Part shown: positions 1 through 36,910 of the stretch, piece by piece
How positions within the stretch are numbered: position 1 is the stretch's first letter
Layout of the letters: every line of letters begins with the position of its first letter
Virus record (IMG/VR): IMGVR_UViG_3300046170_000175
Location: 1 to 36,910 of that record
Strand: one strand, 5' to 3'
DNA: 36,910 bases
From: a virus
Translations under genes and position numbers: made by a program
Notes under the pieces: generated by a model
What the model was told of the DNA's origin: nothing
Seen by the model: only the letters and a program-made list of their open reading frames with translations
The model's database searches: none

Positions 1-1317
1 CTGGGATAGGTTGACCTCTGGTTGCAGTTGTGCCTTCTTCTTTAGGTTACGCTCAACGCTATTCGGAAGAGATGTAGCCAACTCATTTGCATTAGCTAAA
101 GCCAAGGTCAGTGCCTTGTAGTCCTCTGGGCTTTTCTTTTTTAGTTTTTGTATGTCCTTCTGGAAAGTAGCAATACGAGCCTTCAAGTCCTTGGTCTTTA
201 CGCCAGTCTCTAACTCAAATTTTCTAAACTCACGGACAACTTCCTTGCCTGCTCGTCCGAGTCTTCGTGTGATGGGAGTAAGTGTTTTTGAAATAAAGTT
301 TCTCGCACTGGTGGGATCAGTGATTCTGTTTTGTTGGGCTGTATCCGCTTCGGGAATAGCATTGTTTTCTACAGCGACCTCCGTCAGCTTGCTACCGATC
401 TCTGGATCAATAACATCCTTGGGGTTTATGCTTCCATCTTGGACACCAGCCTTGAGGCGATCCGCTTGTGCTACTCTTCGGCTTACTGTGTCCACCCCCA
501 TGTTAACACCGCCACCAACCAAAAATCCAATGAGTGCGGATTCAGCCATGCCAGCCGTGATTGGACGATCTGGGTCATACTTGCGAACATAGCTCGCTAT
601 GGAGTTGATTAGACCACTCTGGGTTGCCTCCGTAAGTGCCTCACCAGCACCAGCAGCTGCATACTGAGAGATGCGTTCCATTACCTTTCCAGCTGGGATA
701 GCACCCTTGCTGAAGGGTCTAAGGATAATGCCAGCACCCAAGCGTTCGGCTAGTGCAATGGGAATCGCACCAACTGCCCCAGCCTTATTGGATTCCGACA
801 TTTGCTCGTCAGTGGCACTCTCCGATGTAACGCCCTGCGTAGCTAGATAATCATCACGAACTTGCTGACCAGCGGATGAAAGAAAGAAACTACCCGCACC
901 TATTTTCCCAAGCAATGATGCATTTTTTGTAGCTAATGCAGCAGCCAAATAGGGTATCGTGCTTCCCAGTCCAGAGGACAACTTGTAAACAAAATCCGAC
1001 TGCAATTCATCTGGGGCATCGCCCATTATTGCATCATTTACATCCTCCCGAAAAGCACCAATACTGCGAGCTAAGTCATAGTCCCCAGTGAATTCACCGA
1101 TTGCCGATGCGAAGCCCTCGCCAGCACCAATAGTAATATCCGCAGCCGTAGCTGGGACAGTTCTTAGGTAGTCACCGAAGCTAATGCCATCATCCGCTGG
1201 GGTTGATGCCCCCATGACAATGGCTTCATATTCTTCTGGTGATAGGACTCTGGGTTCTGGAGATTGAAACTGGCTTACAATGCTGTCATACTCCTCATTA
1301 GAAAGGACTTGAACCAT
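1..1317 (-). CDS. giant polyvalent/internal virion protein, N-terminal 439 residues (continues across the window ends)
   Basis: The frame starts at an ATG at 1317 and stays open to base 1, exactly 439 codons. The next codon in transcription direction is 36910-36908, in frame with the large open frame ending at 33299, so this is the N-terminal part of one protein of about 1642 residues if the genome is circular. The segment has Gly/Ala-rich hydrophobic stretches (roughly residues 95-150 and 165-260) like those of phage internal virion and polyvalent proteins that enter the host with DNA, then a charged, Lys-rich stretch near residues 340-430. The preceding minus-strand gene ends 6 bases upstream, so the two are probably co-transcribed. 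Function is inferred from size, position and the zincin motif in the other half. Confidence 0.8.
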   Translation of the reverse strand, partial: MVQVLSNEEYDSIVSQFQSPEPRVLSPEEYEAIVMGASTPADDGISFGDYLRTVPATAADITIGAGEGFASAIGEFTGDYDLARSIGAFREDVNDAIMGDAPDELQSDFVYKLSSGLGSTIPYLAAALATKNASLLGKIGAGSFFLSSAGQQVRDDYLATQGVTSESATDEQMSESNKAGAVGAIPIALAERLGAGIILRPFSKGAIPAGKVMERISQYAAAGAGEALTEATQSGLINSIASYVRKYDPDRPITAGMAESALIGFLVGGGVNMGVDTVSRRVAQADRLKAGVQDGSINPKDVIDPEIGSKLTEVAVENNAIPEADTAQQNRITDPTSARNFISKTLTPITRRLGRAGKEVVREFRKFELETGVKTKDLKARIATFQKDIQKLKKKSPEDYKALTLALANANELATSLPNSVERNLKKKAQLQPEVNLSQ

Positions 1318-1323
1318 AACTGT

Positions 1324-3240
1324 TTATTTCTTTTTACTGGGGTCGTATCCAGTGTGTGTGATTCTCCCATCGGGAGTTATCTTAAATACTCTTCCGTCAT
1401 CCGCAACAACACCAACAAATCTTTCTCCAGTATTTGGGTTGGGTTCTGACTGGGCTGCCTGTTGAGCTAGCTCGTCTGCCCTCTCCTTAATACTTGGGGG
1501 TGCTTGTAGGAAATATTCCGAACCCTCAAGCTCCAGTAGTTTCTTGTATCGGTCACTGTTGGGGTTCAAGGGATGCTCTTTGTCTTTAAAGAAGAAACCA
1601 CCCTCCTCAACAGAGGAGAATGTGAATGTTTCTGGATCAAAATTCAATCCGAAGGTTTTGTCAGCTGTATCAACAAAGGACTCCACCGCACTGGATTTTG
1701 GTTTTTCAACTACATCGAGTCCAGCTAGTTGGCGTTTCTTGTATTCAAGATTCGCTTCGGATTGGCTAATGTTGAGTTCGTTCATGATCTTCTGCGTCTC
1801 ACGATCCTCTTGGGTTTCTGAACGCTTTTGCATTTCATCAGAAATGTATTTGCGTTTAGCTGCACCACGAAGTCCCTCCGCTTCGGCTTCTTGCCCAAGG
1901 GCTTTTTCTAGGTCACGCTGTTTGCGACTTTCTTTTGTAGCAGAGACCATTTCTCCCCCAACACGAATCTTTGGCTGATTAAAATCGCTGGGCTGTTCTG
2001 CCTCCGCTTGTCTACGCTCTGATTCCCGCTGGAAGTCCCCCATTCCTTCACGAGCTTCACGAGCTTCACGAGCCTCACGAGCCTGTCGTGTAACTATTTG
2101 CTCAGAGGTCTCTGGGGTCTTTATGCCTTGTCGCTCGTTGTATGCCTGTTGTATTTCTGGGAAGAACTCCTTGGAGTATCCAATCTCTGGATCAAACTTG
2201 CGTCCCAAGGATGCCGCATAATCCACAGCTTGCTGTTCCAGTTCGGGAGTCATTGGTTTGCCCGATGCTCGGAACTGATCGTAGTTTGCGATAGTAGTTT
2301 GACCCAACTTGTTTAAGTCCGAGGATGTCACATCTGGTGCGGATGGCGTAAATTGTTGTTGGGCAGCTTGATTCATAACAACTCCCTCACTTCCACCTAC
2401 GCCAAGTCCAGTTACAGATGGCTGACCAATCCCTTCCATGGCTTGGTTAAAGGACTGGAGTTGCTCCTCCGTGGGAGTGAATCGTGTTCCATCTTCTCTT
2501 TCCTGTACTACTGTCCCATCTGGAAGCGTAAAGGTTGCACGAATTGGATTCCTTGGTCTGTCTGCTTGGCTTTGAACTTCAAGGCCACCCGCATCCTGCA
2601 TCGCTAAAGCACCTGCATCCTGCGTTGCAAAAGCACCTGCATCCTGCATTGCGTCCTCCTGTGCAATGCTTTGCTGTGCTGCTTGGCTAAGGGGTTCGTA
2701 GTCAATGATGGTTCGCCTGCGTTGGTTTCTTGCCCCAGTCATTCCGTAGATGGGCTTGTTGGGATTCTTGCCCTCCGCTATTGCTTGACGCTCTTGCTGG
2801 CTCATAGCACTCTGAGTTCCGTCACCATATAATGCTCTGCCCGTAGCACCACCAAGGACATCCCCAGTCACTTCACTGAGACCCTTTCCGTCATCACGAA
2901 TCATACTTGTACCTATATCAGCTGCCGTATAAAGGGCTAGTGGAGATGTAAGACTCGCTACTCTTCCAGCACCCAATAGGGGGCTTGTGGCTATTTTAGA
3001 AGCTCCAGAAATAACATTGGGAGAGGTCACCATGGGTGTTCTTAATGCAGTGGATATATCCCTAGGAGTGTTCAACGCCTTGCTTATCCCACCCACTGTC
3101 TCTGCTGTCACAAGGGGAGCATACCCCCCAAGAACTACCTTGTCAGATGTTGTAAGAATAGGCTCTTGCTGATTGGCTTTTGCAGCCTCAGCCAAGTCAC
3201 TCTGGGTCTTATTTAAATTTCTGGTTCTGGGTTCTGCCAT
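1324..3240 (-). CDS. putative internal virion protein, 638 aa, low-complexity
   Basis: I do not recognise a catalytic domain. The N-terminal 150 residues are Ala/Gly/Thr-rich and mildly hydrophobic. Residues about 195-220 carry imperfect repeats of the kind (A/M)QDAGA. Residues about 385-400 are a tandem REA run, followed by a long charged Arg/Glu/Lys coiled-coil-like part. The C-terminus has a short motif, VVADDGRVFKITPDGRITHTG. It lies directly upstream, in transcription order, of the giant virion protein gene and after tail-associated genes, so an ejected or internal virion role is likely. A putative extended -10 box sits 6 bases before the ATG. Confidence 0.8.
   Translation of the reverse strand: MAEPRTRNLNKTQSDLAEAAKANQQEPILTTSDKVVLGGYAPLVTAETVGGISKALNTPRDISTALRTPMVTSPNVISGASKIATSPLLGAGRVASLTSPLALYTAADIGTSMIRDDGKGLSEVTGDVLGGATGRALYGDGTQSAMSQQERQAIAEGKNPNKPIYGMTGARNQRRRTIIDYEPLSQAAQQSIAQEDAMQDAGAFATQDAGALAMQDAGGLEVQSQADRPRNPIRATFTLPDGTVVQEREDGTRFTPTEEQLQSFNQAMEGIGQPSVTGLGVGGSEGVVMNQAAQQQFTPSAPDVTSSDLNKLGQTTIANYDQFRASGKPMTPELEQQAVDYAASLGRKFDPEIGYSKEFFPEIQQAYNERQGIKTPETSEQIVTRQAREAREAREAREGMGDFQRESERRQAEAEQPSDFNQPKIRVGGEMVSATKESRKQRDLEKALGQEAEAEGLRGAAKRKYISDEMQKRSETQEDRETQKIMNELNISQSEANLEYKKRQLAGLDVVEKPKSSAVESFVDTADKTFGLNFDPETFTFSSVEEGGFFFKDKEHPLNPNSDRYKKLLELEGSEYFLQAPPSIKERADELAQQAAQSEPNPNTGERFVGVVADDGRVFKITPDGRITHTGYDPSKKK
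1464..1473. repeat. highly iterated palindrome GAGCTAGCTC (11 exact copies; first copy)
   Basis: Exact copies start at 1464, 7998, 10956, 15429, 23706, 24073, 24991, 27892, 30514, 34432 and 36511. All lie in coding frames as Glu-Leu-Ala (GAG CTA GCT), the one at 24073 in the probable tail of the VWA gene. Near copies with one end changed occur at about 4478, 12429, 30951 and 33875. Confidence 0.85.
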
Positions 3241-3246
3241 TGGAAT

Positions 3247-3255
3247 ATTATATCA
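3247..3255 (-). promoter_or_regulatory. extended -10 promoter element next to a start codon
   Basis: On the minus strand the bases read TGATATAAT, a perfect extended -10 box. Only 6 bases separate it from the ATG at 3240, so transcription would start on or beside the start codon and give an essentially leaderless message. No clear -35 is visible. The same arrangement is seen at 17128-17136 and 32424-32432. Confidence 0.45.
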
Positions 3256-3269
3256 TAGGGGGTTTATGT

Positions 3270-3983
3270 TTAGTAAGTGTAAAAGTCTATTTGCCCTTTG
3301 ACTGCACTAGTAAATATGTACTCACTATTTAATTCGTCTTCACTGCTTGCCATTGGGACGCTAATGTGTTTGCTTGATGTTATCGGAATCTCAAATGTTA
3401 TAGTATTTTCAACTGTAAGACCATCTGCCACAATCTTGCTTTCATTAGCTATGCGACCACCTCCAGCCAGAACTAAAAACCTGTAATTGTTGTTATTTGA
3501 ATCATAAACAATTCTGGTGCGGATGAAGCGAGTGAAGCTACTGATAATTCCTGTATCATCTGATTCTGTTTCAAAAAAACGCAAGCTAGGTCTAGCTGTA
3601 CAAACCCTTTCGTATGGCTGCGTATTGCGACCTGAACTATGAATTACGGCTCCGTTTTCCAACCTAGCACCAAGATTCAAACCCTGACCACCGTCAGGTA
3701 AATCTCCACCCCATGCCTGATTTGCCTCTGAATAATTAAGATACCATTTTCTGTATCTGGTATAAGTGGTTGCGTATATATCCTCCTCGATGCTAAGAGA
3801 TGTATTAGTGTAATCGTGCCCATTCCACGCCCAATTCATAACCTCCTCAAGCGTGAACTCCTCTGGGCATAAGTCGTATTCTTTCCACGCTTCTGGATTT
3901 TCTAATTTGCTGATTGGTATTGTGCAAAATGATGCAAAACCGTTACCTCTTCCTAGTGCTGTGAATGGAGTTGCTGTTGGCAT
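3270..3983 (-). CDS. tail-associated protein of unknown function, 237 aa, paralogous N-terminus to next gene
   Basis: No known family recognised. The N-terminus (residues about 7-60: FTALGRGNGFASFC ... TLEEVMNWAW) resembles the N-terminus of the adjacent 94-residue protein (FIALGAFGSFC ... TLQDAMKLVW), so the two look like tandem paralogues of one small module. The rest is predicted beta-rich with many aromatic and Asn/Thr residues, as in phage tail appendages. It lies in the late minus-strand operon between the 94-residue gene and the internal virion protein gene, 5 bases from the former. Confidence 0.75.
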   Translation of the reverse strand: MPTATPFTALGRGNGFASFCTIPISKLENPEAWKEYDLCPEEFTLEEVMNWAWNGHDYTNTSLSIEEDIYATTYTRYRKWYLNYSEANQAWGGDLPDGGQGLNLGARLENGAVIHSSGRNTQPYERVCTARPSLRFFETESDDTGIISSFTRFIRTRIVYDSNNNNYRFLVLAGGGRIANESKIVADGLTVENTITFEIPITSSKHISVPMASSEDELNSEYIFTSAVKGQIDFYTY

Positions 3984-3988
3984 TACGG

Positions 3989-4273
3989 TTAGCTTATTGG
4001 AAAGTTAGCTCCTGAACTTATTGAGTAAGCACCAGTTTCAGAGTCGTAAGGAATGTCTATGTATTTAGGGGAACCGTTAATGCAGATGATGACAGAACCA
4101 GAAAAATCAGCTGAATTAAATAGCCAAACTAGCTTCATAGCATCCTGCAATGTCATCGTTTTAATATCCTTGTATCCATTGTAAGTGGGCGAATTAGGAT
4201 CGTTGTCTGGCGTTACATCCAGATCGGATGGGCAAAATGAACCAAAAGCTCCAAGTGCGATAAAATTATCCAT
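3989..4273 (-). CDS. small tail-associated protein, 94 aa
   Basis: Short protein with the ALG..G.F.SFC module shared with the 237-residue neighbour, then a CING-type segment (VIICINGSPKYIDI) resembling the end of the 378-residue protein encoded just upstream in transcription order (FTVCINGKPYKTAF). It therefore seems to be built from modules found in both neighbours. Its start overlaps the stop of the 378-residue gene (4273), implying translational coupling. Probably a tail-tip or baseplate-like component; this rests on context only. Confidence 0.75.
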   Translation of the reverse strand: MDNFIALGAFGSFCPSDLDVTPDNDPNSPTYNGYKDIKTMTLQDAMKLVWLFNSADFSGSVIICINGSPKYIDIPYDSETGAYSISSGANFPIS

Positions 4274-5409
4274 TATGTTATTTCCACTACTGGTCCAGTA
4301 ATAAAAGCAGTTTTATATGGCTTTCCATTTATACAAACAGTAAACATTCTAACGCCAGAATCCGTATCTAAATTTGGATCACTGCTAGAAGACCCTCCAC
4401 CAGAAGAGCCAGACTGCTGTTGAACAGTTCCCTGCATAGCTTGCGAAATTCTGACATATCGCCTATTTCCGCTTCGGGCTAGCTCAACAGTCCCGATGAG
4501 CATTCTCTTTGTCCCCACTGTATTGTTGGAGCTAAACACCATCGGGGGATCAGCACTGGGAACGGTTGCGTTCTCTGAAAATTCTATTGTAGCCTGCCCT
4601 CCGCTGGTCGCAGTTCCCTCTGTGCTAGAAAAATTAACAGTGTATTCCAAGTAGACAACTACTGTTTTCTTAGTTCTGTCTGCACCAAAACTAACACTCT
4701 CCGAAGCACCCGATGCGGTTAAACTTATAGTATCATTGTATTCAACACTCCCCGACCTTACCGCTATATTAACAGAATTGTTCGGGGTAATAAATCCCTC
4801 TGATCCAGTGCTGTAATTCCCGTCAACACTTATGCTAAATCCACCAGAAGCATCCTCCAGTGCAGTAATTAGGTCGAACGCATTTGCTTGTTCGTCATTG
4901 GATGCAATGGTAAAGAATTGGTCAATGGCATCAGTTATTCCAGCTACAGAAGTAGAAGAAATATTCAATGCATACCAAGTTTTGCCATTGGCTGTAAATT
5001 GAATTGTTGCTTCGTTGGGTGCATAATCGTTTTGAAGAACAACCAAAAATCTTCCTTGGAAAGCACCCCCAGAGCTATTCACAAGAGTAAGTATATCTCC
5101 GTATCTAGCACTTCCGCTGTAGCTACTGGGTAGGCTGTTGTATATAGCCTGTATTCCATTCCTAAATTCGGTTACTGTAGCGTTACCGCCTTCATCAGCT
5201 ACAGTCATCGTTCCAGAAAACTGTCGAAATATGTATCCAGACTGACCCTGTTGCAAAACTCCAGCATCTGGAATCACTACTTGGTTAGTGCTTCCAACGG
5301 CTGCAACTTGACCAATTTGTGCAGATGGGATGCTTGGTATGCCCTCATCTGGGCTTACCTTGGGAGGCGGGATTGGGGGTAGGTTTATTGGAAAGTCTAT
5401 ATCTGACAT
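4273..5409 (-). CDS. tail/appendage structural protein, 378 aa
   Basis: Begins with a Pro-rich segment (NLPPIPPPKVSPDEG), followed by a long Ser/Thr/Gly/Val-rich beta-type sequence, a Ser/Gly linker (residues about 330-345), and a CINGKPYK end module shared with the next gene. No enzymatic motif is visible. Composition and its place among tail genes suggest a fibre or tail-tip protein. It starts 2 bases after the stop of the 517-residue gene. Confidence 0.75.
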   Translation of the reverse strand: MSDIDFPINLPPIPPPKVSPDEGIPSIPSAQIGQVAAVGSTNQVVIPDAGVLQQGQSGYIFRQFSGTMTVADEGGNATVTEFRNGIQAIYNSLPSSYSGSARYGDILTLVNSSGGAFQGRFLVVLQNDYAPNEATIQFTANGKTWYALNISSTSVAGITDAIDQFFTIASNDEQANAFDLITALEDASGGFSISVDGNYSTGSEGFITPNNSVNIAVRSGSVEYNDTISLTASGASESVSFGADRTKKTVVVYLEYTVNFSSTEGTATSGGQATIEFSENATVPSADPPMVFSSNNTVGTKRMLIGTVELARSGNRRYVRISQAMQGTVQQQSGSSGGGSSSSDPNLDTDSGVRMFTVCINGKPYKTAFITGPVVEIT

Positions 5410-5411
5410 AT

Positions 5412-6965
5412 TTATGAAATAGAGTAAACTGTTTTTCTGTAATACTGAGTTCCATCCGCATCGAGAAATGCTGGCTCAATATTCTCTTGATATGTTCCAG
5501 TCGTGCTTGGTTCAGATGTCGATCCCGTTAAAACAATGGATGTGTCTGTTGTTTCCTCCAAGGCTTCCCCAATTATGTTATCCTCATCACGAATAATTTG
5601 TGCATCGGATTTAACCTGTCCAGTAGCCCCAGAACCAGACCTATAGTGATTGGGAAAAGTTCTAGTATCCGAACTTGACCTATTATTGAATACAGATACA
5701 GTTAAGCTACTACCCTGCTCAACACCAATGGGTGATGTTTTGGTTGTTGTTATTGCAGCAGAAGCAGATGTGTTGGATAAATTATAAGCAAAATTAGCTG
5801 GATCACTTAGGGTACTGCTCGTTACGAGACTAATGGCTACCGTGGCTTTTACTTTTTTTATGCTAGGGGGGACAATGCTTAATACTGCTATATCTCCACC
5901 AGTAACAGATTGGCTTGATGCACTAACTTCACCAGCTTGACGAACCTCTATGATTTCATCGTAGGATATTATTTCCCCAGATTCTCCCAATGGGCTAGAA
6001 CCCTCAACAGAACCCTCCAGAAAAGTATAGACATACTGCGGGTATCCGTTTACATTGCTAACATCCCTACCAAGAGCAATACCGCTTGATGTGGGTTCTG
6101 TAAACCTAGATGTATATCTTCGTGTGTATGTGCTTGGCAATCCTTGAGGGCCACTGGACTTGTCAACAGAAATAGTTCCACGCTCAAGATATATTTCTGT
6201 GAGTTCCGCAAATGCAGTATTGTCCTCTACTTGAATATCAGCCAATATTCCATAAACAGTGGAGTTGTTTACTAGGTTAAACGAAATACCAGCAGCAGAA
6301 GGCCACTCAACCTCCCAAGGTAAATATCCAGTTGTATCCGAAAAGTAAAGGGGGTTGCTGTCTACGACATCATACCAAACCCATTGACCAGCACCCTCTC
6401 CAGCTTGTGTATTTTGAAATACATAACGCTTATCATTATCTATACCCGTCCACTGGTTGAAGTTTTCACTTGGTTCATAAATCCCACTGCCCTCTCCGCT
6501 TGTATCAACGATAATAATGTTCTGGGCGTTCTTGGCTGTATACGCTGCTTGGATGCCAAGTTTATTAGAGGGCTTTGTGCCAGCAACCGCCCTGTATGTT
6601 TTTGTTATCTTGGTTAGACCATTTTCTTCAACCTCTACAGTGGGGTCAGTGATTTCAACAAAACTATTCGTGAGCGTTTCATAGGTCTTTACCAAAACGG
6701 CATTATCAGCATTGTTGGTTGCGTTGAATCGTGTATCAACCTCAACGGAAATAAGTCGGCAGTTCTCATAGCCCTGCTCTGGAATCTGTTCGTCTAAGTC
6801 ATCAAATGCACCGAAGTCCCCCATAAGAGAACCCAAGTTAACATTGTCAACATCCTCCCTAGTGAACTTTTGAAACCTACGAATAACCCTAATGCGATCA
6901 TTGGGGAGCTTGACGATTTCTGGGATGTCACCCTGTTGGTGTATGCTTGGGTTGCCTAAACTCAT
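5412..6965 (-). CDS. tail-associated structural protein, 517 aa
   Basis: Unrecognised family, predicted beta-rich, with an N-terminal segment containing NDRIRVIRRFQKFTRED and a long Ser/Thr-rich remainder. The late-gene position, between small basic protein genes and the 378-residue gene, suggests a tail or appendage protein, perhaps a fibre hub. Its ATG (6965) overlaps the stop of the 91-residue basic protein gene by the typical 4 bases. Confidence 0.75.
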   Translation of the reverse strand: MSLGNPSIHQQGDIPEIVKLPNDRIRVIRRFQKFTREDVDNVNLGSLMGDFGAFDDLDEQIPEQGYENCRLISVEVDTRFNATNNADNAVLVKTYETLTNSFVEITDPTVEVEENGLTKITKTYRAVAGTKPSNKLGIQAAYTAKNAQNIIIVDTSGEGSGIYEPSENFNQWTGIDNDKRYVFQNTQAGEGAGQWVWYDVVDSNPLYFSDTTGYLPWEVEWPSAAGISFNLVNNSTVYGILADIQVEDNTAFAELTEIYLERGTISVDKSSGPQGLPSTYTRRYTSRFTEPTSSGIALGRDVSNVNGYPQYVYTFLEGSVEGSSPLGESGEIISYDEIIEVRQAGEVSASSQSVTGGDIAVLSIVPPSIKKVKATVAISLVTSSTLSDPANFAYNLSNTSASAAITTTKTSPIGVEQGSSLTVSVFNNRSSSDTRTFPNHYRSGSGATGQVKSDAQIIRDEDNIIGEALEETTDTSIVLTGSTSEPSTTGTYQENIEPAFLDADGTQYYRKTVYSIS

Positions 6966-7237
6966 TTCTTCCTTTTGACTGATTTAACTCTTTTGGGTTT
7001 GCCAGCTGGCTGTCCTAATCTTTTTTTCTGTGCGATTCTGGAACGCTTTTGGGATGCTGTCAATTCTCCCGCAGTAGCAGGGGTTTTTTTGCTGACACGC
7101 TTTGATGGTCTGCAGTAGGGCGTTCCTCGCTTTTCTCCCTTGCGTCTCCCGCAGGGCTTTCCAGATCGGACATCCACCCACTTCTCCTTGAACCATCTTT
7201 TGAGGGAAGCACCCTTGGCTGTCTTGCGAACTGCCAT
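6962..7237 (-). CDS. basic DUF5872-like protein, 91 aa
   Basis: Lys/Arg-rich protein with the segment LKRWFKEKWVDVRSGKPCGR followed by a YCRPSKRVSKKTP motif, which I associate with the DUF5872 family found in many aquatic phages. Family assignment is from memory of the pattern. Two Cys residues in GKPCGR and PYCRPS could bind metal. It begins immediately after another small basic gene and overlaps the next gene by 4 bases. Possibly packaged with DNA; function unknown. Confidence 0.75.
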   Translation of the reverse strand: MAVRKTAKGASLKRWFKEKWVDVRSGKPCGRRKGEKRGTPYCRPSKRVSKKTPATAGELTASQKRSRIAQKKRLGQPAGKPKRVKSVKRKK

Positions 7238-7384
7238 TTACTTCTTCCTCCCCATTTTTGCTTTCTTGTTTCCCCAATTTGATGCTCCTACCTTTCTGCA
7301 TTTAGCAATAGCTCCAGAAGCATATGCTGATGGAAAAACCTTATATCTGGCTTTTACTTTTTTGTAACAGGCATCCTTTGGCAT
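7238..7384 (-). CDS. 48-aa basic Cys-containing protein (PKDACY..KARYKVFPSAYASG family)
   Basis: Reads MPKDACYKKVKARYKVFPSA, then YASG and CRKVGASNWGNK with a Lys-rich tail. This pattern recurs in small proteins of many environmental phages and giant viruses, of unknown function. The stop abuts the ATG of the 91-residue gene (7237), and the start lies 2 bases after the stop of the CDGSH-like gene, so it sits in a chain of coupled mini-genes. It is related in style to the 96-residue protein at 14518-14808. Confidence 0.7.
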   Translation of the reverse strand: MPKDACYKKVKARYKVFPSAYASGAIAKCRKVGASNWGNKKAKMGRKK

Positions 7385-7386
7385 AA

Positions 7387-7503
7387 CTATTTCTTTCTAC
7401 ATTTAGCACACCCGCATTTCGCACAAGAGCCATCACACATTGGTGGGGTCTTGGACTTTCCGCAGGTGCATAAGTCTTTTGTTTTGTAAATTGTTTTTTT
7501 CAT
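7387..7503 (-). CDS. 38-aa CDGSH-like iron-sulfur mini-protein with His-to-Cys change
   Basis: The start chosen is the ATG at 7503, which overlaps the stop of the holin-like gene as TAATG. A longer in-frame start at 7599 would run inside that gene and is not favoured. Residues 12-27 match the CDGSH signature C-x-C-x2-S-x3-P-x-C-D-G-S-H exactly except for the last position, where Cys27 replaces the cluster-binding His. Three further Cys follow in AKCGCAKC. Known CDGSH proteins (mitoNEET type) bind a redox-active, labile 2Fe-2S cluster through three Cys and one His. Here an all-Cys cluster, or zinc binding, is possible. Position in the late lysis/virion region is unusual. Confidence 0.75.
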   Translation of the reverse strand: MKKTIYKTKDLCTCGKSKTPPMCDGSCAKCGCAKCRKK

Positions 7504-7898
7504 TACTTGACTTGAGATGAGCCAAAGTAGAAACCCACAATGGCAAGTGCTGTTTGTCGCACTTCGGGGAGTATCAAATAACCCTGCGTATGCACCCATT
7601 TTTGACCCTTAAATAGCCCTAGAAAGCCATTTGATTCTTCACGAAGGGTAACTGCTATGTCAGTGAATGCAAAGACAGCAGGGAGGGCTATGATGGCTAG
7701 GAGGACGCTTACAGTAATAATCCTACGCATCCATACCCCGCCACGCTCGGAAGCCCTATCAGCGGATATGTCAGCAGTCTCTTGCTTCTTTATCATTTGC
7801 TCAAAGAGACGAGTCTGGCTCTGAGCTTGGGCAGCAATCATCTTCATCACGAAACCACTTACACCCCCTCCGAGCATTGCTAATAGTTCTGGTGTCAT
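7503..7898 (-). CDS. holin-like membrane protein, 131 aa
   Basis: Three hydrophobic stretches are visible: around residues 5-22 (weak, amphipathic), about 58-78 (IITVSVLLAIIALPAVFAFT) and about 111-127 (TALAIVGFYFGSS). A charged segment with Lys, Glu and Arg lies between the first two. This layout resembles the GTA/three-TM holin types of marine phages, whose role is to open the inner membrane for release. The next gene encodes another small membrane protein. The candidate lysin is far away, at 24119-24553. Confidence 0.65.
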   Translation of the reverse strand: MTPELLAMLGGGVSGFVMKMIAAQAQSQTRLFEQMIKKQETADISADRASERGGVWMRRIITVSVLLAIIALPAVFAFTDIAVTLREESNGFLGLFKGQKWVHTQGYLILPEVRQTALAIVGFYFGSSQVK

Positions 7899-7899
7899 A

Positions 7900-8064
7900 T
7901 TATTTCTTTCTAAGTTCCCTAATTACTTTGATTGCGGATGCCGTCATATAAAGGAATGTCGCCATACCTACGCAAAAACCAAGTGCTTCGTTCACGGGAG
8001 CTAGCTCAACAGTAGCGATAAAGCCACCTGTTCCGATTGTAGATTTAAAGATAATGTCTTCCAT
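7900..8064 (-). CDS. 54-aa small membrane protein, possible lysis accessory
   Basis: A short frame from the ATG at 8064 to the TAA at 7900-7902. It has one likely membrane span (about residues 28-46, LGFCVGMATFLYMTASAI) and a basic C-terminus (RELRKK). It sits between the tail fibre gene and the holin-like gene, so a second holin or holin regulator is plausible. One copy of the GAGCTAGCTC palindrome lies inside it. Confidence 0.6.
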   Translation of the reverse strand: MEDIIFKSTIGTGGFIATVELAPVNEALGFCVGMATFLYMTASAIKVIRELRKK

Positions 8065-8066
8065 TG

Positions 8067-9449
8067 TTAATCGTCCGTCTTATAAGCACCTGTGACAATA
8101 AATTGAAAAGCATTAGTGCCTCCAAAACTAAAGTTGAATGGGTGGGTGACAAAGCTGTTTGCATTTATCCTAGATACATTGTTCCCCTGACCAGCGGTAG
8201 TTCCTCCATCGACAAATTCTTCAAACCAAAGGTAATTGTTACCGCCTGCTAAAGAACCCGTGATGTTGTTATCTCCTAGGTCGAGCCATCCCCTTAAAGG
8301 ACGGATTTCTATGTTATGATTTCCAATTGCGGCAAATGGCAGACCAGTCAGCCTCCAGTTTTTAGTGGATGTTTTCCAATCAGTATCAAAATCCCTTATG
8401 CTTATGTATACATTTATCTGAACCAAGTCACCTATTCGGACATAATTAGCTTGTCTGATGTGATAATTTTCTTGGACAACAATCCCATCGCCACTTTCCA
8501 GCTTTGGCTCAAACTGACCCTCAGCGTAATAATTCAAGAAAGAATTGCCCTGCCCTAGTCTTAGACCTGCGTTACTTGGGAAGGTTAAAGATAATTTTCC
8601 ATCAAATTCATGTTGGAATTTCCAACGCTCACTTTGAGTATCCGAAGGGCCAACATACAGGACACCATTAATTTTTTCCAAAGCACCCCGCCTATTTGAA
8701 GCAGTAGATTTATCCACCATTTCTAGGACAGCGTTTTCATCGGGGGACTTGTCGGCAGTAATAGTAACACTGTCCTTTACATTTACATCCCTAGTTAGCT
8801 CCTGCTCTAGGTCGTAGATTGATGCTTCATTGTTTATGTTTACCTCAATCTGTCCATTGCCACCCGTCTTGAGAACAATACCCAACTCAACCTCAATATC
8901 TGGCTTAGTTGTCGTAAGTCCCCCAACTACAGCGGGATCAGCGTATACAAGATCACCCTCACTGAAGTCGGCTACTGGTAAATTTATTCCACGAACCTTA
9001 CCAACTAGGGTCACATATCCCTCGGAATTATTTGATATGTCCTGCGTTGCAATACCAATAATCTTGTGTGCGGAGGTTGAATTAGAAGCGTCTCCCTTGG
9101 AGATAGCTGGCTTGTTTCCAACACTCCCAGTTAGCATTACACATTCACCATCATTTATCTGAATACCAGAATTATTTCTAGCAAATAAAACTGTTTCCTG
9201 CCCAAGCTGTATTGTTACATCATCAGACCCAGTAACTAAATCCAGCGTCTTTTCTGTGTCATTCCAACTAACCTCTCCACCAGCACTCCCAACATTAAAG
9301 TCAGCTGTTGCTATTCCTACAGTCCCAGTAAAGGTTGGATTATTAATGGGGGCGTATGTAGCTCCAATTAAAAATGCAGCTGCTTCTTCCTTTGTTGCTT
9401 TACGCAAAAAGGTATCTATATCCGTTGATACTCTAGAGTTGCTGGGCAT
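8067..9449 (-). CDS. tail fibre protein, 460 aa
   Basis: Residues about 35-210 resemble the modular segment widespread in marine phage tail fibres: GGEVSWNDTEKTLDL, then VTIQLGQETVLFARN, then a segment ending GYVTLVGKVRGINLP, and then FSEGDLVYADP. The remaining C-terminal half (about 260-460) is predicted beta-rich and ends in Phe/Asn-rich sequence, as expected of a receptor-binding tip. It is followed by lysis-type genes, a common phage order. No endosialidase or chaperone domain is recognised. Confidence 0.8.
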   Translation of the reverse strand: MPSNSRVSTDIDTFLRKATKEEAAAFLIGATYAPINNPTFTGTVGIATADFNVGSAGGEVSWNDTEKTLDLVTGSDDVTIQLGQETVLFARNNSGIQINDGECVMLTGSVGNKPAISKGDASNSTSAHKIIGIATQDISNNSEGYVTLVGKVRGINLPVADFSEGDLVYADPAVVGGLTTTKPDIEVELGIVLKTGGNGQIEVNINNEASIYDLEQELTRDVNVKDSVTITADKSPDENAVLEMVDKSTASNRRGALEKINGVLYVGPSDTQSERWKFQHEFDGKLSLTFPSNAGLRLGQGNSFLNYYAEGQFEPKLESGDGIVVQENYHIRQANYVRIGDLVQINVYISIRDFDTDWKTSTKNWRLTGLPFAAIGNHNIEIRPLRGWLDLGDNNITGSLAGGNNYLWFEEFVDGGTTAGQGNNVSRINANSFVTHPFNFSFGGTNAFQFIVTGAYKTDD

Positions 9450-9453
9450 ATTT

Positions 9454-9540
9454 CTATGGGGTTGGGGTCACATCTTGTGATACCACAACAGTGCTATTGC
9501 TGCTGTTGGTAGACAGACCAGTTGATAGGGACATTTGCAT
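9454..9540 (-). CDS. possible 28-aa peptide gene
   Basis: A short Ser/Thr/Val-rich frame (MQMSLSTGLSTNSSN...) fills the gap between the 82-residue gene and the tail fibre gene, starting 5 bases after the former's stop. No good ribosome-binding site is visible, so this may be non-coding spacer. Confidence 0.3.
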   Translation of the reverse strand: MQMSLSTGLSTNSSNSTVVVSQDVTPTP

Positions 9541-9545
9541 TGGTC

Positions 9546-9794
9546 TTAGGCTTTGTAGGCTTCGATTGATCCAGCTGTCACGGTAATGGCAGTAAAGTTG
9601 CCATAGCTTGTGTAGCCAGCGGGAAGCGTTCCAATCAATGCAGAAGCATTGTCTTTATTGGGGCAAGTAATTGCGGAGATCGTTGCACCACTTGGGCCAG
9701 CTACGATAATGGCAAAGTTGCCAGTAGCAGCACCAGTGATAACTTCGCTTCCACGCTTGCCTAGACTTTGTTCGGTATATGCAGGGCTTGACAT
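9546..9794 (-). CDS. small virion-type protein, 82 aa
   Basis: Gly/Ala/Thr-rich, with alternating beta-type sequence (EVITGAATGNFAIIVAGPSG). No family recognised. Size and position between connector and tail fibre genes fit a small structural or decoration protein. A minus-strand GTATAAC-type AT-rich stretch precedes it but is not convincing as a promoter. Confidence 0.65.
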   Translation of the reverse strand: MSSPAYTEQSLGKRGSEVITGAATGNFAIIVAGPSGATISAITCPNKDNASALIGTLPAGYTSYGNFTAITVTAGSIEAYKA

Positions 9795-9798
9795 GATG

Positions 9799-10488
9799 TT
9801 ATACTATTAGTTGGTTGTATCCTGTTCGTATATTTTTTGCGATATACGAGTTAAATATATTCTGATCAGTAATCTTAGCTAGCTGGTCTTCCAGTATGCT
9901 GTTTACCAATGCGAGAGATAAAGAGAAATTGTTTTCGCTAGCGTTTTGTTCAACACTGCGTTGCCATGTGTAGGCTGCATAGTGAGCCATGTATGGTAGT
10001 AGCTCTGCGGGAATCTCCTCGGAGTCCCCTGCGTTTCCGTAGTCTGGTTCAAAAGCCTTCTTGTATGTAACATACACGGTCTTAATGGGATACTCCGTGG
10101 ATGTAGGCATTAGGTAATATCCGCTTTCTGAATTAAGATATAGCCCAGATTGCGGAACTCCCGAACGACCACTGAGATACGCACCATTCTTATTTACAAC
10201 GAATTTGTATTCGTCTGATCGTCTTACAAAGGGGTCGTCTTTATGTATACGAAGGAATGTATCTATAGCTGCTGTTTGCTTGAGGGTCGGGGCTGGTTCA
10301 TCTCCAGCTGCAACAAGCCACCCAGTGAGGGGCGGTGTGCTTGAGCTGGAAGCAATTGAACAATAAACAGTTCCACTGGTATCAAGTATTAGCCAAAGAG
10401 TGCCTCCGCCTTCATGACTTATGTTATAAATAATAGAGCCACCCGAATCATAAAGGCTGTATTTGGGGCTACCATTTTTCGTCCCCAT
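9799..10488 (-). CDS. head-tail connector/structural protein, C-terminal part (frame-split)
   Basis: The first residues (TKNGSPKYSLYDSGG ... LWLILDTSG ... PPLTGWLV ... PAP) are the second half of a small beta module, with NGTY-type and NG.P.Y segments, common in aquatic phage proteins. The first half of that module is encoded at the end of the overlapping 98-residue frame. The ATG at 10488 therefore looks fortuitous; the true protein seems to be about 322 residues, joined near 10490. The rest (residues about 80-229) is helical toward the end and may be the connector fold. Treat this and the 10469-10765 entry as one gene. Confidence 0.7.
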   Translation of the reverse strand: MGTKNGSPKYSLYDSGGSIIYNISHEGGGTLWLILDTSGTVYCSIASSSSTPPLTGWLVAAGDEPAPTLKQTAAIDTFLRIHKDDPFVRRSDEYKFVVNKNGAYLSGRSGVPQSGLYLNSESGYYLMPTSTEYPIKTVYVTYKKAFEPDYGNAGDSEEIPAELLPYMAHYAAYTWQRSVEQNASENNFSLSLALVNSILEDQLAKITDQNIFNSYIAKNIRTGYNQLIV

Positions 10489-10765
10489 TCCTGTAGTAAG
10501 TTCCGTCTATGCTTGCTGTTCCAGAACCAGAAACATCAAAGCTGTCCTCTGTTTGCTCAATTAAGTTGTCATTAACAATGGCTCGTTCTTCGCCAAGAAC
10601 CAAAAAGCGTTCCCACCAATTAGTTTGGCGATACGCTTTCTTTGCTGCATAGTTCCATAGGGATTTCAGTCTCCCATAGGATGCGGTAGTATCCGCATAC
10701 TCACGACCAATGAGGGCGAATGTAAGATTCTTTAGTTCTCCGAATGTGTCGTTTTGTAAAGCCAT
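10469..10765 (-). CDS. head-tail connector/structural protein, N-terminal part (frame-split)
   Basis: The N-terminal 60 residues are helical (FGELKNLTFALIGREYAD ... LWNYAAKKAYRQTNWWERFL), as in phage head-tail adaptor proteins. The end (SGSGTASIDGTYYRNG) is the first half of a module continued in the +1 frame. Removing one G from the minus-strand GGGG run at about 10485-10490 joins YYRNG to TKNGSPKY without a gap. The gene starts with a TAATG overlap to the 101-residue gene. Either a single-base assembly error or a +1 frameshift explains the split. Confidence 0.7.
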   Translation of the reverse strand: MALQNDTFGELKNLTFALIGREYADTTASYGRLKSLWNYAAKKAYRQTNWWERFLVLGEERAIVNDNLIEQTEDSFDVSGSGTASIDGTYYRNGDEKW

Positions 10766-11070
10766 TAAAGTCTGTGTGCTGCCATGCCATTGGGCATGAG
10801 AACTTTGTTATTCATATATTTCATGAACTCATCATCGTTGGAAAACCCTACTCCGTATTTCTTATTCATGGCGTAGTATTCATTGAGCGGAATACTTCCG
10901 ATATGCTTTCCTAGAATTGGATGTTCCTTGTCCTTATAGAACTTAGCCGATTTTCGAGCTAGCTCGATGCGTTTGGCTTCCGCTTTGGGGTTAAAGATTG
11001 CCTTGGCTTTTTCGTCAAGAATCTTAAACTGGTTAGCGAATAGTTCTTCTTCTGATGGTAAGTTCGACAT
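10765..11070 (-). CDS. hypothetical late protein, 101 aa
   Basis: The start at ATG 11070 (MSNLPSEEELFANQ) is preferred over an in-frame ATG at 11118 because the longer version would translate a strong terminator hairpin. The protein is charged and helical, with a short segment FYKDKEHPILGKHIG. No family recognised. It comes first after the capsid gene terminator and overlaps the connector gene by TAATG, so it is probably a head-completion or structural protein. Confidence 0.65.
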   Translation of the reverse strand: MSNLPSEEELFANQFKILDEKAKAIFNPKAEAKRIELARKSAKFYKDKEHPILGKHIGSIPLNEYYAMNKKYGVGFSNDDEFMKYMNNKVLMPNGMAAHRL

Positions 11071-11071
11071 A

Positions 11072-11102
11072 ACAAAAAGGGCTGGGGAGATTAGACTCCC
11101 CA
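11072..11102 (-). terminator. rho-independent terminator after the capsid gene
   Basis: On the minus strand a perfect 7-bp stem (TGGGGAG / CTCCCCA, loop of 6) is followed by GCCC and TTTTT. It lies 20 bases after the capsid stop codon. It would let capsid message accumulate above that of downstream genes. Confidence 0.75.
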
Positions 11103-11121
11103 AACCCAGAATTGTCAATGA

Positions 11122-11739
11122 TTAGACTGCGGTGAAGTCGGAAATCTTGCCGAGACCATTTGGGCCTTTCACGCAAAGAGTTCCCATCGCATCGATGTAA
11201 CCACGAGGGCCACCACCTTGGTCTTCCAACATTGTAGAACCCATGCTCATTGCTTCTGACCATCCGAGAAGGGAGGGATCAAGAAGGTATGCACGCTTCT
11301 GGTCGGGGAGACACTTGGGATTAGCGGAGATGATCTTCACGATGCCGTATGGGCCTTGGAAGATTTCCACATTGTAGTTTACTTCCGTGCCGTCACCTTG
11401 ATTGAAGGTAGTGCCGTTACCAGTACTAAAGCTGTTTTCAAGGGTTGTGTGACGCACACGAGTGAAGCCATCGATGATGGAGTTACGGACAGTAGTGCCA
11501 GCAACAAGAACATGATCGGATTGTTCGCCAGTTTGCTCAAAGACAGCAGTGAGCATTCCGTTGAAGCGAGCTTCGGTGAGTTCTTGAGCGGAGTCGCTAA
11601 GGACTGCACCAGCTTGTGTTTTGAACTCATCGGGGACTTCGGTAACATCGTCAGTAGACTGAGGGCCAGAACCAGCTTTCGAGGGTTGCGTCAGTCCAAA
11701 CACCGAGACCACGGAGCTTACCAGCAGTGGCAGCACCAC
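11122..11739 (-). CDS. major capsid protein, C-terminal part (frame-split)
   Basis: This frame carries the C-terminal half of a DUF5309/SU10-type major head protein. The first 18 or so residues from the ATG at 11739 are an out-of-frame shadow; family-like sequence begins near SKAGSGPQSTDDVTEV and runs to the end (GTLCVKGPNGLGKISDFTAV). Removing one base from the CCC run (minus strand, 11683-11685) joins it to the N-terminal half to give about 351 residues, the usual length of the family. A terminator follows 20 bases after the stop. Confidence 0.8.
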   Translation of the reverse strand: MVLPLLVSSVVSVFGLTQPSKAGSGPQSTDDVTEVPDEFKTQAGAVLSDSAQELTEARFNGMLTAVFEQTGEQSDHVLVAGTTVRNSIIDGFTRVRHTTLENSFSTGNGTTFNQGDGTEVNYNVEIFQGPYGIVKIISANPKCLPDQKRAYLLDPSLLGWSEAMSMGSTMLEDQGGGPRGYIDAMGTLCVKGPNGLGKISDFTAV

Positions 11740-12178
11740 CAGTTACAGCACCATTGTCCGAGCAGATAGCAGCCTCAATGTCACGAAGGACTTGAGAAGC
11801 AGCTTTTTCTTCGGCTTCTTGGATACGAACTGGAGTAACAGAATCAAAGATTTCCTGTTTCTTGGAAACATTGAAAGTGTCACGGAAGTGCTGAAGACGA
11901 TTGTTCAGACGGCTAAGGTTGCCGAACTGAGATTTAAGCGAGTCTCCGCCAGCAGTGCCTACATCGATACCTTCAACGACAGCATTGTCGCCATCGGCAT
12001 CACGGAGGTTGTCAACAGTCCATTCAACAAGGTCAGCTGTAGCGGCTTGCTTAGGAAGCATTCCGTATACAGGAGCTTGACGAGGAGCAAGAACAGTAGT
12101 TAGGTCTAACAACTGCTCACGATTACCCACACCCGAACCAGTCGGAGGAGTAGAATTATATGAAGCATCAAATGCCAT
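11651..12178 (-). CDS. major capsid protein, N-terminal part (frame-split)
   Basis: Begins MAFDASYNSTPPTGSG, then an LDLTTVLAPRQAPVYGM segment and WTVDNLRDADGDNAVVEGID, and a helical QVLRDIEAAI region. This is the order of features of DUF5309/SU10-like capsid proteins (HK97 fold), placed directly after a scaffold-like gene. The frame goes wrong after GVWTDAT (about 11684) and ends at 11651. A good AAAGGA ribosome-binding site precedes the ATG. Treat it with the 11122-11739 entry as one gene. Confidence 0.8.
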   Translation of the reverse strand: MAFDASYNSTPPTGSGVGNREQLLDLTTVLAPRQAPVYGMLPKQAATADLVEWTVDNLRDADGDNAVVEGIDVGTAGGDSLKSQFGNLSRLNNRLQHFRDTFNVSKKQEIFDSVTPVRIQEAEEKAASQVLRDIEAAICSDNGAVTGGAATAGKLRGLGVWTDATLESWFWPSVY

Positions 12179-12204
12179 GATTTTTCCTTTATTTAGTTAG
12201 TTAA

Positions 12205-13320
12205 TTAATTATAACGAGAGTTGATTTGTAATTGTCGGAGTTCTCTAGCTGCAATAAGATTTCCTTTTTGAGCCGCTTCTCTCAACTGTTTGATTTTGTT
12301 TGACTCCTTTGTTTGCCGTGAGTTGCTAGCAGTGCTACCACTTACAGCATTCTGAGGAGCTTTACGAGGGATGATAATTTTCTTTTTCTTCCGAGTCACC
12401 TTGGGCTTTACCATATTGGCTGCTGCGTGAGCTAGCTGATATTTTAGTTTAGCCATAAGTGCTGGAGCGAGTTTAGAAACAATAGCCAAATCCTCTGACT
12501 GAATCATCTTTTGATATTCAGCATAGGTTTCGGATGCATCATCTCCTAACCAAGAAAACTCTTCCTTGGACTTGGAGTTTAGTTCTTCGGCTTCTTTATT
12601 TGCCGTTTCTAATCTCCGTAAATACTTTCGTTGCTTTGGCAACTCATCGTATTTGTCCTGTAGGCTTGAGATATATTGAACAATGTCAGAGCGAGTATAT
12701 TCACTGCCCTTGTGTTCAAATATATCATCATCTCCAGCTAACCAGTTTTGGTAAAAGCGGATATTGTCCTTTGTTTCCTTTTCAATCTCATCTAGGGCTT
12801 CTTCGGTATTTACCGATGCCAATGAATTTGTTGGAGCAATGACCTTATCCAAGCTACTGTCTAGAGCAGCACTCTTACTTTCTAGTTCGCCTTTGAGTTC
12901 CTTGATCTGAGAAGTCAATTCCCCTATTCGTTTACCGCTACCACTCCCCATTTTTTTGGCAAGCTCACCCAGTTTTTCTGGGGGCAAAACCTCCATGGCT
13001 TGTAAAGCGATTTCGGAACGGGAGTCATTGTCTAACTCATCCCAATCAATCTGTGAAAGAACGCCTTCGCCTTCCTCAACCTCTTTGGTAGTTTCCTCGG
13101 ATTCAGTTTCTTCTGTTTCCTCCACTTCGGATGCCTCCTCTGTGGGTTCTTCTTCCGTAACCTCCTCTGATTCCTCTACCACTTCTGGTGTTGGAGTTAG
13201 CTTTTCCACTCGTGCTTTCCGAATTTCTTCCAGCGTTTGCGGTTTGGCTTGTTCGACTGTCGATACTTCTTCTTCTTGGAGGGCTGTATCGTTACCCTCT
13301 ATTGCGGTAGTTTCTTCCAT
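12205..13320 (-). CDS. capsid scaffolding protein, 371 aa
   Basis: Strongly acidic N-terminal third (Glu-rich, residues about 50-85), a central helical and coiled-coil region (residues about 110-260), and a basic C-terminus (KVTRKKKKIIIPRK, then ELRQLQINSRYN). This acidic-coil-basic layout and its position immediately before the capsid gene are typical of phage scaffolding proteins, which direct shell assembly through a basic C-terminal end and then leave. No protease is apparent in it. A TGATATAAT promoter-like site lies 46 bases upstream. Confidence 0.8.
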   Translation of the reverse strand: MEETTAIEGNDTALQEEEVSTVEQAKPQTLEEIRKARVEKLTPTPEVVEESEEVTEEEPTEEASEVEETEETESEETTKEVEEGEGVLSQIDWDELDNDSRSEIALQAMEVLPPEKLGELAKKMGSGSGKRIGELTSQIKELKGELESKSAALDSSLDKVIAPTNSLASVNTEEALDEIEKETKDNIRFYQNWLAGDDDIFEHKGSEYTRSDIVQYISSLQDKYDELPKQRKYLRRLETANKEAEELNSKSKEEFSWLGDDASETYAEYQKMIQSEDLAIVSKLAPALMAKLKYQLAHAAANMVKPKVTRKKKKIIIPRKAPQNAVSGSTASNSRQTKESNKIKQLREAAQKGNLIAARELRQLQINSRYN

Positions 13321-13365
13321 AATACTGTTCTGCCGTTTTACGCCAAGCAGTGGGGCGAAAAATAT

Positions 13366-13374
13366 ATTATATCA
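13366..13374 (-). promoter_or_regulatory. extended -10 promoter upstream of scaffold and capsid genes
   Basis: The minus strand reads TGATATAAT. Transcription would start near 13359, giving a leader of about 40 bases containing a CGCC...GGCG hairpin before the scaffold ATG. It may boost capsid and scaffold expression. No clear -35. Confidence 0.45.
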
Positions 13375-13385
13375 AAGGAACTTTA

Positions 13386-14330
13386 TTAATAGCCGTATAC
13401 CGCTTTTCTGGCTTTTAATATTTCGTCCCTTGAGTATCCTTCAAAAGCTGGGCCTTGCTTTGCCGTATTGCCAACATTGTTTCCACGACTTCCCATGCGT
13501 CCACCTAAATAACCACCAGCCGTAGCTACTGCTGGGATCGTTGACTTCTTGACAACCTTGCCAGCTTTCTTGGCTTTTTGAATTAGTTTCTTGCGGGGCT
13601 TGCGTTTTGCAGCCAGCTTACGCATAGACCCATAAGCCTTGCTGTCCTTGTCCTTGCGTTTGCCTCTATATGTGGGCTTTGCCTTGGGTGCTGGAGTCTT
13701 CTTGGCAGCTTTTTTCTTAGCTGGTGCTTTCTTGGCTGGTGCTTTCTTGGCTGGTGCTTCGACTGTTCCCTTGGACTCCAATTTAACAGGGGTCTTCTTT
13801 GTAGCAGTTTTCTTAACAGGAGTCTTCTTGGCTACTTTTTTCTTTGCGGGAGCTTTCTTTGCGGGAGCTTTCTTTGCAGCAGCTGCTCGTTTTGCAACAC
13901 CAGCTTTTGTCTTAGTAAAGAGTGCCCCCATCTCTTTTACTTCGGCCTCTGTCAGCTTCTTCCTTGCAGGAGCTTTCTTTGCAACCTTTTTGACAGGAGC
14001 TTTCTTGGCTACCTTTTTAACGGGAGCTTTTTTCGCAACCTTCTTTACAGGAACTTCCTTGGCAACCTTGGGTGGAGGAGTCTTGCGAGCCTTCTCCAGC
14101 TTGGCTACCTTGGCTTTTGTTTCTGCTGCCTTCTTAGCCTTCTCTGCCTTGGCATCGTAGGGCTTTGCTCCAGCTTTCTTACGAGCATTTGCTGGCTTTT
14201 TAATTTTAGTAACCTTTACCCCACCAGTCTTAACCTTGGAGGTATCGAATGCTTCCTTAGAAATCTGCTTGCGAGTCTGTTTAGTTTTGCTTAGGGCTTT
14301 TGCAGCCTTGGCTAATTTTGATACTGCCAT
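13386..14330 (-). CDS. histone H1-like Lys/Ala/Pro-rich repeat protein, 314 aa
   Basis: Almost entirely low complexity: repeats of KKVAKKAPV (residues about 95-125) and KKAPAKK (about 165-215) with Lys, Ala, Pro and Thr. This is the composition of the histone H1 C-terminal tail and of bacterial H1-like proteins (HctB, AlgP type). It should bind DNA non-specifically by charge. The end is less repetitive (GGYLGGRMGSRGNN ... RDEILKARKAVYGY). Its place among head genes suggests a packaged or DNA-condensing protein. The apparent long frame on the opposite strand is a shadow of the repeat. Confidence 0.8.
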   Translation of the reverse strand: MAVSKLAKAAKALSKTKQTRKQISKEAFDTSKVKTGGVKVTKIKKPANARKKAGAKPYDAKAEKAKKAAETKAKVAKLEKARKTPPPKVAKEVPVKKVAKKAPVKKVAKKAPVKKVAKKAPARKKLTEAEVKEMGALFTKTKAGVAKRAAAAKKAPAKKAPAKKKVAKKTPVKKTATKKTPVKLESKGTVEAPAKKAPAKKAPAKKKAAKKTPAPKAKPTYRGKRKDKDSKAYGSMRKLAAKRKPRKKLIQKAKKAGKVVKKSTIPAVATAGGYLGGRMGSRGNNVGNTAKQGPAFEGYSRDEILKARKAVYGY

Positions 14331-14341
14331 AATAAAATCTC

Positions 14342-14518
14342 CTACTTCTTGTTGCGTTTACGCATGGGCTTAACCTTGCCAATCTTTTTAACAACGCCAG
14401 CGGATTCAACTCCCTTAAACGCATTTGGATTGGCTTTGATAGTGCCGTATGATTTCTGGGGTTTTGCACCGCCCTTGATTAAGCGAATGCCTTTGCTTGC
14501 TAGTTTGAATAATGACAT
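14342..14518 (-). CDS. 58-aa basic protein
   Basis: The frame from ATG 14518 to TAG 14342 encodes a Lys-rich protein starting MSLFKLASKGIRLIKGG and ending KPMRKRNKK. The start overlaps the upstream stop as TAATG. No family recognised. It belongs to a cluster of three adjacent basic proteins between portal and scaffold. Confidence 0.65.
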   Translation of the reverse strand: MSLFKLASKGIRLIKGGAKPQKSYGTIKANPNAFKGVESAGVVKKIGKVKPMRKRNKK

Positions 14519-14808
14519 TAGTATTTTCCTCTTTTGGATTTTGGTGATGATTTTTTGCTGCCACCCTTGCCTGCCCAGAGTTTAGTGCAAGCTAGGTGTT
14601 TTGCTGTTCCCCACTTTGCCGTTGAGCATTTGTGGCGAGCTTTGAAGTTTTTTCGAGCAGCGGGTGAATAGTTGTGTCCGTAGCCCTTTGCCCCAGCGTG
14701 AACCAGTTTCTTTTTACCAGCTTTGCAATAGAGCTTCATGATCTTCTTCCCAGCACGAGTGCTTGGTCGAGTCTCTCCGCAACGCATAGTTTTTTTAGGA
14801 CTTGGCAT
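14518..14808 (-). CDS. 96-aa basic Cys-rich protein
   Basis: Lys-rich with five Cys, including MRCGETRPSTRAGKK, KLYCKAGKKK, ARHKC and KHLACTKLW, and a segment HNYSPAARKNFKARHKC seen in small proteins of many aquatic phages. A structural zinc site is possible. Function unknown. It overlaps both neighbours and so is translationally coupled within the portal-to-scaffold interval. Confidence 0.7.
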   Translation of the reverse strand: MPSPKKTMRCGETRPSTRAGKKIMKLYCKAGKKKLVHAGAKGYGHNYSPAARKNFKARHKCSTAKWGTAKHLACTKLWAGKGGSKKSSPKSKRGKY

Positions 14809-15025
14809 TTTCTTGGGGTGTTAAAAGTTTAAGTAAGTAATCGTCCTCTATCATACCACCCAGTATTTTAGCGTCTGCCCTTTCGGAAGCATCTAGGCTT
14901 TTCTCAAGGAGCTGAAACTTGGTTTCCCTGCACTGGTGCAAGAACTCAAGGATATACTGGTATTGTTCGTATTTTGAGAGGAATGCTACTGCATCCGTTA
15001 TGCTATCGGTTTTCTTAATGGACAT
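14795..15025 (-). CDS. hypothetical protein, 76 aa
   Basis: Helical, with SKYEQYQYILEFLHQCRETKFQLLEKSL. No family recognised. The ATG overlaps the portal stop codon region (15025), and its end overlaps the next basic protein gene by 14 bases. Perhaps a portal-associated or head-completion factor; context only. Confidence 0.65.
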   Translation of the reverse strand: MSIKKTDSITDAVAFLSKYEQYQYILEFLHQCRETKFQLLEKSLDASERADAKILGGMIEDDYLLKLLTPQENAKS

Positions 15026-17118
15026 TAGGATTCTTCGATGTTCTGAGTTTGGATATTACCCATTTGTGCGGGAGAAGCACCCAAGCGTCCAATCTCAGCA
15101 TTCTGCTGTTGGACAACTTGTTGCTGATACTGGGCAGCGTAGTTCTGGATGTTAGCCACAAAGCCAGCATCATCTGCCATACGCTTCTGAATATCCTCCT
15201 GTTGGGTATACTCCTGTATGACCTGCATAGCAATCTGACCACCATTGGGTCTAGCACCCACAGGTATTCCTGCGTATATCTTAGTAAGGTCATCAGTAAC
15301 ATTCTTAACCATCTCCTCTTGTCCTTCACCTTGGGGCTGTATAATAACATCCGCAATGCTGGGGTCAATGGCGTTTGCAGCGAGTTGTTCGGCTGCCTGT
15401 AAATTAAATGTATTGTTTGGAGAGTTGCGAGCTAGCTCAAGAATCGCTGCGATTTTTGCCTTCATCATCTCTGGGTCTTGATTCTGAACATCGAACGAAA
15501 TGCACACATCGATTTCTTCGTCATCTGGAGAGCGATAGATAACCATCTCGTTGGGGTATCCAGTTACACGGAAGAACTTCTCATCTGGCCCAAATACCAA
15601 GAAAGCCTTGTAAGCTAACTTAAGGATGTCGGAGCAGTGTGTAAGGAACTTATCAATAAAGAACTGTTGGCGTTGTGCCGACATTTGGCTACCCTCGTTG
15701 AGTCCAACCAAGTCCATTGCTTCCTGTTGGACATACTTCTCTAGCTGGCTAGCAGCACCAGAGGTGTTTGGAACATTCATGAACTCAAACTTCTCATTGG
15801 CACGAACACCAATCCAAGCACCAGCACCCATCTGCACAGGCGGGCGACCCACTGGGTGAAGAAGCGGGGGTGCAACAGCGAGAGCCATTTGGTCACTCCA
15901 TCCGTCACGCAGTGTTTTCATTTGCTTTTGTGGGCCTCGGAGCAGATCGCCAAAGGTATTTACATCGTAAATGCGTTTACCAGCGTTGCTCAAGCGTGTG
16001 AGAACAAAGGGATAACGGTCGTATCCAGAGAGCAGTTCATTGCTTAGGTATCCAGAGGTAAGTCTTGGATTCCAGACTGTTAGGTAAATTCCTTCTGAGT
16101 TACTCTTCTCGTCAATGAGTCTGCGGTATGTGTAAACAACCTCAATCAAATCCTTGGAGTCCACCATTCCATTCATACCATAGGTTGATCCACCTCTGGC
16201 TTGTGAGGAACGCAGTGAGCTATAGGTCGTCTGGTTCATTCCAGAATAATCAAAGCCACGATAGTGTTCGATTAACTCCTCTGCAATCTCCTTGTCCCAT
16301 CCCTTGGTTTCTACACAGTTCTCAATCTCTTGGGGAGTAAGGAACGCTCGCATATGAACACGGGGTGAACGCTGGATGTCGGTAACATACGATGGGATAA
16401 CAATGTCAATATCGGAGAACTTGGTCTCAACGAAGGGACGAGAAATATCTTTCTTTGCTACTGGAATCTTTGCAACACCGAAGTCACGGAGTTCTTTGAG
16501 TGCCTTCTTCGCCTTGGGTATATCAATGTAATCAAACATATCAGTCATCATGGCGATAGTCTCGTCATCACGACTTTCATCCGCAAGTAGCTCGTAGAGT
16601 TCGGGGGCTGCTTCAGAAATCAAATTCAAGTCGAACTCCTCATCGTGAGTTCTGGACTTCATTTCCCAATCTACATAGGTAATTGCTATTCCCTTTTCCA
16701 GCAGGTTGTTAGCTGCCGTTTCACACTCATTTCGGAAATCACGAATATATGTCTTTTGCATATATTTCAAAAACGAAGATATAACCCCAGCTTTCTTAAC
16801 ATCCGATGATTCCTGTGGATACGCACGAATATTAGCCCTGCTTAGGGCATTCATCATTAGCCCAACATATGTAGTAATACATTGCTCAATGAGCCTTACT
16901 TCTGTGTCCGATGCACCATCCCACGGAAACGCTTCGTCTCCAGACTTGGTTAGCTGGCTGTTCTTGCCCAGCCATTCCGCATTTCGGTTTTGGTAACTGT
17001 CCTCGCACTGAGATACATACGCAGTCAAGTCGGTGACATCCGAATCATAGTCACGCTTGAGTTCGTTTATATCGGGCTGAGAGGTTACATAATAGGCTTC
17101 TAGCTCTTTATCGTCCAT
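15025..17118 (-). CDS. portal protein, 697 aa
   Basis: Large late protein following the terminase genes, with the features of podovirus-type portal proteins: an acidic N-terminus, a central mixed alpha/beta body (for example AFPWDGASDTEVRL near residue 65 and DRYPFVLTRLSNAGKRIYDVN near 370), and a Gln-rich helical C-terminus (QYQQQVVQQQNAEIGRLG). Length is in the usual 550-750 range. The portal forms the ring through which DNA is packaged and ejected. The -10-like box TGTTATAAT ends 9 bases before the ATG. Confidence 0.85.
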   Translation of the reverse strand: MDDKELEAYYVTSQPDINELKRDYDSDVTDLTAYVSQCEDSYQNRNAEWLGKNSQLTKSGDEAFPWDGASDTEVRLIEQCITTYVGLMMNALSRANIRAYPQESSDVKKAGVISSFLKYMQKTYIRDFRNECETAANNLLEKGIAITYVDWEMKSRTHDEEFDLNLISEAAPELYELLADESRDDETIAMMTDMFDYIDIPKAKKALKELRDFGVAKIPVAKKDISRPFVETKFSDIDIVIPSYVTDIQRSPRVHMRAFLTPQEIENCVETKGWDKEIAEELIEHYRGFDYSGMNQTTYSSLRSSQARGGSTYGMNGMVDSKDLIEVVYTYRRLIDEKSNSEGIYLTVWNPRLTSGYLSNELLSGYDRYPFVLTRLSNAGKRIYDVNTFGDLLRGPQKQMKTLRDGWSDQMALAVAPPLLHPVGRPPVQMGAGAWIGVRANEKFEFMNVPNTSGAASQLEKYVQQEAMDLVGLNEGSQMSAQRQQFFIDKFLTHCSDILKLAYKAFLVFGPDEKFFRVTGYPNEMVIYRSPDDEEIDVCISFDVQNQDPEMMKAKIAAILELARNSPNNTFNLQAAEQLAANAIDPSIADVIIQPQGEGQEEMVKNVTDDLTKIYAGIPVGARPNGGQIAMQVIQEYTQQEDIQKRMADDAGFVANIQNYAAQYQQQVVQQQNAEIGRLGASPAQMGNIQTQNIEES

Positions 17119-17127
17119 GGATTGAGA

Positions 17128-17136
17128 ATTATAACA
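17128..17136 (-). promoter_or_regulatory. extended -10 promoter element just before the portal gene
   Basis: The minus strand reads TGTTATAAT, preceded by GTG. The same 11-base string, TGTGTTATAAT, occurs at 32422-32432 on the plus strand before another gene. Nine bases separate it from the portal ATG, so the message leader would be only a few bases. No obvious -35. Confidence 0.45.
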
Positions 17137-17145
17137 CAGGGGTTT

Positions 17146-17382
17146 TTATTTTTTAAATCGAACTTTAATATTGTTCAAGAAGGTATTATACCATAGGTAA
17201 TCTCTACCGATCATGTCCAAGAAGTTGTCCAAGGGTATTTCGTCAATAAAGTTATTGTCCAACCTATGGAGCATCTCCCAGTCAACAAATGCGGAGGTAT
17301 GCCTAGCTATGAATTTTTTTAATTCTTTCTTGTCGGTCGAACTCTCGCTTGTATATGATTTCATGTCGATAGAACTTTTCAT
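17146..17382 (-). CDS. hypothetical protein, 78 aa
   Basis: No family recognised. The C-terminal part (LHRLDNNFIDEIPLDNFLDMIGRDYLWYN) looks like genuine protein sequence. The start is uncertain: the ATG at 17382 overlaps the HTH gene by 80 bases, which is long for this genome, so translation may start at 17364 or later, or the two frames may be one frame-split gene. It lies between the HTH protein and the portal. Confidence 0.5.
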   Translation of the reverse strand: MKSSIDMKSYTSESSTDKKELKKFIARHTSAFVDWEMLHRLDNNFIDEIPLDNFLDMIGRDYLWYNTFLNNIKVRFKK

Positions 17383-17725
17383 CGCCTTTTTCGATGACTT
17401 GAGCTTTGAATACTAGGGTTGGTCGAATGGCTGCCCTGTGGGTAGCTGGGATGGCTACACGCACCTTACGGACTGGCTTTTCTAGTAGTTTACAATAGTA
17501 AAAGTTGTCGTTGGGAGTGGGTGACAGTGCTTGAACCCGAACAAACTTGGGCTTTAGGATGCCGTCATCTTGATCCTCGTAGTGTTCATCGATCTTGCGA
17601 ACACAGCTGGGTAGTATTTCTCTTGTCTGGGGATCGTATTGATCACTAGTGCAGACTTTTTTGCGGATTTTGCCAATTTGAGTGGGCGTTACTCCGTATT
17701 TATCGGCTAGTTCTTTTGCTTTCAT
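17303..17725 (-). CDS. helix-turn-helix protein, 140 aa
   Basis: The N-terminus, KAKELADKYGVTPTQIGKIRKKV, is a convincing helix-turn-helix. The remainder is predicted beta-rich (NDNFYYCKLLEKPVRKVRVAIP). It starts exactly at the end of the large terminase gene (shared base 17725). A DNA-binding accessory in packaging or a late regulator are both possible; a small-terminase candidate with a better position lies at 19704-20285. Confidence 0.65.
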   Translation of the reverse strand: MKAKELADKYGVTPTQIGKIRKKVCTSDQYDPQTREILPSCVRKIDEHYEDQDDGILKPKFVRVQALSPTPNDNFYYCKLLEKPVRKVRVAIPATHRAAIRPTLVFKAQVIEKGDEKFYRHEIIYKREFDRQERIKKIHS

Positions 17726-19209
17726 TAGTATCCTCCTGTTAAACGAACCTGCTCAAAGTCAGTATCCGTGTAATGAATTGGCCCATCGCCACCATTTGCC
17801 ATTCGCAAATAGCGGATCAAGTCAAAGAAGTCCTTGAGGGCTTCATCGGACTTGCCTTGGGCATTGTAGTTAATGAGGCTGTCGATTAGGTTTTCGCAGT
17901 CCTCGTGAATAAAGCATTTGGGCTTGTTGGCTTCGTCCAGTTCGTAGTTCGGGTTGTAGGCAAACCACTCGTCCAGTGCCTGTATCCCTATGGATTCCTG
18001 TCTTCCGTCCGAGGGGACGAAATCAAAGCCATACTCCGAGAAGGACGCAAAGAGGTCTAGGTTGTTCTCGTTTTCCCTAGCGAAGTATCTTGAGTCCCCT
18101 ATGCGTTCAAACACCTCTATGCCCATTTCTTCCTCGATCTCCTCAAAGAGTGAACAATAACCCTGTATGTCGTAGCCTATCTTTTTGGCTGCTGGGCCAT
18201 ATTTCCATTTCTCCCCGAACAATGCCCACTCCCCGTAGCTAGCCCTATCTGGCCACTCCCTAGTAATATAAACATCTCCGAGTTCGTTTACGGCTGCCCA
18301 CAATGAACAGAAGTTGCGGTTACCAGCGGGGTCAACCACTTGGTAGTGCGTAAAATCCTCGCCTGTAACATCTGGGAAATACATGGCATTGGAGTTTTCT
18401 TCTTCGCCAAGAACTTGAACCTCAGTGGAGAAAAGGGGTAGGAGTGAGGTGATACTCTTGACTGGTATTCCGTATGCACGAACCATGATCTCCTCGTCTG
18501 GGCGACCCTGTAAGTCCTTCTTGATACGCTCATAGCCACCGAAGGGGTTCTCATCGGAGTGCAGGTATACTACCTGTGCATCCCGCTGGGGCGAATACTG
18601 AACAATGGGGACTTCCCTGTTGTCCAAGAGTTCTGCGGGTTTTGTTTGCAGGGTTCGGGCATTCTTCTGGTATTCAGCCACGAAGGGCGTAAATCCATCG
18701 ATGGGCGTGAATCCCAAAAGCATCTTGGAATTTCTGGTAGCCAAGCGGAAGCGTAGGGTATTGACGAGTGCGGAATCCCCTAGATACTCATCCAGCCAAG
18801 AACCGATGTTTAGCTCTGGGTCTCCCTTGAAGCCGAACTCAAAACCCTCAAGGATGGTCTGGTTGTTGGAGAACTGCGTATAGGTCTTGAAGTCCACACG
18901 AGTCCTAGTGTCTGGGAAGATGAACGATGAGCCAGTGAATCCATTCTGCATAGAGAAGTTGATGTATCCCTCTATGCTCTTGGTCTTCTTCTTGAACTCC
19001 TTGGGCATCATCTCCCAGATTGCTGCCTGCTGAACCTTTACCGAGGTATCCGCATTTTGGCTGAAGCAAACGATGTGTCCGTCTGTGTTCTGGGTTACTG
19101 CCTGCATAACGAGCTTGGCACACCCAGTAGTTTTTCCCGATCTGTTACCCCCCAATGCTAGGACTTCGTTATATGCACAGAGTGCCTCACGAATTCGTTC
19201 CCCACCCAT
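17725..19209 (-). CDS. terL: terminase large subunit, main part (frame-split)
   Basis: ATPase and nuclease of the DNA packaging motor. Walker A is GGNRSGKTT at residues 20-28. A Walker B-like IGSWLDEYL follows near residue 135, and the nuclease domain begins near VVDPAGNRNF (about residue 290). The ATG at 19209 sits only 19 codons before Walker A, too close for a complete protein. The missing N-terminus is in the overlapping 62-residue frame. Removing one base from the CCCC run (plus strand, 19200-19203) gives HGFDLDGW-ERIREAL and a 549-residue protein, normal for the family. Confidence 0.85.
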   Translation of the reverse strand: MGGERIREALCAYNEVLALGGNRSGKTTGCAKLVMQAVTQNTDGHIVCFSQNADTSVKVQQAAIWEMMPKEFKKKTKSIEGYINFSMQNGFTGSSFIFPDTRTRVDFKTYTQFSNNQTILEGFEFGFKGDPELNIGSWLDEYLGDSALVNTLRFRLATRNSKMLLGFTPIDGFTPFVAEYQKNARTLQTKPAELLDNREVPIVQYSPQRDAQVVYLHSDENPFGGYERIKKDLQGRPDEEIMVRAYGIPVKSITSLLPLFSTEVQVLGEEENSNAMYFPDVTGEDFTHYQVVDPAGNRNFCSLWAAVNELGDVYITREWPDRASYGEWALFGEKWKYGPAAKKIGYDIQGYCSLFEEIEEEMGIEVFERIGDSRYFARENENNLDLFASFSEYGFDFVPSDGRQESIGIQALDEWFAYNPNYELDEANKPKCFIHEDCENLIDSLINYNAQGKSDEALKDFFDLIRYLRMANGGDGPIHYTDTDFEQVRLTGGY

Positions 19210-19375
19210 CTAGGTCAAAGCCGTGACGCAGGGGGTCTTCTTGGGATGACCTTATTAGCCCCTCACGCACCCTGTGAAGCTCTTTTAGAGCGTGGGGGTC
19301 ACTCTCCCCTAGGAGGACGATCTCCTCGTCCGTGGGGGCATCTAGGAGTGGGTGCGGTGTGAACTTTAGTTCCAT
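19187..19375 (-). CDS. terL: terminase large subunit, N-terminal 56-62 residues (frame-split)
   Basis: Reads MELKFTPHPLLDAP ... SSQEDPLRHGFDLDGW, the expected lead-in to a phage large terminase (DPLRHGFELP.W type) just before GGNRSGKT. The frame then ends at 19187 because of one extra G on the minus strand. It overlaps the 42-residue gene by TAATG. Treat it with the 17725-19209 entry as one gene. Confidence 0.75.
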   Translation of the reverse strand: MELKFTPHPLLDAPTDEEIVLLGESDPHALKELHRVREGLIRSSQEDPLRHGFDLDGWGTNS

Positions 19376-19503
19376 TATACTTTCTTGCCGTTGATGCGAA
19401 CCTTTACATTGGACTTCTTTCCCTTAGTCCAGTCGATTGCATCGTAGTTCTTGGATTGCTTCTCTTGATTGTGTCCCTTTCGGGGTGAGCTTCCTTTACC
19501 CAT
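19375..19503 (-). CDS. 42-aa basic protein
   Basis: Frame from ATG 19503 to TAA 19375, reading MGKGSSPRKGHNQEK and ending KKSNVKVRINGKKV. Overlaps at both ends (TATGGGTAA upstream, TAATG downstream) place it firmly in the packaging operon between the acidic 71-residue gene and terminase. Function unknown. Confidence 0.55.
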   Translation of the reverse strand: MGKGSSPRKGHNQEKQSKNYDAIDWTKGKKSNVKVRINGKKV

Positions 19504-19711
19504 AATCTTCCTCCTCTTCTTCTTCATCCCAGATGACCTCAACATTGTCGTCTCTGAAATCCAAGGATGCCTCCTTGATTAGCATCCTCCCCACGGATAC
19601 ACTCGTGTAGTCCGACTGAACCTCGCCCTCTTGATCCAATACTACAATTAGATAGTTTGGATAGTGTTCACCAATGATTTCTTTTAGCTTGGCTCTGGTC
19701 TCCTCATCCAT
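19496..19711 (-). CDS. acidic protein, 71 aa
   Basis: Ends in a run of Glu/Asp (EVIWDEEEEEEDYG). The N-terminal part (KLKEIIGEHYPNYLIVVLDQEGEVQSDY) looks like a small alpha/beta fold. No family recognised. It overlaps the small terminase gene by 8 bases and may be a small accessory of the packaging module. Confidence 0.6.
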   Translation of the reverse strand: MDEETRAKLKEIIGEHYPNYLIVVLDQEGEVQSDYTSVSVGRMLIKEASLDFRDDNVEVIWDEEEEEEDYG

Positions 19712-20285
19712 TGTCCGTCTCCTTCACAATCTCTGCCTCAATGGACTCACTTTTTATTTTCTCCAATCTAGCCCTAGCAGCGGAGAGGGTTTCATTGAAG
19801 TCCTCCACCGTGTAGTTATTGTTGATGTCCACCACTTGGGATGCCTCGCCCCTAGCGGTCATTGCTTGACGCTGGGAGTTTGCTTTAGCAATGGATATTT
19901 CCTTTAGGTCTCTGAACTCTGGCTCATAGCCACCCTCTAGTTTCAGCCTAAGGGCATCAATCATATCCTCCTCTAGGGATTCTAAGTTGATGTAACTCCT
20001 AGCAGCCAACTGCCCACCAAGCTCACGAAAGCTATTGGTGTGGTCTGCGTAGTCCGACAGAACCTGCACTACGGTGCTTCGGGACATCCCATGCCTGCGG
20101 ATCATGTTCGTCTGCGAACAGCCCAGTGCGTGTAGATACAGTATCTTTGCAACCTTCTCTGGGTTGTGCCTACTTAGACTCTTTGTCTGACTGGCTTCCT
20201 TGGTGCGTTGTATCTCCACAATGGCACTGGAGATACTCTGCATCAACTCATCCTTTTCCTCTTGATTTTCTTGACCCTTTTGCAT
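19704..20285 (-). CDS. terS: putative terminase small subunit, 193 aa
   Basis: Residues about 40-80 contain a helix-turn-helix (VAKILYLHALGCSQTNMIRRHGMSRSTVVQVLSDYA). A central helical oligomerisation-type region and an acidic C-terminal tail follow. This domain order and its place as the first gene of the packaging operon fit a small terminase, which recognises phage DNA for packaging. It is the first gene behind the late promoter region at 20326-20347. No Shine-Dalgarno is visible before the ATG. Confidence 0.65.
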   Translation of the reverse strand: MQKGQENQEEKDELMQSISSAIVEIQRTKEASQTKSLSRHNPEKVAKILYLHALGCSQTNMIRRHGMSRSTVVQVLSDYADHTNSFRELGGQLAARSYINLESLEEDMIDALRLKLEGGYEPEFRDLKEISIAKANSQRQAMTARGEASQVVDINNNYTVEDFNETLSAARARLEKIKSESIEAEIVKETDNG

Positions 20286-20306
20286 TTTTGCGAAATGGAG
20301 TTAGCA

Positions 20307-20318
20307 GTTTTGCAAAAC
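20307..20318. promoter_or_regulatory. 12-bp palindrome GTTTTGCAAAAC, candidate operator
   Basis: Perfect palindrome lying between the late -10 boxes and the small terminase gene, about where transcription would start. Its core, TTTGCAAA, occurs twice in the 16-bp palindrome at 25206-25221 before the early RNA/operon. One regulator could therefore act at both transcription units. Confidence 0.4.
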
Positions 20319-20325
20319 CTATACC

Positions 20326-20347
20326 ATTATACAAATTATACATTATA
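20326..20347 (-). promoter_or_regulatory. late (leftward) promoter region with three TATAAT boxes
   Basis: The minus strand contains TATAAT at 20347-20342, 20340-20335 and 20331-20326 in an AT-rich stretch upstream of the first packaging gene. No good -35 can be assigned. It is the most likely origin of the long leftward late transcript. Confidence 0.5.
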
Positions 20348-20577
20348 TTAAGTATATAGCACTTCACTGCGTATTTGGTGCGAATCCACCTTGGACTGTA
20401 ATCTGATTTCCTCATAGCTCTGCCGATAACCCTCTTTTGAAGTATTCTGGGACACTTGTCAATACCTAAATCCCAATGAGTTGTGGATTTTTTTAAGGGG
20501 TGTATTATATATATGATTTAAATTTGAAATTTGTTTTGTTTGATCCCCCTCCCCCCGTAATGTTTCCTGTTTGACGC

Positions 20578-20607
20578 AAGTCGTTGAGCATCAGCATACT
20601 ATGGACA
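20578..20607 (+). repeat. direct repeat copy 1: AAGTCGTTGA-N8-ATACTATGGACA
   Basis: The two-part motif recurs at 20785-20812 with a 6-base spacer. The 12-base part ATACTATGGACA recurs a third time at 25152-25163, beyond the far end of the ATPase/VWA cassette. Confidence 0.6.
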
Positions 20608-20613
20608 TTGCAG

Positions 20614-20633
20614 ATGCGAGCTAATGCGAGCTA
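20614..20633 (+). repeat. tandem 10-bp repeat (ATGCGAGCTA)x2
   Basis: Two perfect adjacent copies, followed by a third partial ATGC. It lies 7 bases after repeat copy 1. Confidence 0.55.
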
Positions 20634-20784
20634 ATGCACTGCCAGCCCAGTGTTTATGCGGTATCATGAGTGATATTTATTGCAGACAGCAGTGAAATGT
20701 ATGCCAGCCACATCTATTTACTGGGTGCAGTTTGAGTGCAAAAAACATTCCAACATGGTCATTACAGTGCTATCCCTGTTTCGT

Positions 20785-20812
20785 AAGTCGTTGATAGCCA
20801 ATACTATGGACA
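20785..20812 (+). repeat. direct repeat copy 2: AAGTCGTTGA-N6-ATACTATGGACA
   Basis: Second copy, about 205 bases after copy 1. A CCTGTTT element also precedes both copies, so similarity extends over roughly 40 bases. Confidence 0.6.
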
Positions 20813-21283
20813 ACTGGAGGTGGATTCCATATGGTGAAAGAAAAGCTTGCCATGCGGTCATGATAGTCTAGACTGGAGTCTGTTCTTTATTAAGGATGCT
20901 ACCCATCTGGGATGCATCCACCACAGTCAGTCAGCGATCATGCTGGAGTGATGCTTCCGATTTCGACATGGAGAAATGCGGATGATTCACCCAGCTAGCT
21001 GAAAGACCAATGTGGATCAGTCAGCCACCACCATGCTGTTGCAGTTAGCCACCCGATCGTCTTTGACCACTACCAGTGCGAGACCCAATGGGTGCGAGTG
21101 TTGAATCCTAAGTGAGCAGTCTAGCAGAGTATGCCATGACCACTGCGAGCCAAGATGGTGGATGCACTGAGCTGGTGTTGGAATCCAGCAAAGAGGTCGA
21201 AACGCATGAATGCGTCTGGTGCTATCTGCATCACTGATGAGACCATCAGCAATCAAACCAAATACAAAAAACCAAATACAGAT

Positions 21284-21913
21284 ATGAAAAACAATAACGA
21301 TATACTCAAAGCTTACCTTCGCAATCTTGACCAGTCTACGCTGGATGCCATTGGCGTAGATCGCAGTAAGCTCCGCAGTGCCAGCCAGCCAAAGCTTCAG
21401 CAGTGGGTGGAGGAAGCTGGTGGCGATCCAGATCAAGTGATCGCAGACTACCAGCGAGCTAATGCAGTGGACGAGGATGCCAAGATGAAAGCACTGAAGG
21501 AATTACTGGGTGGTGGGTCAATCGATCCAGACCAAGTGCGAGACATTGTGGACGATGTGGTCAGCACTGACATCAAGCCAATGATCGATGACATGAATGA
21601 GCGGATGGAATCAGTGACAGATGTGCAAGACACACTGCAGGAAATCGCTGACTGCATGAAGGGTCAAACCAACAGCAGACTGCCAGTGGCAACTGCCATC
21701 GCAAGTGGCAAGAATCCAATCCTCGAAGTGATCGCACCCTTCTATGTGGCTGGGTCAGCCAATCCAACCAAGCTGGTTGTCTCAGCACCACCATCCTACG
21801 GCAAATCCTACAGTGTGGGTCTGCTAGGCAGATCATACGACACATTCATCACCCATGGTTGCAGTGGCGATATGGACGAATGGAGCATGCTTCTAGGGTG
21901 GATGCACTCCTAG
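21284..21913 (+). CDS. MoxR/CobS-type AAA+ ATPase, N-terminal part (frame-split)
   Basis: The start at ATG 21284 follows an A-rich leader (two ACCAAATA elements). An upstream in-frame start at 21155 is less likely. A charged helical N-terminus leads to a Walker A-like APPSYGKSYS (about residues 168-177). The frame runs on to SGDMDEWSMLLG and then ends at TAG 21911. The expected continuation (GGFITVDGKL, Walker B, sensor 1) is in the +1 frame. Removing one G at 21896-21898 restores a 425-residue protein. MoxR/CobS ATPases act with VWA-domain partners, and such a partner is the next gene. Confidence 0.7.
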   Translation: MKNNNDILKAYLRNLDQSTLDAIGVDRSKLRSASQPKLQQWVEEAGGDPDQVIADYQRANAVDEDAKMKALKELLGGGSIDPDQVRDIVDDVVSTDIKPMIDDMNERMESVTDVQDTLQEIADCMKGQTNSRLPVATAIASGKNPILEVIAPFYVAGSANPTKLVVSAPPSYGKSYSVGLLGRSYDTFITHGCSGDMDEWSMLLGWMHS

Positions 21914-21935
21914 AAAAGAGGGTGGATTCATCACA

Positions 21936-22562
21936 GTGGATGGCAAGCTGACTGAAGCAGTGCGGAGTGCCAGTGAAGGCAACAGCACCCTATTCTTCAT
22001 GGATGAGGTCTTCAGAATGTCACCCACCACAATGGAAGCCATGCTCGCATTCCTCGCACCTCAGAAGGATGCCAGTGGCGAGCTAGTCTATGAGCTGACC
22101 ACCAAGCAAAACGATGGTGGCATACTTGAGACACTGACATGCAAGGCGGACAAGTTGCACATCATCTGTGCTACCAATCTGTGCGAGGTCACTCCACCAG
22201 AGGCATTCATGGATCGCTTCCTGTTCAAGCACATCCGCTACCAAGACACGATGGTTGCCAACATCAGTGAGAGTGTTGCAGACTATTATGGCATCAGCGA
22301 TTCAGATCAGCTAGCTGGTCGATTCGCCATGGCGATGGGTCTGTCTCGCAAGATGTTTGGCGAAGGTCAGATTCAGAAGCCACTGAGCATTCGTGATCTG
22401 GAGCGTGCTTGCACCCATGCAAGTGGCACTACGCCAGCAGAGGTGGTCGACTGGATGATCACCAATGGCATGGACGCACTGCTCATGTGGAATTCTGACA
22501 CTGGGGACATCATCGCAGACAGTGAGCAGGGTGTTAAAGACATCGCAGACATGCTCAAGTAA
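21936..22562 (+). CDS. MoxR/CobS-type AAA+ ATPase, C-terminal part (frame-split)
   Basis: Coordinates run from a GTG, but family-like sequence in this frame begins about 21900 (GGCTPRKEGGFIT). It carries Walker B (LFFMDEVFR), sensor 1 (HIICATN) and an arginine-finger segment (FMDRFLFKHIRY), followed by the helical lid. These are the remaining parts of the AAA+ domain whose Walker A is in the preceding frame, so the two entries are one gene. The stop is followed by a 34-base A-rich leader and the VWA gene. Confidence 0.7.
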   Translation: MDGKLTEAVRSASEGNSTLFFMDEVFRMSPTTMEAMLAFLAPQKDASGELVYELTTKQNDGGILETLTCKADKLHIICATNLCEVTPPEAFMDRFLFKHIRYQDTMVANISESVADYYGISDSDQLAGRFAMAMGLSRKMFGEGQIQKPLSIRDLERACTHASGTTPAEVVDWMITNGMDALLMWNSDTGDIIADSEQGVKDIADMLK

Positions 22563-22596
22563 ATCATCAAACCAAATCATCAAACCAAATAGAAAA

Positions 22597-23253
22597 ATGA
22601 CTAAACACACATTACATCAAACAATCCTCAAGGCATTCCGAAATGCCAATCGAAACATCACAGGCAGACAGAAGGGTGGCGTGATCACTCGCATGGTCAA
22701 AGACACTGGAGCTGGCTGTGATTGGGAAATCGATCCATCAGTGCCAACAGCGTGCTGGTCATGGAATGGTGCTGGTCACCAGATCAAGTGCGGTCTCAAA
22801 CTCCATGAGATTTGCAACTCAAGCACTCGCACCAGCGAAGCCAAGATGAAGCGATTCGCAGAAGCAGTGATCAGACATGAGACCGAGCATGGTCGCCAGA
22901 GTGATCGCACCAATGCGGTGGGTGATGCCTGCCAGACTGCTGGCGTTCCATTCAGACTGTGGAATCTATTCGAAGATTGCAGAATCGAATACAACAGTGC
23001 CATCAGATCAAATGGCGATGGTGCATTCCGATGGGTCAACTTCCAAGATGTGGACGATGTCTATTCCATGGCATCATCACTCTCTGGGCAACCAAGACGA
23101 ATGAAGCTGGCATCAAAAAGCAACCCAGTGCATCAGTGCCAAAGTGGTCTGGTGCGGATGAGATGCTTTACCAAGGCAAGAGTAAAAAGACCAGACTCAT
23201 CGTGCTGGAATTCTATCGCAGAGCGATTGCCTGTGCTACATCATTGCAGTTGA
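22597..23253 (+). CDS. zincin-plus-VWA (CobT-like) protein, N-terminal part (frame-split)
   Basis: From ATG 22597 the protein has a metallopeptidase-like site, HETEH (about residues 92-96, VIRHETEHGRQSD), and then LFEDCRIEY, where the Glu would be the third zinc ligand. This is the pattern in VWA-linked, CobT-like zincins. Real sequence in this frame ends near YSMASSLSG (about 23090); the remainder to 23253 is out-of-frame shadow. Adding one G to the GGG at 23086-23089 carries it into the next frame. Confidence 0.65.
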   Translation: MTKHTLHQTILKAFRNANRNITGRQKGGVITRMVKDTGAGCDWEIDPSVPTACWSWNGAGHQIKCGLKLHEICNSSTRTSEAKMKRFAEAVIRHETEHGRQSDRTNAVGDACQTAGVPFRLWNLFEDCRIEYNSAIRSNGDGAFRWVNFQDVDDVYSMASSLSGQPRRMKLASKSNPVHQCQSGLVRMRCFTKARVKRPDSSCWNSIAERLPVLHHCS

Positions 23254-24065
23254 TTCCGATCTGCCAAGAGTGGATCAGCATCTTTGGTGCTGAGGTCGAT
23301 GATTCCATCGCCACTGACAACATCAATGGAGTGCGTGATCCAAATGCACCCATGTCTGACAGTGAGCAGTCAAAGGATGGAGTGCATGATGACAATGCAC
23401 CCACTGAAGACAAGCCAGCTCACAAGTGGTCAACGACACCCAATGCAATGAATGACAGCCAAGTGTCTCGCATCGCCAGATCACTCAACCAAGTGATTCA
23501 GAATGCCAAGGTCACTCGCAATCGTCTCAACTGCAATGGCAATAAGCTGGATGCCAGCCAAGCCATGCAGGGTAGTGAGAAGGCATTCCGCAATCGTGGT
23601 CGCACCAATGGCAAGCGGTCACTCGCACTGATCATCGACATGAGTGGATCGATGACCAGCACATGGCGAGTGGATGGTGGCAAGGAATTCGTGCTGGCTT
23701 TCCGTGAGCTAGCTCGACAAAACAAGTTGGACTTGGAAATCCTGCTCACCCAAAACTACCACACTGCTCAATCCTATCGTGTTCGCCATGATGATTGCGA
23801 TCAGTGGCTCAACGATCTTCACCCAGATGGCAATGGCGAGCAGATCATGAAGTGCATGAAACGCTTCGATTCCATCATCAAGCGAAGCACCACATCAGTG
23901 ATCTTCACTGACTCCTACTTGGCTGACAGCGACATCGATACCGAGCAGTATCGGAGGATGGGTCTCAACACCATCGCCTGTTACATCGAGCCAAAGGAGT
24001 GGAAGATTCCAAGGGGTCGCAGTCGGATGAATGAACACTTCGCCAGAAGCGTGATCGCCACCTGA
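23088..24065 (+). CDS. zincin-plus-VWA (CobT-like) protein, VWA part (frame-split)
   Basis: The open frame actually extends back to 22959, but sequence continuous with the N-terminal part starts near 23090 (ATKTNEAGIKKQ). The C-terminal domain is a von Willebrand A domain with a perfect MIDAS motif, DMSGSMTS, preceded by RSLALII, and a later TSVIFTDSYLADSD that fits the distal MIDAS strand. VWA proteins of this kind work with MoxR/CobS ATPases in metal insertion or remodelling. The frame ends at TGA 24063, but the next 16 codons in the +1 frame (EANELARRLMREILKD) look like its natural end at 24114. Correcting both sites gives 505 residues. Confidence 0.65.
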   Translation, partial: ATKTNEAGIKKQPSASVPKWSGADEMLYQGKSKKTRLIVLEFYRRAIACATSLQLIPICQEWISIFGAEVDDSIATDNINGVRDPNAPMSDSEQSKDGVHDDNAPTEDKPAHKWSTTPNAMNDSQVSRIARSLNQVIQNAKVTRNRLNCNGNKLDASQAMQGSEKAFRNRGRTNGKRSLALIIDMSGSMTSTWRVDGGKEFVLAFRELARQNKLDLEILLTQNYHTAQSYRVRHDDCDQWLNDLHPDGNGEQIMKCMKRFDSIIKRSTTSVIFTDSYLADSDIDTEQYRRMGLNTIACYIEPKEWKIPRGRSRMNEHFARSVIAT

Positions 24066-24118
24066 AGCCAATGAGCTAGCTCGCAGGCTCATGCGTGAAA
24101 TCCTCAAGGACTAAGACC

Positions 24119-24553
24119 ATGACGCACTATATTGAAATAGCAATCTACTGCATCATCATCTGGCTGGTCACTGTCGCCACTGCACCCGCACAAACACAAT
24201 CGGAGATCGTCACTGCCACCATCATACTGGAGGGTGGTGGCGAATACTCCGAGGGTGCGATGCAAGCTGTGCATGAGGTCATCGTCAATCGATCAGCCAA
24301 GCGTGGCTTATCACTGGCAGAGGTCTGCCTCCAGCCATTTCAGTTTTCATGCTGGAATGGTGCGGAGGTCGCCAGCCAGATCATCGAAGCCAAGCGTCAT
24401 CCCAGATGGCGTGAGGCTTTTGCCATTACTGTGGACACTGCAACCAACTTCACTGATGGAGCAGACCACTACCATGCAGACTACTGCAACCCATACTGGA
24501 ATAAACACATGAAGGTCACTGCCAAGATCGGCAGACACATCTTCTACAAATAG
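24119..24553 (+). CDS. membrane-anchored SleB-like cell wall hydrolase (endolysin), 144 aa
   Basis: The start is ATG 24119; the earlier GTG at 24095 lies in the VWA gene's probable tail. Residues 5-22 are a hydrophobic segment (IAIYCIIIWLVTVATA) followed by APAQTQ, so this is a signal or signal-arrest-release anchor. Residues 36-45 (ILEGGGEYSEG, Glu38 as candidate catalytic residue), VIVNRS, QFSCW and DHYHADYCNPYW follow the order of the Hydrolase_2/SleB family, which cleaves peptidoglycan. It is encoded in the ATPase/VWA cassette, far from the holin-like genes at 7503-8064. Confidence 0.75.
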   Translation: MTHYIEIAIYCIIIWLVTVATAPAQTQSEIVTATIILEGGGEYSEGAMQAVHEVIVNRSAKRGLSLAEVCLQPFQFSCWNGAEVASQIIEAKRHPRWREAFAITVDTATNFTDGADHYHADYCNPYWNKHMKVTAKIGRHIFYK

Positions 24554-24565
24554 AAAGAAAACCAA

Positions 24566-24826
24566 ATGCAAAACCCACATGAAACCATAAGACGCATCGT
24601 GCTAAACGAATCACCGATGCCAGACAAGGATCGCCTAGACATAGGCATCACAGCAGGAATGTCATCCCATGAATTTGGGACGGGATTCATCACAGCAGTG
24701 AACGATGCCTTTGAGCTAAACTCCGAGACCAAACCCAGCGAGCAGGAGATAAACTGGATCGCTGATGCAACCGATGCAGTGCTGGATCGCACATTCATGA
24801 TGCTTAGGGAGGTCGAAAGATCATGA
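24566..24826 (+). CDS. hypothetical protein, 86 aa
   Basis: Acidic, helical, with HETIRRIVLNESPMPDKDRLDIGI and EQEINWIADATDAVLDRTF. No family recognised. It follows the lysin after a 12-base A-rich leader and overlaps the next gene as ATGA. It shares the cassette's GATC-rich composition. Confidence 0.6.
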   Translation: MQNPHETIRRIVLNESPMPDKDRLDIGITAGMSSHEFGTGFITAVNDAFELNSETKPSEQEINWIADATDAVLDRTFMMLREVERS

Positions 24827-25032
24827 GCGACTACTGCAACATATGCGAGACTCGCAGACCACAGGGTGGCACTCAGCACCTAGTATTGAATGGTGGCGAG
24901 CTGTGGCTGGAATACTGCCAGAGCTGTGGCGACACCGAAACACTGACCAACCCATCCACTGGGGAGGTCAAAACCATAGCGGAGGTTGCCGAGCTAGCTC
25001 GCACCACTGATCGCTCAGAGGAATCTCTGTAG
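24823..25032 (+). CDS. small zinc-ribbon-like protein, 69 aa
   Basis: Two CxxC knuckles (YCNICE at residues 4-9 and YCQSCGD at about 31-37), separated by about 24 residues, suggest one zinc site. The C-terminal half is helical (IAEVAELARTTDRSEESL). It is the last gene of the cassette, starting within the stop of the previous gene, and is followed by tandem hairpins and a strong terminator. A copy of GAGCTAGCTC lies at its end. Confidence 0.65.
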   Translation: MSDYCNICETRRPQGGTQHLVLNGGELWLEYCQSCGDTETLTNPSTGEVKTIAEVAELARTTDRSEESL

Positions 25033-25070
25033 CCGCTGCAACCCCGCAGCGAACCGCTGCAACCCGCAGC
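25033..25070 (+). repeat. tandem hairpin repeat CCGCTGCAACCC(C)GCAGC x2
   Basis: Two near-identical units start directly after the stop codon of the zinc-ribbon gene. Each folds as GCTGC-loop-GCAGC with a 5-6 base loop. They precede the terminator by 15 bases and may protect the 3' end of the message or bind a protein. Confidence 0.55.
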
Positions 25071-25085
25071 CAACCCGACAATCCA

Positions 25086-25117
25086 AGCTCACACTCTTCG
25101 GGGTGTGGGCTTTTTTT
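25086..25117 (+). terminator. strong rho-independent terminator with UUCG loop
   Basis: An 11-bp stem (AGCTCACACTC / GGGTGTGGGCT, two G-U pairs) is capped by UUCG and followed by seven T. It closes the ATPase/VWA/lysin cassette. Confidence 0.85.
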
Positions 25118-25151
25118 GTGCCTACCCGCCAACAAAAATCTGCGATGCCCC

Positions 25152-25163
25152 ATACTATGGACA
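25152..25163 (+). repeat. third copy of ATACTATGGACA
   Basis: Exact 12-base match to the ends of the direct repeats at 20596-20607 and 20801-20812. With them it brackets the cassette. Confidence 0.6.
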
Positions 25164-25195
25164 TACTCCGATCCAAAACTTTTTTAAAAAAACCA

Positions 25196-25224
25196 TTGAC
25201 ACCCTTTTGCAAATTTGCAAACCT
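25196..25224 (+). promoter_or_regulatory. candidate promoter (TTGACA) for the tmRNA-like RNA and early operon
   Basis: A perfect TTGACA at 25196-25201. With 17-base spacing the -10 would be the poor AAACCT at 25219-25224, placing the start at about 25231, right before the RNA's 5' end. A weak -10 covered by a palindrome suggests activation or repression by a regulator. Confidence 0.35.
25206..25221. promoter_or_regulatory. 16-bp perfect palindrome TTTGCAAATTTGCAAA, candidate operator
   Basis: Two adjacent copies of the palindrome TTTGCAAA form a larger perfect palindrome between the TTGACA and the tmRNA-like gene. Its core matches the palindrome at 20307-20318 in front of the late operon. 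Confidence 0.5.
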
Positions 25225-25234
25225 GTTGATCGTG

Positions 25235-25300
25235 GGGGATGAAAGGTTATCGACTTGGCTTCGGTCAAGGACGGAGGTTCGATTCCTCCCATCTCCACCA
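25235..25300 (+). ncRNA. 66-nt tmRNA-like (tRNA-like domain only) RNA
   Basis: Acceptor stem GGGGATG (25235-25241) pairs with CATCTCC (25290-25296), followed by discriminator A and an encoded CCA. The third pair is G-U, the alanine identity pair of tRNA-Ala and tmRNA. A D-loop without stem (AAAGGTTATCGA) resembles the tmRNA GG..UCGAC segment. A 6-bp hairpin, CTTGGC-TTCG-GTCAAG, stands where tmRNA has helix P2 and its whole message domain. Then come GAC and a perfect T-arm (GGAGG, loop TTCGATT, CCTCC). The layout GGAC plus T-arm plus CUCCACCA is that of tmRNA 3' ends. There is no anticodon arm and no tag frame. It lies 29 bases before the first early gene. Confidence 0.75.
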
Positions 25301-25329
25301 ACCAATAACCAATAGCAAACCGTAAAAAT

Positions 25330-25503
25330 ATGAATACAGAAAAACTAATCCAATACATTAACGACTGGGCGGATCAATCCGAGAGGCAAGCCTACAAGTG
25401 GAGTGCCGATGGGTATTTTAACGAAGCCTTCAAGGCTCAATTGATTGCTGACTTCTTGAGGGAAGACCTCGTGAAGGGTATCAAGAATGACTTAGTCAAG
25501 TAA
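25330..25503 (+). CDS. 57-aa hypothetical early protein
   Basis: Frame from ATG 25330 to TAA 25501, reading MNTEKLIQYINDWADQ and ending VKGIKNDLVK, helical and charged. It is preceded by an A-rich leader with two ACCAATA elements and followed by three more. First protein gene of the early block, and unrecognised. Confidence 0.6.
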   Translation: MNTEKLIQYINDWADQSERQAYKWSADGYFNEAFKAQLIADFLREDLVKGIKNDLVK

Positions 25504-25535
25504 CCAATAACCAATAACCAATAAATAAAAATACA

Positions 25536-26105
25536 ATGAATAAGCTAGTAAAAAAAATCGCTGAACACTGCAACTGGGAAGTTAATATGGCAGACCTAGA
25601 GGGTCACGATACCGAGGAAGCCAAGTGGCGTTCTCATGTTGCGAGACAAATCCTAAGCATGATCAACTTGGATGAGATAGAGAATCCCTACTACACCATT
25701 AGGTATTACTTTAAGGATGATCCAGAATCCATTCGTGAGGCTGAAGTGTGTGTGGGTGGCGATGAGGATTATCAAGATGATGACAACATCTTCTTCTACT
25801 TTGATAGCATCTTTAGCCTTCATTCTCTTTATGTTGCAGGAGAGAAAACAATGGAGGAGTTCGTTGTCGTAAACTACTGGAGTGTAGACGAAGAGGACTT
25901 CGACAGGGACATGAAGGATGAATGGGTCACCGTTCTCAACAGGGATGTGGTTAATGAGACCGCACAAAGCAAACACGCATTGGGTCGAAAGATCACCGAT
26001 GCAGAATGGAGATCAATCTCTAATCAAGTTCATCGAGAGGGTGCTGGCTTTGAGGGGGCTTGGGCAATCGCCATTGAGTTCATCAAACAAATAACCGACA
26101 AATAA
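25536..26105 (+). CDS. hypothetical early protein, 189 aa
   Basis: Acidic protein with no recognised family: an N-terminal helix (VKKIAEHCNWEVNMADLEGHD), an Asp-rich middle (GGDEDYQDDDNIFFYFD) and a C-terminal helix. The leader carries three CCAATA repeats instead of a Shine-Dalgarno. Early position suggests host take-over or replication support, without further evidence. Confidence 0.65.
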   Translation: MNKLVKKIAEHCNWEVNMADLEGHDTEEAKWRSHVARQILSMINLDEIENPYYTIRYYFKDDPESIREAEVCVGGDEDYQDDDNIFFYFDSIFSLHSLYVAGEKTMEEFVVVNYWSVDEEDFDRDMKDEWVTVLNRDVVNETAQSKHALGRKITDAEWRSISNQVHREGAGFEGAWAIAIEFIKQITDK

Positions 26106-26118
26106 AAGGAGGCATACC

Positions 26119-26529
26119 ATGGACTACACAAAAGAAGCCATCATTGGCACAACAAAACTAGTCAGCATTCGTTTATTTGTGGAGGGTGATGTTACTGATC
26201 ACTCGCAAATTATCGACTTCGACAAACTGGAGATTGGTAGCTTATCAATTGATAAGGATGGTAGGGAATACTGGTGCGATACCCATGTCATTGGTGCTTC
26301 CTATGATAAACGAAACAATGAAACCCAAGTTACTCTGGAGCTATTTGATAATCCAGAGGATTGCCCAGAAAGTAAGCAGGACTTAACGGAGGAGGACTTG
26401 TTCTCTGCCCCAGAGTTCTACCTGTGGTGGGAATGCATGGAAGAACCAATGGAGATAACAATGCTCGCAGAAAAGGGCATTGACAGTTCTTCCACTTCCA
26501 GAACAATTCACACAATCAAACTAAACTAA
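26119..26529 (+). CDS. hypothetical early protein, 136 aa
   Basis: Acidic, mixed alpha/beta sequence, unrecognised (for example REYWCDTHVIGASYDKRN and PEFYLWWECMEEP). It has the clearest Shine-Dalgarno of the region, AAGGAGG, 7 bases before the ATG, unlike its A-rich-leader neighbours. Confidence 0.65.
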   Translation: MDYTKEAIIGTTKLVSIRLFVEGDVTDHSQIIDFDKLEIGSLSIDKDGREYWCDTHVIGASYDKRNNETQVTLELFDNPEDCPESKQDLTEEDLFSAPEFYLWWECMEEPMEITMLAEKGIDSSSTSRTIHTIKLN

Positions 26530-26538
26530 TAAAAAAAT

Positions 26539-26706
26539 ATGGATAACGAACAAAAATACACGCTACAAATACTTAATCAGCTTCTAGAGGAAGTATTCGA
26601 TATAGAGTTTGAAGCTAGACCTAAACACCTTCAAAACATTGTTGAAGAAGCCGAAGACCTTTTAATAGCTAAAGGTATTCGTTACAGAACACCAACAAAT
26701 ATCTAA
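26539..26706 (+). CDS. 55-aa hypothetical protein
   Basis: Frame from ATG 26539 to TAA 26704, reading MDNEQKYTLQILNQLLEE and ending RTPTNI, helical and acidic. Nine bases separate it from the previous stop, with only an A-run as leader. Unrecognised. Confidence 0.55.
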   Translation: MDNEQKYTLQILNQLLEEVFDIEFEARPKHLQNIVEEAEDLLIAKGIRYRTPTNI

Positions 26707-26728
26707 ACCAAAAAATATCTAAAAAAAT

Positions 26729-27154
26729 ATGAAATACGAAATACAAGTTCACGACATCCAGTTCTCAATGATTGACGAGGATGGAAACGAGTTACCGAAC
26801 AAGGATGGTTCGCCAAAACTCTTTACTCTTAATCCTAAATGCGATGCTAGCTGGATAGCTGATTCAATGCAAGCTGATTGGCTTGAGGAATGGGAACATG
26901 ATATTGCCCCCAAGAGCAAGGGTTATTCAATGCAGGAGACTATGGAGTTCGTTCGTGACCACTACTTACAGTGGGAGCTAATCGGACATCATACGGATCA
27001 CGATGCCTACTTGGAGTTTCACAACTACAGGAACGCTACGCACTTCTGCTGTTATCCCCATGCGGATGAGAATTCTCTCATTGAGGGCATTCACTTCATC
27101 ATGGATATGCACTACCGCAATAAAGCGGAGGAGGAAGCTCATGCTAGCCTTTAA
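26729..27154 (+). CDS. hypothetical early protein, 141 aa
   Basis: Unrecognised. It contains a His/Cys-rich segment near residues 85-112 (IGHHTDHDAYLEFHNY, then HFCCYPHAD) that could bind metal. A-rich leader. Its end overlaps the replication-protein gene by 14 bases and provides that gene's GGAGGA ribosome-binding site. Confidence 0.65.
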   Translation: MKYEIQVHDIQFSMIDEDGNELPNKDGSPKLFTLNPKCDASWIADSMQADWLEEWEHDIAPKSKGYSMQETMEFVRDHYLQWELIGHHTDHDAYLEFHNYRNATHFCCYPHADENSLIEGIHFIMDMHYRNKAEEEAHASL

Positions 27155-27557
27155 TGAAAGCCAAGCGATTAAATATGGACTCAAGGAAGCAATCATTCTT
27201 CACAAGGTTATCTTCTATATCCTACTCAACCGCAAGGAGGACAGGAATCTTCGCAATGGGAGACACTGGACATTTAACCCAAGAGATAAGTGGAGAGAGA
27301 TTTTCCCAATGTTTTCTAAGCATCAGATATGGAGATCATTCAAAAGCCTTGAGGAACAGGGTGCTTTGGTCACTGACTCGTTCAATCGCATGGCTTATGA
27401 CAAAACCACTTGGTATAGCCTTTCGGATGCGATGCTCAAAGAGTGCCTTGCGGATGAATACTGGAAGAAAGCCATTTACAAAAGTGTGAAACCCGTTTAC
27501 AAAAATGCAAAACCAATACCATTAAACAAAAAAATTATACAAGTTAATCCATATTAA
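27141..27557 (+). CDS. winged-helix phage replication protein, 138 aa
   Basis: The start ATG 27141 is chosen over 27003 because GGAGGAGG lies 7 bases upstream and similarity starts at once (FNESQAIKYGLKEAIILHKVIF). The sequence GRHWTFNPRDKWREIFPMFSKHQIWRSFKSLEEQGAL is the DnaD/replication-initiator-type winged helix common in phages, where a helicase loader or origin binder is encoded near the helicase. The C-terminus is Lys/Pro-rich and short, without a DnaD tail. Role inferred. Confidence 0.65.
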   Translation: MLAFNESQAIKYGLKEAIILHKVIFYILLNRKEDRNLRNGRHWTFNPRDKWREIFPMFSKHQIWRSFKSLEEQGALVTDSFNRMAYDKTTWYSLSDAMLKECLADEYWKKAIYKSVKPVYKNAKPIPLNKKIIQVNPY

Positions 27558-27559
27558 TT

Positions 27560-27736
27560 ATGAATACAGATCAGACAGAAGCCCAACAAGAGCGTATACA
27601 AACGAGGATTGAAATGATTCGCACTGAATCCAGAATCCTTTCCTACAAGATAGAGCGAATGGAACAGCAACGCCATCAGCTACAGGAAGAGAAAAGAAAA
27701 CTCAAAGAGGTATTGGATTCGGAGGTTTCCAAATGA
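27560..27736 (+). CDS. 58-aa coiled-coil protein
   Basis: Frame from ATG 27560 to TGA 27734, which overlaps the nuclease gene as ATGA. Heptad-like, charged (ERIQTRIEMIRTESRIL ... MEQQRHQLQEEKRKLKEV). Probably a small oligomeric partner; no family recognised. Confidence 0.6.
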   Translation: MNTDQTEAQQERIQTRIEMIRTESRILSYKIERMEQQRHQLQEEKRKLKEVLDSEVSK

Positions 27737-28488
27737 GTCACTTCTACGATTGCTCCAATGATCCATTCCTCACCAAAGCAGGAACACCATCTCAAGCCAA
27801 AAAGGTCGGTGCTTTTCCGTCTGTAACCACAGTGATGGGAATCATCAAAGACCCCTTCTTGGATGGGACTTGGTCGCCAAATAAATTCGTTGAGCTAGCT
27901 CGTGAAAACGAAGATTGGGACATGGAAGAAATCAAGAGGCGTAAGTTTGGTATGCGGGAATCCCCCATTGATGGCTCTGAAATAACAGCATCGGAGTTCG
28001 GGACGACAGTTCACGGAAGGCTGGAGAAGCACATCAATGACATGATCGATGGCAGAAAGCCCAAGCTGGACACTGTGTGGGACGAGTGGGCTGAACCCTT
28101 CCTCAAGCACCTTGTTGATAATCAGATTGAACCCATCAAGGCAGAGATGATTGCGTGGGATGATGAGATAAAGGTGGCTGGTAGCGTGGACTTCGTTGGT
28201 AAAATGCCAGACGGCAAATATTATATGGCTGACTACAAGTGCAGGGACTGCAAGGGTCGTGGTGGAAAGTTCTACGAGAAGAAGGACTGCACCCAACTGG
28301 CTATCGAAAGTTGGATGCTGGCTAGAATGTGGGAGCTAGAATATCTTCCGTGGATTACAAGCGTCTGCATAGACATCGGCACGAAGAAACATTACCACAA
28401 GGAGTGGAGTTGGAAGCAGATGCAGAAGGGTATCGAACGCTTCAAGCTAACTGCGGAAATATACTGGATGGACTTCATGAACCCCTAG
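27733..28488 (+). CDS. PD-(D/E)XK (RecB/Cas4-type) exonuclease, 251 aa
   Basis: The residues fit the family: FPSVTTVMG at the start, GTTVHGRLEKH (about 88-98) as the first helix motif, then VAGSVDFVG (Asp as first metal ligand), YYMADYKCRD (D-x-K core), and KDCTQLAIESWMLA (conserved Gln helix). Such phage nucleases resect double-stranded ends and pair with annealing proteins. Erf is encoded two genes downstream. One GAGCTAGCTC copy lies inside. Confidence 0.75.
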   Translation: MSHFYDCSNDPFLTKAGTPSQAKKVGAFPSVTTVMGIIKDPFLDGTWSPNKFVELARENEDWDMEEIKRRKFGMRESPIDGSEITASEFGTTVHGRLEKHINDMIDGRKPKLDTVWDEWAEPFLKHLVDNQIEPIKAEMIAWDDEIKVAGSVDFVGKMPDGKYYMADYKCRDCKGRGGKFYEKKDCTQLAIESWMLARMWELEYLPWITSVCIDIGTKKHYHKEWSWKQMQKGIERFKLTAEIYWMDFMNP

Positions 28489-28489
28489 T

Positions 28490-28759
28490 ATGAATGCTTA
28501 TCTCTTAAAGTATACTCATGGCGATGGGGATACTGTTTTCTATTGCTGGAAGATAGCCAAGGACGAAAAGACAGCGTTCAAGTTTGCATTCGGAGTTTCT
28601 CAAAAAAAGAATCAAACACAAATATCTACCAAGCGTGGACTAAAAATTAAATTAATCGAAATCGAATCCCATGAAGTATCTGAAGCATTCCCAATTAGCC
28701 CAGTATCGAAAAAAGAACCTACCAAAGAAGTGTCCAATAATGGAGAATGGATGCTCTAA
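28490..28759 (+). CDS. hypothetical protein, 89 aa
   Basis: Begins MNAYLLKYTHGDGDTVFYCW and looks like a small beta-alpha protein with a Lys-rich middle and a low-complexity end. It starts 2 bases after the nuclease stop and overlaps the endonuclease VII frame by 89 bases. Unrecognised. Confidence 0.6.
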   Translation: MNAYLLKYTHGDGDTVFYCWKIAKDEKTAFKFAFGVSQKKNQTQISTKRGLKIKLIEIESHEVSEAFPISPVSKKEPTKEVSNNGEWML

Positions 28760-29114
28760 TCCCTGCGTGGATCACAACCACACAAGTGGCATGGTGCGTG
28801 GTGTTATATCCATGGAGGGCAATACTTTTTTGGGTCGTGTGGAAAATAGTTTCCGAAGGTTTGGGACAAGCTCCGATGTGGGTCTCGCAAGGATACTGAG
28901 AAACATGGCTGACTACTTGGATCAAGGTGACACGGAATACCTTCATCCAGTTGGATTGCGTCAGCTAGCTTCTAGGTTTAAGAGGTTAGTCGTTGGTGAT
29001 CAAGAGTTTGCACTAAAAAAGATGGGTGCAAAAAAAAGTGAAATAAAAGCTTGCACTAACTCAAAGCAGAGGACAGCATTGTATCGAAAGTTAATTACTA
29101 ATTATGGAAAATAA
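28671..29114 (+). CDS. endonuclease VII-like resolvase, 147 aa
   Basis: CPIMENGC, then CVDHNHTSGMVRGVI is the HNH/treble-clef core of recombination endonuclease VII, which cuts Holliday junctions and branched DNA before packaging. The following LGRVENSFRRFG and LARILRNMADYLD segments match phage relatives. The second Cys pair of T4 Endo VII is absent (SMEGNT stands there), as in a subset of podoviral members. The true start may be downstream of 28671, since the first residues overlap the previous gene. Confidence 0.7.
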   Translation: MKYLKHSQLAQYRKKNLPKKCPIMENGCSNPCVDHNHTSGMVRGVISMEGNTFLGRVENSFRRFGTSSDVGLARILRNMADYLDQGDTEYLHPVGLRQLASRFKRLVVGDQEFALKKMGAKKSEIKACTNSKQRTALYRKLITNYGK

Positions 29115-29550
29115 AAACATACTACAAGAAATCCAATCGGAACTCAAAGCTCCGAAGGGTCAACGCAATAACTTCGGCAACTACAATTATCGTAGTGCTG
29201 AAGATATTTTAGAAGCAGTGAAGCCACTACTCAAGAAGCACAACTGTGCATTGGTTATCAATGATGAGGTGCTTGAGGTGGGTGGTCGAGTTTATGTAAA
29301 GGCTACAGCTATGTTGGCTTTTGAAAGTCAGCCATTCGCAAGTGCCTCTGCATTTGCTCGTGAGGCAGAAAACAAGAAGGGTATGGACGAGGCTCAGATC
29401 ACTGGATCGGCTAGCTCATACGCTCGTAAGTATGCACTGAATGGCTTGCTAGCTATTGACGATACGAAGGATGCTGACTTCACAAATCGTCACGGCAAAG
29501 ATTCTCCAGCTACCAAGAAGGTGGCTAAAACTAATAACGAACTAATATAG
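29104..29550 (+). CDS. erf: Erf-family single-strand annealing protein, 148 aa
   Basis: NFGNYNYRSAEDILEAVKPLL near the N-terminus, then ASAFAREAENKKGMDEAQITGSA and SSYARKYALNGLLAIDDTKDAD, are the hallmark segments of the Erf family. The protein anneals single strands during phage recombination or genome circularisation. A short Lys-rich tail follows. Together with the PD-(D/E)XK nuclease and endonuclease VII it forms a recombination set. Confidence 0.85.
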   Translation: MENKNILQEIQSELKAPKGQRNNFGNYNYRSAEDILEAVKPLLKKHNCALVINDEVLEVGGRVYVKATAMLAFESQPFASASAFAREAENKKGMDEAQITGSASSYARKYALNGLLAIDDTKDADFTNRHGKDSPATKKVAKTNNELI

Positions 29551-29560
29551 GAGGTAAAAG

Positions 29561-29791
29561 ATGAGTAATGTAACTCAAGAGTATGACAATACCAACAAAG
29601 GTGCGATGTTTAAAAACGATCGCAAAGAAAAAGAGACTCACCCAGACTTGGGTGGAACTCTTAATGTTGGTGGAACTGACTACTACATTAACGCTTGGAA
29701 AAAAGAATCCAAGAAGGGTGTGCCATTCTACTCCATTTCCGTAAAGGAAAAGGTAGCCAAAGAAGTGGTCAAATCCGAAGAGCCATTTTAA
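29561..29791 (+). CDS. DUF736-like small protein, 76 aa
   Basis: LGGTLNVGGTDYYINAWKKESKKGVPFYSISVKEK follows the pattern of the DUF736-type small beta proteins found next to phage recombination genes, possibly single-strand DNA binding. The Shine-Dalgarno AGGAGG is clear. It is the last gene before a terminator. Confidence 0.7.
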   Translation: MSNVTQEYDNTNKGAMFKNDRKEKETHPDLGGTLNVGGTDYYINAWKKESKKGVPFYSISVKEKVAKEVVKSEEPF

Positions 29792-29814
29792 TGTAGTGTT
29801 AGTCGCATAAATAA

Positions 29815-29862
29815 GGGAGGATGGGAGTTTTTAGTATTTGGTCTCCTGTCCTCCCTTTTTTT
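29815..29862 (+). terminator. rho-independent terminator after the recombination genes
   Basis: GGGAGGA (29815-29821) pairs with TCCTCCC (29849-29855). An inner GGAG/CTCC extension and an AT-rich loop lie between them, and seven T follow. It separates the block ending with the DUF736-like gene from the helicase block. Confidence 0.85.
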
Positions 29863-29887
29863 ATCAAAACCAAATAAAAATATAAAA

Positions 29888-30253
29888 ATGATTACTTCAG
29901 AAAATAATACAAACAAGCTACCAGATAGCGGTAGCAGAACGAGCTTCTCCACTGGTGCAGTGCGGGACGCTATGGAGGGGAAGGGTTTTCCATCCATGAT
30001 TCCAACTTGTGCATTAAAATCAATGGCAAAACGCTTTGAGGATGGTGCAAGTAAATACGGCAAGGACAACTGGAAAAAGGGTATACCCCTGTCTCGCTAT
30101 TGTGATGCCGCTAATCGACACCTCTGGGCATTGCGTGATGGAATGACTGACGAGGATCACTTTGGTGCTGTCCTTTGGAACATAGCCTGCTGGCAGAAAA
30201 CCAAAAGAATGATTGACAGTCATCTCCTACCAGAAGAACTTAACGACCTATAA
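29888..30253 (+). CDS. dATP/dGTP diphosphohydrolase-like protein (DUF5664/PF18909 type), 121 aa
   Basis: SMIPTCALKSMAKRFEDGASKYGKDNWKKGIPLSRYCDAANRH and the later MTDEDHFGAVLWNIACW carry the Glu, Asp and His positions of this all-helical, MazG-like family. Family members in Z-genome phages hydrolyse dGTP or dATP to shift nucleotide pools. No PurZ or DNA polymerase is seen here, so general dNTP control is more likely. It begins after the terminator with an A-rich leader. Confidence 0.7.
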   Translation: MITSENNTNKLPDSGSRTSFSTGAVRDAMEGKGFPSMIPTCALKSMAKRFEDGASKYGKDNWKKGIPLSRYCDAANRHLWALRDGMTDEDHFGAVLWNIACWQKTKRMIDSHLLPEELNDL

Positions 30254-30255
30254 TT

Positions 30256-30591
30256 ATGGATTACATAGATCAATATCAAGATGCTCGTATAAACAAGTTT
30301 TCCACAAGCGAAGATAAGAAAGCTAGGGAAAATTTTTATGAGGGAACTAGGAAAGACATCCAGTGGGCGAAGAATAACTCGCTGATTCGTGAGATGAGTT
30401 TCGAGGATTACCTAGAGGTTAACAACAGACCATACAGTGAAATAACTCCAGAAATGCGTAAGGTTATTTTATCCGATCTGAACATACCAACTTGGATTCT
30501 AGCTCAATATTATGAGCTAGCTCCATCGACTGTCACAAACCTTCGCAGGAAATCAAGGGTGAAGGCTAAGGAAGAGGGAACAAAATGCTAA
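30256..30591 (+). CDS. putative DNA-binding protein, 111 aa
   Basis: Charged N-terminus. The C-terminal 40 residues (ILSDLNIPTWILAQYYELAPSTVTNLRRKSRV) look like a helix-turn-helix. It starts 2 bases after the previous stop and overlaps the helicase gene start. A possible early regulator or replication accessory. One GAGCTAGCTC copy lies inside the helix-turn-helix codons. Confidence 0.55.
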   Translation: MDYIDQYQDARINKFSTSEDKKARENFYEGTRKDIQWAKNNSLIREMSFEDYLEVNNRPYSEITPEMRKVILSDLNIPTWILAQYYELAPSTVTNLRRKSRVKAKEEGTKC

Positions 30592-31934
30592 TGGAATTAT
30601 CCGACAGCATACCTCAATCCCAGAGTTTCTATAGCTCCGAGGCAGAGAGAAGCGTGATCGCTAGCATTGTATCCGAATCAGATGGAGGCGTGTATGATGA
30701 CCTAGCTAGCATTATAACGGAGGATGATTTTTATGAATCCGCCAATCGTGAAGTGTTCAAGGCTGTGGGTCGTCTGGTAAACCAGAAGACTACCATCGAT
30801 GAAGTTACATTGAGTGACGAGCTAAGGTCATCCAACAAGCTTGATCAAGTGGGGGGCATGGGATACATCTTTAAGATAATGGATGCTCCTTGCACACCAC
30901 TGTCTGGAATGTCATCGGCAAAAATTGTTCGCAAGCATAGCCAGTCTCGCAAGCTAGCTCGGCATTATAGGTTACAGTTGGAGTGCTTGACAGAGAACCA
31001 GTCTCCATCGGATGTAGCAACAAAGTCAGAAACCGAGATACGAAGTATCATGGACTCCGTTGATACCAAGAAGGAGACTCTCAAGGATTCCGCAGAGGAA
31101 TTGAGAACTCGACTCAACAGTATGTATGATGGGACTTACCAGTGCAAAAAAATACCCACTGGTATCGATCACTTGGATGACAAGCTAGATGAGGGTGGCA
31201 TAGGCAAGGGGGAGGTCTGCGTGATAGCAGCACCAACGAGTTGCGGTAAATCGCAGTTGGCTCTGAACTTTGTTCTCCGTAACTCCATCGTGGACAATAT
31301 TCCAAGCTGTATATTCAGCTTTGAAATGCCAGCTAATCAGCTAACCAAGAGAATGGCACAAACATCATCCTGCATTAACTTGGGTAGATATAAGGATGCC
31401 ATGGTCACAACGGAGCAAAGGGAGAAGGTGGATGAAGCGATTACCAAGATAGGTAAAGCACCCATATATACCGAACACAGTGTTCGTGGTATCGATGATC
31501 TTCGATCAAAAGCCAGACGCATGAAGCGTAGGCATGGTATCGAAATCGTTGTCGTGGACTATCTGCAACTCATTCCTTTTAAATCCAATCTTAGCAAGCA
31601 TGAAGGAATATCGCAGGCATCACATGGCATCAAGCAGATGGCTATGGAGTTGGATGTAGCAGTTATTCTATTGGTGCAAGTCAATCGTACTGGTGCTATG
31701 AGGGACTCTGGCTTGGTTCTGTATGACCTAAAGGACTCTGGGGACATTGAGAATGATGCGGATATTGCATTGCTTATGTGGCCTCGTGGTGGAAGCGTTG
31801 ACCACTGTCGTGAGACTGATGCCAATGGCGTTTCTTACCTAGCGATGGACTACAATGTAGCCAAGAATCGTGAGGGTGAGCGTGACCTGCATGGGACATT
31901 CACATTCCTCAACCACATAGGAAGGTTTCAATAA
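30585..31934 (+). CDS. dnaB: replicative DNA helicase, DnaB family, 449 aa
   Basis: The N-terminal helical domain (SEAERSVIASIVSE ... VFKAVGRLVNQKTTIDEVTLSDEL) and the RecA-like core with GIDHLDDKLDEGGIGKGE, Walker A APTSCGKS (about residues 216-223), Walker B IVVVDYLQL, and ILLVQVNRTGAMRDSG are in the expected order and length. It unwinds DNA at the fork as a hexamer. No separate primase or polymerase gene is seen, so host proteins must complete the replisome. The next gene overlaps as TAATG. Confidence 0.9.
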   Translation: MLMELSDSIPQSQSFYSSEAERSVIASIVSESDGGVYDDLASIITEDDFYESANREVFKAVGRLVNQKTTIDEVTLSDELRSSNKLDQVGGMGYIFKIMDAPCTPLSGMSSAKIVRKHSQSRKLARHYRLQLECLTENQSPSDVATKSETEIRSIMDSVDTKKETLKDSAEELRTRLNSMYDGTYQCKKIPTGIDHLDDKLDEGGIGKGEVCVIAAPTSCGKSQLALNFVLRNSIVDNIPSCIFSFEMPANQLTKRMAQTSSCINLGRYKDAMVTTEQREKVDEAITKIGKAPIYTEHSVRGIDDLRSKARRMKRRHGIEIVVVDYLQLIPFKSNLSKHEGISQASHGIKQMAMELDVAVILLVQVNRTGAMRDSGLVLYDLKDSGDIENDADIALLMWPRGGSVDHCRETDANGVSYLAMDYNVAKNREGERDLHGTFTFLNHIGRFQ

Positions 31935-32176
31935 TGAAAAACAAAATGGAAGGTAACGATTGGCACTTCCCCGAAGCGGGGTTGGATTACCATGACCGCC
32001 TTGAGCAGGAGGTAACTCGACTCAAGCGGGACATTATCCAGCTAGAAACACAGCTAACAGTGACTCAATCCAAGCTGAAAGTTTCCGAAAGGGAAAACGA
32101 CTTATTGACAATGGACATTCAACAGTTGCATCAAGCGATTGCTGTCCTTAACGATGAACCCACTAACTCGCTATAA
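31934..32176 (+). CDS. coiled-coil protein, 80 aa
   Basis: Residues about 18-70 form a clear heptad pattern (LEQEVTRLKRDIIQLETQLT ... LLTMDIQQLHQAIAVL). Coupled to the helicase gene through TAATG. Unrecognised; perhaps a small structural or adaptor protein of the replication block. Confidence 0.6.
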   Translation: MKNKMEGNDWHFPEAGLDYHDRLEQEVTRLKRDIIQLETQLTVTQSKLKVSERENDLLTMDIQQLHQAIAVLNDEPTNSL

Positions 32177-32204
32177 GCAATACAACAACAAACCAAAAAT
32201 AATA

Positions 32205-32393
32205 ATGTCAGAAGATCAATTATTCAAAGCAGATACAGAGAAAGTCCTCGTAAGGGGTCTCAACGCTATGACCAAGGCTTGCGATGCCTTGACTAAGCAG
32301 AATGAAATCCTCAATGAGGATATTGAGAAGATGAAAAACAAGATACTTAGGTTGCAGGACAAAATCCTCGTCAACCAAGAGTCCAAGGAGTAG
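32205..32393 (+). CDS. 62-aa coiled-coil protein
   Basis: The ATG at 32205 (MSEDQLFKADTEKVL) follows an ACCAAAAATAATA leader and is preferred to 32139, which lies in the previous gene. Helical with heptads (ILNEDIEKMKNKILRLQDKIL). A TTGACA follows the stop at once. Confidence 0.6.
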   Translation: MSEDQLFKADTEKVLVRGLNAMTKACDALTKQNEILNEDIEKMKNKILRLQDKILVNQESKE

Positions 32394-32405
32394 TTGACAA
32401 ACTCC

Positions 32406-32419
32406 TTGTTTTTAAACAA
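32406..32419. promoter_or_regulatory. inverted repeat TTGTTT-TT-AAACAA
   Basis: A 6-bp inverted repeat around TT, just upstream of the extended -10 at 32424, where an operator or activator site would sit. Confidence 0.3.
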
Positions 32420-32423
32420 TTTG

Positions 32424-32432
32424 TGTTATAAT
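32424..32432 (+). promoter_or_regulatory. extended -10 promoter TGTTATAAT giving a near-leaderless message
   Basis: Perfect TATAAT with the upstream TG. Eight bases separate it from the ATG at 32441, so the start site would fall on or just before the start codon. A TTGACA at 32394 is 27 bases from the -10, too far for a normal -35. Confidence 0.55.
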
Positions 32433-32440
32433 TAGCACCT

Positions 32441-32665
32441 ATGCCTAGAAACTACAGAAAAGAATACGATAATTACCAGAGCAAGCCAGAACAGCGAAAA
32501 AGAAATGATGCCCGAAAGAAGTCCAGACGCAAGATGGTGAAAGCCGTTGGAAAGTCCAAGCTCAAGGGCAAAGATATAGATCACAAAGATCGCAACCCTC
32601 GCAATACCTCTCGTAAAAATCTTCGTATTCAAACAAAAAAGAAAAATCGTTCTAGGAATGGATAA
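32441..32665 (+). CDS. small HNH-like basic protein, 74 aa
   Basis: Lys/Arg-rich. The segment KGKDIDHKDRNPRNTSRKNLRI has the D-H...N...N layout of compact HNH motifs, as in small phage proteins beginning MPRNYRKEYDNY. It may nick DNA or be a degenerate nuclease. It has its own near-leaderless promoter and no Shine-Dalgarno. Confidence 0.7.
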   Translation: MPRNYRKEYDNYQSKPEQRKRNDARKKSRRKMVKAVGKSKLKGKDIDHKDRNPRNTSRKNLRIQTKKKNRSRNG

Positions 32666-32748
32666 TCTATCGGTAAGCCAGTTAAGTAATTGCTGGCGGG
32701 TGGTCATTAATCGTTATTCCTCCTTATTTAATTCCGATATTACTAAGT

Positions 32749-32787
32749 CCTCGCCCCTCTTTTGGTTGGGGGGTGAGGCATTTTTTT
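32749..32787 (+). terminator. rho-independent terminator after the early block
   Basis: CCTCGCCCC pairs with GGGGTGAGG (one G-U), loop of about 12, then CA and seven T. The rest of 32666-32748 holds only a weak GCCAG...CTGGC hairpin. Confidence 0.85.
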
Positions 32788-32790
32788 GTT

Positions 32791-33315
32791 ATGGGTAAAG
32801 ATTGGTCACAGGATGAAAGAGCTTGGAAGATGGGGCAAGATGTGGAGTCCAGCCGTTTCCGAAGGGTTATGTCCTTCATTGATCCCAACCCCAGAGAGGC
32901 ATCCAGAGAGGAACAATTTGAACACATTGATTATCACACTGTCATTGGGACTGTTGATGTGAAAGCCATGAAGCGAGTAACTCGATCTGGCAAAAGACAA
33001 ACTAGATTCCTATGGGTGGAGTTCAGAAATGTAGCTGGTATGAATGGATGGCTATATGGCAAGCAGGACTGGATGGCTTTTGAGAAGCGAGATGGGTTTC
33101 TCTTTGTCAGAAGAGAGGACTTGAAAGAACTGGCTATCGAACTCTGCGATACGGATACCTATGTGGATAATGCTAGGGACGCCCTCTACAAGGTTTACTC
33201 CCGAAAGGATGCGGATGATGTAATTGCGATGATCAAGTATTCTGACTTGGATCGTATACCCAGCTTATTTATCAAAGACCCAGACTACGAAGAGGAATCT
33301 ACTCCTTTTCTCTAA
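32791..33315 (+). CDS. hypothetical protein, 174 aa
   Basis: The start ATG 32791 (MGKDWSQDERAWKMGQD) is chosen because the earlier GTG at 32773 lies inside the terminator stem. No ribosome-binding site is visible; the ATG comes 3 bases after the T-run. The protein is mixed alpha/beta with a WVEFRNVAGMNGWLYGKQDW core and is unrecognised. It overlaps the end of the giant virion gene by 17 bases, tail to tail. Confidence 0.7.
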   Translation: MGKDWSQDERAWKMGQDVESSRFRRVMSFIDPNPREASREEQFEHIDYHTVIGTVDVKAMKRVTRSGKRQTRFLWVEFRNVAGMNGWLYGKQDWMAFEKRDGFLFVRREDLKELAIELCDTDTYVDNARDALYKVYSRKDADDVIAMIKYSDLDRIPSLFIKDPDYEEESTPFL

Positions 33316-36300
33316 GGCGAGAAAGCTTCTCCTCTACCTGCACTCCCTTGCCGTCACGCCAGTAATATAGCTTACCAACCAGTGGCATATACTTCATGCT
33401 TCTGCCCTCTGTAAAGTGTATGGGGTCTTCCTTGTCCATCCCATCTGCGATGTCACGATAGATGTCGTCCAGAATACTGAACTGAGGTGGAAGAAGGCTG
33501 TCTCTTATACCCGATCCGATACCCTCCTTGCGAACCTTGACAGTTGTATACTTGGTTATGCCGAAGATTCTAAGGAAATGATTCCACCAGAAGTCCTCCT
33601 CATCAATCTCACGATTGAACAGTATTGCCTTGAGAACATCTGCCGAACCATTTGCCAATGCACCGAATGCTAGGATTCGCATTAGCTCGACACTTCCCTT
33701 GGCTACTTTCTGCGGGTTGCCCTCAAAAGCACCCTCCGCTATCTGAGAAAAAGCCCTCTCTCGGACAAAGTTAAATTGCTTGATTGTGTATGATTTGAGG
33801 CTGTATAGAATCCGCAGGTTGGGATTGTTTGCGTAGTTCTCTGGCATCTCCGATAGGGAAATTGGTGCTACATCAGCTAGCTCGTTATAGAGTGCTTCAA
33901 TGACATAGTCACTTTTCTTACCCTGCTGGAGGTCTGCGATCGTTTTGTATGCATCGTTGCCCTGTGTGCGTTTTAGCCTACTGAGCGTTTTTTCGTATGC
34001 CCTACTATTTTGGTTTGCCTTAGCTCCCTTGGTCAGAACTTTATAGGCTGCATTTATATTTGTATTCTTGGCGAGTCTATCCATTGCGGTTAGACCAGTT
34101 AGCTTGAATACATTATCAACTGATTTACCCAAGAACCCTTTGCCGTCCTTGGTTTCAATTGTTACTAAGTCCTTCGCTATACCTAAATCCTCTGTGGTTA
34201 TTGCCTTTGCACCGAATGCTGCTTGAGCAGTGGGGATCAATCCGTTCTGAACCATGGTGAAGTAAAAGTCACCCAGCTGTGTGAGCATAGAACCAGTGTT
34301 GCCCATTGTTGCTAGATAACCAGCGTTCTTCATGCCCTTAACAAATCCATACTGACGACCATGCTGCCCAAACCTAGCTGCGACAGCACCCTGTATGACA
34401 TCAATCTGGTCTTGTCTGAGCCTTCCTTGTTGAGCTAGCTCCTCCATAACCTGTCCGAGTCGTCCAGCTATTGCCTCTTGACCCCGTGTTTTCCCAGACT
34501 GGGCATCACCTATGAGCTTCTTGGTCTCAATGGTGTTTACCATCCTGTCAACATATTCATCCAGTGCTACTTCTGGATCAGCGTAGTATTGTAGCTCGGA
34601 TTCCTTGACCTCTTCCTTGCGTCTTTCTTTTAGATTCTTGGGCTGAGATACTCCACCACGATACATCCGTGAGCGAGCTAATTTCTCATACATCTTCTGG
34701 CGTTCAACGGGAGTCAGCTTTTGTCCAGTCATGTTTTCGTAGCGTCTGATCTCTTCATCAACGCCCACTGTCTGACCGATGGACTTCTTGAATCCCTCTA
34801 AATCCTGCATTAGCCTAGGAAAATAGTTATCAATGTAGTTCATGTCCAAGCCCAGAGCTTGATACTCATTCTTCAACTGCTCTAGGACACTGCGAACCTC
34901 TGTATAGCTATTGACCATACCATATTTCTGTAGAACACGAAGACCCTCGTCCGTGATTCCCCTCATTCGCTCTATGTCCGATGCGGGTCGTGCCTTTTGT
35001 TCTCTGATAGCCCTACTCGCTGACTCAAATTGTTCCGCAGTTATCTTGCCCTTTTTCTTTTCGTCACGAAGTTTTCTAAGTTGCTGGGCTGCATACATTT
35101 TCATACCTCCAGCATTGTAGCTGATCTTGTCAGCTATGCTTGTTTGAGGCTCTTCGGCTAATGCATAATCCGCATCCTCCCTTGCTTGGGTATACTCTAA
35201 ATCAGCAATGTAATCCAACTCTTTTTGTTCCACCTTTGCAAGTTGTGCATCTGGGTTGCCTTGCAGTGATTTCAATTTAGAAACTTCATTCTCAAACTTC
35301 AGCCTACGCTCTTGAATAGCTTCTGGTGTCATTTCTTTATTTCTACGCTTCAACAACTCTGCTTTTTTTACTCTGACATATTTTTCAATTAGCTTGTTGT
35401 ATTCCTCTGTTGAGAGTAATTCTTTAAGATTTACCCTCTTATTGGGAACTCCGAGAGTTTCTCCCATGAACTGATCTGCATAGGTGCTGTGAAAATCCCC
35501 CTTAACTGTTTTTCCGTTGGGCTTTCCTATCATCATCAAGTCCAGCCATCCGTAGTTGTTTTCTGCGTAGAACCCATCACGCAGGGAATCCAAATCTAAG
35601 TCCAGAGCTAATGCAAAGTCCCTCATCGGGGAATCTTTTTTTGCATTGCTTAACTTATGTATTAAATTTAAAAAGTTTTTTCTGGGAACTGCATTTTTTA
35701 CAGAGGGAGATTGTAAGCCCTCGTCTCTGAACTGTTCAAATGAGTCGTTCGCCTCAAGAAAGTTAATTATATTTAGGGTATCCTTACCCCCAACAGGAAC
35801 ACCCTTTGCGTTACTGGATTCCGCAGCTGCCTTAATGAAAGCCTTCTTGAATCCCTCGTATGACTTATACTTGGATTTGATTGTTTTTGCAAATCCATTA
35901 AACACACTCTTGTTGAATGTGTGCATTGTTGGGCTTCCAGAAAAAACAAATATATAGTCAGCGTCAGCATACTGAGCCATTGTGGTGGACTGATCAACCT
36001 TGTCCTTACTGCCACTCATCCAGAATACACCATCCTTGGTTAGTGCAAAACTTGGGCCTCCGTCCAAGGTATACTTGCCCTTCTTACCCACGCCCAGCTG
36101 GTCAGCTGCAAAAAATGCAACCCTCTTGTCATTGTCAATTACATCGTCCATGATGGCTTGGATGTCCACCATGTTCTTATCAGTAATCAATGATAGGGGC
36201 TTGGGTTTACTTGAGAATACATTGTCTGGTATTTGTGCAAAATCAATCTGCTGAAATTTAGTTCCACGAACTGGCTCTCCTAGGGGAGTAATCTCCTCTG

Positions 36301-36910
36301 AGTCGAACTGATTGGCTTGAGAAACCCCCATGGACTCAGTTAAAGCCTCTGGCTGACCAGCGAATCTAGCAAAAGCGTTAAGCTGATCTATGACCTCTGC
36401 GTCTGTTTCTGCTTGCTTAAATACATTATCAATGCCCAGAACTCGCATAGCTTGATTGATCCAAACCTTAATACGAGTCTTGGTGTTGATGTCCAGTGTG
36501 TGGTATTGACGAGCTAGCTCGCCTACAGTCTGAGCCAAGAACTCCTCGTTCTGGATGTTTTCATCATACTGGGATACAAATGTTTTTAGCTGATCGTTTA
36601 TGGAAGAACCCTCCACCGATGCACGAATCACGCTATCAAACATATTGCGTGTCATGGTCTGGAGTTCTGCGTCCGTCTTGACCGCTTGTCCTAGGACTGC
36701 ATGGAAAAACTCGTGAGCAACTGTAGAGCCATCTGCCTGTTCCGCAGATATAACAATCGTGTTAGTCGTTGGATCATACATCGAAGTGCCTTCCTCGGCA
36801 ATCTCTATCTTCGTATCCAGACCCCTCTGAGCTAATGCAGACTTAGCCTTTTCGATTTGTTCGCTGATAAGCCCAGCATTGGGGTTCACCTCTGCCATGA
36901 CCTGTTCGCT
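33299..36910 (-). CDS. giant polyvalent/internal virion protein with zincin motif, C-terminal 1203 residues
   Basis: The frame is open at base 36910 and, across the circular join, continues the 439-residue N-terminal part. The in-frame ATG at 36898 is therefore probably internal. Near the join lies TVAHEFFHAVLG, an HExxH zinc metallopeptidase motif (about residues 505-509 of the joined protein). Mixed alpha/beta regions (for example YIFVFSGSPTMHTFNKS) and long charged coils follow. The C-terminal third has Gly/Ala-rich helical sequence and NELADVAPISLSEMPENYANNPNLR. This multi-domain layout matches polyvalent proteins ejected with phage DNA, which process or protect during entry. Function beyond the peptidase motif is inferred. 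Confidence 0.8.
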   Translation of the reverse strand, partial: SEQVMAEVNPNAGLISEQIEKAKSALAQRGLDTKIEIAEEGTSMYDPTTNTIVISAEQADGSTVAHEFFHAVLGQAVKTDAELQTMTRNMFDSVIRASVEGSSINDQLKTFVSQYDENIQNEEFLAQTVGELARQYHTLDINTKTRIKVWINQAMRVLGIDNVFKQAETDAEVIDQLNAFARFAGQPEALTESMGVSQANQFDSEEITPLGEPVRGTKFQQIDFAQIPDNVFSSKPKPLSLITDKNMVDIQAIMDDVIDNDKRVAFFAADQLGVGKKGKYTLDGGPSFALTKDGVFWMSGSKDKVDQSTTMAQYADADYIFVFSGSPTMHTFNKSVFNGFAKTIKSKYKSYEGFKKAFIKAAAESSNAKGVPVGGKDTLNIINFLEANDSFEQFRDEGLQSPSVKNAVPRKNFLNLIHKLSNAKKDSPMRDFALALDLDLDSLRDGFYAENNYGWLDLMMIGKPNGKTVKGDFHSTYADQFMGETLGVPNKRVNLKELLSTEEYNKLIEKYVRVKKAELLKRRNKEMTPEAIQERRLKFENEVSKLKSLQGNPDAQLAKVEQKELDYIADLEYTQAREDADYALAEEPQTSIADKISYNAGGMKMYAAQQLRKLRDEKKKGKITAEQFESASRAIREQKARPASDIERMRGITDEGLRVLQKYGMVNSYTEVRSVLEQLKNEYQALGLDMNYIDNYFPRLMQDLEGFKKSIGQTVGVDEEIRRYENMTGQKLTPVERQKMYEKLARSRMYRGGVSQPKNLKERRKEEVKESELQYYADPEVALDEYVDRMVNTIETKKLIGDAQSGKTRGQEAIAGRLGQVMEELAQQGRLRQDQIDVIQGAVAARFGQHGRQYGFVKGMKNAGYLATMGNTGSMLTQLGDFYFTMVQNGLIPTAQAAFGAKAITTEDLGIAKDLVTIETKDGKGFLGKSVDNVFKLTGLTAMDRLAKNTNINAAYKVLTKGAKANQNSRAYEKTLSRLKRTQGNDAYKTIADLQQGKKSDYVIEALYNELADVAPISLSEMPENYANNPNLRILYSLKSYTIKQFNFVRERAFSQIAEGAFEGNPQKVAKGSVELMRILAFGALANGSADVLKAILFNREIDEEDFWWNHFLRIFGITKYTTVKVRKEGIGSGIRDSLLPPQFSILDDIYRDIADGMDKEDPIHFTEGRSMKYMPLVGKLYYWRDGKGVQVEEKLSRLREKE

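Follow-up and report, generated by a model that had tools for sequence, protein, structure and literature searches.

What is a 66-nt RNA that carries the ends of a tmRNA and nothing of its message, and what could it do for a phage? The question is raised by a viral DNA of 36,910 nt (IMG/VR record IMGVR_UViG_3300046170_000175, positions 1 to 36,910; hereafter the window). An earlier note on this DNA had taken the locus for the tRNA-like domain (TLD) of tmRNA in which a UUCG hairpin stands in for the message part, an anatomy that Rfam matching, synteny and covariation support.

Anatomy and surroundings of the 66-nt RNA

Inspection of the sequence reveals a complete TLD without the message part, ending in an encoded CCA (Table 1). 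In order, the RNA reads GGGGAUG AAAGGUUAUCGA CUUGGC UUCG GUCAAG GAC GGAGG UUCGAUU CCUCC CAUCUCC A CCA. The 7-bp acceptor stem GGGGAUG/CAUCUCC includes the G3-U70 pair and is followed by A73 and CCA, so that the alanine identity set (G3-U70 and A73) is present. The D-region AAAGGUUAUCGA has no D-stem, and both the tmRNA-type stemless D-loop and the GGAC ahead of the T-arm are in place. The P2 hairpin, CUUGGC-UUCG-GUCAAG with 6 bp, occupies the position of the whole message domain, and no mismatches occur in acceptor, T-stem or P2. The earlier note had listed an acceptor with a G-U third pair, discriminator A, CCA, a stemless D-loop, a T-arm and a 6-bp UUCG hairpin, all of which were found. One-piece tmRNA (ssrA, RF00023) has the acceptor with G3-U70, A73, stemless D-loop, GGAC and T-arm in common with the window RNA, whereas about 300 nt comprising the pseudoknots, resume codon, tag and stop codon are missing in the latter, where a 16-nt hairpin alone separates the D-region from GAC. 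There is no tag reading frame in the window RNA, P2 being closed by a 4-nt loop. Since the message domain is missing, the window RNA is not a functional tmRNA; unlike a tRNA, it also has neither D-stem nor anticodon arm.

Table 1. Positions in the window of the TLD-only RNA, its parts and the neighbouring features.
Feature	Position	Strand	Basis
TLD-only RNA	25235..25300	+	RF00023, 59.2 bits (cut-off 47); relatives and covariation
Acceptor stem, 5' strand GGGGATG	25235..25241	+	sequence
G3-U70 pair	25237 with 25294	+	sequence; invariant in 141/141 listed distinct RNAs
Stemless D-region AAAGGTTATCGA, tmRNA type	25242..25253	+	sequence; signature recovered in a scan that did not request it
P2 hairpin CTTGGC-TTCG-GTCAAG	25254..25269	+	compensatory changes in L338; covariation of P2 pairs 2-7
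T-arm GGAGG-TTCGATT-CCTCC	25273..25289	+	sequence; T-stem pairs 1-3 covary
Acceptor 3' strand CATCTCC, discriminator A (25297), CCA (25298-25300)	25290..25300	+	sequence
Promoter-like block TTGACA-17 nt-AAACCT	25196..25224	+	conserved in L338 and L337; putative function
Intrinsic terminator, preceding operon	25085..25112	+	12-bp stem and T-run; about 0.8 expected by chance in region
Early/replication genes, downstream	25536..33315	+	PHROGs: exonuclease, endonuclease VII, Erf, DnaB-like helicase

The tmRNA model of Rfam, a check that the earlier note had proposed, bears out this assignment. In cmscan against Rfam, RF00023 matched the window RNA with 59.2 bits (E 6.9e-21), above the cut-off of 47, and in a per-genome search with an E-value of 1.6e-24. 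The 66 nt match both ends of the model, 1 and 374, with the middle deleted, and this is the sole Rfam match in the window at curated cut-offs. ARAGORN called neither a tRNA nor a tmRNA at the window RNA. A permuted (two-piece) tmRNA was rejected, the pieces being in normal order and RF04321 giving 17.4 bits against a cut-off of 47. The mascRNA/menRNA family (RF01684) likewise consists of small tRNA-like RNAs without an anticodon arm, but these are eukaryotic and have no tmRNA D-loop, and the model scored 17.2 bits against the window RNA (cut-off 42.5).

Folding, also proposed in the earlier note, agreed in part. The TLD is the exact minimum-energy fold in 6 of 12 relatives, while the naked window RNA prefers another fold, at -27.9 kcal/mol against -23.9 for the TLD, the two having only the acceptor stem in common. 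The alternative folds among the relatives differ from each other and are not shared. The choice of the TLD structure is thus decided by comparative sequence evidence and not by folding energy.

The RNA lies between the terminator of the preceding operon and same-strand early genes, and the promoter-like block ends 10 nt upstream of it. Its conservation and position suggest that the TTGACA-17-AAACCT block is a promoter; a sigma-70 consensus scan scored none at 25196..25224. The motif TACTATGGACA is repeated in intergenic DNA at 20600, 20805 and 25156 of the window, is conserved upstream of the RNA in the relative L338, and may be an operator or a second promoter. Repeats of ACCAATAACCAATA occur at 25301-25315 and 25503-25525, ahead of start codons that have no obvious Shine-Dalgarno sequence, a hint of a Bacteroidota-like host. 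Ten window proteins gave no match in Pfam, and isolated phages gave none in a blastn search with the 2-kb region. The nearest isolate by terminase, phage C75C1 (71% identical), has no RF00023 match. RAGATH-24 RNA matches were observed in relatives of the window phage (L359 1552-1752 and L373 1267-1337).

Compensatory changes and placement in relatives

The comparison with related phages, a further check named in the earlier note, revealed compensatory substitutions. In relative L338, whose Erf is 88% identical to that of the window and whose region is about 73% identical in DNA, a syntenic RNA reads GGGGAUG CAUGGUAUCGA UCUGAU UUCG GUCAGA GAC GGAGG UUCGAUU CCUCC CAUCUCC ACCA. Relative to the window P2, two of its P2 pairs are exchanged on both strands (C-G to U-A and U-A to C-G, each a double compensatory change), and two further single changes keep the pairing, with the UUCG loop, T-arm and acceptor being the same in both RNAs. 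These changes bear on the reading, offered as an alternative in the earlier note, that the locus is a degenerate att site, an attP relic derived from a host ssrA gene, and on the related one of a tmRNA in decay. ssrA-like DNA is indeed found in phages that use ssrA for integration, but real att fragments comprise the 3' half only and lie beside an integrase (L261, L262, L265), whereas the TLD is complete here, with both acceptor strands kept, no mismatched pair and compensatory changes between relatives. Both origins are highly improbable.

The RNA is both patchy and mobile. It is absent from relative L337, whose Erf is 90% identical and which keeps the upstream block, thus presenting an empty site (L337 1-130). 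Among relatives selected by Erf, an Rfam scan found the RNA in 1 of 31. This patchy presence, together with the absences in L337 and C75C1, indicates that the phage life cycle does not require the RNA. Across 15 relatives that have it, the order lysin, exonuclease, endonuclease VII, Erf and DnaB is colinear where visible, and the RNA occupies at least four places in it, always on the strand of the early genes. It precedes the lysin gene in L251 and L253, lies between lysin and exonuclease in the window, precedes the exonuclease in L130, L396, L399 and L404, is found between exonuclease and endonuclease VII in L250, L256 and L257, and follows DnaB in L061, L076, L110 and L129. Such varied placement along a shared gene order, with the early strand kept throughout, points to action in trans, and fits a trans-acting cargo rather than a cis element.

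The earlier note had also considered a processing signal in the early-operon leader. Such a cis element, a tRNA-like processing signal or leader structure, would be a substrate of RNase P and RNase Z. In the window the RNA is indeed the first element to follow the promoter-like block, with the early genes downstream of it. However, elsewhere in the same gene order the RNA changes place, even to a position after the helicase gene, and L337 has the block with no RNA behind it. In many large phages the RNA sits within tRNA arrays, and a processing signal would leave its invariant G3-U70 (see below) unexplained. We regard a cis role as quite improbable.

Breadth of the class and what selection keeps

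Pattern scans of IMG/VR identified at least 140 distinct TLD-only RNAs besides that of the window, 65-88 nt long, in at least 185 viral contigs, some of which may be one virus population; representatives were confirmed by RF00023 above cut-off. The gap between these lengths and 349-444 nt is not counted as evidence, as the scan patterns fix the short distance in viral contigs. Matches with an unfitting D-region were discarded as 3' ends of full-length tmRNAs (for example L142, L273 and L312). Six isolated phages carry a TLD-only RNA, namely the Streptomyces phages LuckySocke, GiJojo, pSt2308, BRock and Shaeky and the Pontimonas phage phiPsal1. The place is unannotated in five of the six and lies under a hypothetical-protein call in the other, and in all five Streptomyces phages the RNA is inside a tRNA array. 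In the longer forms, of about 80 nt, P2 contains an inner loop and ends in a small hairpin; tiny reading frames were sought by eye and no conserved stop codon was found in the loops. The gene neighbours included no partner gene shared across lineages.

Several observations lie at the edge of this class. TLD-only RNAs also occur in a few cyanobacterial genomes (L148, L223, L424, L426), in L148 and L223 as an 84-nt RNA beside ordinary chromosomal genes; in the cyanobacterial order 3 of 42 genomes match the pattern, and both carriers checked have a full-length tmRNA too. The 123.6-kb phage contig G008 (contig of L034) carries a TLD-only RNA at 46486-46567 and a full-length tmRNA at 77588-77979, for which the ARAGORN call of the tag seems doubtful. 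A tRNA array of Vibrio phage D239 includes a TLD-like RNA of 71 nt (L259 2471-2541) whose D-loop is divergent and which gave no RF00023 match above cut-off. The full-length or permuted tmRNAs of Stenotrophomonas phages DLP_6 and Moby and Synechococcus phage S-CRM01 are phage-borne ssrA derivatives too, but in contrast to the window RNA they keep a message part; all three (L329, L330 and L260, respectively) are permuted and unannotated in the records.

The pairs G1-C72, G2-C71 and G3-U70 and the discriminator A73 are present in all 141 distinct TLD-only RNAs listed, the window RNA included, while CCA is encoded in 51 of them. G3-U70 and A73 also occur in 85 of the 85 distinct RNAs listed by a scan whose pattern left positions 1-3, 70-72 and 73 free. 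In contrast to this invariance, acceptor pairs 4-69 and 5-68 display five and six pair types in the 141 RNAs listed, and the freely covarying pairs are 4-69, 5-68 and 6-67 of the acceptor, 1-3 of the T-stem and 2-7 of P2. Pairs were counted from parsed segments, as a MAFFT alignment of mixed lengths misplaced the 5' acceptor strand. The filter partly required pairing of acceptor and T-stem; pairing of P2 was not required, and P2 pairs 2-5 are formed in 77-84 of 84 diverse members against shuffled means of 35-39. The first scans had demanded TCGAC and GGAC in their patterns, so that conservation of either was left uncounted there. A separate scan that did not request the D-loop, made to remove this bias, recovered the signature GG..(T/A)(C/T/A)GAC in nearly all true members listed. 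The conserved identity set, pairs and D-loop together indicate selection as a tmRNA-type alanine acceptor.

The invariant alanine identity, and the frequent location of TLDs within phage tRNA arrays, would also be expected of an RNA that acts independently of SmpB, as a free alanine donor or as a decoy, whether for AlaRS, EF-Tu or tRNA-cutting defences. Many mini-tRNA shapes would be charged, however, and the tmRNA-specific D-loop is nevertheless kept, making this reading improbable.

A putative competitor of trans-translation

We favour, at a probability of about 0.6, a trans-acting TLD-only tmRNA that would be made early and would compete for SmpB and stalled ribosomes with the host's own tmRNA. 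The RNA would be transcribed from the conserved block just upstream of it, trimmed to a CCA-ended form, alanylated by host AlaRS via G3-U70 and bound by host SmpB and EF-Tu, SmpB binding being predicted from the tmRNA-type D-loop. No SmpB gene was found in 34 phage records tested or in the window, so that the RNA would have to use the SmpB of the host. The complex would then be delivered to ribosomes stalled on truncated mRNA. As the RNA lacks both a resume codon and a stop codon, it would be unable to complete trans-translation, and competition with host tmRNA is the proposed consequence, leading during infection to suppression of tagging and of the decay of nascent proteins and mRNA that is coupled to it. 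Against this reading stand the patchy presence of the RNA and the preference of the energy model for another fold of the window RNA.

A precedent is provided by Mycobacterium phage DS6A, whose RNA, by its description in the relevant passages of PMC4131195 and PMC11915505 (citing Mao et al. 2009), is little more than a TLD. According to the same passages, a similar TLD-only molecule strongly inhibits tmRNA in E. coli, perhaps by titrating SmpB, and in that of PMC4131195 the inhibition is reported whether or not the RNA is chargeable. By analogy with DS6A, the suggestion of the earlier note that the RNA competes with host trans-translation gains support. The likeness, as far as the published description goes, is the TLD and little else; the 6-bp UUCG hairpin as P2 and the location at the head of the early operon are the window RNA's own. 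Inhibition without charging would not alone select for an invariant G3-U70, and the invariance of this pair hints at a larger part for charging than simple titration would give it.

For this reason tag-less rescue is kept as a serious rival, if a rather unlikely one. Here, alanylated TLD with SmpB and EF-Tu would enter stalled ribosomes and take the nascent chain, and the complex would be dissolved by drop-off and peptidyl-tRNA hydrolysis; the RNA would thus help the phage to recover ribosomes and incomplete proteins instead of jamming rescue. The alanine identity set is invariant, which SmpB titration alone would not require, and TLD-only plastid and message-less mitochondrial tmRNAs persist, the latter with imported SmpB (PMC11915505). 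The same reduced layout is seen in the CDS-less plastid tmRNAs of Mallomonadaceae (about 65 bp) and in the message-less mitochondrial tmRNAs (PMC11915505), but these are organellar descendants of a resident tmRNA whereas the window RNA is phage cargo. Tag-less rescue has no known step for ribosome release, and the one functional result for such a molecule, in the passages cited for DS6A, is inhibition of tmRNA.

On the competitor reading, phages probably use TLD-only RNAs to jam or divert host ribosome rescue. A wider and more tentative proposal, to which we give somewhat less than an even chance, is that of a common, repeatedly gained phage RNA class that would be selected for bringing alanine into stalled ribosomes by means of SmpB and EF-Tu of the host, for tag-less or poisoned rescue that would counter mRNA-cutting defences or protein tagging. 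The kind is known already from phage DS6A and is hardly populated: among open-licence papers, no account of its breadth was found beyond DS6A and two plastid sequences. New here are the breadth, the covariation, the invariant alanine identity and the patchy and mobile placement. TLD-only RNAs are mostly missed by ordinary phage annotation, and their Rfam label is plain tmRNA. DS6A alone looked a curiosity, whereas the present data suggest a widespread phage RNA class in which the invariant G3-U70 would reflect selection for alanine charging and argues against pure SmpB titration. The question posed is what a message-less, alanine-charged TLD would do at a stalled ribosome and how this would benefit phages; as several carriers are isolated Streptomyces phages, it is practical to test in the laboratory.
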